This document shows positions 1 through 39,992 of a stretch of 39,992 nucleotides of DNA, piece after piece; position 1 is the stretch's first letter, and the number at the start of each line of letters is the position of its first letter. The notes beneath the pieces are model-generated. The model worked only from the letters and a program-made list of their open reading frames with translations, ran no database searches and was not told the origin of the DNA. The DNA lies in the IMG/VR virus record IMGVR_UViG_3300033997_000192, positions 1 to 39,992 of that record; one strand, 5' to 3'. A program made the translations under genes and the position numbers. Source of the stretch: a virus.

Positions 1-127
1 TCTGAATTCCTTCTTTCATGGCTTCGCTCCTCCAAAACAGGCTGTTATCACCGTCGCGGCGGCCGTTATCAGCGCAACGGCAACGGTGGCGGTGTGCGCC
101 GGGCCCCATCTTTTCGGCGCCGGTCGT
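1..127. repeat. Terminal direct repeat, left copy
   Basis: These 127 bases are identical to 39866-39992. 127 is the usual largest k-mer of common short-read assemblers, so this is most simply the overlap left when a circular or terminally redundant genome is written out linearly. It is not convincing as a biological terminal repeat because it cuts through the coding region of two adjoining genes. Unique genome length would then be 39,865 bp. Confidence 0.9.
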
Positions 128-369
128 TTTTTTACTTCCATGAGTAATTCTGAAAATCGTGATTCCATTACTTTTTCAAATGACGATTGCCTGTCCGTAA
201 GTGATTCAAAACCGGTTTTTTGCTGAATTTCGAGCGTTGCAATTCTGACGTTTGACTCGCCCGTCTCATCTGACATTTTGCGCATGAGGTCGAAAATCTG
301 CCCCGTTTCATCGCGCAAGCGGTCTATATTTTTTTCCATCCCGCCATGTGCGGCGCATGTTTCTTTCAT
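16..369 (-). CDS. Coiled-coil protein with C-terminal membrane segment (lysis block)
   Basis: A 117-residue protein. The N-terminal two thirds is charged and heptad-like (KNIDRLRDETGQIFDLMRK, then a second helix ending in MEVKKRPAPKRW). The C-terminus has one hydrophobic segment (TATVAVALITAAATVITACF). This looks like a tail-anchored membrane protein with a coiled-coil body, as seen in phage haemolysin-XhlA-like or spanin-like lysis proteins, but I cannot name a family. The ATG at 367-369 has no Shine-Dalgarno. It sits 7 nt after a -10 box (see 377-405), suggesting a leaderless message; a TTG at 405 in the same frame is the alternative start. The stop (16-18) overlaps the ATG of the DUF261 gene once the ends are joined, so the two are translationally coupled. 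Confidence 0.75.
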   Translation of the reverse strand: MKETCAAHGGMEKNIDRLRDETGQIFDLMRKMSDETGESNVRIATLEIQQKTGFESLTDRQSSFEKVMESRFSELLMEVKKRPAPKRWGPAHTATVAVALITAAATVITACFGGAKP

Positions 370-376
370 GATTTTT

Positions 377-405
377 ACAATACGCCCGAATGGAGATTTT
401 GGCAA
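377..405 (-). promoter_or_regulatory. Promoter, probably leaderless, for the lysis block
   Basis: On the minus strand TTGCCA (405-400), a 17-nt spacer and TATTGT (382-377) are followed after 7 nt by the ATG at 369. Predicted transcription start coincides with the start codon. The same arrangement recurs at six other genes in this genome. Confidence 0.55.
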
Positions 406-422
406 GTATCGAAAAATACCGC

Positions 423-459
423 TTGCATTATAATTTATTGTATGTTATAACAGTTATAA
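423..459. promoter_or_regulatory. Palindromic operator and AT-rich promoter region of the early block
   Basis: TTATAACAGTTATAA at 445-459 is a perfect 7+1+7 dyad. It overlaps a plus-strand promoter-like pair TTGCAT (423-428), 16-nt spacer, TTATAA (445-450) that would drive the tRNA and early genes. Position between the divergent lysis and early units fits a repressor binding site. The binding protein is unknown. Confidence 0.5.
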
Positions 460-503
460 AGACCCCATATAACGGTTGATCTCGTTGACTGTTTGTGGTG
501 GTG

Positions 504-588
504 TCCGATGATGCAGGGCGATTACGACTCGCATGACATGGCTGTCTGTTTTTACAGTCCTAATCTGGTTCGATTCCAGATGTCGGAA
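504..588 (+). tRNA. tRNA-like element, non-canonical
   Basis: A 7-bp acceptor stem TCCGATG/TGTCGGA (504-510 with 581-587, including G-T pairs) encloses a canonical T arm (TCTGG TTCGATT CCAGA, 564-580). The only anticodon-arm candidate is GCTGT/ACAGT (541-545 with 554-558), whose loop CTGTTTTT has 8 nt rather than 7. The D-arm region (511-540) is about ten bases too long. It is therefore a degraded tRNA, an unusual tRNA (an 8-nt anticodon loop can cause +1 decoding), or a tRNA mimic. It lies just upstream of two ordinary tRNAs in the same orientation. No amino-acid identity is assigned. Confidence 0.4.
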
Positions 589-639
589 AACGGTAGCTAC
601 TTACGATAGGAGCCACGGCAGCCGGAGAGACGGCGTTTT

Positions 640-713
640 GCACCGTTAGCTCAGTTGGTTGGAGCGGCGCACTCATAATGCGCGGGTCGGTGGTTCAAAT
701 CCATCACGGTGCA
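640..713 (+). tRNA. tRNA with CAU anticodon (Met or Ile2)
   Basis: Full cloverleaf: acceptor GCACCGT/ACGGTGC with discriminator A at 713, D arm with AGCTCAGTTGG, anticodon stem GCGCA/TGCGC around loop CTCATAA (anticodon CAT at 674-676), and T loop TTCAAAT. Whether it is elongator Met or a lysidine-modified Ile2 tRNA cannot be decided from sequence alone. CCA is not encoded. Phage tRNAs often supplement codons rarer in the host. Confidence 0.93.
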
Positions 714-716
714 ATA

Positions 717-838
717 GTCTCGTATGAGACGAACAAACAACCAGGTCGCCGGGGGCCGCAGAAAAGAACAAGCCGGACGTATTAATTTATGTTATGAATT
801 TAATAGCACCCGCGTGGCTCCGTTGGAGATCGCGGGAC
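717..838 (+). other. Inter-tRNA spacer with two strong hairpins
   Basis: No gene is seen between the two tRNAs. GTCTC-GTAT-GAGAC (717-730) forms a hairpin directly after the first tRNA. CCCGCG...CGCGGG with an inner CTCC/GGAG stem (about 809-838) directly precedes the second. They may guide processing of the tRNA precursor by RNases; this is inference. Confidence 0.4.
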
Positions 839-840
839 CC

Positions 841-914
841 GCCTGCATAGCTCAGTTGGTCAGAGCGCGTGATTTGTAATCTCGAGGTCGCAGGTTCGAA
901 TCCTGCTGTTGGCT
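841..914 (+). tRNA. tRNA-Thr (UGU)
   Basis: Cloverleaf with acceptor GCCTGCA/TGTTGGC (one T-T mismatch, one G-T pair), D arm with AGCTCAGTTGG, anticodon loop TTTGTAA (anticodon TGT at 875-877) and T arm GCAGG-TTCGAAT-CCTGC. Discriminator is T at 914; CCA is not encoded. The acceptor mismatch is tolerable in phage tRNAs. The gene downstream starts only 25 nt later. Confidence 0.88.
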
Positions 915-938
915 TATTTTTTAGGAGGATTATTCAAC

Positions 939-1127
939 ATGGCTAAACCGAAAAACGGTGTCAAAGCGTTCGACGATTCGGTGCGTATCCTGTGTGACAA
1001 GAAATGGCATTCGCGGTATATTCGCATGTGCGAGGTGATGGGATTCAACAAGTCCGAGCATATCCGCACGAACATGGACAATGAAATCAAGCTGTTCGAG
1101 GAGACGCACCCCGAGGCCGTGAAGTGA
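939..1127 (+). CDS. Small phage protein, ribbon-helix-helix-like tail
   Basis: A 62-residue basic protein with start ATG behind a strong TAGGAGG site. The sequence FDDSVRILCDKKWHSRYIRMCEVMGFNKSEHIRTNMDNEI reads as two helices with a conserved-looking GFNKSEHIR turn, as in ribbon-helix-helix DNA-binding proteins. I infer a DNA-binding or regulatory role with low certainty. Its stop overlaps the GTG start of the next gene by 4 nt, so the pair is co-translated. Confidence 0.75.
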   Translation: MAKPKNGVKAFDDSVRILCDKKWHSRYIRMCEVMGFNKSEHIRTNMDNEIKLFEETHPEAVK

Positions 1128-1402
1128 GCGAATACGTTTCCGCTCAAGCCGTAATTGAACAAGCGGTAAGCGTGTTCGGTGCAGAACGCCAGACGCGGAA
1201 GGCGGTCGAGGAATTGACTGAGCTTTCCCTGGCTCTCCAGCGCGCTCTCGAAGGCCGCGGCGACAATGACAATATTTGCGAGGAAATCGCGGACGTTGAA
1301 ATCATGATCGCGCAACTTCGTTTTATTTTCTTTTCTGGTAAAATCGACGAATGGAAGGATAAAAAGATTGCCCGCCTTGCCGCAAAGATCAAAGCGCAAT
1401 AA
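1124..1402 (+). CDS. MazG-like nucleotide pyrophosphohydrolase
   Basis: 92 residues with a GTG start overlapping the previous stop. KAVEELTELSLALQRAL followed by EEIADVEIMIAQLRFIF is the alpha-helical MazG/all-alpha NTP-PPase pattern (EExxEL ... ExxDV), in which acidic residues bind magnesium and the enzyme hydrolyses NTPs or dNTPs to monophosphates. Phages use such enzymes to adjust nucleotide pools or ppGpp. Length is that of the short phage forms. It belongs to the early operon with the DUF1064 and RecT genes; the next gene starts inside its 3' end. Confidence 0.8.
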   Translation: MSEYVSAQAVIEQAVSVFGAERQTRKAVEELTELSLALQRALEGRGDNDNICEEIADVEIMIAQLRFIFFSGKIDEWKDKKIARLAAKIKAQ

Positions 1403-1733
1403 ATATGGCGCCATCAAAGTAGAAATTGATGGAACGAAATACGACAGCCGGAAAGAGGCGCGGCGCGGAGAGGAGTTAAAAATGCTCGAACGCGTCGGCG
1501 TCATATCAGATCTTCTCTTCCAGGTGCGTTTTACGCTCCAAAGCAGTTTTATCCGTAATGGAAAGAAAATACTCCCTATCGAATACATCGCCGATGCCGT
1601 ATATGTCGAGAACGGAATGACCATCGTCGAGGATACGAAAAGCATAATTACCCAAAAAAAAGAATCCTACCGCCTCAAAAAGAAACTTTTCCTTTTCAAA
1701 TACCCCGATTTAACCTTTCGCGAAAATATCTAG
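1368..1733 (+). CDS. DUF1064 family PD-(D/E)XK nuclease-like protein
   Basis: 121 residues. KYGAIKVEIDGTKYDSRKEARRGEEL is the DUF1064 signature, with a conserved SRKEARR helix. Later, IEYIADAVYVENGMTIVEDTKS supplies D...(E/D)xK, the probable nuclease catalytic residues. The family is phage-borne and thought to be a Holliday-junction resolvase or related endonuclease. TTG at 1368 is chosen because it follows GAAGGA at good spacing; a second TTG at 1377 is possible. It overlaps the MazG-like gene by 35 nt. Together with the RecT-like gene it makes a recombination/repair module. Confidence 0.8.
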   Translation: MPALPQRSKRNKYGAIKVEIDGTKYDSRKEARRGEELKMLERVGVISDLLFQVRFTLQSSFIRNGKKILPIEYIADAVYVENGMTIVEDTKSIITQKKESYRLKKKLFLFKYPDLTFRENI

Positions 1734-1741
1734 CTTTTCTC

Positions 1742-1748
1742 TTGCAAT
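1742..1748 (+). promoter_or_regulatory. TTGCAAT motif in a probable promoter region
   Basis: The AT-rich gap 1734-1790 holds TTGCAAT directly before GATATAATC. The TATAAT at 1751-1756 is a good -10 candidate, but its -35 is weak. The same TTGCAAT heptamer occurs in five other promoter gaps of this genome. Confidence 0.35.
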
Positions 1749-1790
1749 AGATATAATCTTGTGTTACCATAGATTATATGGAGGTGCATC

Positions 1791-2018
1791 GTGCCTGAAT
1801 CACAAAATGTCAGGTATTGCGGTGGGAAAGTCTGCTATACCGAACGCGAAGCGGGAAACGTCATTAATTCGGCAAAAAAAGGACGGCGCGGATATCGACA
1901 TGGCGGACCGGTCAACGTTCGCTCTGGTAGAAAGGAAATACCCAAGCGGAAGTATTTCTGCCGTGATTGCGGGATGTGGCATGTAACACACTTTAGTTAC
2001 TACAAGGGCAAGGAGTGA
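1791..2018 (+). CDS. Small zinc-ribbon-like phage protein
   Basis: 75 residues, GTG start behind GGAGG. RYCGGKVCYTEREAG near the N-terminus and FCRDCGMWHVTHFSY at the C-terminus give Cys/His pairs typical of small phage proteins with a zinc ribbon (the CxxCxxWH ending is common). The middle is very basic. Function unknown; nucleic-acid binding is plausible. An overlapping frame (1759-1986) is discarded in favour of this one because of the ribosome site and the motif. Confidence 0.75.
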   Translation: MPESQNVRYCGGKVCYTEREAGNVINSAKKGRRGYRHGGPVNVRSGRKEIPKRKYFCRDCGMWHVTHFSYYKGKE

Positions 2019-2021
2019 AGA

Positions 2022-2243
2022 ATGAAAAGGAATGACGGAGGGAGCGCGTTTCCGGTAGACGCATCATGTTATCCGGTTGTGATTAAGAACCCCGGCATGT
2101 CCCTGCGCGATTATTTTGCGGGACAGGCTTTGTGTGGAATGCTGGCAAGCGAACAGGATGGCTGTTTCTACGAGACGGAATCTTGCGCGGTTCGTGCATA
2201 TAAGTTCGCCGACGCGATGATCGCGGAACGCGAAAAGGAGTAG
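2022..2243 (+). CDS. Small phage protein, GMSLRDYFA family
   Basis: 73 residues. It starts GGSAFPVD and carries PGMSLRDYFAGQAL followed by AYKFADAMIAERE, a combination seen in many phage early genes of unknown function. It sits 3 nt after the previous stop and 3 nt before the RecT-like gene, with AGGAGT-type ribosome sites, so it belongs to the recombination operon. No catalytic motif is seen. Confidence 0.8.
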   Translation: MKRNDGGSAFPVDASCYPVVIKNPGMSLRDYFAGQALCGMLASEQDGCFYETESCAVRAYKFADAMIAEREKE

Positions 2244-2246
2244 AGA

Positions 2247-3230
2247 ATGAGTGATTCAAGAGAAATTGCGATTGCTCCGGTAACATTTGGAGAGCTTCGA
2301 GAGATGGCAGAAACAATGGCTGCGTCTGGTATGTTCGGCAAAAACCCCGCGCAGATGATGAGTCTGATGCTCATTGCGCAAGCAGAAAACCTCCATCCCG
2401 CTCTCGCGGCTATGGAATACGACGTAATACAGGGACGCCCCGCTCTCAAGGGACAGGCTGCTCTTGCCAGGTTCCAGCAGTCGGGCGGATCTGTCGAGTG
2501 GAAAGTAAAGTCTGACGCCGAGGCGCGCGCCGTGTTTTCTCACCCACGCGGCGGATCACTCGAGGTTTCATGGACAATGGAGAGAGCCAAAAAAATGGGT
2601 CTCGACCAGAAAGACAACTGGAGAAAGCAGCCGGGTGTCATGCTCTCGTGGAGATGCGTTGCCGAGGGAGTCCGCGCCGTTTATCCCGCATGCCTGAACC
2701 GAATGTACCTCTCGGAAGAGGCGCAGGACTTCGAGCCTATGAGGAACGTAACGCCGGAGAGCAAGCCGGCACCTCGTAGCATCGAAACGTCGACATCCGC
2801 CGAATCCAAAAAGGACAATTCGTCCGTAGACACTTCAAAGAAATTGGCACCCTGCGCCGCTCAGATCAAGGCTGCCGAGAACGCCAAAAATCTCGCGGCT
2901 GCTGGCAAGCCCGATATCGACAAGGAAACGAAATCGCGTCTTTGGTCGGAATCTGGCAAAAAGGACGCCGTATACTGGAAACTGGTCTGCATCGAGCAGG
3001 AAAACCTCCTTGCGTCTCCTATCCAGAATGAACAGGAACCCGACAACACCGGCGATCTGTTCGGCGACCCCGTGCAGGAGATCATCGTCGAGCTTGAGGG
3101 CTGGATTGAATCAGACTCTGCGCCTCCGGCCATGCGTGAGGAGATCAGGTCTACCATCGAGAGCGGAGAAAATGACGTCCGCAAGCTGCGCGCGCTGCTT
3201 GATAAAGTAATCGCCGCGGCTGGACAGTAA
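2247..3230 (+). CDS. RecT-like single-strand annealing protein
   Basis: 327 residues. Residues 1-150 match the phage RecT/Bet pattern: REMAETMAASGMFGKNPAQMM, then AENLHPALAAMEYDVIQGRPALKGQAALARF, with the GxPAL core. Such proteins anneal complementary single strands during recombination and replication. The C-terminal half is low-complexity and acidic (poly-E/S, LEGWIESDSAPPAMREEI), possibly a partner-binding tail. The nuclease partner is probably the DUF1064 protein upstream. The stop lies just before an inverted repeat and the left junction of integron cassette array 1, so array genes are probably cotranscribed with it. Confidence 0.8.
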   Translation: MSDSREIAIAPVTFGELREMAETMAASGMFGKNPAQMMSLMLIAQAENLHPALAAMEYDVIQGRPALKGQAALARFQQSGGSVEWKVKSDAEARAVFSHPRGGSLEVSWTMERAKKMGLDQKDNWRKQPGVMLSWRCVAEGVRAVYPACLNRMYLSEEAQDFEPMRNVTPESKPAPRSIETSTSAESKKDNSSVDTSKKLAPCAAQIKAAENAKNLAAAGKPDIDKETKSRLWSESGKKDAVYWKLVCIEQENLLASPIQNEQEPDNTGDLFGDPVQEIIVELEGWIESDSAPPAMREEIRSTIESGENDVRKLRALLDKVIAAAGQ

Positions 3231-3239
3231 TCGTTCATG

Positions 3240-3281
3240 GGCTGAACATCTTATACTGTTCAGCCTAATATATGTTAGATG
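3240..3281 (+). other. Left junction of cassette array 1 (attI-like or secondary integration site)
   Basis: GGCTGAACA (3240-3248) and TGTTCAGCC (3256-3264) form a perfect 9-bp inverted repeat. It is followed by CTAATATATG|TTAGAT (about 3263-3281), where the bar marks the expected integron crossover. The same CTAATATATGTTAG block, also preceded by GGCTGAACAG, occurs at 37806-37833 at the start of array 2, after an unrelated gene. No R''/L'' half is recognisable, so this is not a full attC. It may be an attI-like site, a truncated attC, or a favoured phage site. Confidence 0.6.
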
Positions 3282-3289
3282 GATTCTTT

Positions 3290-3318
3290 AGCAGGATACC
3301 GGCTTACGGCCACTATCC
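3290..3318 (+). other. Leader hairpin of cassette 1
   Basis: AGGATA and TATCCT pair around a CCGG/GGCC-rich inner stem in the untranslated leader between the recombination point and the start codon of cassette 1. All five cassettes have an inverted repeat at this place. Confidence 0.45.
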
Positions 3319-3344
3319 TGACACGAACTAAACCGGAGGCAATC

Positions 3345-3518
3345 ATGACTGTATGGGTTGTAGAGTTTGACCGCGAAGACGACTATCACGAGGTTGTCGG
3401 GGTTTATGCAAACGAAGACCTTGCGACAACAGCGCGGCTTGAACGCGCGGCAGAAGAGGACGAAGACGCGGACGAGTTTTCCGTGAGCATTGAAGAGTTT
3501 GAAGTTGTCGGCATCTAA
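3345..3518 (+). CDS. Cassette 1 acidic small protein
   Basis: 57 residues from an ATG behind CCGGAGG. It starts TVWVVEFDREDDYHEVVGVYANEDLA and is very acidic toward the end (EEDEDADEF). It resembles small phage proteins that begin with a VWVVE-like strand and a 'GVFA' turn, of unknown function. The stop codon TAA lies inside the R'' box of the attC at 3513, the normal arrangement for an integron gene cassette (one ORF plus one attC). An extension to 3279 would read through the leader hairpin and is rejected. Confidence 0.75.
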   Translation: MTVWVVEFDREDDYHEVVGVYANEDLATTARLERAAEEDEDADEFSVSIEEFEVVGI

Positions 3519-3576
3519 CAACTGCTTCAACCTGACTCAACGCAGTAGCGTTTCGCAGGTTAAGCAAATGTTAGGC
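3513..3576 (+). other. attC: attC site 1 (integron recombination site)
   Basis: R'' ATCTAAC (3513-3519) and R' GTTAGGC (3570-3576) flank L'' GCTTCAACCTG and L' CAGGTTAAGC. L'' and L' are complementary except for one extra C in L'', which leaves a single extrahelical G on the folded bottom strand, as required for IntI recognition. The terminal structure is AACGC-AGTA-GCGTT. 64 bp is a typical short attC. Confidence 0.93.
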
Positions 3577-3583
3577 TGACAAC

Positions 3584-3612
3584 TACGGCATAACCGCAAG
3601 CGGTTATACCGA
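3584..3612 (+). other. Leader hairpin of cassette 2
   Basis: GGCATAACCGC/GCGGTTATACC is an inverted repeat in the leader. The leader from the crossover to the ribosome site (GACAACTACGGCATAACCGC and ACACGTTGCAAAAGG) is nearly identical to that of cassette 4 at 37834-37885, although the proteins differ. Confidence 0.55.
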
Positions 3613-3634
3613 CACGTTGCAAAAGGAGAAGGAA

Positions 3635-3829
3635 ATGATAGGAACGCTTGATATTGAGATTTACGAAAAGGCCGGTGCTGATGGCTGGGTAAAAAGTTGG
3701 GCACAAGCAAAATATCTTGCCCATGGCTTTGAGGATGTTTTGTGGACAGATGATATTGACGAGGCTTTTGCTTTCTTAAAGCAAAGCATAATAGACAAAG
3801 AAAGAAGCCTAACAATCGCTTCGACCTGA
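3635..3829 (+). CDS. Cassette 2 small protein with attC-encoded tail
   Basis: 64 residues from ATG behind AAAGGAG; an upstream in-frame TTG at 3617 is rejected. It reads MIGTLDIEIYEKAGADGWV, then AQAKYLAHGFEDVLWTDDIDEAFAFLKQ, a compact alpha/beta small protein of no family I recognise. Translation continues through R'' of the attC at 3807, so the last residues (SLTIAST) come from the recombination site. A cassette-5 protein ends in the near-identical LTTAST for the same reason. Confidence 0.7.
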   Translation: MIGTLDIEIYEKAGADGWVKSWAQAKYLAHGFEDVLWTDDIDEAFAFLKQSIIDKERSLTIAST

Positions 3830-3866
3830 CAAAATAGTAATTTTGCAGGTCAAGCGTATGTTAGGA
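3807..3866 (+). other. attC: attC site 2
   Basis: R'' GCCTAAC (3807-3813), R' GTTAGGA (3860-3866), L'' CGCTTCGACCTG, L' CAGGTCAAGCG. Relative to site 1 the L arms changed AACCTG/CAGGTT to GACCTG/CAGGTC, a compensatory change that keeps the stem, while the unpaired C stays. Terminal hairpin CAAAAT-AGTA-ATTTTG differs completely in sequence but not in shape. Confidence 0.93.
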
Positions 3867-3927
3867 CGACGGACAGCCGCATATCGGCTACGCCAATACG
3901 CGGACAATCCGCGAAAGGAGAAAGAGG

Positions 3928-4176
3928 ATGACTTGTAAAGGATGCAAACACTGGATCGATGACACGCCTGATTATGACAAGATTATGCACCCCGAAGACT
4001 ATGACACTGGCGAAGAAATGAAAATGCCGTTTTCTGTCAAAAAGTGCAAACACCCAGGAATTACGCTTTTCGAGCGCAATCCCGATCCGAAAGGCGTTTC
4101 TCTTTGTGATGGCTCGGACTACAGGGCAACTATGTATACCGGCCCTGACTATGGATGTGTAAACGGAGAATCCTAA
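3928..4176 (+). CDS. Cassette 3 cysteine-rich small protein
   Basis: 82 residues from ATG behind AAAGGAGAAAGAGG. CKGCKHW at residues 3-9 and KKCKHPG near residue 50, plus two later Cys (SLCDG, YGCVN), suggest a small zinc-binding fold; similar 'CKGCKHW' proteins occur in phages and prophages without known function. The leader has GCGGACAATCCGC and CCGCATATCGGC inverted repeats. The stop is the TAA inside R'' of the attC at 4171. Confidence 0.75.
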   Translation: MTCKGCKHWIDDTPDYDKIMHPEDYDTGEEMKMPFSVKKCKHPGITLFERNPDPKGVSLCDGSDYRATMYTGPDYGCVNGES

Positions 4177-4229
4177 CACATGGATCAACTTGGCAACGCT
4201 TCGCGTTGCAAGTTATCCAAATGTTGTCC
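4171..4229 (+). other. attC: attC site 3, last of array 1
   Basis: R'' TCCTAAC (4171-4177), L'' TGGATCAACTTG, L' CAAGTTATCCA and terminal hairpin GCAACGC-TTC-GCGTTGC. The L arms again pair perfectly once a single C is left out. R' is GTTGTCC (4223-4229), off consensus after GTT. This is expected for the last site of an array, where bases right of the crossover G belong to the insertion target. Confidence 0.88.
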
Positions 4230-4258
4230 GCCCGGAGTCATTAGATTCCGGGCTTTTT
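4230..4258 (+). terminator. Intrinsic terminator after cassette array 1
   Basis: GCCCGGA/TCCGGGC (7-bp stem, 10-nt loop) followed by TTTTT. It begins one base after the attC, so the array was inserted between the RecT-like gene and its terminator, and cassette genes use the early operon's transcript. Confidence 0.85.
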
Positions 4259-4282
4259 ATCGTTTTTTCATGCGTTTATCTA

Positions 4283-4311
4283 TTGCAATGTATTACAATC
4301 CGTTGTATGAT
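4283..4311 (+). promoter_or_regulatory. Sigma70-type promoter
   Basis: TTGCAA (4283-4288), 17-nt spacer, TATGAT (4306-4311). The spacer carries TGCAATGTATTACA (4285-4298), which differs by one base from the perfect TGTAAT-N2-ATTACA palindrome at 37441, so the same regulator may act at both. Confidence 0.7.
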
Positions 4312-4345
4312 TCTATCAGGTTGAGAGACCGAAAGGAGCGTAGCC

Positions 4346-4675
4346 GTGAATGTAATTCCGTTAAACTTTTATCTTCCGAAAGCTCTTTATTATCGAGCGC
4401 AACGACCTGGATATTGCCGTAATTGTGGTGATAAAATAATTTTCTCCCGAGCCCCGTACAGTGTTTCCCGTTTCGACTATGGCGGAGAAACATTGACGCA
4501 TCTATACGAAAGCAGAACGTGCGGAGCTTGCGAGAAATGCCTTGACGAGATCGCTAACAAACTTGCTTCGCTCCCTGTTCGCGCGCCGCTCCCCGAATTC
4601 CGCCGGTATGAAATGCTTGGCAAGGACTCGGAAGATCATATCGCTACAATTACCTATATCGATGAAAATCTGTAA
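4346..4675 (+). CDS. Zinc-ribbon-like protein, early operon 2
   Basis: 109 residues, GTG start behind GAAAGGAG. GYCRNCGDKIIF and CGACEKCLDEI supply two CxxC pairs, a probable single zinc-ribbon site. Many phages encode such proteins of unknown function. First gene of a four-gene run (4346-5244) read from the promoter at 4283. No catalytic motif is seen. Confidence 0.75.
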   Translation: MNVIPLNFYLPKALYYRAQRPGYCRNCGDKIIFSRAPYSVSRFDYGGETLTHLYESRTCGACEKCLDEIANKLASLPVRAPLPEFRRYEMLGKDSEDHIATITYIDENL

Positions 4676-4686
4676 GGAGGATTTGA

Positions 4687-4863
4687 ATGTACAAAGAAAA
4701 CACCCTCGGCGACCTGTCAAAGACGCCCGCCGAGCGGTGCGTGAGGAATCCGTCAAGTTGTGACAAAACGTGCGTGTTCTGGCCTTCGCCGAAGGCTTGC
4801 GGAAGATCGTCATGCCCGTTCAAACGTTCGGCTAAAGCACCGAAAAAGGAGATTAAACTATGA
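4687..4863 (+). CDS. Cysteine-rich 58-residue protein
   Basis: A short gene with a perfect AAGGAGG site 6-7 nt before ATG 4687. The product has six Cys (ERCVRN, SSCDKTCVFW, KACGRSSCPF) and a basic tail (KRSAKAPKKEIKL), so it probably binds zinc and nucleic acid. The stop TGA overlaps the next ATG as ATGA (4860-4863), coupling translation. Family unknown. Confidence 0.75.
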   Translation: MYKENTLGDLSKTPAERCVRNPSSCDKTCVFWPSPKACGRSSCPFKRSAKAPKKEIKL

Positions 4864-5051
4864 TTACCCTGCGAGAGTACATCAAGATCAGAAAGAAGGT
4901 TCGCGAGGATAATCTCGCCGAAGTGGTCGACCTTCCGACGGAACTTTCCAGGAATCGCGGGATCATCAGGGAACTCGATTCCATACTTGCCCAGCTCGAT
5001 GACGAAACACTCGACAGCGAGATCAATTTCAGGGATGCGTTCCATGGCTGA
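4860..5051 (+). CDS. Small helical protein
   Basis: 63 residues: LREYIKIRKKVREDNLAEVVDLPTELSRNRGIIRELDSILAQLDDET. Charged and helical with no recognisable family. Starts by ATGA overlap with the previous gene and overlaps the next gene by 8 nt, so it is part of a compact translation unit. Confidence 0.7.
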   Translation: MITLREYIKIRKKVREDNLAEVVDLPTELSRNRGIIRELDSILAQLDDETLDSEINFRDAFHG

Positions 5052-5244
5052 AATAACAATACCTACCGCGCTGGAAGCAGAGATGCTTGTCGAGATGAGC
5101 GCACAAAACATGAGCCTGAAACGGGAATATATCATCCGCGCGATACGCCAACAGGTGAACCGCTACAAGGCGGCAAGAGAGCGTAGTGAGGCCGCAAGTG
5201 CAAGGCGCAAGGCGATAATCAAAGAAGGCGAGCAAGGCGTGTAG
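5044..5244 (+). CDS. Ribbon-helix-helix-like small protein
   Basis: 66 residues from the ATG at 5044, just before the stop of the previous gene. EITIPTALEAEMLVEMSAQ, then SLKREYIIRAIRQQVNRYK matches the strand-helix-helix pattern of MetJ/Arc/CopG regulators, followed by a basic helix. It may be an operon autoregulator; this is inference. The bidirectional terminator at 5276 follows. Confidence 0.7.
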   Translation: MAEITIPTALEAEMLVEMSAQNMSLKREYIIRAIRQQVNRYKAARERSEAASARRKAIIKEGEQGV

Positions 5245-5275
5245 CTTGTACAGTTTTGTATAGTGTAGAGATAGA

Positions 5276-5311
5276 AAAAGCCCGCTATGGTTTTCCATTT
5301 GCGGGCTTTTG
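5276..5311. terminator. Bidirectional terminator
   Basis: AAAAAGCCCGC and GCGGGCTTTTG pair around a 15-nt loop. It has a T-run for the plus-strand early operon and an A-run that serves the minus-strand fiber gene ending at 5327. Confidence 0.88.
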
Positions 5312-5326
5312 TTTTAGATAGGGATT

Positions 5327-7867
5327 CTATATTGTTTTGTAAACCCTCAGAGAATCGAGAGCGCCATCAATAAAGGCAACGTCGGTAGTGTTGAGAGCGC
5401 AGAGAGCGGGGGAACCAACTCCCGTCAGTGTAAGCCCTGATCCTATCTGCGACCACGTCAATGCCGTCGTGTTCCAACGGTAGACTCTGAAATTCTCGTT
5501 AGTGTCATCAATAAAAGCAATGGTGGTAGAATTAAGAGTGCAGATTGCCGGAGCGTCTACTCCTGATACGAAAAACTCTGTTCCCAGAAGAGACCAGGTT
5601 GATCCGTTCCATCGATAAGTTCTCAGATACTCTTGCGCGCTATCAATTAAAACGATATCGGTAGAATTGAGCGCGCAGAGGGCGGGACGTGTATGTCCTC
5701 CTGTAAGTGCAAGCCCTGTTCCAACTTGTGCAAAAACAGTTCCGTTCCATCGATATGTTTTCAACGTATCCAAGGCGTTGTCCATAAAAGCTATATCGAC
5801 CGTGTTTAAAGCGCATATCGAGAAATATGTTCCAACTCCCGTCAGTGTAAGCCCTGATCCTATCTGCGACCACGTCAATGCCGTCGTGTTCCAACGGTAG
5901 ACCCGCAAGTCTAAATGGTTTGCATCAATAAAGGCAACGTCGGTAGAGTTTAGTGCGCATAGAGCGGGCTGAGGTGAAGCGGAAATAGTTAAAGCTGTTC
6001 CCAGAAGAGACCAGGTTGATCCGTTCCATCGATAAGTTCTGAGAGAGTCTGCCCCAGAAAAAGCGATGTCTGTGCTATTAAGTCTGCACAAAGCAGGAGT
6101 TGTTGAAGATATCGTCAGCCCTGTTCCGACCTGGGCAGTCAAACCAAACAATGGACCGGTAATCCGCGGCCATCCATCAGGACCGAATCTGTCAGAAAGT
6201 GGCGTCTGTATTTCTGCAAGACGACCAGAGCCAAGAGTAACGCCGAGAAGGGAAAGCCCGTCGGTGCTTGGTGTTGCACCGCGCACAAGATCCGCATTAA
6301 GTCCAGAACCAGTTCCATCGTTCGAAGAATCCCAAACCGTCGCCCCGTCATGAGCCTTGAGTCCTCCATCAGCACCGTATACCGCCATTGCGTGAGGCGT
6401 TCCGCTGTTACTTTTCTGCTGGCTGTCAACTACGTCGTCACCGTTGTAGAACCGCTGTTTCTGTGCAAGCGTCCATATAGCGGTATCGTATTCGATAGGT
6501 GACATTTCACCGTTGAACGCTGATCCTATGGTGAGAACTGCCGTAGCGAGTGTGGGTACTTGCGGGCTGGCGATAGTCTCAACGTCAACGCCGTCAATAT
6601 TGAAAATGAGTGCGGAAGCGTTATAGGTTATGACAACAGAGTGCCATGATGCGGTATCAGAAAGAACCCGAGTTCCATAACCATAGGCAGTACCGTTGTA
6701 CAGGGCAACGCGCATTTCGTTTGCCGTATTAAATCTTATGGACATCCCACGCGCAGGAGCTGTGTCATTAGATACAATAATCTGATCTGTCCCGACAGTT
6801 CTTCTCTTTATCCAGAAAGCGATCGTCCCGCTTGTGCCAATTACCGGATTATCAGCTACCAGTGATTGCGCGCCGTTGAAAGAGAGTGCCTGACCGCGAT
6901 TACCTTTAACCGGCAGTACGCCGTTGTTGGTGAAGCGATTACAACAGGCTTTGTCGTAGACGGGAGTGTCGTAGAGCCCGGAGCCGACGTAAATAGCGTC
7001 GATTTCAAGTGTTCCGACTGCATCGTTTTTGTATACAAGAAGTGTAGAAGAGGACGCTGTAGCGGGCACAAATCCGGAAACTATCTGCCATACGCCTGCC
7101 TTCAGTGCTGTCGAACTGAACGTCTGCCAACCAGACTGATCATAAGAAAGAACGACAGTTGTATTGTTGCTGCTGCGTACACGCGCTACGACTTCTTTGC
7201 CTACGGGCGTAACACTTCTTGCCATACCACAATACGTCTTACTTCCAGTGGCAGTAGCTTTAAGTACGCCTTCTCCAACAGAAAGTGTTGCTGAATCTAC
7301 ACCTGCTACAGACCAAGAATCCGTCGTAGCCCATGCGTCCTGAAAATACACTCTCCCTGCCACGTTATCCGGGAACGTCGGAACACCGTCGCCGTTTATC
7401 TGCATGGCGCGGGTGAGGTGGGAAAGAGGATAAGGGCTGAAATCGGTACTTGCCCAGAGATATCTCCAGTTTGTACCACCATCAGAAACGGGATTGTTAT
7501 TTATATTCGGCGATCCATCGGTGCCAGTTTTCGAGATATACACCTTTCCATCGGAGCCGATGACCGCCGAGGCGTTTGCGTAATAGTTTTCCGTAGCATC
7601 CCACTCGGGAATACCGGCTTGCTGACCATAGGCGATTTGCCTGGACAACAGATAATACAGTGCGTTGATATCCTGGATGCGAGGCGGCTCGGTTGCGCTT
7701 GCTGTTGCTCCGTAGAGTCCTCGCTTGAAAGTGTCGAGCGACTGGATAAGCGCAGGGTCTTTTGTGGTCGCGGCGGCGCCCTCTGAATCAGAACCAAATA
7801 CGCCGAATTCTGTTGTTGCTCCGGTTGATCCGAATATTTCCTGTTTTGCTCTGGTAAGTTTTGCCAT
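5327..7867 (-). CDS. Tail fiber / receptor-binding protein with LamG and propeller-like repeats
   Basis: 846 residues, last gene of the structural operon, ATG behind AAAAGGAGC. The N-terminus (about 1-160: FKRGLYGATAS, IAYGQQAGIPEWDATENYYANA) is a baseplate-attachment region seen in many tail fibers. Residues about 300-480 (GNRGQALSFNGAQSLVADN ... IAFWIKRR ... WHSVVITYN ... NIDGVDVE) form a LamG/concanavalin-like domain. Residues about 570-846 hold six repeats of about 46 residues: PALCALNSTDIAFID, then LRTYRWNGSTWSLLGTGLT. The strand layout and the last incomplete repeat suggest a six-bladed beta-propeller closed by the start of repeat 1. Both lectin-like domains point to glycan or surface-protein binding on the host. 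Confidence 0.85.
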   Translation of the reverse strand: MAKLTRAKQEIFGSTGATTEFGVFGSDSEGAAATTKDPALIQSLDTFKRGLYGATASATEPPRIQDINALYYLLSRQIAYGQQAGIPEWDATENYYANASAVIGSDGKVYISKTGTDGSPNINNNPVSDGGTNWRYLWASTDFSPYPLSHLTRAMQINGDGVPTFPDNVAGRVYFQDAWATTDSWSVAGVDSATLSVGEGVLKATATGSKTYCGMARSVTPVGKEVVARVRSSNNTTVVLSYDQSGWQTFSSTALKAGVWQIVSGFVPATASSSTLLVYKNDAVGTLEIDAIYVGSGLYDTPVYDKACCNRFTNNGVLPVKGNRGQALSFNGAQSLVADNPVIGTSGTIAFWIKRRTVGTDQIIVSNDTAPARGMSIRFNTANEMRVALYNGTAYGYGTRVLSDTASWHSVVITYNASALIFNIDGVDVETIASPQVPTLATAVLTIGSAFNGEMSPIEYDTAIWTLAQKQRFYNGDDVVDSQQKSNSGTPHAMAVYGADGGLKAHDGATVWDSSNDGTGSGLNADLVRGATPSTDGLSLLGVTLGSGRLAEIQTPLSDRFGPDGWPRITGPLFGLTAQVGTGLTISSTTPALCRLNSTDIAFSGADSLRTYRWNGSTWSLLGTALTISASPQPALCALNSTDVAFIDANHLDLRVYRWNTTALTWSQIGSGLTLTGVGTYFSICALNTVDIAFMDNALDTLKTYRWNGTVFAQVGTGLALTGGHTRPALCALNSTDIVLIDSAQEYLRTYRWNGSTWSLLGTEFFVSGVDAPAICTLNSTTIAFIDDTNENFRVYRWNTTALTWSQIGSGLTLTGVGSPALCALNTTDVAFIDGALDSLRVYKTI
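5415..5485. repeat. Intragenic direct repeat in fiber gene, copy 1
   Basis: 71 bases identical to 5832-5902, offset 417 bp (139 codons, three blades). A second 44-bp pair, 5580-5623 and 5997-6040, has the same 417-bp offset, so three blades were duplicated to make six. Confidence 0.85.
5832..5902. repeat. Intragenic direct repeat in fiber gene, copy 2
   Basis: Identical to 5415-5485. Perfect nucleotide identity, with more divergent sequence between, points to a recent duplication or ongoing gene conversion within the receptor-binding region. Confidence 0.85.
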
Positions 7868-7880
7868 GATAGAGCTCCTT

Positions 7881-8495
7881 TTATATTGCGGTAATGTAAA
7901 CCGTTACGCCCGCAGGCTTCGGTAGTGTATTCGTTTCGCGCGCGATTGTGAATATGCGGACATCTGCAAGCGGTACATAGTAATTGATTTCCATTATCGC
8001 CTCTTCCTCGACATAAACCGTACCGCCGAATAATTCAAGCAAGAAGTCGTCAATATCTTTCAGGCTTCCCGAAGAATTGTTTTTGATTATGCTCAGTTTT
8101 ATAAACTTTCTGAGCTCGTCGTCGGTCAACGCGTAATCGGTCTGCTTCGATTCTTCATACGTTCTGAATTGCACATCCGGAGGAGCGTCGCCATATTTCA
8201 TATATCCGTTGAACAAAAACGGGGAGGTGTCGCCATACAAAACATATCCGAAGTATTCACGATAGAAATATGTACCTGGAATATACCGCGATGTGCCGGT
8301 GTACAGAGAAACGATATCAAGCTGCGCGCCGATTGCGGTTTCGATATTGTACCCATTCCTCACGGAATCGATTATATCGAACACCATGAGGGCGGAAGCA
8401 AACGACTCGACGGTGGCATTCGCTTTGTCCTTGGTGGCGTATTGCATGATGAGTAAGTTTTTATAATACTCGATCAGGTTTGTGTTTTCTGCCAT
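7881..8495 (-). CDS. DUF2612-like baseplate protein (tail protein I role)
   Basis: 204 residues. YYKNLLIMQYATKDKANATVESFA, then IETAIGAQLDIVSLYTGTSR and LTDDELRKFIKLSIIKNNSSGSLKDIDDFLLELFGG are typical of DUF2612, the counterpart of P2 gpI/T4 gp53 in simple contractile tails. It connects the gpJ wedge to the fiber. Located between the baseplate J gene and the fiber gene, 1 nt after gpJ stops. Confidence 0.85.
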   Translation of the reverse strand: MAENTNLIEYYKNLLIMQYATKDKANATVESFASALMVFDIIDSVRNGYNIETAIGAQLDIVSLYTGTSRYIPGTYFYREYFGYVLYGDTSPFLFNGYMKYGDAPPDVQFRTYEESKQTDYALTDDELRKFIKLSIIKNNSSGSLKDIDDFLLELFGGTVYVEEEAIMEINYYVPLADVRIFTIARETNTLPKPAGVTVYITAI

Positions 8496-8496
8496 G

Positions 8497-9681
8497 TTAC
8501 ACCGTCAGAGTGATTCGTGCAGCATCAAGCACGAACTTGTTTTGGATAGATGCCGCCGCGATGTACTCAAGCCACGTCGATCCGTTCGTTGAAACACCGG
8601 CAAGCGTTATGCGATAAAGCGGATTCAGGTTTTTCAGGAAACAAACAATTTCGTCCGATGTCGCGTCTTCTCCAATGAGGTATGAAATGTTTGCGACTAT
8701 TTGCGCTTTAAGATAATCGGCGTCTATCGACCCGCCGCTCGGCACTGAAATAGTTGCCCGTATATAAAGAGGCACGAGAACAGGGCGGTCAAAATTAACC
8801 ACCACCGTTCGCCCGTTGGTCCTTGTTACCGTGACGCTCTCGCTTCCGTATGTCCCGCACCCGGCGCTTTTCTTTTCGTATATCGCGTTTCCTATGTCAG
8901 CGTCTGTTCCGTTTTCTACGACACACCAAACAGAATGAGGAGGTATCCCGTCCGCATCTGTAACCGACGTTGTGTTTTCTTCCACGTTGCAAGCCGTCAC
9001 GTCGTCAAGCGAGAGTATTTTAGATTCGAGGGAATCGGTATACCCTTGTGAGCTTCCCGCGATTGATCTCTGCCTCCGAATTCTTAAAGCAGCATCAGAC
9101 TCTTCGTCGACTCCTTGGGTTGTTACGCCTGCGGAATTGTTTATCTCGGTGACTCCGGCTATTGCGGTAACGGCCGTCGTGATTGTGTTTATCGTCGTCT
9201 GAACCGCGCCAATTTCTGACGCTCGGAACGAAAGCGAATGCGTTCCCGCCGCGATAGTAACGGTGCCGAGGAGAGCGAACTGATTACCTGCATCGTCCTT
9301 AACGGTGTATACACCAGACGGAATATCGAGGGTGTCTGAAAGAGAATCAAGCCCGGAAAGCGTTACGGTTCGGTCAACGGTTATGTTTATCGGCTGTATG
9401 GTGAAAGTTGCACCGCGGCGAATTATGCCATTAATAGCGACACGCTGATCAAGAACTACTCCTTGAGCCTGGTCGGGATCAAATGACGCATTGACGTCCT
9501 GCAATACCTCGCGCAGATCGATAGCTTCCTGCGCAATGATATTTATCAGCTGACCGTCGGGTGTGTCCGCGCCAATGTTGATATCATCTCCGTAAATTGC
9601 TTTGAGTCCGTCCTCGAGTTCTGTGACAAGCTCGGGAAGTGTTTTTAATGTTATTCCGTCTCCGTCTAAAATATCGCTCAT
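8497..9681 (-). CDS. Baseplate J-like wedge protein
   Basis: 394 residues. Starts LKTLPELVTELEDGLKAIYG with GADTPDGQLINIIAQEAIDLREVLQD, continues GVTQGVDEESDAALRIRRQRSI and ends with a beta-rich domain, all features of the gpJ/T4 gp6 family that forms the baseplate wedge ring triggering sheath contraction. Size fits the family. Confidence 0.92.
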   Translation of the reverse strand: MSDILDGDGITLKTLPELVTELEDGLKAIYGDDINIGADTPDGQLINIIAQEAIDLREVLQDVNASFDPDQAQGVVLDQRVAINGIIRRGATFTIQPINITVDRTVTLSGLDSLSDTLDIPSGVYTVKDDAGNQFALLGTVTIAAGTHSLSFRASEIGAVQTTINTITTAVTAIAGVTEINNSAGVTTQGVDEESDAALRIRRQRSIAGSSQGYTDSLESKILSLDDVTACNVEENTTSVTDADGIPPHSVWCVVENGTDADIGNAIYEKKSAGCGTYGSESVTVTRTNGRTVVVNFDRPVLVPLYIRATISVPSGGSIDADYLKAQIVANISYLIGEDATSDEIVCFLKNLNPLYRITLAGVSTNGSTWLEYIAAASIQNKFVLDAARITLTV

Positions 9682-9684
9682 GTT

Positions 9685-10479
9685 TTATTCCTCTACCAGA
9701 TGTCCTGATACCGTGGCTTCCATATAGGTAAGACCTGAAAGGTTATCCTGTACAATTATTTCGAGACGCGCGCCATCGGAATGGTTCACACGGAAGGCAA
9801 CTCCGTTATCATCATGAAGAGGGAATTCGAAAACCATCCCATAGCTTCCGGCAGGAGCCTTTGCGCTGTATGTCACTTTCCCGCGAAGATGGAATTCAGA
9901 GTTGCTCCGTGCGTTGAAATAATTATTGTATCTACTCGCTGAAAGTTTTGCCCTGACAAAGAGACCGTTTGTTAGAGCCGTAAGGCTCGCAAATTTAGCG
10001 TCATCCATGTCGACCGTTCCGCGAAATGCAATTCTTAATTTATACAGATCAAATTTTATTCCGGGCCCAGATTCAAGACCAAAAACTACCGGCGTTACCG
10101 AACCGTCTATTGCCATGTTCGGGGATGTTCTGAACGCCACCGTCCCGGCAGGATAAGTAATATTGAATCGCTGGTTCAGCGTGACTACGTTCCCTGCAAC
10201 GGTTAGAACTCGTCCAATGTATTGTCCTTTGATGACTATAATGTCACCGACAACAACACCATGCCCCGCCGCAAGTGTTACGCTGTTCGAGTCTATTGTC
10301 GCCTCTGATGCGAATGAAGTTTCCGATATCTCGCGTACCAAATACGGCATGACAACAGAAGACGTTTGATCGTTTATGAAAACGTCAAGCGCCTCTCCCG
10401 GGGGAGCACCAACGCCGAGAACGGACTTGCCGCTCGGGGTTTTCATCTCGGCTGAATCAAGATTCAAAAGGTCGTTCAT
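9685..10479 (-). CDS. Baseplate-associated structural protein
   Basis: 264 residues, beta-rich, no family I can name with certainty. It carries an SH3-like stretch VTLAAGHGVVVGDIIVIKGQYIGRVLTVAGNVVTLNQ and a C-terminal sandwich (YGMVFEFPLHDDNGVAFRVNHSDGARLEI). Placed between gp25-like and gpJ-like genes with 3-nt gaps on both sides, so it is almost surely part of the baseplate. Confidence 0.8.
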   Translation of the reverse strand: MNDLLNLDSAEMKTPSGKSVLGVGAPPGEALDVFINDQTSSVVMPYLVREISETSFASEATIDSNSVTLAAGHGVVVGDIIVIKGQYIGRVLTVAGNVVTLNQRFNITYPAGTVAFRTSPNMAIDGSVTPVVFGLESGPGIKFDLYKLRIAFRGTVDMDDAKFASLTALTNGLFVRAKLSASRYNNYFNARSNSEFHLRGKVTYSAKAPAGSYGMVFEFPLHDDNGVAFRVNHSDGARLEIIVQDNLSGLTYMEATVSGHLVEE

Positions 10480-10482
10480 GTT

Positions 10483-10830
10483 TTAGACCTCCGTATTTAT
10501 GGTCGCGTTTCCGAAAATCGTTTCTATGGTCGCGATTATCGATAAAGCTCGGCTACCTGCGTCCAGTGTACTCGTATATTCTGAAATCCGCAATACGCCG
10601 TATGTCTGCAATACAACACGCTTGATATCGAGATCGAGAAGCCCTTTCCTGCCAATATCGAGGTAATTGTTATAATCAACGCCTTCGGTCATGGCGAAAA
10701 AACAATTGTTTTTCCACTGTCGCAAACGTGTTTTGACATTCTGCATGAGCGCGTTTTTTTCGGTGACGTAGGATTGAACGCCGCGCCCGAATTGCCAATC
10801 ATCATTTATATCAAGAGCTCGTGTTTTCAA
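10483..10830 (-). CDS. gp25-like baseplate wedge protein (DUF2634 type)
   Basis: 115 residues. ALDINDDWQFGRGVQSYVTEKNALMQNVKTRLRQWKNNCFFAMTEGVDY followed by IKRVVLQTYGVLRI is the gp25/GpW-lysozyme-like fold without catalytic residues. In contractile systems this protein nucleates sheath assembly at the baseplate. The gene lies 1 nt after the spike gene. Confidence 0.88.
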   Translation of the reverse strand: MKTRALDINDDWQFGRGVQSYVTEKNALMQNVKTRLRQWKNNCFFAMTEGVDYNNYLDIGRKGLLDLDIKRVVLQTYGVLRISEYTSTLDAGSRALSIIATIETIFGNATINTEV

Positions 10831-10831
10831 A

Positions 10832-11473
10832 TCATCCTCCGGTTTTTATCGTAGTTGTTTCAGCTGCCGATATGTCAAGGCTCATTGGAGATACCGGCGG
10901 AGTCGTTGGGCTTCCTGATGACGCGCTCGTGTGAACATGAGCATTTAGGGCGGTCATGAATGTTTGAAGAGCGGTATCTAACTCTGCATGGGTCACAAAC
11001 GTTTTTGTGTTACCGTTGAACTCGATTCCGTTTTCGTTGATTACGCGTGTTTTCGTCCCGTCGTGATCGAGAGCCTGTGGCTTCGGATTGAGCCCGACAA
11101 GAGCAATCCCGTCCGACATGGAATGCTTGCGCGGAGTCCGCGGGTCTGTCATGTTTGCCGTATTCCACCAGGTATCAATATTTCGATCATTGAACAGAAC
11201 AAGGCAGAAATCCCCTGCGGCTATTGGCATATCGATATACGCCCCGCCACCCTGTAGAACGAAATACGGGCAATCGACAAGCATCGGCCAGGCGGTACTT
11301 GTTCCGTCTTGCGCGAGCCGTTTAATCTGGAGAGTCACCTCGACGGTCTGCTCTGATGAATTGATGCTTTCAACCTTGCCGATATTCACACAATTCAATG
11401 ATGCAAATATCTCAGCAGTTTTGTCGTCTAGTATTTCCTTGAGGTTCGGCGGCATCTTTTCATTAACATTCAT
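10832..11473 (-). CDS. Gp138-like baseplate central spike
   Basis: 213 residues from the ATG at 11473, behind GGAGGT. It shows the Gp138 N-terminal domain pattern: VESINSSEQTVEVTLQIKRLA, WPMLVDCPYFVLQGGGAYIDMPIAAGDFCLVLFNDRNIDTWW, then GIALVGLNPK. The C-terminus (HAELDTALQTFMTALNAHVH) has short-spike tip features with His residues that could bind a metal. It punctures the outer membrane on contraction, consistent with a didermic host. Confidence 0.87.
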   Translation of the reverse strand: MNVNEKMPPNLKEILDDKTAEIFASLNCVNIGKVESINSSEQTVEVTLQIKRLAQDGTSTAWPMLVDCPYFVLQGGGAYIDMPIAAGDFCLVLFNDRNIDTWWNTANMTDPRTPRKHSMSDGIALVGLNPKPQALDHDGTKTRVINENGIEFNGNTKTFVTHAELDTALQTFMTALNAHVHTSASSGSPTTPPVSPMSLDISAAETTTIKTGG

Positions 11474-11474
11474 T

Positions 11475-12326
11475 TCACGATACCTCCGTAAATGTCCTGG
11501 CTCCGGCATTAAGGCTCACTGTTGTGATCGCGTCACCAGAAAGAGACTCGCCGAAAGTGACGGCGTGCTTGAGACCGAAAACCTGATACTGTCCATCATA
11601 GCGCGGATCAGAACTCCTGATCTCGCAATAGTGTCCTATTCGTATTTCCGGAGAAAACACGGTATCGGTTTCGAGATAGGTATCTCGACGCTTCGGAGTA
11701 GTGAAGGAATTCTCGCCTTGCAGAATGAACGCATCACCGGAAAGAACCTCGTCATCCCCAAGGACGTAAAGAGTTTCCCCGTCTATGAAAGCATGATTCC
11801 CAGTAAGATTCTGAACTATGTCATAGCTGTTTCCGGTTATTACCTGACCGCGCGGCGCGGCGTCACCTTTCGCGGGGGCCCCGAGAACTCCCATGAGCAT
11901 TTCTGGCATCGTATGTACCACGCGTTCTATCTGGCCTGCAAGATCAACGCCCTTTGCTATTGTTTCATTCGCAAAACCTGCTTTGATCTGATAGCTCCCG
12001 TCGTATGCCTTGATGGTCGTCACCCAGTCGGCGTTCTGCTTGAGGCTGTACGCTTCCTCTATGTTCCCACGAAATATCTCATATAGTTCTGTTTCGCCAT
12101 ACCCGGCGACGATGGACATTTGCCATCTCTCGGTGAAAGTATACAGGTCCTTGTATATGTGATTTCGCGTGTTCGGCGCGAGGTTGTAAATCGTCAGGCT
12201 CGCGTTATTGACCGCGGCGCGCATGTCTCGCTGAACCTCCATAACGAACGTCACGGGCGGCTTGATGGTTATGAGATATCCGTCGGGTGTTTTAATTCTG
12301 ACTTCGTAATATCGTCCAAACTTCAC
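11475..12326 (-). CDS. Baseplate hub protein (gp27/gpD-like)
   Basis: 283 residues. KFGRYYEVRIKTPDGYLITIKPPVTFVMEVQRD, LTIYNLAPNTRNHIYKD and LSGDAITTVSLNAG at the end match the hub/late-control protein of simple myoviruses. It sits between plug and spike genes as in the cyanophage Pam3 baseplate order. Overlaps the plug gene by 4 nt. Confidence 0.85.
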   Translation of the reverse strand: MKFGRYYEVRIKTPDGYLITIKPPVTFVMEVQRDMRAAVNNASLTIYNLAPNTRNHIYKDLYTFTERWQMSIVAGYGETELYEIFRGNIEEAYSLKQNADWVTTIKAYDGSYQIKAGFANETIAKGVDLAGQIERVVHTMPEMLMGVLGAPAKGDAAPRGQVITGNSYDIVQNLTGNHAFIDGETLYVLGDDEVLSGDAFILQGENSFTTPKRRDTYLETDTVFSPEIRIGHYCEIRSSDPRYDGQYQVFGLKHAVTFGESLSGDAITTVSLNAGARTFTEVS

Positions 12327-12688
12327 GGCACCGTCGCCCCGCCCGCGATGAGAGAAACTACCTCGGACACTTCCGCCGCAGTCAGAAGAAAGAGCGATAC
12401 GCGGCCTGACGAAAGGTCATTGATCAGAAAAGGCTCATAATTATCTGTTACGGTCACGGCAAGACCGAACGGTATGACATTTCGGAACTTCGACAGGATG
12501 TTGGGTCCGCGCGTTACTTTATACCCATTAAGCGTGAATGTTTTGAATGTGATATCGATATACCAACACTGTACCCGTGGCCGGTAATTCAGAATGATGG
12601 AAATATCGCCGCCACCGTTCGGGTCTGATATGGTGAACTTTTGTGAAGCGTTTTGCGTAAGCCCGGTTATTCGTATCATTCTATCCAC
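12323..12688 (-). CDS. Baseplate plug protein (Pam3 gp18-like)
   Basis: 121 residues. Sequence ISIILNYRPRVQCWYIDITFKTFTLNGYKVTRGPNILSKFRNVIPFGLAV is characteristic of the small plug proteins that close the tail tube above the hub. It overlaps the preceding tail gene by 13 nt. Confidence 0.85.
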   Translation of the reverse strand: MDRMIRITGLTQNASQKFTISDPNGGGDISIILNYRPRVQCWYIDITFKTFTLNGYKVTRGPNILSKFRNVIPFGLAVTVTDNYEPFLINDLSSGRVSLFLLTAAEVSEVVSLIAGGATVP

Positions 12689-13506
12689 CCCAGAGACTCG
12701 CCGGCAGAGTAAAGTATCGACTTCGTATTCTTATCGGTTCCAGAAACTTTCCCCTTGTCAACTGTTTCCTCGGATTGCAATATGTTCGATGCAGGGAAAA
12801 GATCCTCGTTTACTTTCGTTGTTTCGATATTTACAAGTCGCAGCTCCTTGAGCGTAACGGAAATATCGGTGTAGTCATCCGTCGCATCATCATGCTGCGC
12901 GGTTATGCTCACGATTGCCATTGTTGGGAAAAACTCCCAATAGGTTTGGAGAGATACAATCTGCTTTGACTTCCATAGAGCTTTGAGTTCGTGATAGGCG
13001 ACAGTCTGCAAATCGGGCTCTTTATTCCCACTCAATCCGTTTTTGAAGAAATCGACAACGTTAGACGCCTTTTTTTTGAGAGCGTTTACCTGATTTGCAA
13101 TATATGAAACCTGCGAGGTGACTGCCGCGGCGATTTGAGTCGCCCCCTGCGTAAGCGGACCGAGATATGAATTTACGGCGAGAAGTCTGCTTGTCGCCTG
13201 GTCTGCCGCATATTCAACAGTCCCCTTCTGAGGCACGCGATATACAAGGTTCCCGACGAAACCGGATAGTGTTATTTGTATCGGCTTGAGGACGATATGA
13301 TCTGTCAGGAAAGAACCGTCTTCGGTGTAATGGTCGGTTGCTTCGGCGGTCATTGTTATCGATTCGCCCCGGGGAACGTCAAACACCCACCCGGAAATAC
13401 CGGGAGAATTGGCAACAGACAACACCGCGGCGTTTTTCGCTTTGTCATAAGCGGTTATATCGAAATACGATGTATAGTCTTCCGTCGTAACTTCTTCTAA
13501 GGCCAT
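12676..13506 (-). CDS. Dit-like / tail initiator protein
   Basis: 276 residues. The N-terminal half (AVLSVANSPGISGWVFDVPRGESITMTAEATDHYTEDGSFLTDHIVLKPIQITLSGFVGN) matches the Dit-like domain linking tube and hub in simple myoviruses. The remainder has a helix (QVNALKKKASNVVDFFKNG) and a beta C-terminal domain containing YTDISVTLKELRLV. Directly downstream of the tape measure gene. Confidence 0.82.
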   Translation of the reverse strand: MALEEVTTEDYTSYFDITAYDKAKNAAVLSVANSPGISGWVFDVPRGESITMTAEATDHYTEDGSFLTDHIVLKPIQITLSGFVGNLVYRVPQKGTVEYAADQATSRLLAVNSYLGPLTQGATQIAAAVTSQVSYIANQVNALKKKASNVVDFFKNGLSGNKEPDLQTVAYHELKALWKSKQIVSLQTYWEFFPTMAIVSITAQHDDATDDYTDISVTLKELRLVNIETTKVNEDLFPASNILQSEETVDKGKVSGTDKNTKSILYSAGESLGWIE

Positions 13507-14877
13507 CTATCTTTCCGCCTTCAAGTTTTGATATGGCGTACGGGTATCCTTTAGTGAATTGCCCATCCTTCGGTCAACCTCGGCGCCGACTGCTTGAGGA
13601 TCCGTCGCGCCGTTTATTGTGAAATTATTCGTTACGGTTGTATTTCCTGCCGTAGCCGGTTTTGGTCCGAAGAATCCGGCAATGCTCCCAAGTTCTCCCT
13701 TGAATAGTTCAACCTGTTTCGAGAATGCCTGCCCAAGACCTCCCTCGTCTATATCCTTGAAAAGACCCCCGAACGTGTCCTTAAGTTTGTCGAACTTAAT
13801 CGATTCCGTCAAGAAAACAAGCGTATCCTTTATTCCTTTGAGTATTTCGCCGAACGCACCCCATTTGGCTATCATGTTGTCGAAATCAGTCCAGTCTCCC
13901 GTGCCTATCCCCTTGAGAAGCGCCATGACGTCCTTGAGAGATTGAAAAACTACGTCAAATACCTTTGCGAGTTCAGGGAAGGATTTTACCAGTTCCCCGA
14001 ATACTGATTTACCTCCTTTCGAGTAGACGTAAAGGTCTTCGAGTATTGCGAACAATAAAAGTATCCCCGCGACAGGCAGGGCAACGGCTGCATTGAGCGC
14101 GACAAACGCCCCGACAACTCCCATGATGGCAGTTTTCCAGCCGATTGACCCGCGAACAAAGGTATCCACCATGATAAGAATTCTCTGTCCGGCCGTGATA
14201 ATTTTCATTAGCCAATCAACGCCAGTTTTGATCATAGGGGCGAGTTTTGCAATCGTTTCTGTTCGCATGTAATTGAGCCTGTTCATGAGTTCGGTGACGG
14301 ATGCGCGAGCCCGGTTTACTCCGGCGATAGATTCGGGGGAGACGACATAGGCATTGCTGGCCATCTGGTCGAATTCTTTATTTGTGAGCTCGAGCGTTGC
14401 CACGAGATCGTTTGATACGCCAAACTGCGAGGCGATATTCCGGCGCATCCCCTGGCTCATTCCCTGCGTTTTAGTCCGCAATGCCTCGAGAACCTTGAAA
14501 GGGTCGGACCTCGGGTCAATGCCGAGTAATTGATACCCGGAGATATTACCCTGCCCGAGCTTGATTTTCTCTTGATTCTGCGTTATCGCCCGGATTGAGG
14601 CTGCGACTCCCTCGCCCGAACCGTTGACCTGGTCGGCTACTTGCTTCCATTTTTGCATTTCCTCTACACTCGCACCAGTATCGTCGGCGAATTTACGCAT
14701 GGCGAGCGTATCAGAGAACGCGCCATTTACGGCCTTGACCGCTGCCGCGAGAGAGAGCGTGCCTGATATCGCGCCGACAAGTCCGCCCTTTATCCCTGTT
14801 ATGGACTTGAGGAAATCGTTGGCAGGTCCGGTGTCTGCTTTAAGCCCAATGTGCGCGAACAGATCGAGTATATTCAC
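13507..14877 (-). CDS. Short tape measure protein
   Basis: 456 residues. N-terminal TMP motif LFAHIGLKADTGPANDFLKSITGIKGGLVGAISGTL and FADDTGASVEEMQKWKQVAD, then two hydrophobic helices around residues 250-285. By the usual 1.5 angstrom per residue rule the tail would be near 65-70 nm, short for a myovirus. Starts with GTG and has no ribosome site; the GTG lies 6 nt after a -10 box (14884-14912), so the message is probably leaderless and separate from the upstream tail genes. Confidence 0.88.
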   Translation of the reverse strand: MNILDLFAHIGLKADTGPANDFLKSITGIKGGLVGAISGTLSLAAAVKAVNGAFSDTLAMRKFADDTGASVEEMQKWKQVADQVNGSGEGVAASIRAITQNQEKIKLGQGNISGYQLLGIDPRSDPFKVLEALRTKTQGMSQGMRRNIASQFGVSNDLVATLELTNKEFDQMASNAYVVSPESIAGVNRARASVTELMNRLNYMRTETIAKLAPMIKTGVDWLMKIITAGQRILIMVDTFVRGSIGWKTAIMGVVGAFVALNAAVALPVAGILLLFAILEDLYVYSKGGKSVFGELVKSFPELAKVFDVVFQSLKDVMALLKGIGTGDWTDFDNMIAKWGAFGEILKGIKDTLVFLTESIKFDKLKDTFGGLFKDIDEGGLGQAFSKQVELFKGELGSIAGFFGPKPATAGNTTVTNNFTINGATDPQAVGAEVDRRMGNSLKDTRTPYQNLKAER

Positions 14878-14883
14878 GTTTTG

Positions 14884-14912
14884 ATAATACCCCCGATTCT
14901 ACCAGTTTGCAA
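14884..14912 (-). promoter_or_regulatory. Leaderless promoter of the tape measure gene
   Basis: On the minus strand TTGCAA (14912-14907), 17-nt spacer ending in CGGGGG, TATTAT (14889-14884), then 6 nt to the GTG start at 14877. The CGGGGGTATTAT block closely matches CGGGGGTACTAT before the portal gene. Confidence 0.6.
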
Positions 14913-14930
14913 GTATTGTAGATCATGGCA

Positions 14931-14969
14931 ATAAAAAGCCCGTCCGATGAGGAGTAGCACCGGGCGGGC
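14931..14969 (-). terminator. Terminator between tail chaperone and tape measure
   Basis: Minus-strand GCCCGCCCG and CGGACGGGC pair (one mismatch) around a 14-nt loop, followed by TTTTTAT. It ends the tube/chaperone transcript, and a new promoter follows at 14912. Confidence 0.75.
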
Positions 14970-15027
14970 AGGGGCGAGAGAAAAAAGGAAGTGATCGGGT
15001 TCATGATACGCCCCTCTTCCTTTTCTG

Positions 15028-15605
15028 TCAACTTGGTTTATTCAGTTCATAGTCGGCCTTTTCGTACTCGTCAAGGAACTTCTCGTATGACAGGGCGTCA
15101 AGTACCATGTCCACGCGCCCTGAGAGCACGGCCGCCGGATCGCCACCAAAGTATCCCGCTTTCGCGAGCTTGAGGGCGATCAGCCGTTCATCCGATACTT
15201 TTATTTCTGCTGCTGGCTTTTTGCGGCCGTCGGCAGGAACGCCATGAACTGTGAACCGAGCCCCTTGAAAAAAGGGCCGACATTTTCCTTGATGACTTCG
15301 ACCATGATCGGATAGTAGTGCTGCCGGTTTTCAACCTTCTCAAAGAAGGCACGATCAATCTTTTCGTTACCAGCCAGGGCGCGTTCGGCACATTTGAAAA
15401 GGCAGGATTCCACCTCGTCGGAAGTTGCAACCCCGAGGACCGCGCCTATTATGTCCGAGAACATATCGGCGGAAACCTCGGCAGTCACATTCTCCGGCAA
15501 TTCAAGGCGCGTACCTTTCAGCGCGCGCCCTATTGCTTTTTCCAGTGCCAACGCGTCGGAGAACCCGGCGGGCGTTATTCGTAAATCACTTCCGTTTATC
15601 TGCAT
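15028..15605 (-). CDS. Tail assembly chaperone, -1 frameshift product (G-T type)
   Basis: The short chaperone frame (15605-15201) reaches a run of five A (15222-15218, GCA AAA AGC on the minus strand). Moving to -1 there gives 63 further codons ending at TGA 15028: ERLIALKLAKAGYFGGDPAA, VLSGRVDMVLDALSYEKFLDEY. This is the typical second part of phage tail chaperones (KxGxFGG..., VD.VL.AL.Y..F...Y). Product about 192 residues. The site A AAA AGC is not a perfect XXXYYYZ heptamer, so the exact slip point is inferred. Confidence 0.75.
15201..15605 (-). CDS. Tail assembly chaperone, short (G-type) form
   Basis: 134 residues, located between tail tube and tape measure genes as is standard. LRITPAGFSDALALEKAIGRALKG, then a helical middle and LPTAAKSQQQK at the end. 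Helps fold or measure the tape measure protein during tail assembly. ATG has GGAGTAAAAAGCC upstream. See the longer frameshift product on the same start. Confidence 0.82.
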   Translation of the reverse strand: MQINGSDLRITPAGFSDALALEKAIGRALKGTRLELPENVTAEVSADMFSDIIGAVLGVATSDEVESCLFKCAERALAGNEKIDRAFFEKVENRQHYYPIMVEVIKENVGPFFKGLGSQFMAFLPTAAKSQQQK

Positions 15606-15621
15606 TTTGGCTTTTTACTCC

Positions 15622-16074
15622 TTAGCCCATAATACGCGAGGTGTTCGCGAAGAGGATCGTATAAATTGATACGCCCTGATCGGTTGCGCCTTCTACGTTC
15701 TCTTTCGCGGTCGGTATCTTCTGGATTACGCCGCCCTTAAACTGGTAGATGTCCGCGGTAATGTTTCCTTCGCCGTCGCCAATGCGCTTGATGAACTCTC
15801 CGGACATGAGCACATAGGCGGCCGGGTCATTGATGTACGAATTCATCTCCGAGGAGAAAAACTTATCATCTGCCGAGCCACGCAATACGCGAATGGTCGC
15901 GGTCGCCTGTTTTCCGGTCGCGTTGAACGCGTAGACGGTATTCCCGTTCTTGCCGATTTTCGCATCGACGAGATTGTTCGGGAAATCCAGGTTGACGCAA
16001 TCACCGTCCGCGAGATCGGCAAGAATCCGCGTTCCGATGATGCTGGTATCTTTTCCGGTTAATGCAGTTCCCAT
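15622..16074 (-). CDS. Tail tube protein (DUF3277-like)
   Basis: 150 residues. TSIIGTRILADLADGDCVNLDFPNNLVDAKIGKNGNTVYAFNATGKQATATIRVLRGSADDKF is typical of the DUF3277 tube proteins found next to DUF3383 sheaths. It polymerises as the inner tube. Lies 3 nt downstream of the sheath gene. Confidence 0.9.
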   Translation of the reverse strand: MGTALTGKDTSIIGTRILADLADGDCVNLDFPNNLVDAKIGKNGNTVYAFNATGKQATATIRVLRGSADDKFFSSEMNSYINDPAAYVLMSGEFIKRIGDGEGNITADIYQFKGGVIQKIPTAKENVEGATDQGVSIYTILFANTSRIMG

Positions 16075-16077
16075 TTT

Positions 16078-17559
16078 TTAAGCCTCCACGTAGACGGTAA
16101 CGTCTGCCGAATGAATCGCGCCGGCGTCTTTGGCCGCGATGCTGACAGCCGGGGCCTTGCGCGCGTTCCGGTCGGTCTGAGACTGGCTCGCGATGGGCTG
16201 GCTGTAGATGAAATATCCCGCGTCCTTTATGTTGCGGATATGGTCCTCGGGCGTCCCGAAGGTAGTAGCGGAAATCCATGCCCCGGGTGCAAAAACGCCA
16301 TTATCAACAAACTGCCCGCACACCTTCCGGAACGCTCCCTTGAGACCGTTCATGCCTTCCTCGGTTTGCGGGATCTTCGTGTTGGTCGATGCAAGGAAGT
16401 TGAACCCGGACACGGCAAGGCGGAGCTTGAAGGCAAGGCGGGTATAGACCTGATCGAAATACTGGTTTTCTCCCGAGGTCATCACCTTTGTCACGCCGCC
16501 GATATTCGCGAGAACGTCAACCCCGTTGTTTTTAGCGGTGTTGAGAACCGTCTGCGTAATTCCGGTATCGGCTTCCATTCCCGTAATTTCCTTGAGGTGC
16601 ATTGTGTGCGCGGTATTGAAACCCGAGAAGTTGATAGAGAGCCCCCGCCCGGCGTACCCCGCAGCGAAATCGAGCGCGTCGTCGGCGCTGACGGAATAAT
16701 ACAGGCATCTGGTATGCGTCAGCCCTGCATTCATGATCGACGCGAACCCTGCCGTTATATCTCCGGAAACACTGGACGGCGCAAAATAGAGCTTGTCCAT
16801 TGTCTGTACGGCCTGGGCGAACTCGAGGAGCAGCGCGTCTGTCGCGAGCTTTTCGTTCGCTATGATGCCAAAATAGTCGACGAGTTCGCGGGTGCGGAGA
16901 ACCGCATCCTTGAGACGTTCAACGCCCGCCGCCGCGCCGGTCGCGCTCTGGAGTGCGATCTTGAGCGGGATGGCGATATCGGTTCCGGTGGAACACGCGG
17001 AAAGAACGATCGCTGACGTGGCTCCGGCCGTGTCGCTTTTCAGGGTGACGGTCGCCGCAGTGAGTTCGCCGGTTATTTCGAATACAAGCCCTGCCGTCTC
17101 AATGTCGTAGGAATTGAGCGACGCCGCCGCCGTTGCCATGCTGGTGGCGTCGATGGCTCCGATTGATATTTCAGCCGCCGCCGCTCCGTCGATTGCCGCC
17201 TTGATCTTGTAGTCGGTCGCGCCAAGAGCCGTGAGATCGACCGGGCCGGTACCGATGATGGTCGCCGCAGATGCCGCCGCCGTCTGATTCTTCGGGATGA
17301 TGACGAGGTATCCGCCGCCGCTCATGATGTTCGGGGACGAACTGAACGCCATAACCGCGAGGCGATAGGCGTCGGAGCTTGACCCGAAATCGTCGGCGAC
17401 TGCATCCGGCGAAAGGTAAATCTGATAATCCCCATAGTCTGCCGGGATGGGCACTTCGTCCACGAAAAGGGCGAGGGCCGACGTATTCACGTCCGACAAT
17501 CCTTTGAGGGCCGAAAGAAGCGTCACCCGGATTACGTTTCCGATATCGAGTTTTGCCAT
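16078..17559 (-). CDS. Tail sheath protein (DUF3383-like)
   Basis: 493 residues. Starts IGNVIRVTLLSALKGLSDVNTSALALFVDE and ends with FRKVCGQFVDNGVFAPGAWISATTFGTPEDHIRNIKDAGYFIYSQPIA followed by APAVSIAAKDAGAIHSADVTVYVEA, a characteristic sheath C-terminal region. DUF3383 is the contractile sheath of simple-baseplate myoviruses. Its presence fixes the morphotype as contractile. Confidence 0.93.
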   Translation of the reverse strand: MAKLDIGNVIRVTLLSALKGLSDVNTSALALFVDEVPIPADYGDYQIYLSPDAVADDFGSSSDAYRLAVMAFSSSPNIMSGGGYLVIIPKNQTAAASAATIIGTGPVDLTALGATDYKIKAAIDGAAAAEISIGAIDATSMATAAASLNSYDIETAGLVFEITGELTAATVTLKSDTAGATSAIVLSACSTGTDIAIPLKIALQSATGAAAGVERLKDAVLRTRELVDYFGIIANEKLATDALLLEFAQAVQTMDKLYFAPSSVSGDITAGFASIMNAGLTHTRCLYYSVSADDALDFAAGYAGRGLSINFSGFNTAHTMHLKEITGMEADTGITQTVLNTAKNNGVDVLANIGGVTKVMTSGENQYFDQVYTRLAFKLRLAVSGFNFLASTNTKIPQTEEGMNGLKGAFRKVCGQFVDNGVFAPGAWISATTFGTPEDHIRNIKDAGYFIYSQPIASQSQTDRNARKAPAVSIAAKDAGAIHSADVTVYVEA

Positions 17560-17561
17560 GT

Positions 17562-18074
17562 CTATCTAGCCTCCACGTTTATTTCGGGAGCGGGGAATTT
17601 GTCAATCATCACCGCCGCCGATGTCTTGCTTTGTACGCTCGTAATTATAACCGGTAATTGATACCGGCGCAAGGTTGCCGTATTCTCGATTGCCGATAGA
17701 TTCAAAGGAGTTCCTCGGAAGAACGCGCATCCGGCCGACTCGGATGCCTGTATGCCCGCGCTCGATGCTATCGCCTGGTAGACTTCCATGTACCGGTTCG
17801 TTGCGTCATACCCGGCAGAAACTACCTCTACCAGCCATCTCTCATGCGTTGATGTGCTCATGGTTTCGGTGTTCGCTGAATAATCACGCTTCGCGTTAAT
17901 CCCAAGTACTTGCGGCGCGTCATAGATAACGATGACATAAATACCGGAATCCTCCGGGGCATCAAGGCGTTCGTCTCCCAAAATAACGCGGCCGTCGGCG
18001 AGTCCCATATACGACTTAATTACACCGGCCAACAACTGGCCCCGTTCGATTGTGGTCAAGGTACTGCCTCCCAT
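17562..18074 (-). CDS. Neck / tail terminator protein
   Basis: 170 residues. LAGVIKSYMGLADGRVILGDERLDAPEDSGIYVIVIYDAPQVLGINAKRDY, then ETMSTSTHERWLVEVVSAG fits the phage neck terminator (gp12-like) family that caps the tube and sheath. Directly upstream of the sheath gene (2-nt gap). It overlaps the preceding neck gene by 19 nt. Confidence 0.82.
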   Translation of the reverse strand: MGGSTLTTIERGQLLAGVIKSYMGLADGRVILGDERLDAPEDSGIYVIVIYDAPQVLGINAKRDYSANTETMSTSTHERWLVEVVSAGYDATNRYMEVYQAIASSAGIQASESAGCAFFRGTPLNLSAIENTATLRRYQLPVIITSVQSKTSAAVMIDKFPAPEINVEAR

Positions 18075-18643
18075 ATCGCGTACAGGGTAACGTCAGCCAC
18101 ACCGATTGTCAGAGTGTCGCCCTCGTCGTAGCCCGTCCCCGTTCCGTCCGCCGCCGTGTTCCACTCGACGAAAACGAAGTCCGTCCGCGCGAAGGTGTTC
18201 GCCGCGATGGCCGGGACTGCGCCGGTCTGGTAGGCGTACTCGCCCGGAGCCTTGCCGGAGTCCGCCCCGTTTCCCGAGTACAGAACGGAATAGAGAGACG
18301 GAAGTGCGGTGAATGTCTCATAGCATTCGTAGCGCCGGTAGCCGCCTTCGTCCCATTGCTGAACCGAGCCGATGGCGTACAGAATACCGTTGACCTGTAT
18401 CTGGTCATCGATCTTGAGAAGCCGGCCGCTCGATTTTGTGATCATCGAGTACCATTTCCATGCCCGCTGTTCCTCGCGGAGGCGGCGAACGCGTTCCGGC
18501 TGTAACGGTTGCAGATTCATGTCCATTTCGATTATCTCGGCAACGAACGTATTGAGAAAATTGACCACGCGCTTCGTTATGACGCGGACTTCCCGCTTGC
18601 GTGTCCATCCGCGAAGTGCCCCGGATACCACCGGTATGCTCAT
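18056..18643 (-). CDS. Neck protein with C-terminal InlB-type beta-repeat domain
   Basis: 195 residues. Residues 1-115 look like a head-tail joining protein (LQPERVRRLREEQRAWKWYSMITKSSGRLLKIDDQIQVNGILYAIGSVQQWDEGGY). Residues about 118-195 match a Listeria-Bacteroides (InlB B) repeat: YSVLYSGNGADSGKAPG, then FVEWNTAADGTGTGYDEGDTL, ADVTLYAIW, including the W-x-A-T/YAxW ending. Such repeats are ubiquitin-like adhesive modules of bacterial surface proteins, so this neck protein may decorate the virion. The domain's GC is higher than the surrounding DNA by eye. Confidence 0.8.
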   Translation of the reverse strand: MSIPVVSGALRGWTRKREVRVITKRVVNFLNTFVAEIIEMDMNLQPLQPERVRRLREEQRAWKWYSMITKSSGRLLKIDDQIQVNGILYAIGSVQQWDEGGYRRYECYETFTALPSLYSVLYSGNGADSGKAPGEYAYQTGAVPAIAANTFARTDFVFVEWNTAADGTGTGYDEGDTLTIGVADVTLYAIWEAVP

Positions 18644-19131
18644 TCCTTTCCTCCGTTGACCCTGTGAGTGATCGCCTTACGCAAGGTTCCGTCATCGATC
18701 ATTGGTGTGCTTGACCCTTTCCTTGCGACGGTAGAGTCCGCGTCTGGGGCCCATGAACCGAATCCTTGGGTATCAAACGCTTCCTGTATAACCGATTCGG
18801 CAGCGATTCCGATGTCCTGGAAAACCGCCTTTACGTCTCCAGATTCGAGATGCGCCTTTGCCTTTCCGGAAACATACGCTCCGATCTTGTCCTGTTTCTG
18901 CTCGATAGGCATTCTGATAAACGAACGCTTTGGCGGTCTGTCCTTAACGACGATTGACCCGAATTCGTTGTATGCCCCGTATTCGGCGACCTGAACTCCG
19001 TCGGCGGTTTTTGCATCGGAAAACACGCCTACGTCAACCGAGTGATTGGCATCAAGTTCCTCGATGAGCTTTTCAAGTTTCGAGAAATCGCCCGTGATCT
19101 CGCTTTGCCCATCGGAGAACTTGAAGGCCAT
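18640..19131 (-). CDS. Virion morphogenesis / tail completion protein (Mu gpG / P2 gpS-like)
   Basis: 163 residues from the ATG at 19131. DVGVFSDAKTADGVQVAEYGAYNEFGSIVVKDRPPKRSFIRMP, then EAFDTQGFGSWAPDADSTVARKGSSTPMIDDGTLRKAITHRV shows the W.P...T...KGS..PL.D.G.L..AI pattern of the family. It joins head and tail. ATG overlaps the stop of the small gene upstream by one base. Confidence 0.88.
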   Translation of the reverse strand: MAFKFSDGQSEITGDFSKLEKLIEELDANHSVDVGVFSDAKTADGVQVAEYGAYNEFGSIVVKDRPPKRSFIRMPIEQKQDKIGAYVSGKAKAHLESGDVKAVFQDIGIAAESVIQEAFDTQGFGSWAPDADSTVARKGSSTPMIDDGTLRKAITHRVNGGKE

Positions 19132-19319
19132 TACCAGAATACCCGCGCGTACATGGCGGCAACTCCGAGGGCGAACGCCAGGGAAAACAGAAACCCGACG
19201 CGATAGGCGCGAAGCTCGCGGTTTTTCTCCTTGAGAATCGATGCCATTTCGTCGGTCCAATAGAGATGGCCCGCCTCCCGGTATCCTTTCTTGTAGGCTT
19301 TTGCTGCTTTCTTGTTCAT
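19131..19319 (-). CDS. Small protein with C-terminal membrane segment
   Basis: 62 residues: a basic N-terminus (NKKAAKAYKKGYREAGHLYW), a charged helix, then VGFLFSLAFALGVAAMYARVFW, a membrane span. Embedded by 4-nt and 1-nt overlaps between two neck genes. Function unknown; membrane proteins are unusual inside a neck module. Confidence 0.7.
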   Translation of the reverse strand: MNKKAAKAYKKGYREAGHLYWTDEMASILKEKNRELRAYRVGFLFSLAFALGVAAMYARVFW

Positions 19320-19738
19320 GGCGTTGTCGCTCCTTCCACGGTAAAAACCGCGCCACCGAGGTACGGCTTGGTGAGAATCAACCACTTCTGGCCGTAGTAG
19401 GTTGTCACATAAAAGGCGAATTCCCCCACCTTCATCCAGTCGGGAATGTCCACTGATTCGGAAATCCCGTCAACGCTGCGCGAGGTCTGGAGAAGCCGAG
19501 CCTGCCCGCCCGAGTCCGCCCCGTCTACATCGGTAGTCAAGAAATGCGCGACAAGATAGAGATACGCCTGGTTTGAAAGGTCCTGTGTTGGGTAGATGTC
19601 GGGATTGAAAACCGTTGAAGCCTCGGCAATAGCCTGCGTGATGTCCTTGTCGCGGATATCCGGCAGGGTTTCGCCATAGACGAACTGGCCGCGGTCGAAG
19701 AAGGTCTTGAACGCGGCGATATCCACGGTAGGCGTCAT
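19316..19738 (-). CDS. DUF4054-like head-tail adaptor
   Basis: 140 residues from the ATG at 19738, overlapping the previous stop as TAATG. Pattern FKTFFDRGQFVYGETLPDIRDKDITQAIAEASTVFNP, then AYLYLVAHFLTTD ... YYGQKWLILTKPYLGGAVF fits DUF4054 connector proteins, helical bundles that attach below the portal. Confidence 0.88.
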   Translation of the reverse strand: MTPTVDIAAFKTFFDRGQFVYGETLPDIRDKDITQAIAEASTVFNPDIYPTQDLSNQAYLYLVAHFLTTDVDGADSGGQARLLQTSRSVDGISESVDIPDWMKVGEFAFYVTTYYGQKWLILTKPYLGGAVFTVEGATTP

Positions 19739-20178
19739 TATTTCGCAGCCTTCTTTTCGGCGATTACTTCGGCGAGTTTCTTGGCACCCCATCTGGAATC
19801 AGCGTCAATTCCCAGAGAACGAGCTTCGGCGATCAGGTCGCTTTTCGTCGAAAGCAGGTTTTCGCCACCCACAGAGTCTTTCTCGCAGGCAATCTCCCGA
19901 TCATGAATCTCAACCTCGCGCGCGTCCAGGTCAGATTCCCGTTTGTCAAGGTTCGCCTCGCGATCCCTGATAGACTGCTCGCGGCGCGCGAGTTCGTCGC
20001 TGGACGGCGTGGCTCGGCCGGCAAGGCTGAATTCTCCCGGGTAATCCATGACCAGTCGCCTGGCGACAACCTCGTCCATCTCGATGTTCCCGTGCGGCTC
20101 GAGGTCTGCGGGGAGCCCCCTTACCTGTCCTTTTTTCCACGCCCGTTTCCCTACATTAAAAAGCGTCATTGTGGCCAT
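19738..20178 (-). CDS. Neck-module protein with coiled coil and SAP/HeH-like end
   Basis: 146 residues. N-terminal TLFNVGKRAWKKGQVRGLPADLEPHGNIEMDEVVARRLVMDYPGEF is seen in small connector-module proteins. The middle is a strict coiled coil of RE/D heptads (REQSIRDREANLDKRESDLD). The end (KSDLIAEARSLGIDADSRWGAKKLAEVI) looks like a SAP or HeH nucleic-acid-binding helix pair. Strong AAGGAGAC site before the ATG. Confidence 0.75.
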   Translation of the reverse strand: MATMTLFNVGKRAWKKGQVRGLPADLEPHGNIEMDEVVARRLVMDYPGEFSLAGRATPSSDELARREQSIRDREANLDKRESDLDAREVEIHDREIACEKDSVGGENLLSTKSDLIAEARSLGIDADSRWGAKKLAEVIAEKKAAK

Positions 20179-20212
20179 TTCGTATGTCTCCTTATTATAT
20201 TCGATTGATGCA

Positions 20213-20241
20213 AGTATATTGCAATGTTTCTAATCTGGCAA
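20213..20241 (-). promoter_or_regulatory. Promoter for the neck and tail genes
   Basis: Minus-strand TTGCCA (20241-20236), 17-nt spacer containing ATTGCAA, TATACT (20218-20213). Lies at the end of the preceding gene and would restart transcription at 20178. Same TTGCCA box as the late promoter at 31196. Confidence 0.65.
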
Positions 20242-20976
20242 GGGCTTTATTTCAAACTGTCCCGGGTAGAAGTCGGCGTATTTCCGCGCGAGGCTTTCGG
20301 GAATCCGAGCCTCGTCACCGTTCCGGAACGCGCCGGGTATTTCAGAAAAGGTGTAATCCCTGGTCCCTACGTTTCGGAATATCACGCATGGTATGGCGTC
20401 CCATATTCGCGAATAATCCCCTTTCCAGTTACGCGCGGCCTCGTCGTACCCGTCTCCTTCAATATGCGGTTGTCCGCGAAGGTATTTCCTGGAGTATTCG
20501 GAAGCCGGACGGGATGATAAAAGGAACGGTTTATGATCATGGCCCCAGAATGTCACGCGATCTGACCCAAACTCGGAGAGTATCAGGCGCCACCGCTCGA
20601 CCCATGATGTTTTGTTCTTCTTTTCGTGAGCCGGCGAATAAACGTCGAGACCTCCGATGTCGAACCCACACACGATAACGTCATGGCCTCGGGTCAATGC
20701 CTCGGCGACGAGCGTAGTTCCGGTGTCCTTCCGGAATAACTCTCGGCAGGTGTACGGATCTTCCTCTGACCCCATAACGCGCCATTTCTGATCGTGTTCT
20801 GTCCTGTAGTCGGACGACTCTTGCATGACGTCGGTATGCCCGGAAAGTCCTGTGATGATATCCCCGTAATCCAGATAAATGCGATTACACCCCCAGATTT
20901 CACCATGGAAGCCCCGGATTTGTTCATCGAATGCGAGCCGGGAAATACCGTTCCCGAGAATCAAAACTGTACCCAT
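20230..20976 (-). CDS. DUF115-like protein, phage-encoded, uncertain
   Basis: 248 residues. Opens VLILGNGISRLAFDEQIRGF, then IWGCNRIYLDYGDIITGLSGH and GHDVIVCGFDIGGLDVYS with KKNKTSWVERWRLILSEF. The GNG...GCN...GFD layout resembles Rossmann-like proteins of the DUF115/6-hydroxymethylpterin-kinase-like group that phages carry near head genes. Catalytic role is not established. No ribosome site; the ATG lies 6 nt after a -10 box (20983-21011). Confidence 0.65.
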   Translation of the reverse strand: MGTVLILGNGISRLAFDEQIRGFHGEIWGCNRIYLDYGDIITGLSGHTDVMQESSDYRTEHDQKWRVMGSEEDPYTCRELFRKDTGTTLVAEALTRGHDVIVCGFDIGGLDVYSPAHEKKNKTSWVERWRLILSEFGSDRVTFWGHDHKPFLLSSRPASEYSRKYLRGQPHIEGDGYDEAARNWKGDYSRIWDAIPCVIFRNVGTRDYTFSEIPGAFRNGDEARIPESLARKYADFYPGQFEIKPLPD

Positions 20977-20982
20977 TCGACC

Positions 20983-21011
20983 ATGATACGGCAGGTGTAG
21001 GAAAAATACAA
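20983..21011 (-). promoter_or_regulatory. Leaderless promoter of the 20230-20976 gene
   Basis: Minus-strand TTGTAT (21011-21006), 17-nt spacer, TATCAT (20988-20983), 6 nt to the ATG. The gene lies beyond a plus-strand cargo unit that separates it from the capsid gene, so it needs its own promoter. Confidence 0.5.
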
Positions 21012-21039
21012 GTTTCGCACGATTTATTACAATGGACTA

Positions 21040-21068
21040 TTGACAATACATGGCAATGGATATATATT
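21040..21068 (+). promoter_or_regulatory. Promoter of cargo unit 1
   Basis: TTGACA (21040-21045), 17-nt spacer, TATATT (21063-21068), followed by ATAGGAGAT ribosome site and ATG 21092. ATTACAATGG just upstream resembles the operator half-site seen at other promoters. Confidence 0.75.
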
Positions 21069-21091
21069 TAATACAGATAGGAGATACAAAC

Positions 21092-21244
21092 ATGAAAGAA
21101 ACCAAGAAAGGAAACAAGGCCATCCGGATACTCGGCGGGAACGTTTTCTACGGGCAGTATTACGACGGCGAGTTTCAGGTGCTTGATTCCTGCTCCTACA
21201 CCGAAAGAAAATACCAGAACATGTGCAAAAAATACGGGTTTTGA
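21092..21244 (+). CDS. 50-residue cargo protein
   Basis: Short product KETKKGNKAIRILGGNVFYGQYYDGEFQVLDSCSYTERKYQNMCKKYGF, a small beta-rich protein of no known family. Strong promoter and AGGAGAT site make it a real gene despite its size. First of four plus-strand genes inserted between structural genes. Confidence 0.7.
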   Translation: MKETKKGNKAIRILGGNVFYGQYYDGEFQVLDSCSYTERKYQNMCKKYGF

Positions 21245-21287
21245 ACTGCTGCGCCGGTCGGGAGCGTATCCCGGCAAAGGATCCATA

Positions 21288-21764
21288 ATGAAACAGATAT
21301 TGATCGTCCTGGCTACTTTCCTTCTTGCGTCGTGCGCGGCCGTTCTCGACCCGTATTCCTACGTCTGCGACGAAATGAACTATGCCCTTGCGGACAATAT
21401 CTACCTTGCTTCTGGCGACTGGTCAAGCATCAATTCTCTTGAACAGATTACCCCGTGGATTAAAAAACGCATGGTATATAGACACGACACTCTTAACGAG
21501 TGGGATACGCCTTCCGTCGCTCTGGCTCGCGGTTATGGCGATTGTGAGGAGTTTTGCTTCGTGTTCATGAATATTGCCTATGTCCGGCTTGGGATGAAGT
21601 GTGGGCTTGCCGGGGTTGATTCAGACGAGAGAACCGTTCGGGAAGGCGGATGGTATGATCATTTCGTGGTAATTCTTCCTGATGGGACTCTTTACGAGCC
21701 CCAGGGCGGCGTACCTGTCCATTTTACCGTTAAGTATTCCTACACATTTGACGAAATATTTTGA
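21288..21764 (+). CDS. Lipoprotein with transglutaminase-like cysteine protease fold
   Basis: 158 residues. N-terminal lipoprotein signal QILIVLATFLLASC (lipobox LASC at about residue 16). Mature part has YGDCEEFCFVFMNIAYVRLG, then GGWYDHFVVILPDGTLYEPQGG. The Cys of GDC, the His of DHF and the E/D of YEP form a transglutaminase-like/BTLCP catalytic triad. Phages that encode a surface-exposed lipoprotein usually do so to alter the cell, for example by blocking superinfection; here it may process envelope proteins. ATG 21288 has AAAGGAT upstream. Confidence 0.8.
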   Translation: MKQILIVLATFLLASCAAVLDPYSYVCDEMNYALADNIYLASGDWSSINSLEQITPWIKKRMVYRHDTLNEWDTPSVALARGYGDCEEFCFVFMNIAYVRLGMKCGLAGVDSDERTVREGGWYDHFVVILPDGTLYEPQGGVPVHFTVKYSYTFDEIF

Positions 21765-21777
21765 TAAGGAGAGAACA

Positions 21778-22005
21778 ATGACGAGATTTGAGGTATTAAC
21801 GAAAAAGGCAGACGAGCTCTCTGAGCGCGGCCGTCTTTCTGTTCCCGGCGTTCGCGAGGAACTTTTCAAGCAGGCCCAGGATATCCGCGAAGGGCTCGAG
21901 GTCATGACCGTCGAGGATGCGGCCGACGTGATCCCCTCGTGCAAGGGTCGCGCTTGTACCGTCAAGAACTGCAGCGAGTGTTTGTCGCGGGGGATACGGG
22001 AATGA
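21778..22005 (+). CDS. Small cargo protein with Cys-rich end
   Basis: 75 residues from the ATG behind AAGGAGAG. RFEVLTKKADELSERGRLSVPGVREELFKQAQDIREG is helical; CKGRACTVKNCSECLSRG is Cys-rich and may bind zinc. Its end overlaps the next ATG by 4 nt. Confidence 0.7.
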   Translation: MTRFEVLTKKADELSERGRLSVPGVREELFKQAQDIREGLEVMTVEDAADVIPSCKGRACTVKNCSECLSRGIRE

Positions 22006-22367
22006 GAGGGCATACACCGGAGCCGTGGGCGGCATACGCCGCAAAGTTCAGCGGTATAGAAAGCATCGCTATCGCGAAAAAAGATATCCCAAAAACCGAA
22101 AGAAACAGAGCAGTAGCGGTAATTTCTCCCGTGTTCATCAGTGATGATGAAGATATAGCAAACGCTCGCCGGATCGTCGCGTGCGTGAATGCGTGTTCTG
22201 GTATACCGCTTGAAGTTCTGGAGTCTCCCGGCTACTCGGTTAAAGCAGAACTGGACAGCCTGGACGAGCAGATACGGTTGAGGTTTGAAGCCGAGAAAAA
22301 CCTTTCTACCTATCGGCATGAAATAGAAAAGCTTAACGAAAGCATCCGAGCTGTTCTCGGGGAATAA
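22002..22367 (+). CDS. HTPEPW-type phage protein
   Basis: 121 residues, ATGA overlap start. RGHTPEPWAAYAAKFSG at the N-terminus and DEDIANARRIVACVNACSGIPLEVLE are typical of a widespread phage early protein family of unknown function; the C-terminus is a coiled coil (AELDSLDEQIRLRFEAEKNL). Last gene before a bidirectional terminator. Confidence 0.8.
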   Translation: MRGHTPEPWAAYAAKFSGIESIAIAKKDIPKTERNRAVAVISPVFISDDEDIANARRIVACVNACSGIPLEVLESPGYSVKAELDSLDEQIRLRFEAEKNLSTYRHEIEKLNESIRAVLGE

Positions 22368-22398
22368 AAAAGGCTCTCCCGTGGTGAGAGAGCCTTTT
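22366..22398. terminator. Bidirectional terminator between cargo and capsid gene
   Basis: AAAAAGGCTCTC/GAGAGCCTTTT around an 8-nt loop. Serves both the plus-strand cargo and the minus-strand capsid transcript ending at 22414. Confidence 0.88.
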
Positions 22399-22413
22399 CC
22401 GCGTAACCTTCTA

Positions 22414-23400
22414 TCAGGTCGTCGCGGTTTCGTCGAGATAGAGAATCTCGCGCGGGCGGTTCACGAGAACGCCGGAGAACTGTCCGTATGCCTTCTGCTC
22501 GAAGTTGAATCCGTCCACGGTGTAGGCCTGATTCATCGTCAGGTCGACGGGGATGGTCATCTTGAGCGTCTCGGGATCGTTGCGGTACAGGGCGTAGCGG
22601 TTCTTTCCGGCCGGATTCTTGTCGCTCTGGCTGTAAACCAGGGGCAGAATCTTGAATCCGTCATTCCGTGTCATCTTCTTGAAGGAGTTCTCGAGGTACT
22701 CGAGCTTCGTGATGTTGGGGAACGTGGCGGACGCTGCCGAAGCCAGGCCGAGATAGTCGGACGCCGGCATGACGAACTGGTCAGGATTGTCCCGGGTGTA
22801 GTTCGAGTTCGCGAAGTACGCGGTCAGGATCCCTTTGACGAACGCCTGGAATTCGGTATCGCTCATGCCGGAAATCGGTTCAGCAATCAGCAATGTGTTG
22901 ATGCTTACCTCGGCATTGTTGAGGAATCCGGTCAGCGCGGTTCCGCATCCGGTGAACGCGGTTTTCTGGATACCGATGTCCCACATCTTTTTCAGGCTGC
23001 GGAGTTTGGCTTCCACGATATCCCAGTTTCCGACGTTCGCGGATTCCATGATCTCGGAGATGTTCCAAACGGCCTTCATTGCCCAGAGCTGGGTCGGCAT
23101 GCTGATCTGGTCCAGAGCCGCGCTTGCCTGCGCCGTGCGTCCAAATCCCTGGTCGGTCAAGCCGTCCTCGAAATTGGCGCCGGTGTAGAATTCGCGATTC
23201 TGCACGATCTGGCTTTTCCATGCGGCCTCTCCGACGTCCATCGGGAGGTAATCCGCGATGGAAATCTCATAAAACCGCTGTTTGATGACCTGCGAACGGA
23301 TGTACGTCAGCGAGTCGATGATGAACTGGTATCCGGTGCTCTGGAGATCGATATCTCCGGCGGAGTTCATGAAGGGCATTCCCCTGATGAAGTTTTTCAT
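22414..23400 (-). CDS. Major capsid protein (DUF2184-like)
   Basis: 328 residues. QSTGYQFIIDSLTYIRSQVIKQRFYEISIADYLPMDVGEAAWKSQI, MSDTEFQAFVKGILTAYFANSN, and the C-terminal QAYTVDGFNFEQKAYGQFSGVLVNRPREILYLD match DUF2184 HK97-fold capsid proteins. Placed after protease/scaffold and cement genes as usual. GGAGGCTGAAAG ribosome site. Confidence 0.92.
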   Translation of the reverse strand: MKNFIRGMPFMNSAGDIDLQSTGYQFIIDSLTYIRSQVIKQRFYEISIADYLPMDVGEAAWKSQIVQNREFYTGANFEDGLTDQGFGRTAQASAALDQISMPTQLWAMKAVWNISEIMESANVGNWDIVEAKLRSLKKMWDIGIQKTAFTGCGTALTGFLNNAEVSINTLLIAEPISGMSDTEFQAFVKGILTAYFANSNYTRDNPDQFVMPASDYLGLASAASATFPNITKLEYLENSFKKMTRNDGFKILPLVYSQSDKNPAGKNRYALYRNDPETLKMTIPVDLTMNQAYTVDGFNFEQKAYGQFSGVLVNRPREILYLDETATT

Positions 23401-23422
23401 ATTCTTTCAGCCTCCCTTATGC

Positions 23423-23908
23423 CTACGCCGAACCAACGGACACGCCGTCGGCCTGAATGAGAACACGACCGATGACGCCGTCCGCCATTTTGTCGAGCGT
23501 GATTCCGTAATGCGTCTTGGTCGAAACTGCCTTGACGCTTCCGGGTGTAGCGAGTACCGGGGTAACTGCCACACCACGCGCGAGGGCTCCGGACGCCTTG
23601 AGGCGAATTACTGCACCGGCCACCGCGATCTCGACGAGGTCGCCGGGCTTGTATTCCTTCTTCTTCGCCGACTTGCGGACGGTTCCGAAGATGGTCACGA
23701 GTTCGGTGCCGCGTTCGTCCACGATGGGCGCGCCCACGGAATCAGTAGCGCCGAGATCCTTGAGGATGACGGACTCGCCGGCCACCAGGCGATTGGTCGA
23801 AGTCGCATCCGGGTTGTACCGGCAAGAGATGATATTCTCACCTCCGAAAAAGGAAAGATCGAGTTCGCCGATAGCGCCTTCAGGGGCAAACTGGTTGATG
23901 TTGCTCAT
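23423..23908 (-). CDS. Structural cement / capsid decoration protein
   Basis: 161 residues, beta-rich with AGESVILKDLGATDSVGAPIVDERGTELVTIFGTVRKSAKKKEYKPGDLVEIAVAGAVIRLKA, the pattern of gp24-like cement proteins (DUF2190 relatives) that stabilise the capsid lattice. Lies 3 nt after the protease/scaffold gene and 22 nt before the capsid gene. Confidence 0.85.
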   Translation of the reverse strand: MSNINQFAPEGAIGELDLSFFGGENIISCRYNPDATSTNRLVAGESVILKDLGATDSVGAPIVDERGTELVTIFGTVRKSAKKKEYKPGDLVEIAVAGAVIRLKASGALARGVAVTPVLATPGSVKAVSTKTHYGITLDKMADGVIGRVLIQADGVSVGSA

Positions 23909-23911
23909 GGG

Positions 23912-24964
23912 TTATTTCCCTCCCTTGTTGTTCACGGGGATACTGTACCGCTCGGAGCCGCGGGCGAGCCGCTTGGATTCGGAGTCAATACCTTCGGCGG
24001 ATTCGTACCCGGCGGGGTGACGTGCCGCGTTCTTGAGCGCCGAATTGACTGCGGGCTTCCTGGCGGGAACAGAATTCGAACGCTGTTTTGTCTCGTCGGT
24101 AGCCGGCGCCGCCTGGGTATCCTGCGGAGGCTCGGCGTTCTCGAGAGTTTCGCTCTCTTCTGCCGCGTCTTCTCCGCCACCGGTATAGCTCGCGATGAGG
24201 TCAGCGATGGTGACCTGCGATCCGTCGGGGAGTGCAACGGGGGTTTCCGGTGCAACGGCCTCGGGTTCTCCCGATCCCTGTTTCTCGACGTAATCGGAAA
24301 TAAGCTCATGGAGCGGAACGGGGGTACCGTTTACGTCAACCATGACCGCGTCATCATTCGTGAGCGCCTTCGGGCCGCATCCGTTTTCTGCGGGTTCCTT
24401 CTTGGGGACCGGTGCAGGAGCGACGGGCTGGGCCATGTTTTTCTTGGCCTTAAAAAGATTGATTCCGGGCAAGTTATTGCCTCCTTTCTTGCTGTTTGCG
24501 AATATCCGCGATCCCTCGTAGCGCGGGCGCGGAACTATTGCCATGTGCATGTAGTGGCCGTTGAGAACTTCCCCGTCATAGGGAATCTGGTGCCATTCTC
24601 CTCCGTCGCCTTCCTCATCGGGAAAATAAGCGCACGAAACAGAATAGCCGTTCTCTATGGCCCCTTGCGCGTCTTCGTCCCATACCGAGACGTCAACGTA
24701 TTGCCATCCATCGTCTCCCCATGTCGGAATACCAGTGACGATACCGCTTGCGGGATTTGAGCCAATGTCATCAAAATTGAAAGCGGTCGTCTTGTCCGAG
24801 TTATCGTGCTGCTCGGGAATGAAGATGACGGGGCAATTTCTGAATGACGGGCCCATACGATCCAACGCCTCTTTTGAGACAAGGACCGTACCCTGTTTGG
24901 AATCTTCAAAGGATATTACGCCGGGTTCAATGAATCGGCATCTGTAGCTCTTTGGTTCAGCCAT
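23912..24964 (-). CDS. DUF2213 prohead protease fused to scaffold region
   Basis: 350 residues from the ATG at 24964. N-terminal half has DUF2213 features: RCRFIEPGVISFED, KEALDRMGPSFRNCPVIFIPEQHDN, SVWDEDAQGAIENGYSVSCAYF and the protease-like NGHYMHMAIVPRPRYEGSRI. The second half is low complexity, acidic and A/P/E-rich, a scaffolding segment with short helices. It would cleave the capsid and scaffold during head maturation. No ribosome site; ATG is 7 nt after a weak -10 (24972-25000). A TTG at 25000 is rejected. Confidence 0.87.
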   Translation of the reverse strand: MAEPKSYRCRFIEPGVISFEDSKQGTVLVSKEALDRMGPSFRNCPVIFIPEQHDNSDKTTAFNFDDIGSNPASGIVTGIPTWGDDGWQYVDVSVWDEDAQGAIENGYSVSCAYFPDEEGDGGEWHQIPYDGEVLNGHYMHMAIVPRPRYEGSRIFANSKKGGNNLPGINLFKAKKNMAQPVAPAPVPKKEPAENGCGPKALTNDDAVMVDVNGTPVPLHELISDYVEKQGSGEPEAVAPETPVALPDGSQVTIADLIASYTGGGEDAAEESETLENAEPPQDTQAAPATDETKQRSNSVPARKPAVNSALKNAARHPAGYESAEGIDSESKRLARGSERYSIPVNNKGGK

Positions 24965-24971
24965 TTGTGCC

Positions 24972-25000
24972 AGTTTCCGCCCTATTTGTAAAATTGTCAA
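24972..25000 (-). promoter_or_regulatory. Possible leaderless promoter of the DUF2213 gene
   Basis: Minus-strand TTGACA (25000-24995), 17-nt spacer, GAAACT (24977-24972, a poor -10), 7 nt to the ATG. Spacing matches six other genes even though the -10 is weak. Confidence 0.4.
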
Positions 25001-25027
25001 GCATTGCTATTTGTTGCAATATTATCC

Positions 25028-25056
25028 TTGATTATATATGGTAATAGTTATATGAT
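25028..25056 (+). promoter_or_regulatory. Promoter of cargo unit 2
   Basis: TTGATT (25028-25033), 17-nt spacer, TATGAT (25051-25056); TTGCAAT at 25014-25020 just upstream. Drives the 50-residue membrane protein gene. Confidence 0.7.
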
Positions 25057-25089
25057 AAAAGAATCTCTAAAAGAGCGAAGGAGTTTAGT

Positions 25090-25242
25090 ATGATGTATCC
25101 GGTTTTTATTCCCAACGGAGGGGTATCGTTTTCTTGGCCCCATCAGTCGTTTTCGGATTTTATTACTATTGGGTATGTCGGGATATTGCTTATTTCGCTG
25201 GTCGTTACGCTGGTTCTTATGATACGCACTCTTATCAGGTAA
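25090..25242 (+). CDS. 50-residue membrane protein between head genes
   Basis: ATG ATG start behind GCGAAGGAG with its own promoter. Product: MMYPVFIPNGGVSFSWPHQS, a short linker, then DFITIGYVGILLISLVVTL, a single membrane span with a short basic end (RTLIR). It ends exactly where the convergent MuF gene ends (25243). Could be a small holin, a superinfection factor or other envelope peptide; no family recognised. Confidence 0.72.
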   Translation: MMYPVFIPNGGVSFSWPHQSFSDFITIGYVGILLISLVVTLVLMIRTLIR

Positions 25243-26187
25243 TTACTCCAGCACCCATATTTTTCCACAACGGCAGCCGAAATCCTCCCCAGCGTGCGCC
25301 CGTCTTCCCGTTTTGAGATCAACCACCCCGCCCTCCCCGTCGATGTCAAATACCTGGCCGTCAAGGTGCTTGTGATTCGGACCGCGTGGGTCGTGCCTTA
25401 CCAGTTCATCGTGCGACGTTGACCATCGGTAACGCCTGACTCCGGTTGTCGCGGCCCGGTTCATCGACAGCTTGCTGAAAAACAGGCTCGTCTCCTGCCG
25501 GGCGAGAAATTGCGCTTTGTTCGCGGATACCTCGTATTCCCGCTGGATCATGTCGCGGAGGGATTCGTCGGTCCCGGTCGTCTGGTACTGCTCGACCATA
25601 TCGCGTAGGCGCTTGACCTGCTCGGGCGCCCATCCCTTGACGTTCATTTTCTGGCTATCGTTGTAATCCTTTCGCAGTCGTTCGGCGGTCCGCTCGTCGA
25701 TATCGGGCATCACTCCGATATTGTGCAAATCCTGCTTGATATCGTCATTCATGGCGAACAAGGGCAAGTCGCTCCCGAAAGACGCCGAGCGAATTGCTTC
25801 GTCGAGCTTGACCTCGGCCCTGCGGATCGCTTCGTTCATTCTGGCGGTAATGTCGGCGCGTTTTGCTTCTGCCTTGATCGCGGACGCGAGAATGTCCGAC
25901 GGCGGCCGCCCGTGCCATTTCTTCGTACGCTTGTCAAACGTCGCGAAATGTGCGAGTTCGTTAGATGTCCGCATATCGAACTGACCAGAGAATACCCCGC
26001 CGATGTATTGTATCTTTCCGGATATAATATCAGCCCTTATGTGTGCGGTAGACAGATTACCGGACGCGTTGAGCTTGACGGCGGGCTTGTCGATGATTTC
26101 CAGTATCGGCGCGTAATACTGCCGGTATAGGAATTCGAGGATTGTATCGGCGACGGGCTCGTAATATGACGGCTTAACCTTGAGCAT
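25243..26187 (-). CDS. Head morphogenesis protein (MuF-like)
   Basis: 314 residues from the ATG at 26187. Central LRDMVEQYQTTGTDESLRDMIQREYEVSANKAQFLARQETSLFFSKLSMNRAATTGVRRYRWSTSHDELVR is the MuF minor-head motif, ending DHRGP..HKHLDGQVFDI with a C-terminal CRC motif (FGCRCGKIWVLE). The family sits next to portal and is packaged in the head. No Shine-Dalgarno; ATG is 6 nt after a -10 box. An extension to 26232 is possible. Confidence 0.88.
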   Translation of the reverse strand: MLKVKPSYYEPVADTILEFLYRQYYAPILEIIDKPAVKLNASGNLSTAHIRADIISGKIQYIGGVFSGQFDMRTSNELAHFATFDKRTKKWHGRPPSDILASAIKAEAKRADITARMNEAIRRAEVKLDEAIRSASFGSDLPLFAMNDDIKQDLHNIGVMPDIDERTAERLRKDYNDSQKMNVKGWAPEQVKRLRDMVEQYQTTGTDESLRDMIQREYEVSANKAQFLARQETSLFFSKLSMNRAATTGVRRYRWSTSHDELVRHDPRGPNHKHLDGQVFDIDGEGGVVDLKTGRRAHAGEDFGCRCGKIWVLE

Positions 26188-26193
26188 GCGATT

Positions 26194-26222
26194 AGTATGC
26201 GGCAAAAGAAAAATAATGTCAA
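26194..26222 (-). promoter_or_regulatory. Leaderless promoter of the MuF gene
   Basis: Minus-strand TTGACA (26222-26217), 17-nt spacer, CATACT (26199-26194), 6 nt to the ATG at 26187. Confidence 0.5.
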
Positions 26223-26239
26223 ATAATTGCAATGTACTA

Positions 26240-26268
26240 TTGATTTATGGCAATATATGTAGTAGAAT
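26240..26268 (+). promoter_or_regulatory. Promoter of cargo unit 3
   Basis: TTGATT (26240-26245), 17-nt spacer, TAGAAT (26263-26268), with TTGCAAT at 26227-26233 upstream. Transcribes the DUF6948-like and Gly/Ser/Asp-repeat genes. Confidence 0.7.
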
Positions 26269-26305
26269 CAAATTAGCTCGCAAAGAGCGAAGGAGTTTTA
26301 TAAAC

Positions 26306-26577
26306 ATGGAAGAGAGAAAGATTGTACGGACGAACCGGGCGGGTGTGTTTTTTGGTAAGGTCGAGAAGCGCGAGGGAAACACCGTCACGTTGTCAAACGC
26401 CAGGCGCCTCTGGTATTGGGAAGGTGCCGCAAGCCTTTCGGAACTCGCGCAATTCGGTACGGCATCCGTAAGAGGTTGCAAATTCCCGTGTGCAGTCGAC
26501 GAGGTCGAGCTTTTCGACGTGCTCGAAATACTTTCCGTTTCCGACGAAGCCGCCGCGTCGATCGATAAGGTGAAAGA

Positions 26578-26593
<16 letters not shown>
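26306..26593 (+). CDS. DUF6948-like protein
   Basis: 95 residues from ATG behind GCGAAGGAG. EERKIVRTNRAGVFFGKVEKREGNTVTLSNARRLWYWEGAASLSELA matches small phage/gut-bacterial proteins of the DUF6948 type (conserved NARRLWYWxGAASL), of unknown function. It overlaps the start of the repeat protein by 16 nt; the two often occur together. Confidence 0.8.
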
Positions 26594-27402
<809 letters not shown>

Positions 27403-27407
27403 CGGTG

Positions 27408-27433
27408 AGCCGGGAGGATATCCCGGCTTTTTT
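27408..27433 (+). terminator. Terminator after cargo unit 3
   Basis: GCCGGGA/TCCCGGC (7 bp, 5-nt loop) followed by TTTTTT. It overlaps the 3' end of the minus-strand portal gene. Confidence 0.85.
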
Positions 27434-28844
27434 ATTTCCCTGTGACTTTTGCCTTTACGCTTGCCGCAAAATCCTGCGCTTTCTTGAATATCGAAACATT
27501 TCCGGCGGTCGGCGATTCTGCACCCTGCTGATGCCCTGCTGGTGGTATCGGGTTGGCGTTCGCCTTCTCGGCAAGTTCTGCGCTGATCACGCCCTCTTTC
27601 GCGAGTTCGTCAGCGATGGATTTCCCGTCGGTGATTATGCCGCGGTCGAAAAGCGAAACGATGACATTCGCCTTGCTCTCTCGGACCTGCGCGGCCTCGA
27701 GCTCGGGAAGTATCTTGAGGTTGGGAAACTTTATCTGGAATGACGGAACGCGGCCCCATATATTCAGGCACGCGATCTGGACAAGTCGGCGAACGTCGGG
27801 CTTGAGCGGTTCCTGCACGTCAGACTTGACCATTTCGTTGTAGTTGTCGAGATCGCTCTCTCCTGTCGAGAACCCGGAGGCGGACAGGCCGAACAGCTTC
27901 GTCATGGGCATCCGGAGGGCTGACGCCACGCCGACACGATTTTCCTTCTTCACGTCGGCAAGACCTGCAAAAGAAAGCTGCTTCGATTCGAATTCCTCAT
28001 TCTTGTCGAGGACGAGGGCTGATACATAGCTCTTGATCTTGTTCGCTTCCTGAATGCGGTTTCGAATGATCTCGGTCCCGCCGGCCGTCGCGAGCTTGTT
28101 CGCCATGCCTTCGATGTGGTAAACGTCGAGCTTTGACTCGTCCAGGATCTCAAACAGAACGTCATCGGTCTTGAAATAGAGCTGGAGATCGCGGATCATT
28201 CGCTCGGCTTCGCTCATGCCCCATCCGCGCAGTTGGCGCCGGATATATGCCGGAGCACGCTTACCATAGCCCATGAGAAGCCTGGAGCGGTGAATCTGCT
28301 GACCGTTGAGATATAATGTGTCGGCTTCTGTCATGTCGTCAAACGTAAGATAGTCATGCTCGGCAAGCCCCGCGATGGACAACTGCCATCGGTCAACGTC
28401 GTATAGTTCTATCGGTGCATTTCGGAGACGGCGATCAAGCATGGGCATCTCGGGTGACTGGTCGGTGTTTATGACGAGGGCACCGCCGCCATAGAGCCGG
28501 ACCCATGTCCGATAGTCGATGAGCTTCTGAATAGCATTGTGTTCGTCGAACCACTCGAAAACCAGATCGACGTCATCGGGAGACATCTCGCCAGACTCGA
28601 TCTCGAATCCCTTCGCAAGCGCGTCCTGGATCGGGAGCTGTATCGCGGTCTGGAGAAGGCCGCACCCGGAATACATGTATGTCAGCAGAATCCGGTTAAG
28701 GGTCGCAAGGTTGTAGTTGTTCGTGAATGCCATGGTGCTATAACCGGAAAGCTGGCTTCCGCCGGTTCCTTCCGGGGCAAGCCCGATGGTTAATTCTGAC
28801 AGGCTATTGTTTATCCGCGCACGCGTATGCTTTTTCTGGCTCAT
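27432..28844 (-). CDS. Portal protein (DUF1073-like)
   Basis: 470 residues. YNLATLNRILLTYMYSGCGLLQTAIQLPIQDALAKGFEIES, MLDRRLRNAPIELYDVDRWQLS and SAL RMPMTKLFGLSASGFSTGESDLDNYNE match the DUF1073 anti-parallel portal family. Forms the dodecameric DNA channel. No ribosome site; ATG 28844 is 6 nt after a -10 box (28851-28879). Confidence 0.92.
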   Translation of the reverse strand: MSQKKHTRARINNSLSELTIGLAPEGTGGSQLSGYSTMAFTNNYNLATLNRILLTYMYSGCGLLQTAIQLPIQDALAKGFEIESGEMSPDDVDLVFEWFDEHNAIQKLIDYRTWVRLYGGGALVINTDQSPEMPMLDRRLRNAPIELYDVDRWQLSIAGLAEHDYLTFDDMTEADTLYLNGQQIHRSRLLMGYGKRAPAYIRRQLRGWGMSEAERMIRDLQLYFKTDDVLFEILDESKLDVYHIEGMANKLATAGGTEIIRNRIQEANKIKSYVSALVLDKNEEFESKQLSFAGLADVKKENRVGVASALRMPMTKLFGLSASGFSTGESDLDNYNEMVKSDVQEPLKPDVRRLVQIACLNIWGRVPSFQIKFPNLKILPELEAAQVRESKANVIVSLFDRGIITDGKSIADELAKEGVISAELAEKANANPIPPAGHQQGAESPTAGNVSIFKKAQDFAASVKAKVTGK

Positions 28845-28850
28845 TTTGCA

Positions 28851-28879
28851 ATAGTACCCCCGGTTTTAGATAACGTCAA
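28851..28879 (-). promoter_or_regulatory. Leaderless promoter of the portal gene
   Basis: Minus-strand TTGACG (28879-28874), 17-nt spacer ending CGGGGG, TACTAT (28856-28851), 6 nt to ATG. The stretch is inside the 3' end of the terminase gene and closely resembles the tape measure promoter. Confidence 0.6.
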
Positions 28880-30119
28880 GGATAGACCTCTCACCGGTAT
28901 GCATTGCCATTTTCATAATAAACCCGTCGATTCCGTGGTCGTCTCCGTCTTGCAGCTTCGGCAACTGCTTCCCGTTCTTATCACGCGCCCATGAGTACGT
29001 TGAAAGCTCCTTTATGATGTCCGTGGATTCCTCGGTGACGTGTATCTGGTAGCCCTGCAAACGCATGGCTATGTCCTCTTTGTAGCCGGAATACTTTTTG
29101 ACTCCCTTTATGCCGTTCAGACCCATCCGGTAGAGATCGCCGATAATGTCCGGCCGCGCCGAGTCCGCCGTGACTTCCTCATACGGGCCGACGCCTGACG
29201 CCGCGAGTGCGTTGTAGATATCCGTGTTGTATAGGTCGGTGCTGTATACGAGCTGTTGAAGCCATATTTCCCGCGTGGACTCGCGGAGCCATACCCGGAC
29301 CGCCGCCGTCGGGTCCCCGCTGAAGCCGAAGTCAAGGCCAATTCCAATCGATTCCGGGTAAACCTCTTCCGGCACACATGAGACGATATCCCAGTTTCGG
29401 AAGACCACTCCTTCGAGCTTGGTAAACTCCCCGAGAGCCCAGAGCTTGTACTTTTCAGGGTTCGTATCCTTGTATCCCTCGAGCACCCTCTTTGTCGCTT
29501 CGGGGCAGAAAGCGTTATCCTTGTACCATGTCCGGAGGATGAGCGCGCGCCCGGTCGGCGTGTCGATGATCGTCGCTTTTGACAGTTCGTGCGGCGCCTG
29601 TAGAAACCGGCGCTGAATCCAATGCAATGATCCGGGGATTTGCGGGACCGGGTTATGTGTCAGGAATATCCTGCCCGGGTACTCATTCGGTGACAGTCCT
29701 GCGTCGATGGAGTCAAAGTCAGCCTCGCTGATCTCGTTCGCTTCCTCGACGTGAATGATCGTCGCTCCCTTGAGTGATTTCAGCTTTTCCGCGTCGTCAA
29801 GGCCAAATCCGCGGATTCGCGAGCCGTTCGGAAGAGTAATTTCTTTGTCGGTTTTGTTTACCTGAACCGGAATATTGTTTCGCACGAAAAAATCAAGGTA
29901 CTCGGCAAACACTGAATCCTTGATGGTCGCGCCAACTTTACGGATTATCGGGATGAAGTGTCGAGGCTCCGAAAGGGCGGTAATGGAGATAGCCTGAACC
30001 ACGTCATGCGATTTTCCGGATCGTCGCCCGCCGTATGTCTCAAAGTATCGGCAATCGTCTCGAAGTTTCCCGCCATTGAATAGTTGCTGGTAGACGGCGT
30101 TTATTTTGATTTCAGGCAT
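28866..30119 (-). CDS. terL: Terminase large subunit
   Basis: 417 residues. Walker A-like ETYGGRRSGKSHDVVQAI near residue 30, Walker B TIIHVEEANEI near 115 and a nuclease-type GLDFGFSGDPTAAV near 250. Packaging motor and nuclease. Starts directly after the small subunit stops. Confidence 0.94.
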   Translation of the reverse strand: MPEIKINAVYQQLFNGGKLRDDCRYFETYGGRRSGKSHDVVQAISITALSEPRHFIPIIRKVGATIKDSVFAEYLDFFVRNNIPVQVNKTDKEITLPNGSRIRGFGLDDAEKLKSLKGATIIHVEEANEISEADFDSIDAGLSPNEYPGRIFLTHNPVPQIPGSLHWIQRRFLQAPHELSKATIIDTPTGRALILRTWYKDNAFCPEATKRVLEGYKDTNPEKYKLWALGEFTKLEGVVFRNWDIVSCVPEEVYPESIGIGLDFGFSGDPTAAVRVWLRESTREIWLQQLVYSTDLYNTDIYNALAASGVGPYEEVTADSARPDIIGDLYRMGLNGIKGVKKYSGYKEDIAMRLQGYQIHVTEESTDIIKELSTYSWARDKNGKQLPKLQDGDDHGIDGFIMKMAMHTGERSILDVI

Positions 30120-30626
30120 TTATTCCGGTTTCACGAAATTGACGGTAAAACTCCGATCGTTCCCGTCCTTGTCCGTCACGCCGATTTCCTGCTTGTCGCC
30201 CCAGCCAAACACCTCGGGCGTTTCCTTCCTGAATCGGCATGCCATATTCTTAGACCATAACCGGTCGTTGAATTTGTCCTTTGTGGAAACTTTGGATTCT
30301 GAGTCGTATTCCTCGTGATCGAAAAGATTTGTGCGCCCTGTTTTTTCCCACCACGCACGCGAAATAAGCTTTCCGCGCGTAGAGGACTCCAGAAACTCGG
30401 GGTATTCCTTCTCCCAGCTGTAATACGTTGCAACCGATATACCAAGCTCGACACATACTTCTACGATGGATTGCCCTTCGGTGAACATTCCCGGAAGCTT
30501 CTCGATTATTCCCTCGATGTACTTTGTCGGGCGTCCGCCGGGGTGTTTTCCGTTCGAGCGGGCCGGCGCCGTCGCGGTTTTTTTCTTATCGGTTGTTTTT
30601 TTCTGCGCAATTTTCTTTATTGCCAT
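30120..30626 (-). CDS. terS: Terminase small subunit
   Basis: 168 residues. Basic N-terminus (KKIAQKKTTDKKKTATAP), GGRPTKY, then a helix-turn-helix VEVCVELGISVATYYSWEKEYPEF typical of terminase small subunits, and a C-terminal region with WGDKQEIGVTDKDGN that contacts TerL. Recognises the packaging site. Immediately upstream of TerL. Confidence 0.9.
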   Translation of the reverse strand: MAIKKIAQKKTTDKKKTATAPARSNGKHPGGRPTKYIEGIIEKLPGMFTEGQSIVEVCVELGISVATYYSWEKEYPEFLESSTRGKLISRAWWEKTGRTNLFDHEEYDSESKVSTKDKFNDRLWSKNMACRFRKETPEVFGWGDKQEIGVTDKDGNDRSFTVNFVKPE

Positions 30627-30635
30627 ACATCCCCC

Positions 30636-31145
30636 TTATTCAAGCTCGGCCGAATATTGTTTGTTAAACAAAACAAATCGATATTCTTTTCCGATCGACT
30701 TAAGGCACTTTGATATGATCGGGTCGTACTTTGAAGAAACCAGAATTATATTCGGGTTTATTCCCTTTTCTTTGAATATTACGTCATACATGACCAATTG
30801 CCCTATCGATCTAGATAATTCCGTAAATGTTTGCTTAGGATTTTTGCATTCGACAGCATAAACTCCATGTTTACAAAATATTAGAAAATCTATTCGAGGG
30901 TTGTTGTCGCCTTTTTTGGGGGCAGTTCCTTTTGAAAGCTTGCCCATTAAAGCAAGCTGGTATTCCCTGATATGGGATTCGTATTCATCGCCAATAATCT
31001 CTTCGCAAAACACGGATATATTGTTCTCGATGTAATCGCACATATCTTTTTCAATGGCAAATGGCGAATCGCAAAACATAGACGATGCCTGATTCTCGCT
31101 TATTTCCTTCCCCGCCGGTTTCTTCACGTCCTTCTTCGTTGCCAT
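30636..31145 (-). CDS. PD-(D/E)XK nuclease-like protein
   Basis: 169 residues. PRIDFLIFCKHGVYAVECKNP gives D-x..-ECK, the catalytic signature of restriction-endonuclease-like folds, followed by RSIGQLVMYDVIFKEKG. Lysine-rich ends. The gene looks AT-richer than its neighbours and is first of the late operon, upstream of terS. Could be a packaging-related, anti-host or defence nuclease; no closer family recognised. Strong GGAGGCGAG ribosome site. Confidence 0.8.
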   Translation of the reverse strand: MATKKDVKKPAGKEISENQASSMFCDSPFAIEKDMCDYIENNISVFCEEIIGDEYESHIREYQLALMGKLSKGTAPKKGDNNPRIDFLIFCKHGVYAVECKNPKQTFTELSRSIGQLVMYDVIFKEKGINPNIILVSSKYDPIISKCLKSIGKEYRFVLFNKQYSAELE

Positions 31146-31167
31146 GTCTCGCCTCCGTTTCCGTTGT

Positions 31168-31196
31168 ATTATACTGCATTGTCACCATGTTGGCAA
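31168..31196 (-). promoter_or_regulatory. Main late promoter
   Basis: Minus-strand TTGCCA (31196-31191), 17-nt spacer, TATAAT (31173-31168). Best -10 consensus in the structural block and placed directly before the nuclease-terminase operon. Confidence 0.8.
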
Positions 31197-31210
31197 GGTT
31201 GCCTGTTTTG

Positions 31211-32026
31211 TCATCGGTTCCCCCTCCGGTAGCTCGGGCCCGTGAACTCGACGCGCACCCGCTTTTCCGCGATACGGTCCATGATGGCCTTTCCGAGATT
31301 GTCGTCGAGCTCTTTCGCCGTGTAGTTCGTGATCAGAACGGTATCCCGGCGGAGGTTGTACCGCTTGTTCAGGATGTAGTACAGAATACCCCTTTCCGCC
31401 GCGGGGCTCGTCGCCCGGCCGATCTCGTCTATGACAAGGAACGGGGCGCGGACGTACTTGTTTATCACCTGGAGCTTGTTTTCCGGTGCCGAGAAGTCGC
31501 GCGAGCACTCTACCTCGATCTCGAGGGTCGGTATGTCGACGTAAAGCCCACCCAGCTCGTGGATGCACGCGTTCCCGAGGTGGCTTTTCCCTGTCCCGTT
31601 GCCGCCCAGCATTACCAGGAATCCGGCGTATCCGCGGCGGGAATCCTCGGCGAACTTCCGGACGTCCTCGAGGTTTTTCGCTTCCTCGTCGCTCCGGGGC
31701 TTGTAGGTGTCGAACGTCTCGGCCATGTACCGGCCGGGGACTCCCGAATCCTTCAGGCGCTTTTCTTCTGCCGCTTCCGCCGTGAGCTTCTTTATCTCGT
31801 CCCGCTCCGTGTCCGGCTCCCTCGGTCCCTCGCTCTCGATACGCTGGATCAGCCCGGCGAGCTTTGCCTTGAAGTTGTCCGTGCCGGCCACCGCCCCGCC
31901 GCCGATGATCTCGCCGACGGACGCCGCCTTCGGTTCTCCGGAAGCCTTCAGCGCGGCGACTTGTGCCTGGCGCCGGTGAAGCTCCTCGTTTTTCTGGAGC
32001 AGTTCCGCTTCGGTCATTTCTGCCAT
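31211..32026 (-). CDS. DnaC-like helicase loader (AAA+ ATPase)
   Basis: 271 residues from ATG 32026. C-terminal half has Walker A MLGGNGTGKSHLGNA, Walker B FLVIDEIGRA and sensor-type ITNYTAKELDDNLGKAIMDRIAEK, the DnaC/IstB group. The N-terminal part is a charged coiled coil with a likely helicase-binding zone. Together with the replisome organizer gene it would load the host helicase at the phage origin. Confidence 0.9.
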   Translation of the reverse strand: MAEMTEAELLQKNEELHRRQAQVAALKASGEPKAASVGEIIGGGAVAGTDNFKAKLAGLIQRIESEGPREPDTERDEIKKLTAEAAEEKRLKDSGVPGRYMAETFDTYKPRSDEEAKNLEDVRKFAEDSRRGYAGFLVMLGGNGTGKSHLGNACIHELGGLYVDIPTLEIEVECSRDFSAPENKLQVINKYVRAPFLVIDEIGRATSPAAERGILYYILNKRYNLRRDTVLITNYTAKELDDNLGKAIMDRIAEKRVRVEFTGPSYRRGNR

Positions 32027-32028
32027 GG

Positions 32029-33492
32029 CTATTTCCCCCACTCTCTGTTGACTTTATCTATCCGCGCCCCGATCCAGTGCATCGCCGTTGTCGCCATGCT
32101 GTTCCCGCAGGCCTTGTATCTCGGGCCGTCGGGGCACTCTTCGGCAGCGCGGCCGCGGTATGGTATCTTCGTCCAGTCATCCGGGAAGCCCTGAAGGCGT
32201 TCACACTCGCGCGGTGTTAGACGGCGAACTGTTGAACCGGCAGAAACGCCGTGCTGATCCGTTTTCGTCAGGCACGGGGATATATCGTGCATCGGCTCGA
32301 CCGCGTTTCCGCCGTTTTGCGGCTCGCGCCCGATCCAGTTTCCGGGGATGCCGTATGCCGGGGCACACACTCCGTGCTGGTCTGTTTTTGTCAGCGTGAA
32401 CATGACGCCCGTTTCGTCGTATCCCGGACCATTCGGGCCGGCGTTTTCGCTTCGCCCGATCATTGTCCCTTGAATTGCCACTATCGGCGCTTCGTGGTTG
32501 CAGTTCAGCGTCGGCGCGCGGCCTTCCGCGATTTCGGCGTTTCCTTGACCGGTTGCCATTACGACAGGGCAGAAGTCAGACGGTCGGCTCGGGTGGTCGG
32601 TGCATAGAGTCGGTACGGTGTTGCCGTCGCCGCGTCCGCGCATATCGTAGACGTATGATCGGCTTGACCCACCGGCTGAAGCCCGGAGCGCCCCGGCCTT
32701 GTCGCCTTCATTTTCTGGCATTGCGCCGCCTTCGCGCCCTCGCAACGCAAACGCACCGACCGGAACAATCGGCGTTCCTCTCCCTGTACCGTCCTCGCTC
32801 GCGTCGAAGCCCTCGCCCCGTAACGTGTGCGCCACCTGAAGGCCTCCGCCTAGCTCGAAATCGGTTCCGAGACCGCCGCCGCCTGAAGTGCGCGCGCTAA
32901 TTGTTCCGGTAACACCTTTCCCCTTTTCGCGGCTCGGCGGAGGATACCCGCACAGGCTTTCGGACTCAAAAAGTACTGCCGCGGCAGGTCGCCAGTCTCC
33001 AAGGTATCCGACAAGGAACACACGGCGGCGTCGCTGGGCCACTCCGAAGTATTGAGCGTCAAGAACCCGGTAGGCGAACCCATACCCGAGCTGCCCCAGC
33101 ATCCCGAGGAAGGTGCCAAAATCCCGCCCTCCGTCAGATGACAGGACGCCGGGAACGTTTTCCCAGACAATCCAGGCTGGGCGTAAATGATTCGCAATAG
33201 CTCCAAATGTGAGCATGAGATTTCCGCGCGGGTCTTCAAGACCTCGCCGAAGTCCGGCAACGGAGAAAGACTGGCAAGGGGTTACTCCGACCAAAAGGTC
33301 AACTGTTCCGTTTCCAATTTTCCACTCCTTGTATTTTGTCATGTCCCCGTAGTTTTTAACATTCGGGAAACGGTGCGCGAGCACGGCACATGGGAAAGGC
33401 TCGATTTCCGAGAATCCCGCCGGCTCCCAACCAAGCGGGTCCCATGCGACGCTCGCCGCTTCTATACCAGAACAAACTGAAAGATACCTCAT
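32029..33492 (-). CDS. DNA (cytosine-5) methyltransferase
   Basis: 487 residues from ATG 33492 (overlapping the previous stop as TAATG; a start 6 nt upstream is also possible). Motif I LSVCSGIEAASVAW, motif IV TPCQSFSVAG with catalytic Cys, motif VI VWENVPG, motif VIII AQRRRRVFLVG, and motif IX/X region RRLTPRECERLQGFPDDW ... ACGNSM. A long Gly-rich insert (about 210-400: SARTSGGGGLGTDFELG) is the target recognition region. Protects phage DNA from host restriction or regulates replication; target sequence cannot be read from the protein. Confidence 0.92.
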   Translation of the reverse strand: MRYLSVCSGIEAASVAWDPLGWEPAGFSEIEPFPCAVLAHRFPNVKNYGDMTKYKEWKIGNGTVDLLVGVTPCQSFSVAGLRRGLEDPRGNLMLTFGAIANHLRPAWIVWENVPGVLSSDGGRDFGTFLGMLGQLGYGFAYRVLDAQYFGVAQRRRRVFLVGYLGDWRPAAAVLFESESLCGYPPPSREKGKGVTGTISARTSGGGGLGTDFELGGGLQVAHTLRGEGFDASEDGTGRGTPIVPVGAFALRGREGGAMPENEGDKAGALRASAGGSSRSYVYDMRGRGDGNTVPTLCTDHPSRPSDFCPVVMATGQGNAEIAEGRAPTLNCNHEAPIVAIQGTMIGRSENAGPNGPGYDETGVMFTLTKTDQHGVCAPAYGIPGNWIGREPQNGGNAVEPMHDISPCLTKTDQHGVSAGSTVRRLTPRECERLQGFPDDWTKIPYRGRAAEECPDGPRYKACGNSMATTAMHWIGARIDKVNREWGK

Positions 33493-34241
33493 TACCATTC
33501 CCCCCCGGTTTCGGCGTCCGCAGCGATACGCGGGCGCTGCCCGTACTGTTTCCCGCTCGCGAAGCTGTTCTTTTCCCAATAGCGAATTGACGCCTGCCAA
33601 TCCTTCATCGCGTTCCTGCCGACCTTCCAGCCGTTCGCCTCGTAATAATCGAACCAGGTCTGCGCATTGACGCTGTTTTTCCGCTCCTTGCAATATGCGG
33701 CGACTTCCTCAAGCGTCGGCTTTTTGAATATCGCCCGTTCCTTTTTCGGTTTTGGAGGTGTAGCCGGTTCATGTTCTGGTGAATGCGGGAAGACGGAGAC
33801 AGCCGTATCATCTTCTACTTTACTTACCTTACCTTTACTTACCTTACCTGTGTCATCATTCTGTATACAAGGTGTATACGCTTCGTATACAATCTCTGGG
33901 TGGTCTGTATACGCGCCATTTGCCTTTACGAACAACCGTTCCTTTTCTTCTTTGTAAACCGTTTCATTGTAACGATCTTTTGCAATGTAGTTATGAAGTC
34001 TCCAGTGTTTTATGACCACTATCCCGGTGTCGAAGGCCAAGAGGAAGCGCTTTGAAAGCAATATTTTAAGGTTGTCATCGTTCGCGCCGATCATACGCAT
34101 GATCTTTTTCGGGTTGCTGATGAATCCGTCATCGTCGGCTCTCATGGCAAGGTGAAAATAAAGGTTTTGAGCCGAATCGGGCATGTCGATAAAAGCGTCA
34201 CTATCGACTATTTTAAGGGCAAACATTCGTCTTTCGGCCAT
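33492..34241 (-). CDS. Replisome organizer / DnaD-like initiation protein
   Basis: 249 residues. N-terminal winged-helix zone: ALKIVDSDAFIDMPDSAQNLYFHLAMRADDDGFISNPKKIMRMIGANDDNLKILLSKRFLLAFDTGIVVIKHWRLHNYI, as in phage replication initiators. Linker with a short repeat (GKVSKGKVSKVEDD). C-terminal part PTLEEVAAYCKERKNSVNAQTWFDYYEANGWKVGRNAMKDWQASIRYWEKN matches the DnaD-like C-terminal helix. Would bind the origin and recruit the loader at 31211. Confidence 0.85.
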   Translation of the reverse strand: MAERRMFALKIVDSDAFIDMPDSAQNLYFHLAMRADDDGFISNPKKIMRMIGANDDNLKILLSKRFLLAFDTGIVVIKHWRLHNYIAKDRYNETVYKEEKERLFVKANGAYTDHPEIVYEAYTPCIQNDDTGKVSKGKVSKVEDDTAVSVFPHSPEHEPATPPKPKKERAIFKKPTLEEVAAYCKERKNSVNAQTWFDYYEANGWKVGRNAMKDWQASIRYWEKNSFASGKQYGQRPRIAADAETGGEW

Positions 34242-34807
34242 TATTTGAATATCTCCCTTGCGATTGCCACCAGTTGCGGCAGGTATCCTGCCTCTGCGGC
34301 GTAGTCAAGTACGTCTATGCCCCTGTTTTTTGCCCGTTCGCGGAGGTTTACACCAATCCGGTAATACGCGTGCTTGTATATCTGGTTGTACGGTTCTCGG
34401 TAATCTCCCATAATGCGGCCAGCGTCCCGGGCGAGCATATTGAGCTCTCGTCGAGGGTCGAGCGGAGGCAGTTCGGAGGCCAGTTTCATCGGTTCCGGCT
34501 TTCCGGTAATTTCAACGCCCCGGATGAGCGGAATGAGTTGTTTGATGGTCTCGGCGACTATCGGACCGATGAGAACGGCAAGGTCCGATTTCGTCACGAC
34601 TTCGGCAGATTGCGGAAGTTCTGACGCACCTTGCGGAAGATCGACAAAGTTTTTCTTTCGTAACGCCTTCATAATCTCGATTGCTTCTTCCATGACGAAG
34701 GCCAACCTCTTGCCCTGACCAAACATCCCGGGGTAGATCTTTTTCGCCACCCTTTGTACCGTATCGACCGATACTCCCGCCGCTTCTGCTATTTCTTTCG
34801 TTGTCAT
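34241..34807 (-). CDS. HTH protein with ORF6C-like C-terminus (antirepressor-type regulator)
   Basis: 188 residues from ATG 34807 behind GGGAGGGAAC. N-terminal HTH: MTTKEIAEAAGVSVDTVQRVAKKIYP. C-terminus LDPRRELNMLARDAGRIMGDYREPYNQIYKHAYYRIGVNLRERAKNRG resembles the ORF6C DNA-binding/regulatory domain of phage antirepressors. An attenuator-like leader precedes it. It is a candidate for the master regulator that binds the palindromes at 445 and 37441, but no evidence links them directly. Confidence 0.78.
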   Translation of the reverse strand: MTTKEIAEAAGVSVDTVQRVAKKIYPGMFGQGKRLAFVMEEAIEIMKALRKKNFVDLPQGASELPQSAEVVTKSDLAVLIGPIVAETIKQLIPLIRGVEITGKPEPMKLASELPPLDPRRELNMLARDAGRIMGDYREPYNQIYKHAYYRIGVNLRERAKNRGIDVLDYAAEAGYLPQLVAIAREIFK

Positions 34808-34827
34808 GTTCAGTTCCCTCCCGGGAT

Positions 34828-34869
34828 AAAAAAAGGCCGCCCTTGCGCTCTCACACGCTCGGACGGCCA
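34828..34869 (-). terminator. Attenuator-type terminator before the HTH gene
   Basis: Minus-strand GGCCGTCC and GGGCGGCC pair (one T/G mismatch), then TTTTTTTATC. It lies just upstream of the ribosome site of the HTH gene, so readthrough controls its expression. Confidence 0.78.
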
Positions 34870-34922
34870 ACAGGTACAAAATTGCGCGCGAATGGTGAGA
34901 GTCATTCGTGCGCAATCTCTAT
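34828..34922 (-). ncRNA. Structured leader or small RNA before the HTH gene
   Basis: From the promoter at 34929-34956 transcription starts near 34922. The RNA folds as a 14-bp hairpin (ATTGCGCACGAATG/CATTCGCGCGCAAT, 34916-34881, one G-T) with loop ACTCTCAC. It then reaches the intrinsic terminator (34869-34828). The terminator loop holds GTGAGAG (34854-34848), exactly complementary to CTCTCAC of the first loop (34901-34895). A kissing-loop or alternative pairing could decide termination. The RNA is about 95 nt if terminated. Confidence 0.6.
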
Positions 34923-34928
34923 AGGTCT

Positions 34929-34956
34929 ATTATACCGAATCTACTGAAAAAGTCAA
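34929..34956 (-). promoter_or_regulatory. Promoter of the HTH gene leader
   Basis: Minus-strand TTGACT (34956-34951), 16-nt spacer, TATAAT (34934-34929). Strong consensus with no gene between it and the leader. Confidence 0.78.
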
Positions 34957-34958
34957 GT

Positions 34959-35270
34959 TCATCGGTTCGATTCTACAGACTCATGCGCAGGTTCACGCTC
35001 GTACATAATCATTTTCCCGGTATGGTTTGCGTATCTGAATTCCTCGCGCGCGCCTTCTGATTCCATCCAATTTGACAGGAAGTATACGGCTTCGGCAACG
35101 TCGATGAGGCTCATGCAGATGTGCATGTATTCGTCGTGCGTGAGACCGTCGGGCAGTATTGTCGGCGTGATTACGGTGTTTCCCTGCATCCGCAGTTTGA
35201 GCATTGCCCGCTGAAAGTTCTCGTAGTAGTCCGGTTCTCCGGTGATTTTCCCCGCGATGTAGATTTTCAT
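34959..35270 (-). CDS. DUF4406-like deoxyribosyltransferase-fold protein
   Basis: 103 residues. KIYIAGKITGEPDYYENFQRAMLKLRMQGNTVITPTILPDGLTHDEYMHICMSLIDVAEAVYFLSNWMESEGAREEFRYA is the DUF4406 pattern, related to nucleoside 2-deoxyribosyltransferases, with Glu and Asp residues lining the active site. Likely modifies or recycles nucleotides. Overlaps the upstream gene by 4 nt. Confidence 0.87.
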   Translation of the reverse strand: MKIYIAGKITGEPDYYENFQRAMLKLRMQGNTVITPTILPDGLTHDEYMHICMSLIDVAEAVYFLSNWMESEGAREEFRYANHTGKMIMYEREPAHESVESNR

Positions 35271-35527
35271 GCTTCACACTCCTCGTATGTTTTGCGCCAA
35301 ACGTCGGTATATTCCGGCCGCGTCATGTCTTCCACCAGGTCGGCGGCGTGTTTTGCGCCTTCCAGGCTGACCCGTTGCGCAATGCAGACTCCGGATTTCA
35401 CGGTGTCCCACTGCATTGGAAGAACGTGAAACAACTGGCATCCGTTGTATTCTACCGGCTCGACGTGTCGGACGTATTCGGCGGGTTCTGTCGGTCTTGC
35501 CCATGGATTAACATATCGGTATTCCAT
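35267..35527 (-). CDS. Small phage protein of unknown function
   Basis: 86 residues. EYRYVNPWARPTEPAEYVRHVEPVEYNGCQLFHVLPMQWDTVKSGVCIAQRVSLEGAKHAADLVED looks well folded but belongs to no family I recognise. It overlaps both neighbours (4 nt and 20 nt) and is translated from the same message. Confidence 0.75.
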   Translation of the reverse strand: MEYRYVNPWARPTEPAEYVRHVEPVEYNGCQLFHVLPMQWDTVKSGVCIAQRVSLEGAKHAADLVEDMTRPEYTDVWRKTYEECEA

Positions 35528-35726
35528 TAGGTTCCTCCTCTTTCCTGATTGTATTTGTGATAATGTTTCTCGGAAAAAGACTTTTCTGCCTATCGATCGG
35601 CCCTATCCCCGTCATTGACGGTGAAAGTTTTCCCGTGTTCTTATATGCGGAACAGTCGGACAGGTCAAACATTGCCATGCAAACACGACGATTTATGCAG
35701 TCTTTGTGCCGGCATCGGTTATTCAA
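35508..35726 (-). CDS. Cysteine-rich small protein
   Basis: 72 residues with a TTG start behind AAGGAG. CRHKDCINRRVCMAMFDLSDC gives four Cys and an early His, a likely zinc site seen in many phage small proteins. Remainder basic. The TTG start is chosen because no ATG precedes the Cys motif. Confidence 0.7.
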   Translation of the reverse strand: MNNRCRHKDCINRRVCMAMFDLSDCSAYKNTGKLSPSMTGIGPIDRQKSLFPRNIITNTIRKEEEPNGIPIC

Positions 35727-35729
35727 CGG

Positions 35730-35963
35730 TTACTCCTTAAAAAGATCCGGCTGTGCCGCGTCCTCGATGATCTGATTGAGATCCGCGCGTGCTTCCTCGA
35801 GAGGGAAGCATCGATAGCAGATATGTTTTGGCTTCGTGTTGTTCCACGACTCACGGTTAAACCCCGGATTACAGACGACGAATTTACCCATGACTCGGTG
35901 AAAAGACTCGCCGATTACGACAACTCCGTCTATCAACACCCCGTTTTCTCTCACCTCTTTCAT
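35730..35963 (-). CDS. Small phage protein
   Basis: 77 residues from the ATG at 35963, which overlaps the transglycosylase stop as ATGA. GVVVIGESFHRVMGKFVVCNPGFNRESWNNTKPKHICYRCFPLEEARADLNQIIED. Has a CYRC pair; unknown family. Confidence 0.7.
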   Translation of the reverse strand: MKEVRENGVLIDGVVVIGESFHRVMGKFVVCNPGFNRESWNNTKPKHICYRCFPLEEARADLNQIIEDAAQPDLFKE

Positions 35964-36415
35964 GTCGCGTTCAGCACCCTGTTCACGTACCACGTAACTT
36001 CCCCGCGCCGCGCCCCGGAAGTTCCCATTTTGTGCGCCGTAATTGCAAGACGGGCGTTTCCAAGCGATGCCAGGTTATCCATATAGAGCCGCCCGGCGAT
36101 TACCAGGGAATCGAGCGGACACCATGGATTATACTCGCCGTACTTTGAAACGCGCTCCGCATGATATGTTTCGTTGATCTGGCATAACCCGATCGACACA
36201 CCGTCATCTCCAACGGCGTCTGGGTTGTACGACGATTCCGCGAAGGCGATGCCCCGGAGAATCGCTTCCGGGCATCCGGTTTCTGCCGAGGCGATCTGGT
36301 ATATCGTTAGTTCTGGTTCAAAGTAAACCTGCTCGAAAATCTCCGGAGCCTTGCGCGACGACATGGACAAAAACGCAATAACCAACACCGAAGAGAACAG
36401 AAATACTTTTTTCAT
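35960..36415 (-). CDS. Lytic transglycosylase (SLT fold)
   Basis: 151 residues. N-terminal signal or anchor segment (KKVFLFSSVLVIAFLSMSS), then the SLT catalytic segment ILRGIAFAESSYNPDAVGDDGVSIGLCQIN, in which the Glu of AESS is catalytic and GLCQI is the family's second motif. Cleaves peptidoglycan with 1,6-anhydro product. It could be a secreted endolysin or a virion/entry enzyme; position beside tiny membrane genes favours lysis. Confidence 0.88.
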   Translation of the reverse strand: MKKVFLFSSVLVIAFLSMSSRKAPEIFEQVYFEPELTIYQIASAETGCPEAILRGIAFAESSYNPDAVGDDGVSIGLCQINETYHAERVSKYGEYNPWCPLDSLVIAGRLYMDNLASLGNARLAITAHKMGTSGARRGEVTWYVNRVLNAT

Positions 36416-36534
36416 TCGAGTTCTCCCTCGTTTTTCTCTTCCGAACCAACGGCAATAGTCCCGCCGAACACGACACCGAGGCAGAAAGATACGGATATTG
36501 CTCCGAGAAATGCCAAAACTTTCAGAATTACCAT
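36412..36534 (-). CDS. 40-residue membrane protein before the transglycosylase
   Basis: Small gene with ATG behind GAGAGGT and ATGA overlap with the downstream transglycosylase. Product starts with VILKVLAFLGAISVSFCLGV plus a second half of the span, then a polar tail (GSEEKNEGELE). A single-span holin or partner for the transglycosylase is plausible. Confidence 0.72.
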   Translation of the reverse strand: MVILKVLAFLGAISVSFCLGVVFGGTIAVGSEEKNEGELE

Positions 36535-36537
36535 GAT

Positions 36538-36816
36538 TTACCTCTCTTTTAAGTATGATTCGATGAGTGCCGAGCCGCGATCGATTATGGTTTCCTTGAG
36601 ACAGTAGGTATCGACTATCTCGAGGAACTTCTCGGCGATCTCCCGCGTGTTTGCGGCGGATTTTTCAGCCTTGATTGCATCGGTCAGTACTGAATCGATT
36701 TCCGCGATAGCATCGAGCGCCGTTTTTCTTGCCGTCTTGCAATGGCATTGCGGGTATCCACCCAGTATGATTTCAATCTGATGCAAGGCCTTTTTTGCAT
36801 TATTAAGAGCCGTCAT
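36538..36816 (-). CDS. Helical small protein
   Basis: 92 residues, mostly helix: NAKKALHQIEIILGGYPQCHCKTARKTALDAIAEIDSVLTDAIKAEKSAANTREIAEKFLEIV. Overlaps the preceding small membrane gene by 4 nt. Family unknown. Confidence 0.72.
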   Translation of the reverse strand: MTALNNAKKALHQIEIILGGYPQCHCKTARKTALDAIAEIDSVLTDAIKAEKSAANTREIAEKFLEIVDTYCLKETIIDRGSALIESYLKER

Positions 36817-36911
36817 TTCTTAACCTCGTTTATCGTAAAACACCGTGCCGCCTCGATAGAAAGTACGAGCAACGTCGTCATGATACAAGTATGCGCAACT
36901 ACAATGCCCAT
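36813..36911 (-). CDS. 32-residue membrane peptide
   Basis: ATG 36911 behind GAAGGAG; product MGIVVAHTCIMTTLLVLSIE, then AARCFTINEVKK. A single hydrophobic helix, coupled by ATGA to the next gene. Too short to assign; a regulatory or holin-like peptide is possible. Confidence 0.55.
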   Translation of the reverse strand: MGIVVAHTCIMTTLLVLSIEAARCFTINEVKK

Positions 36912-36960
36912 GGTTTACTCCTTCGCCGTTGAATACAAACGGCTTTTTACTGCAGTTTTG

Positions 36961-37425
36961 TCAAAAGGGAATATCGTCGGGAAAATCAGGCGGTTCGTCG
37001 CTGTTCTGCGCAACCTGCCGATTCGACGTAGGCGCACGAGAATGCCCCGCGCCTGCGTTCGGCGCACTGTTTTGGTGTAACTGCTCGCCAGATGCGTTTC
37101 CGCCTCCCAAAAGCTGGACATTCGAGGCGTTGATTTCAACTTTCGACCTCGTCTGTCCGTCCTGCTCCCATCGGTTCTGATGGAGTTCGCCATCGACCGC
37201 GACCTGTTTCCCTTTCACCAGGTACTGATTAAGCGCTTCGGCGGATTTACCCCAAAGAACTATGTCCAGAAAGGAAACTTCCTCGACCCATTCCTCGTTT
37301 TTCTTGATCCGTTTGCCGACTGCAAGAGAAAACTTACACACCGGCGTTCCGCTTGAAATATATTTCAATTCCGCGTCACGAACCAACCGTCCAATGCCAA
37401 CCCATTTGTTCAAATCACTTGCCAT
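36961..37425 (-). CDS. ssb: Single-stranded DNA-binding protein
   Basis: 154 residues. N-terminal OB fold: DLNKWVGIGRLVRDAELKYISSGTPVCKFSLAVGKRIKKNEEWVEEVSFLDIVLWGKSAEALNQYLVKGKQVAVDGEL. Unstructured linker, then the acidic tip DEPPDFPDDIPF that binds partner enzymes. Covers single strands in replication and helps the RecT-like annealing protein. GGAGGCTACGGA ribosome site. Confidence 0.95.
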   Translation of the reverse strand: MASDLNKWVGIGRLVRDAELKYISSGTPVCKFSLAVGKRIKKNEEWVEEVSFLDIVLWGKSAEALNQYLVKGKQVAVDGELHQNRWEQDGQTRSKVEINASNVQLLGGGNASGEQLHQNSAPNAGAGHSRAPTSNRQVAQNSDEPPDFPDDIPF

Positions 37426-37440
37426 TCCGTAGCCTCCATG

Positions 37441-37475
37441 TGTAATACATTACAATGAATAATGCACACTGTCAA
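37441..37475 (-). promoter_or_regulatory. SSB promoter with palindromic operator
   Basis: Minus-strand TTGACA (37475-37470), 17-nt spacer, TAATGT (37452-37447). The palindrome TGTAAT-AC-ATTACA (37441-37454) overlaps the -10 and start point, as expected for repressor control. A near copy is at 4285-4298. Confidence 0.65.
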
Positions 37476-37508
37476 CCATTATTTTGTTGTTTTATTGCAA
37501 TAAACAGG

Positions 37509-37537
37509 TTGACGGTGTGAGTTTGTTGTAATACAAT
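37509..37537 (+). promoter_or_regulatory. Promoter ahead of array 2, probably leaderless
   Basis: TTGACG (37509-37514), 17-nt spacer, TACAAT (37532-37537), 7 nt to ATG 37545. TTGTAATACAA at 37526-37536 is a further dyad, and TTGCAAT at 37495-37501 lies upstream. Divergent from the SSB promoter. Confidence 0.6.
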
Positions 37538-37544
37538 CGGAGAT

Positions 37545-37799
37545 ATGGAAGAACTGAAAAAAGCCATCAGGGAAATATCTGGCGTTGGATGCGTCGGGAA
37601 GTGCGAAAAAGAGGAGATTGGGTGCTCCGTAGGTTGCTCAATATACGGTGATTGTCTGGTAATTACCGACTTCTTTGCACGTCTGGATGAAGCCGAGTTG
37701 GATGCCGACAAGGTGCTTTCGGGGCTTGGCGAGATTGACGACGAAGACGGGCGGCGTTCGCTTATAGCATCTTACGGTATTATTTGCGGGATTAAGTAA
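37545..37799 (+). CDS. Small Cys-containing protein heading array 2
   Basis: 84 residues. EELKKAIREISGVGCVGKCEKEEIGCSVGCSIYGDCLVITDFFARLDEAELDADKVLSGLGEI, with five Cys in the first half. Not a cassette itself by its left side (no leader hairpin or crossover site upstream), but its 3' side runs into the left junction of array 2, as RecT's does for array 1. Function unknown. Confidence 0.72.
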   Translation: MEELKKAIREISGVGCVGKCEKEEIGCSVGCSIYGDCLVITDFFARLDEAELDADKVLSGLGEIDDEDGRRSLIASYGIICGIK

Positions 37800-37802
37800 G
37801 CA

Positions 37803-37834
37803 GATTAGGCTGAACAGTCTAATATATGTTAGGC
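37803..37834 (+). other. Left junction of cassette array 2
   Basis: ATTAGGCTG AA CAGTCTAAT inverted repeat followed by ATATG|TTAGGC. Shares GGCTGAACAG and CTAATATATGTTAG with the left junction of array 1 at 3240-3281, although the genes on the left differ. This identifies a common insertion target. Confidence 0.6.
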
Positions 37835-37890
37835 TGACAACTACGGCATAACCGCTTTGCGCTTATACCGACACGTTGCAAAAGGAAAAA

Positions 37891-38130
37891 ATGATGGATG
37901 CCGAAAAACTGAAAAAAGCATTACAATCTGGTCTGGCCCTTGGTGCGCGGCTGTCTGTCGAGGGAATTAAATGCGATGACCAATTAAAAATGATTGCAGA
38001 TACCCTCGCAGAATTAGACCGTGATAAGCCCGTTTGTTACAAATGTAAATATGACGACTCGGAATTGTGCTATGAATGCAAACGAGCATACAGAACGATT
38101 GATAACTTTGAGAAAGTAGAAGAAGCCTAA
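37891..38130 (+). CDS. Cassette 4 small CxxC protein
   Basis: 79 residues; ATG 37891 or 37894 behind AAAAGGA. DAEKLKKALQSGLALGARLSVEGIKCDDQLKMIADTLAELDRDKPVCYKCKYDDSELCYECKRAY. Two CxxC pairs give a zinc ribbon. The leader is nearly the same as that of cassette 2. TAA stop lies in R'' of the attC at 38125. Confidence 0.76.
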   Translation: MMDAEKLKKALQSGLALGARLSVEGIKCDDQLKMIADTLAELDRDKPVCYKCKYDDSELCYECKRAYRTIDNFEKVEEA

Positions 38131-38188
38131 CAACTGCTTCAACCTGACTCCGATCAGTAGATCGGTGCAGGTTAAGCAAATGTTAGGT
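38125..38188 (+). other. attC: attC site 4
   Basis: R'' GCCTAAC (38125-38131), R' GTTAGGT (38182-38188). L'' GCTTCAACCTG and L' CAGGTTAAGC identical to site 1, unpaired C kept. Terminal hairpin CCGAT-CAGTAG-ATCGG differs in stem sequence from site 1 but not in form. Confidence 0.93.
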
Positions 38189-38198
38189 TGACGCTCAA

Positions 38199-38226
38199 CC
38201 ATATAGCGCCAGTAGTCGCTATATGG
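38199..38226 (+). other. Leader hairpin of cassette 5
   Basis: CCATATAGCG and CGCTATATGG form a perfect 10-bp stem with an 8-nt loop, immediately inside the cassette. The stretch 38227-38283 that follows is A/T-rich with two A-runs and a T-run and holds no gene. Confidence 0.55.
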
Positions 38227-38283
38227 ATTGACCGCAAAAAAGATCGAAAAAAGTGCATTTTCTACTTTTTTTACAGATTTTAG

Positions 38284-38312
38284 TTGACATAATATCTTGA
38301 TTGTTGTATAGT
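38284..38312 (+). promoter_or_regulatory. Internal promoter of cassette 5
   Basis: TTGACA (38284-38289), 17-nt spacer, TATAGT (38307-38312). Near-consensus, and the strongest promoter-like match in any cassette. CTTGAT and ATCAAG flank the -10 as a possible operator. Cassettes with their own promoter are often toxin-antitoxin or defence cassettes. Confidence 0.82.
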
Positions 38313-38384
38313 TATATCAAGGTTGATAGTTAAGGCAACCAACTCAGAGCGACCTGCGGGCTGGTCAGTAAACCCGATAGAAAG

Positions 38385-38573
38385 ATGAGCAAAATCCAGT
38401 TTGACACGATCAACGGCGTACAGAAGGTTCAGGAGTTCGATTCCGAGATCGAAATGGTTTCCCAGGACACTGTTTTTGATTACCTGCACAACGCCGAAGA
38501 TGGCACGGTTTACGGATGCGAAGTTGATGCGGAAACCTTCGCTAAGATCGAAGAAGAGTACGGGGTAAAGTAA
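38385..38573 (+). CDS. Cassette 5 first gene, small acidic protein
   Basis: 62 residues: MSKIQFDTINGVQKVQEFDSE, then IEMVSQDTVFDYLHNAEDGTVYGCEVDAETFAKIEEEYGV. Acidic, with an ED-rich end; could be an antitoxin-type or binding protein. Ribosome site (GATAGAAAG) is weak. It is only 2 nt before the next gene. Confidence 0.68.
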   Translation: MSKIQFDTINGVQKVQEFDSEIEMVSQDTVFDYLHNAEDGTVYGCEVDAETFAKIEEEYGVK

Positions 38574-38575
38574 AG

Positions 38576-38758
38576 ATGCAACACGGCGGCAAGCGCGATG
38601 GGGCGGGCCGCCGCCCCATTTTTGAGAAAACGAAGCTAACCCAGATACGGGTAAATCAGGAAATCTGGGACGCGATCCCGGCTCCAAAAGCGGAATGGGT
38701 TAGGGAAGCGATAGAAGAAAAGGCGAAAAAAGAGAACCTAACAACTGCTTCAACCTGA
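38576..38758 (+). CDS. Cassette 5 second gene, RHH-like basic protein
   Basis: 60 residues. QHGGKRDGAGRRPIFEKTKLTQIRVNQEIWDAIPAPKAEWVREAIEEKAKKE matches phage and plasmid proteins with a Gly-rich GxRxGAGRRP start and a strand-helix-helix (RHH) end, a DNA-binding family. The C-terminal LTTAST is encoded by R''/L'' of the attC at 38736. With 38385 it forms a compact two-gene cassette, candidate toxin-antitoxin or repressor pair. Confidence 0.75.
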   Translation: MQHGGKRDGAGRRPIFEKTKLTQIRVNQEIWDAIPAPKAEWVREAIEEKAKKENLTTAST

Positions 38759-38793
38759 CATCCTAACGGATGCAGGTTAAGCAAATGTTATCT
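38736..38793 (+). other. attC: attC site 5, last of array 2
   Basis: R'' ACCTAAC (38736-38742), L'' and L' identical to sites 1 and 4, terminal hairpin ATCC-TAAC-GGAT. R' is GTTATCT (38787-38793), off consensus beyond GTT, as expected for the array end. Its TTA (38788-38790) is also the stop codon of the minus-strand gene beyond. Confidence 0.9.
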
Positions 38794-39222
38794 CGACAAT
38801 ACCAATCCGACTATCAACCCTGCTCCAAAAGATGACGCCCCGATTATGATTTCATTTTTCAGGGTGTCGCTTTTGTAATTCTTCCAGTATTTCTCGCTCT
38901 CGCTGAGTATCTGTCTTCTCAAGTCCAATAGCCCATTTCTCTCCGTCAATGATTTCTCTCTCGCGGTCAAGTCTGTCTCTCTCGTCAGAATTGAGGTCTC
39001 CCTCTGTTCGATTGACTTCTCTCGCCTTTCCAAGCTCGCCATCAATTCCGCTATTATTTCCGCGTCCGTCATCTCTGATGGATTTTCCGGAACATATTGC
39101 AGCGACGGCTCCGATGACTCCGCCGCCGATGCTGGCGAACTTCCATCCAGCGAAAACGCCGACAAGGAGAATGACAAAAGCAAGAGCGATAAAAATACAA
39201 ACCTTTGTACGCGTGCGCACAC
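38788..39222 (-). CDS. Coiled-coil membrane protein of the lysis block (spanin-like)
   Basis: 144 residues, GTG start behind AAAGGAATAATC. A signal-type N-terminus (FVFLSLLLLSFSLSAF), Ser/Pro linker, then a long coiled coil (LERREKSIEQRETSILTRET), and a C-terminal membrane span GASSFGAGLIVGLVLSR. The signal-coil-span order resembles a one-gene spanin, but there is no lipobox Cys, so this is inference. Lies last in the operon after holin and DUF261 genes; its stop touches attC site 5. Confidence 0.72.
   Translation of the reverse strand: MCARVQRFVFLSLLLLSFSLSAFSLDGSSPASAAESSEPSLQYVPENPSEMTDAEIIAELMASLERREKSIEQRETSILTRETDLTAREKSLTERNGLLDLRRQILSESEKYWKNYKSDTLKNEIIIGASSFGAGLIVGLVLSR
38852..39220 (-). 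CDS. Alternative open frame, N-terminal membrane and coiled coil
   Basis: 122 codons in another frame, starting with GTG only 2 nt after the other start. VCIFIALAFVILLVGVFAGWKFASIGGGVIGAVAAI, then charged helices ending EREILEELQKRHPEK. It looks like an Rz-type inner-membrane spanin. Both frames are long and domain-like; the coiled coil of one generates charged residues in the other, so this may be a shadow. Listed because nested spanin genes are known in phages. Confidence 0.35.
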   Translation of the reverse strand: MRTRTKVCIFIALAFVILLVGVFAGWKFASIGGGVIGAVAAICSGKSIRDDGRGNNSGIDGELGKAREVNRTEGDLNSDERDRLDREREIIDGEKWAIGLEKTDTQREREILEELQKRHPEK

Positions 39223-39224
39223 GA

Positions 39225-39449
39225 TTATTCCTTTTTACCGATCGTAGTCAGCGCATTTACGATGGTTTCGATGAGCCAGATAACCCCAACCGCGGCGATA
39301 CCGACCTGTCCGACAACCTCGGCAACCTTCACGGAATCGATCATCTTTCCCGATACGGTGGCGATAATCGACACGATGGCTACGACAATCTGGACAACCT
39401 GGGACCAGTCTGACGTGATAAATTCCTTGATTTTCTCAAGTACTTTCAT
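39225..39449 (-). CDS. Small holin-like membrane protein
   Basis: 74 residues. VVQIVVAIVSIIATVSGKMIDSVKVAEVVGQVGIAAVGVIWLIETIVNAL gives two membrane spans with a basic end (TIGKKE), a common class II holin layout. Lies between DUF261 and the coiled-coil gene with GGAGAAAAAGCC ribosome site. Confidence 0.8.
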   Translation of the reverse strand: MKVLEKIKEFITSDWSQVVQIVVAIVSIIATVSGKMIDSVKVAEVVGQVGIAAVGVIWLIETIVNALTTIGKKE

Positions 39450-39461
39450 GGCTTTTTCTCC

Positions 39462-39884
39462 TTATCTTTTTCTGAACACGCGAAGACTAGCGATTTTTCC
39501 GTATTTCACTGTTTGTGAATTGACGAGACTATCCCAGTCGGGCAGTTTGAAATGCCCAGTTGTAGATCCGACGCGCACGCGCTCCCATCGCTCTACAACC
39601 CATTCCTCTGCCTTCGCTTTGTAGCCGGACGGCTCTTTGGAGACACGACACGACGTGCCTGATAGATATGAAAGCATTTCATCCGGGAGTAAGACGAACA
39701 TGTTTTCGTTGTCGTTAGGGTCTACCCAGTTAAAATAGATGTATTTCCGTTCGATGCAGTCTATGAGCGTTTCGACAACAGGCCGAGACTTTCCTGTGAT
39801 CTTTTCGGCGATTTTCATGATGGAAAGCGCATAGCACGCGGCTTCCCCCGCCTCGCTTAAAAATGTCTGAATTCCTTCTTTCAT
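39462..39884 (-). CDS. DUF261-like protein in the lysis block
   Basis: 140 residues from ATG 39884 behind GGAGGAGCGAAGCC. Sequence GIQTFLSEAGEAACYALSIMKIAEKITGKSRPVVETLIDCIERKYIYFNWVDPNDNENMF, then EPSGYKAKAEEWVVERWERVRVGSTTGHFKLPDWDSLVNSQTVKYGKIASLRVFRK. The AACYALS Cys, GHFKL His and DWDSL Asp are arranged as in papain-like/C39-type peptidases. DUF261 is known mainly from Borrelia and Treponema, supporting a spirochaete host. I infer a peptidoglycan peptidase (endolysin) because holin genes are adjacent. Confidence 0.75.
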   Translation of the reverse strand: MKEGIQTFLSEAGEAACYALSIMKIAEKITGKSRPVVETLIDCIERKYIYFNWVDPNDNENMFVLLPDEMLSYLSGTSCRVSKEPSGYKAKAEEWVVERWERVRVGSTTGHFKLPDWDSLVNSQTVKYGKIASLRVFRKR

Positions 39885-39992
39885 GGCTTCGCTCCTCCAA
39901 AACAGGCTGTTATCACCGTCGCGGCGGCCGTTATCAGCGCAACGGCAACGGTGGCGGTGTGCGCCGGGCCCCATCTTTTCGGCGCCGGTCGT
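39866..39992. repeat. Terminal direct repeat, right copy
   Basis: Identical to 1-127. Covers the start of the DUF261 gene and the 3' end of the coiled-coil gene that continues at 16-369 on the circle. Confidence 0.9.

Follow-up and report, generated by a model that had tools for sequence, protein, structure and literature searches.

The DNA analysed here, called the window throughout, is the whole 39,992-nt virus record IMGVR_UViG_3300033997_000192, and all coordinates are positions in it. It is very likely the complete genome of a contractile-tailed spirochaete phage that carries two integrase-less integrons, each consisting of an attI site followed by cassettes, and that would use the IntI of its host in trans. 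In integrons, IntI recombines the folded, single-stranded bottom strand of attC with double-stranded attI, or one attC with another. The first array (3251-4229) comprises attI and three cassettes, and the second (37805-38793) comprises attI and two cassettes. The reading is carried by sequence comparisons, which establish the identity of the attC and attI sites, the absence of recombinase genes, the presence or absence of array 1 in a related phage (G017), and the occurrence of differing cassettes at matching attI sites.

Phage genome

The window ends in the same 127 bp with which it begins, and the genome is therefore taken as complete. Matches to PHROGs include tail sheath, tape measure, portal, both terminase subunits, and major capsid, as well as helicase loaders, RecT, SSB, and a methyltransferase. 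The terminal repeat and the two flanking genes of interest are located as follows:

39866-39992, no strand: terminal direct repeat, 127 bp, identical to 1-127
2247-3230, plus strand: gene for a RecT-like ssDNA annealing protein, upstream flank of array 1 (phrog_561, E 1e-15)
36961-37425, minus strand: gene for a single-strand DNA binding protein, flank near array 2 (phrog_44, E 1.7e-45)

The window is derived from metagenome data, and its arrays could in principle reflect an assembly chimera between a phage and a spirochaete integron. This explanation is exceedingly improbable and was rejected, as the genome is complete with terminal repeats, a like arrangement occurs in independent records (G017, G003, G002, G418, G419, G018, G021, and G027), and array 1 is placed precisely between RecT and a terminator.

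No DNA resembling the window was found among the INPHARED phage records. An Rfam search of the window at the gathering score returned two tRNAs only, and a relaxed E-value added nothing relevant; the two tRNA genes lie at 640-713 and 841-914. A repeat search located 19 overlapping copies of units of 12 and 18 bases, arranged in tandem, at 26538-26982. A tail-fibre-like gene of 846 aa (5327-7867, minus strand) is internally repetitive, with a repeat length of about 140 bases; the repeats include a 71-base stretch that occurs twice without change, 417 bases apart. In addition, a weak DUF261 match, slightly below the Pfam cut-off, is present at 39462-39974 on the minus strand; DUF261 is a spirochaete (Borrelia) family, and the match would fit a spirochaete host for this phage.

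attC sites

Five attC sites are present in the window. They are listed from R'' to R', with the bottom strand as the predicted folded, recombinogenic strand and with the score from covariance model R2:

3514-3576, plus strand: attC1 (54.8 bits)
3808-3866, plus strand: attC2, which carries a compensatory change (53.9 bits)
4172-4229, plus strand: attC3 (34.4 bits)
38126-38188, plus strand: attC4 (53.9 bits)
38737-38793, plus strand: attC5 (56.4 bits)

The sites attC1-3 share one direction, and a short ORF precedes each of them. A structural pattern consisting of R'', 4 bp, a 1-nt bulge, 6 bp, a loop, 6 bp, 4 bp, and R' identified these five sites and no other match over the whole window, with none in shuffled windows. 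The initial annotation had proposed an integron cassette array at 3275-4229, with three cassettes and attC 1-3, and this proposal is borne out by model R2, by the structural pattern, and by the folds. The bottom-strand folding that it suggested as a check gave z values of -5.5 to -10.2 for the five sites relative to dinucleotide shuffles. The folded layout is an R box, an unpaired spacer, a stem of 5 + 6 bp, and a variable tip, and every fold displays an extrahelical G, an extrahelical T or a T/C mismatch, and an unpaired central spacer. The single unpaired C in L'' of the top strand, described earlier for the copies of array 1, occurs in all five. The paired change reported for site 2, from AACCTG/CAGGTT to GACCTG/CAGGTC, is likewise real, and the stems covary more widely: across 27 related sites, 14 of the 21 pairs have changed on both sides. 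Pairing cells amount to 92% in these sites, compared with a shuffled mean of 77% and with 25-43% for slid helices.

The type of attC was assessed with two covariance models. Model R2, for which only attC sites beside intI in eight IntI-bearing Treponema-like genomes were used, is a form of the covariance-model search that had been suggested for these sites. On the window it recovers exactly the five attC sites, on the bottom strand, at 34.4-56.4 bits (E 1.8e-15 to 2.5e-8), whereas the best non-attC place reaches 11.3 bits. In the reverse search, model R1, built from phage-type attC sites, gave matches in 48 of the 345 Spirochaetota genomes, and some of these matches form arrays of tens of sites. 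TIGR02249 integrases directly adjoin the spirochaete arrays detected in this way in G153, G058, G046, and G192; in G153, attC begins at 1232125, after the end of intI at 1231113. As judged by both searches, the window sites are genuine integron attC sites of the Treponema/spirochaete kind, with attC3 and some attC sites of the related phage G003 scoring below the others.

The copies sit between short genes, and a hairpin at 3238-3267, overlapping attI 1, can also be read as a terminator-like site. Both observations would suit a phage-specific repeat, i.e., a regulatory hairpin or terminator that merely resembles attC. However, a model derived from IntI-adjacent chromosomal attC sites recovers exactly the window sites, and the R box and the extrahelical bases are retained. 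Furthermore, the same attC type forms long arrays beside intI, rather than being a repeat never found near an intI gene, which the initial annotation had named as the outcome that would count against it. The covariance-model tests thus refute the repeat reading, whose probability is now minimal.

attI sites

Each array is headed at its 5' end by a putative attI site:

3251-3278, plus strand: attI site 1, TTATACTGTTCAGCCTAATATATG^TTAG, crossover between G3274 and T3275 (chromosomal attI matrix rank 2)
37805-37832, plus strand: attI site 2, TTAGGCTGAACAGTCTAATATATG^TTAG (chromosomal attI matrix rank 1; same place in G017)

The shared head of both arrays is TTA-N2-CTG-N2-CAG-N2-TAATATATGTTAG. The heads were evaluated with a weight matrix made from 15 spirochaete chromosomal sites beside intI, with no phage sequence included. 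Among approximately 80,000 window positions, this matrix ranks 37809-37832 first and 3255-3278 second, so that both arrays have the attI at the 5' end that characterizes an integron. When the same matrix is applied to other phages, the predicted head ranks first or second in its own contig for 12 of 13 heads. The score of attI site 1 is 16.5 bits, which is within the range of the best matches in shuffled windows (mean 14.0, 95th percentile 18.3, largest 20.5); consequently, its identification rests on rank, position, and resemblance to site 2. On the basis of this independent model, the array heads are attI sites.

The head motif also occurs at arrays in the phage contigs G003 (two), G002, G017, G418, G419, G018, and G021, and in a weaker form in G004, G016/G022, G024, and G027. 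The heads are conserved to the left of G^TT, and their right side varies with the cassette. Spirochaete attI sites beside intI share the core of the phage head, as seen for G392 (TAGGAACAGTCCAATAAATGTTAG), whose attI comes nearest to the phage sites, and the window (GCTGAACAGTCTAATATATGTTAG). In IMG/VR, a search with just the 14-base core CTAATATATGTTAG is unspecific, and the 28-base head pattern was required; a looser head pattern gave chance matches within genes. The exact phage head pattern is absent from 393 Spirochaetota genomes, with one poor match. This absence was considered as evidence against attI, an argument that was overturned once the attI sites beside intI had been collected and compared. 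In class 1 integrons, attI1 contains an R box with a G^TTRRRY crossover beside an inverted L box. The phage sites are like attI1 in the R box with its crossover and in the inverted L box, and differ from it in sequence.

The right half of the head (CAG..TAA..ATGTTAG) looks like the L'-R' half of an attC, and the heads might accordingly be decayed attC sites left by earlier cassettes rather than attI. This is quite improbable: the heads have no R'' and are not reported by the attC model, the chromosomal attI matrix detects them, and each array has a single head, always at the 5' end. Regarding transcription, attI 1 contains TATACT without a clear -35, and a promoter scan found no promoter at attI, with a good candidate located within cassette 5 instead.

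Cassettes and their leaders

The cassettes lie in one orientation and are flanked by attC, as in an integron. Their genes are small and mostly without assignable function:

3275-3570, plus strand: cassette 1, leader hairpin, ORF 3345-3518 (DUF7336-like), and attC1
3571-3860, plus strand: cassette 2, leader, ORF 3635-3829 (64 aa), and attC2
3861-4223, plus strand: cassette 3, leader, ORF 3928-4176 (82 aa, Cys-containing), and attC3
37829-38182, plus strand: cassette 4, leader, ORF 37891-38130, and attC4
38183-38787, plus strand: cassette 5, leader, promoter-like site 38284-38312, ORFs 38385-38573 and 38576-38758, and attC5
3290-3340, 3578-3630, 3870-3915, 37833-37885, and 38195-38235: leader hairpins

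The promoter-like site of cassette 5 is a good sigma-70-like match in a sequence scan. The array start given in the initial annotation, 3275, coincides exactly with the G^TT crossover of attI 1, and the element as a whole reaches further upstream, into the attI site itself. Its statement that the stop codons lie within R'' applies to cassettes 1, 3, and 4; in cassette 2 (TGA 3827-3829) and in the last ORF of cassette 5 (TGA ending 38758), the stop lies in L''. The second array holds two more cassettes (37829-38793). An addition to that annotation, and the more novel part, is the attI heading each array together with the presence or absence of arrays and the differing cassettes among relatives.

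The leaders contain a hairpin of one or two tiers that begins just 3' of R' and ends at the Shine-Dalgarno sequence; Treponema cassettes have a simpler form of it after R'. The leaders belong to a few families that are reused before different genes in several phages. Between the window and G003, leaders of 93-97% identity stand before genes that differ, and the cassette 1 leader matches the leader of another G003 gene at 93% over 68 nt. The median z of the leader hairpin is -3.0 on the bottom strand and -1.8 on the top strand, compared with -0.2 in upstream regions taken as controls, and the top strand has more A.C than G.T mismatches. A role as an RNA riboregulator was considered and dropped, as the top strand folds moderately and the bottom strand better. 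A tentative extension, which is doubtful at present, is that the attI sites of spirochaete phages are permanent docks for cassettes that phages hold in a common pool and that host IntI moves, and that the leader hairpin may take part in recombination, which would make the cassette a mobile unit with two structured ssDNA elements.

Absence of integrase and the host

No match to the IntI profile TIGR02249 was found in the window, in agreement with the initial annotation, which had seen no IntI gene in the genome. The arrays are therefore not complete integrons; with three and two clustered attC sites and no intI, they are CALINs. IntI is likewise missing from G017 and G003, and tyrosine and serine recombinases (PF00589, PF00239) are missing from the window, from G017, and from G003. 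The lack of recombinase genes argues that these three phages are probably virulent and unable to move cassettes themselves. Since their docks are loaded and the moving enzyme is not encoded, the enzyme of the spirochaete host is probably borrowed.

A spirochaete host is supported by the attC type, by the attI type, and by a prophage record. This virus record, G019, is a prophage that carries a related array with the same attC type and has its own phage integrase; an 8-kb comparison found it 100% identical to chromosomal DNA of Spirochaetales bacterium SZUA-475 (G008:C1 ~544000-552000, L154). SZUA-475 encodes IntI, on a different contig from the prophage. On viral contigs, IntI was found at 24 loci, one of which (L340) has a weak attC of the window type; the other 23 are without a clear attC of this type. 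L340 (IMG/VR 3300034524_000163) is a 20-kb 'viral' contig whose IntI is 62% identical to a spirochaete IntI, and it also has an attI-like site, a small-multidrug-resistance-like cassette, and one attC. It is possibly a bacterial or prophage fragment.

Gain, loss, and replacement of cassettes in related phages

The closest comparison is provided by G017 (IMG/VR 3300020045_006566), a phage that is likewise complete and has a terminal repeat of 121 bp. Its terminase is 94% identical to that of the window, its genes are collinear at 68-84% DNA identity, and its RecT is 56% identical. In G017, the terminator GCCCGGAGTC... follows approximately 20 bp after the RecT gene, and the block of attI and three cassettes is absent. 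The corresponding feature of the window marks the right edge of the array-1 insertion:

4230-4253, plus strand: terminator-like hairpin, which directly follows RecT in G017

Identity between G017 and the window is 0/10 just before 4230 and 10/10 from 4230, the first base past attC3. Both phages share the left flank and attI of the array-2 locus, where G017 carries one cassette (a Lar-like protein) and the window two unrelated ones. A third phage, G003 (terminase 73%), has two attI sites: the one that resembles this attI is followed by six cassettes that differ again, and the other by a single cassette. At the array-2 locus, the homology of G003 to G017 covers the attI and a short stretch on its right, and does not extend to the left flank.

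These differences bear on whether the arrays are inert relics. In that case, attI and cassettes would have come from a host integron in a single capture, by ordinary or illegitimate recombination, and would now be passive cargo. Passive cargo was the reading proposed by Qi et al. (2023) for their phages (PMC9892861). A relic would be in keeping with a phage without IntI, with small cassette genes mostly of no assignable function, and with the lower scores of attC3 and some G003 attC sites. Nevertheless, the window has two arrays, each with a separate attI, relatives differ in their cassettes at matching attI sites, a gain or loss is seen that is clean to the single base, and compensatory changes keep the stems. 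A relic is therefore considered unlikely, and arrays served by host IntI are the preferred reading.

Cassette products in G002 (~21000-21900), G004, G023, G024, and G027 include RtcB ligase and DNA methyltransferases; those of G004 and G027 were confirmed with Pfam, and those of G023 and G024 were judged from sequence only. The DNA methyltransferases and the Lar-like protein in the cassettes of related phages suggest counter-defence cargo. Cassette genes are seldom common to different phages or to the sampled bacterial arrays; consequently, traffic between phage and bacterial pools is not directly visible.

Comparison with known systems

A phage cassette array per se is already known, and the suggestion in the initial annotation that a phage as cassette vehicle would be new does not hold. 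Qi et al. (2023) described 17 CALINs in virulent and temperate phages, reported that IntI1 recombines attC sites of virulent phages in an assay, and found an attI heading a CALIN in the Shewanella prophage M16-3 (PMC9892861). Like the window phage and its relatives, these phages carry integrase-less attC arrays with small genes and DNA methyltransferases. Unlike the window, they have Tetrasphaera, Polaribacter, Pseudoalteromonas, and other hosts, with no mention of Treponema or spirochaetes, and neither attI in a virulent phage nor turnover between related phages is shown there (PMC9892861). Prophage M16-3 resembles the window in having an attI-headed CALIN in phage DNA; however, it is cryptic, also holds a complete integron with intI, and has an attI of the Shewanella type (PMC9892861).

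The chromosomal integrons of Treponema (Wu et al. 2013, PMC3607928) have the same attC type and attI family as the window, and their cassettes likewise run away from attI. They differ in being chromosomal, with intI pointing toward attI and with long arrays, whereas the window has no intI and carries two short arrays on a phage. As compared with this literature, what appears to be new is the occurrence of attI docks across a group of spirochaete phages, with the window and G003 having two docks each, and, from the genome comparisons, the gain, loss, and replacement of cassettes at phage-borne docks.

Proposed mechanism and significance

From these patterns we infer recombination itself, the action of host IntI in trans, the direction of traffic, the expression of the cassettes, and their benefit, which may be connected as follows. 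When an integron-bearing spirochaete is infected, its IntI would act in trans on the attI and attC sites of the phage. The folded bottom strand of an attC would be joined to the double-stranded attI on the phage DNA, or to another attC, with the cassettes supplied by the host array or by co-infecting phages. Stretches of replicating phage DNA that are single-stranded, close to the RecT and SSB genes, could supply the substrate. Early phage transcripts (the RecT operon and the SSB region) would then express the cassettes, and cassette 5 has an additional predicted sigma-70-like site.

Such a mechanism would describe a route of cassettes into phage genomes in which the phage brings along its own attI and an integrase gene is unnecessary. 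Phages of this kind would be movable platforms that sample cassettes and spread them among integron-bearing bacteria, and this platform could be tested with one enzyme and two short DNA sites.

Follow-up and report, generated by a model that had tools for sequence, protein, structure and literature searches.

Integrase-less integron cassette arrays in a circular phage genome, with attI-like left boundaries and differing content in related phages

Introduction

The window analysed here, the whole 39,992-nucleotide stretch of virus record IMGVR_UViG_3300033997_000192, carries two separate arrays of integron cassettes, and raises the question of how such cassettes come to lie in a phage genome and whether they are exchanged there. 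The initial annotation had attributed the uniformity of their attC sites to one host's sedentary chromosomal integron, and had also taken the presence of two arrays in one phage to imply repeated capture. Clusters of attC lacking integron-integrases (CALIN) have been described in virulent phages, with MTase cargo (Qi et al. 2023, PMC9892861); the same paper reports that IntI1 recombined 5 of 6 phage attC in an assay, and an attI-led CALIN in a Shewanella prophage (M16-3). Its main text treats phage attC clusters phage by phage, relatives not being compared, and holds neither the word "spirochaet" nor the words "related phages". This was the only direct report on phage integron arrays among the titles and abstract openings searched (subscription papers and preprints lying outside that scope), and within the same scope the other literature yielded neither attI-led arrays with turnover in lytic phages nor a cassette leader.

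Results

Two cassette arrays in a circular phage genome

The window is a circular phage genome with a terminal repeat of 127 bp, and encodes a contractile tail (tail sheath), baseplate, portal, terminase, head protein and DNA methyltransferase. Among 50,697 records of isolated phages, none matched positions 37800-38240 at the DNA level, and terminase identity was at most 34% among the matches listed. The two arrays and their neighbours are laid out as follows.

639-714 and 841-914: tRNA-Met and tRNA-Thr genes, between array 1 and array 2
2247-3230, + strand: gene for a RecT-like single-strand annealing protein, immediately before array 1
3239-3280, + strand: attI-like left boundary of array 1, crossover after G3274
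3275-3570, + strand: array 1 cassette 1, DUF7336-like ORF 3345-3518, attC 3514-3576
3571-3860, + strand: array 1 cassette 2, ORF 3635-3829, attC 3808-3866
3861-4223, + strand: array 1 cassette 3, ORF 3928-4176, attC 4172-4229
36961-37425, - strand: single-strand DNA binding protein gene (ssb), divergent from array 2
37509-37537, + strand: predicted promoter TTGACG-17-TACAAT, upstream of gene 37545 and array 2
37545-37799, + strand: phage gene upstream of array 2, also in the relative G001 (57% at the amino-acid level)
37805-37834, + strand: attI-like left boundary of array 2, crossover after G37828
37829-38182, + strand: cassette 4, first of array 2, G|TT crossovers at both ends
38126-38188, + strand: attC 4
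38183-38787, + strand: cassette 5, second of array 2, G|TT crossovers at both ends
38737-38793, + strand: attC 5, last site of array 2
38788-39222, - strand: convergent gene, whose TTA stop codon (38788-38790) adjoins the last crossover G

Array 2 is a real two-cassette integron array (37829-38787), in which attC 4 and attC 5 are both canonical. The interval 37828-38793 that had been annotated for it proved accurate, with the left crossover G as its first base and the last base of attC 5 as its end, as did its distance from array 1 of about 4.3-4.5 kb, which is counted across the genome ends because the window is circular. Each of the five attC sites has both stems (R''/R' and L''/L'), a single unpaired base in L'' and a G|TT crossover, which reads G|TTAGG or G|TTATC at attC 4 and 5. 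A covariance model identified exactly these five sites on the + strand of the window, a result that is not independent evidence since the model was partly built from them, and its five weak matches on the - strand are mirror images of the + strand sites. As annotated, attC 1, 4 and 5 have the same left and right arms and differ in their terminal loops. The left arm is the 22-mer CTAACAACTGCTTCAACCTGAC, with three exact copies in the window (3515, 38127 and 38738, all on the + strand), two of which fall in array 2; the common right arm is GCAGGTTAAGCAAATGTTA.

We found no match to TIGR02249 (integron integrase) in the window (G000), which therefore lacks the intI of a complete integron, nor in any of the virus records of two sets (7/7 and 12/12, the window and 18 others); the same profile matched other tyrosine recombinases in 14/14 control genomes. 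With two attC in array 2, three in array 1 and no intI, the arrays belong to the CALIN class, and they lie in a circular 40-kb phage genome, not in a bacterial chromosome beside intI as a sedentary chromosomal integron does. Elsewhere, at loci L007, L019, L021 and L130, we observed half attC sites, consisting of the left arm only with a ribosome site and ATG directly after it, which look like attC cut in two.

An attI-like left boundary and a fixed right edge

At the left boundary of array 2 we identified a hairpin-bearing site (37805-37828), TTAGGCTG-AA-CAGTCTAA, followed by TATATG|TTAGGC; the left boundary of array 1 reads CTGTTCAGCCTAATATATG|TTAG. The array 2 type of site also opens arrays in G001, in G002 (two arrays), in G011 and at L117, stands before a leader in L116 where the contig ends, and is replaced by hairpin variants at the start of other arrays. 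Across 19 such sites, chosen by hand, 86.8% of cells pair and three of eight pairs change on both sides; these left edges have one common hairpin and a TG|TT crossover, unlike the non-conserved GTT targets of attG insertions. When the left 17 bases were compared with 2,496 GTT sites in 14 bacterial loci, the closest three were those of L112, L109 and L110 (two, three and four mismatches), all of which open cassette arrays in intI-bearing genomes. Two of these are no further than about 0.6 kb from the 3' end of intI, and that of L112 lies about 7 kb from the gene. The eight sites with six mismatches include two more just downstream of intI (L108 and L111), and some chance sites. A Shewanella attI quoted in PMC9892861 ends in CACTAATAAAATGTT, which resembles the phage site. 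By its sequence, position and conservation the left boundary resembles the attI found next to intI in spirochaetes, a likeness that rests on about 17 bases. The first cassette at L121:5500 begins without an attI-like site. On the right, array 2 ends at the convergent gene's stop codon, and this edge is alike in the window, G001 and G002.

Cassette content differs between related phages

Only one close relative of the window phage was found, G001 (IMGVR_UViG_3300020045_006566), which is circular and syntenic, with a terminase 94% identical and DNA roughly 70-88% identical across the larger aligned blocks. It also gave two tRNA matches near the place corresponding to the window tRNA genes. At the array-2 place, G001 contains a single unrelated cassette, with the same edges as the two-cassette array of the window, which encodes a Lar-like protein (PF14354, E 1.7e-4, under the Pfam cut-off). 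Its array-1 place is empty: nothing separates the recT-like gene from the hairpin after it. As this place also has no attI-like sequence, array 1 may have been gained or lost as one block, for example by homologous recombination. In the more distant relative G002, six cassettes lie beside the same convergent gene, with the same right edge. Relatives of the recT-like gene were found at two distant loci, both without attC. G002 has a second array (L078:10653-11080) at a distance of about 3 kb from its terminase gene; it holds one cassette, whose attC is truncated.

The comparison of array content that the initial annotation had proposed thus gave two cassettes in the window, one in G001 and six in G002, and its suggestion of repeated capture is borne out by G001, in which the same edges enclose a different cassette and the array-1 place is empty. 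Since the content of G001 differs, vertical divergence of the same genes at the same place does not describe these phages. These comparisons show that capture and turnover do recur.

A covarying leader at the start of the cassettes

Directly after the crossover, nearly every cassette of these arrays contains a leader of 55-65 nt, composed of TTRRRYGG, a bulged A, a short outer stem and an inner stem of 7-11 pairs, and followed by the ribosome site.

37829-37886, + strand: leader of cassette 4 (model R2, 48.6 bits)
38183-38242, + strand: leader of cassette 5 (model R2, 47.2 bits)

Model R2 and the covariation count were based on 34 chosen leaders, with those of the window in the training set; leaders scoring 10 or less were dropped, and one base pair was mis-set in model R1. 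Across that set of 34, pairing in the inner stem amounts to 95%, with changes on both sides in six of seven pairs, and the covariation score of the whole leader is 0.52 (0.16 in shuffles). Model R2 matches all five cassettes of the window and nothing else there, and in one scan 40 of 40 leader matches begin at a cassette start. The leader model matched six of seven virus records of one set and all eight of another; in G003, a virus record without a leader match, no attC was found either. The leader was missing from 27 of 28 bacterial contigs, the one exception being an IMG/VR phage contig, and among eight bacterial genomes the model's only match lay on the phage contig of G014. With stricter filters, none of 247 drawn Spirochaetota genomes contained the leader; the G014 match, obtained with laxer ones, serves as a positive control. 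Rfam searches of the window (gathering threshold) and of three loci (E up to 5) returned only tRNAs and one chance match, so that the leader was found in no curated family. The leader of array 1 cassette 2 is 89% identical to that of cassette 4 and the ORFs are unrelated; other leaders over 90% identical likewise stand before unrelated ORFs.

Our initial idea, that the leader is an mRNA element, was set back by its wobble pairs. Read on the top strand, 35 fitted leaders (of 37 representatives) contain 23 A.C and one G.T; seven of the A.C fall in a recurrent CC/CA loop motif, and the rest stand at 16 to 1, against 719 to 559 in shuffles. The wobble pairs of the leader thus fall on the bottom strand, which is also the strand that recombines in attC. 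In attC controls, which left out attC over 70 nt, the corresponding counts were 15 to 5 in the L stem, 29 to 25 in the R stem and 1 to 2 at the tip. The leader may thus fit a bottom-strand single-stranded DNA element beside attC better than an mRNA leader, an argument that is suggestive only, because the attC control is weaker (R stem near even, tip silent). In G009 (L090:13928-14100), the last attC is followed by a leader and then by a tRNA-like sequence, as judged by eye, with no ORF.

Cargo of array 2

The cassettes run in the same direction as the phage genes before them, and the predicted promoter at 37509-37537, for which G001 has similar hexamers (judged by eye), is the likely driver of array 2. 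Within the two cassettes we identified the following.

37891-38130, + strand: cassette 4 ORF, 79 aa, acidic, two CxxC pairs
38284-38312, + strand: predicted promoter of cassette 5, TTGACA-17-TATAGT, in a region conserved in L142
38385-38573, + strand: first ORF of cassette 5, 62 aa, pI 4.1
38576-38758, + strand: second ORF of cassette 5 (P0005), 60 aa, pI 9.6

The ORF of cassette 4 (P0003) had no relative in viral_contigs. Cassette 5 has a close copy in a 224-kb virus contig (L142:2525-3183), 89% identical over the attC end, leader and promoter and about 92-93% identical in the second ORF; in this copy a different acidic ORF of 90 aa replaces the 62-aa ORF, and the last attC is truncated. An inverted repeat, CTTGAT-14-ATCAAG, surrounds the second hexamer of the promoter-like site of cassette 5. 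A promoter with inverted repeats, an exchangeable small acidic ORF and a conserved small basic ORF are also found in acr-aca operons (PMC9410906), a likeness of layout that we regard as a lead. The basic 60-aa protein is possibly a small regulator, its predicted structure being of low confidence (pLDDT 64). A PADLOC search of seven proteins gave no match.

A cassette pool distinct from bacterial integrons

We investigated the distribution of the 22-mer left arm, and identified it in 22 stretches of viral contigs and in 27 stretches of bacterial genome_contigs, among whose record titles spirochaetes are the most frequent group; the attC arms of the phage thus match spirochaete-type chromosomal arrays. 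A full IntI was present in 8 of 12 tested bacterial genomes that hold the arm. The attC differ in length, as extracted with one regular expression from both sources: 42 of 43 from bacterial contigs exceed 70 nt (median 112; the exception is L062), and 34 of 36 from viral contigs are of 70 nt or less (median 57; the exceptions are L026 and L126). Treponema integrons are described as having spirochaete-type attC and an attI downstream of intI, read in the same direction (PMC3607928). The window shares this type of attC, and differs in the missing intI. The same source gives attC of 63-68 bp in T. denticola and T. vincentii, so that short attC are not unique to phages. In the bacterial contigs searched, most chromosomal attC that carry these arms exceed 100 nt and have no leader, and in both respects the phage arrays differ from the spirochaete-type chromosomal ones.

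The expected match to host integrons therefore holds for the arms, which are identical in bacterial integrons, and fails for attC length and for the cassette start. In contrast to the initial reading, arm uniformity does not point to one host's sedentary chromosomal integron: the phage attC are short and the leader is phage-only, and, because the same arms and leaders occur in phages barely or not detectably related to one another, the uniformity marks a shared phage pool. Several array-bearing virus records have little or nothing in common with the window except the arrays. Of 16 loci with relatives of the ssb gene, five carry arrays (L120, L121, L126, L128 and L130; L120 and L128 are records already in our set, L128 belonging to G011, and locus L012 was left out where L120 is the same record). 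Comparing 55 cassettes by coding region, we identified four pairs common to different records. The best, L015/L130, is 96% identical in the body and 98% in the leader, with unrelated surroundings and homology that begins at G|TT; the attC tips differ (74%). The other three pairs are looser. None of the window cassettes was found in bacterial chromosomes.

Discussion

We consider it probable, from sequence comparison, that the window carries an attI-led cassette platform without its own integrase, worked in trans by the integrase of the host, which is probably a spirochaete. A prophage of the window phage was sought in spirochaetes, and only remote terminase relatives emerged, in 6 of 296 Spirochaetota genomes and with identities no higher than 33%. 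In this reading, the attI-like hairpin site of array 2 keeps its place between an upstream phage gene and the stop codon that ends the convergent gene, and each cassette behind it has a structured leader at its start and a short attC at its end. During infection, single-stranded phage DNA would serve as substrate for the host integron integrase, working in trans, which would insert cassettes at the attI-like site and excise them via attC, leaving related phages with different cassettes inside the same edges. Expression would come by read-through from the upstream phage promoter or, for cassette 5, from the promoter inside it, and the benefit would presumably be mainly counter-defence.

The strongest competitor, to which we give a real but clearly smaller chance, is that homologous recombination, by the RecT-like protein or between co-infecting phages, swaps cassettes through their near-identical leaders and attC arms, with attC and attI as relics of an older capture. 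The positions of the recT-like gene directly upstream of array 1 and of ssb beside array 2, the near-identical leaders before unrelated ORFs, the alikeness of the attC arms, and the presence (window) or absence (G001) of array 1 as a block are all in keeping with it. So is the swapping of attC tips and of an inner ORF between copies of one cassette: the exchanged ORF in L142, the differing tips of L015/L130 and the truncated attC were not made by site-specific recombination alone. However, homologous recombination leaves unexplained why attI- and attC-like anatomy is kept at both edges, why the leader stems carry compensating changes and why the left edge is like chromosomal attI, features for which a platform worked by a host integrase remains our preferred reading.

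Chance capture by a host IntI at non-classical, attG-like GTT sites, with no dedicated attI, appears unlikely. Left edges do vary between phages, the first cassette of L121 has no attI-like site before it, and array 1 stands where G001 has none, but the 19 chosen left edges conform to one hairpin with TG|TT and compensating stem changes, and the right edge is common to the window, G001 and G002. Insertions at attG in bacterial genomes (Loot et al. 2024, as cited in PMC11389934) and the phage arrays both lie outside the classical integron; the left edges of the phage arrays are conserved and attI-like. An inert fragment of a chromosomal integron, picked up once and inherited vertically, is very improbable: the arms identical to those of spirochaete integrons and the absence of an integrase from the phage would suit it, but it is contradicted by the different cassettes that G001 and the window hold at one place, by short attC and a phage-only leader unlike chromosomal cassettes, and by the recurrence of the system in phages whose relation is slight or undetectable. 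Direct lifting from a host chromosomal integron is likewise not supported, because chromosomal attC are of about 112 nt and those of phages of about 57, and the leader is phage-only.

Tentatively, the host-driven platform may be extended further, with the leader as a second folded single-strand DNA element, on the bottom strand beside attC, and a separate phage-to-phage cassette pool that includes the 224-kb virus and uses host integrases as hired machinery, the whole forming a standing gene-exchange system of lytic phages. A bottom-strand leader, if real, would be a recombination element new to the integron literature, within the titles and abstract openings covered here.

The arrays share with the CALIN of PMC9892861 the attC cassettes and the absence of an integrase, and integrase-less phage attC arrays as such are known. 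Compared with those CALIN as that paper describes them, the window arrays add a conserved attI-like hairpin start, content that differs between fixed edges, a covarying leader and a tie to spirochaete-type attC. Phages thus seem to trade genes using recombination machinery encoded elsewhere, and phage cassette exchange becomes directly testable through a dedicated entry site, fixed edges, presence and absence in relatives and a cassette that occurs in two kinds of virus.

The cassettes, flanked by markers, also form a short list of accessory genes in phages, of which some are of anti-restriction type, and the leader together with attC is a possible handle for picking out new counter-defence genes. 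The cargo of related arrays includes a Lar-like protein (below the Pfam cut-off), Dam, Mom, N6_N4_Mtase and RtcB. The phage cassette at L092:743-1852 (- strand) encodes an RtcB-type RNA ligase (PF01139, E 7e-63), and that at L013:2758-3541, with a Mom-family DNA modification protein (PF25680, E 7.5e-69), adjoins a methyltransferase cassette.
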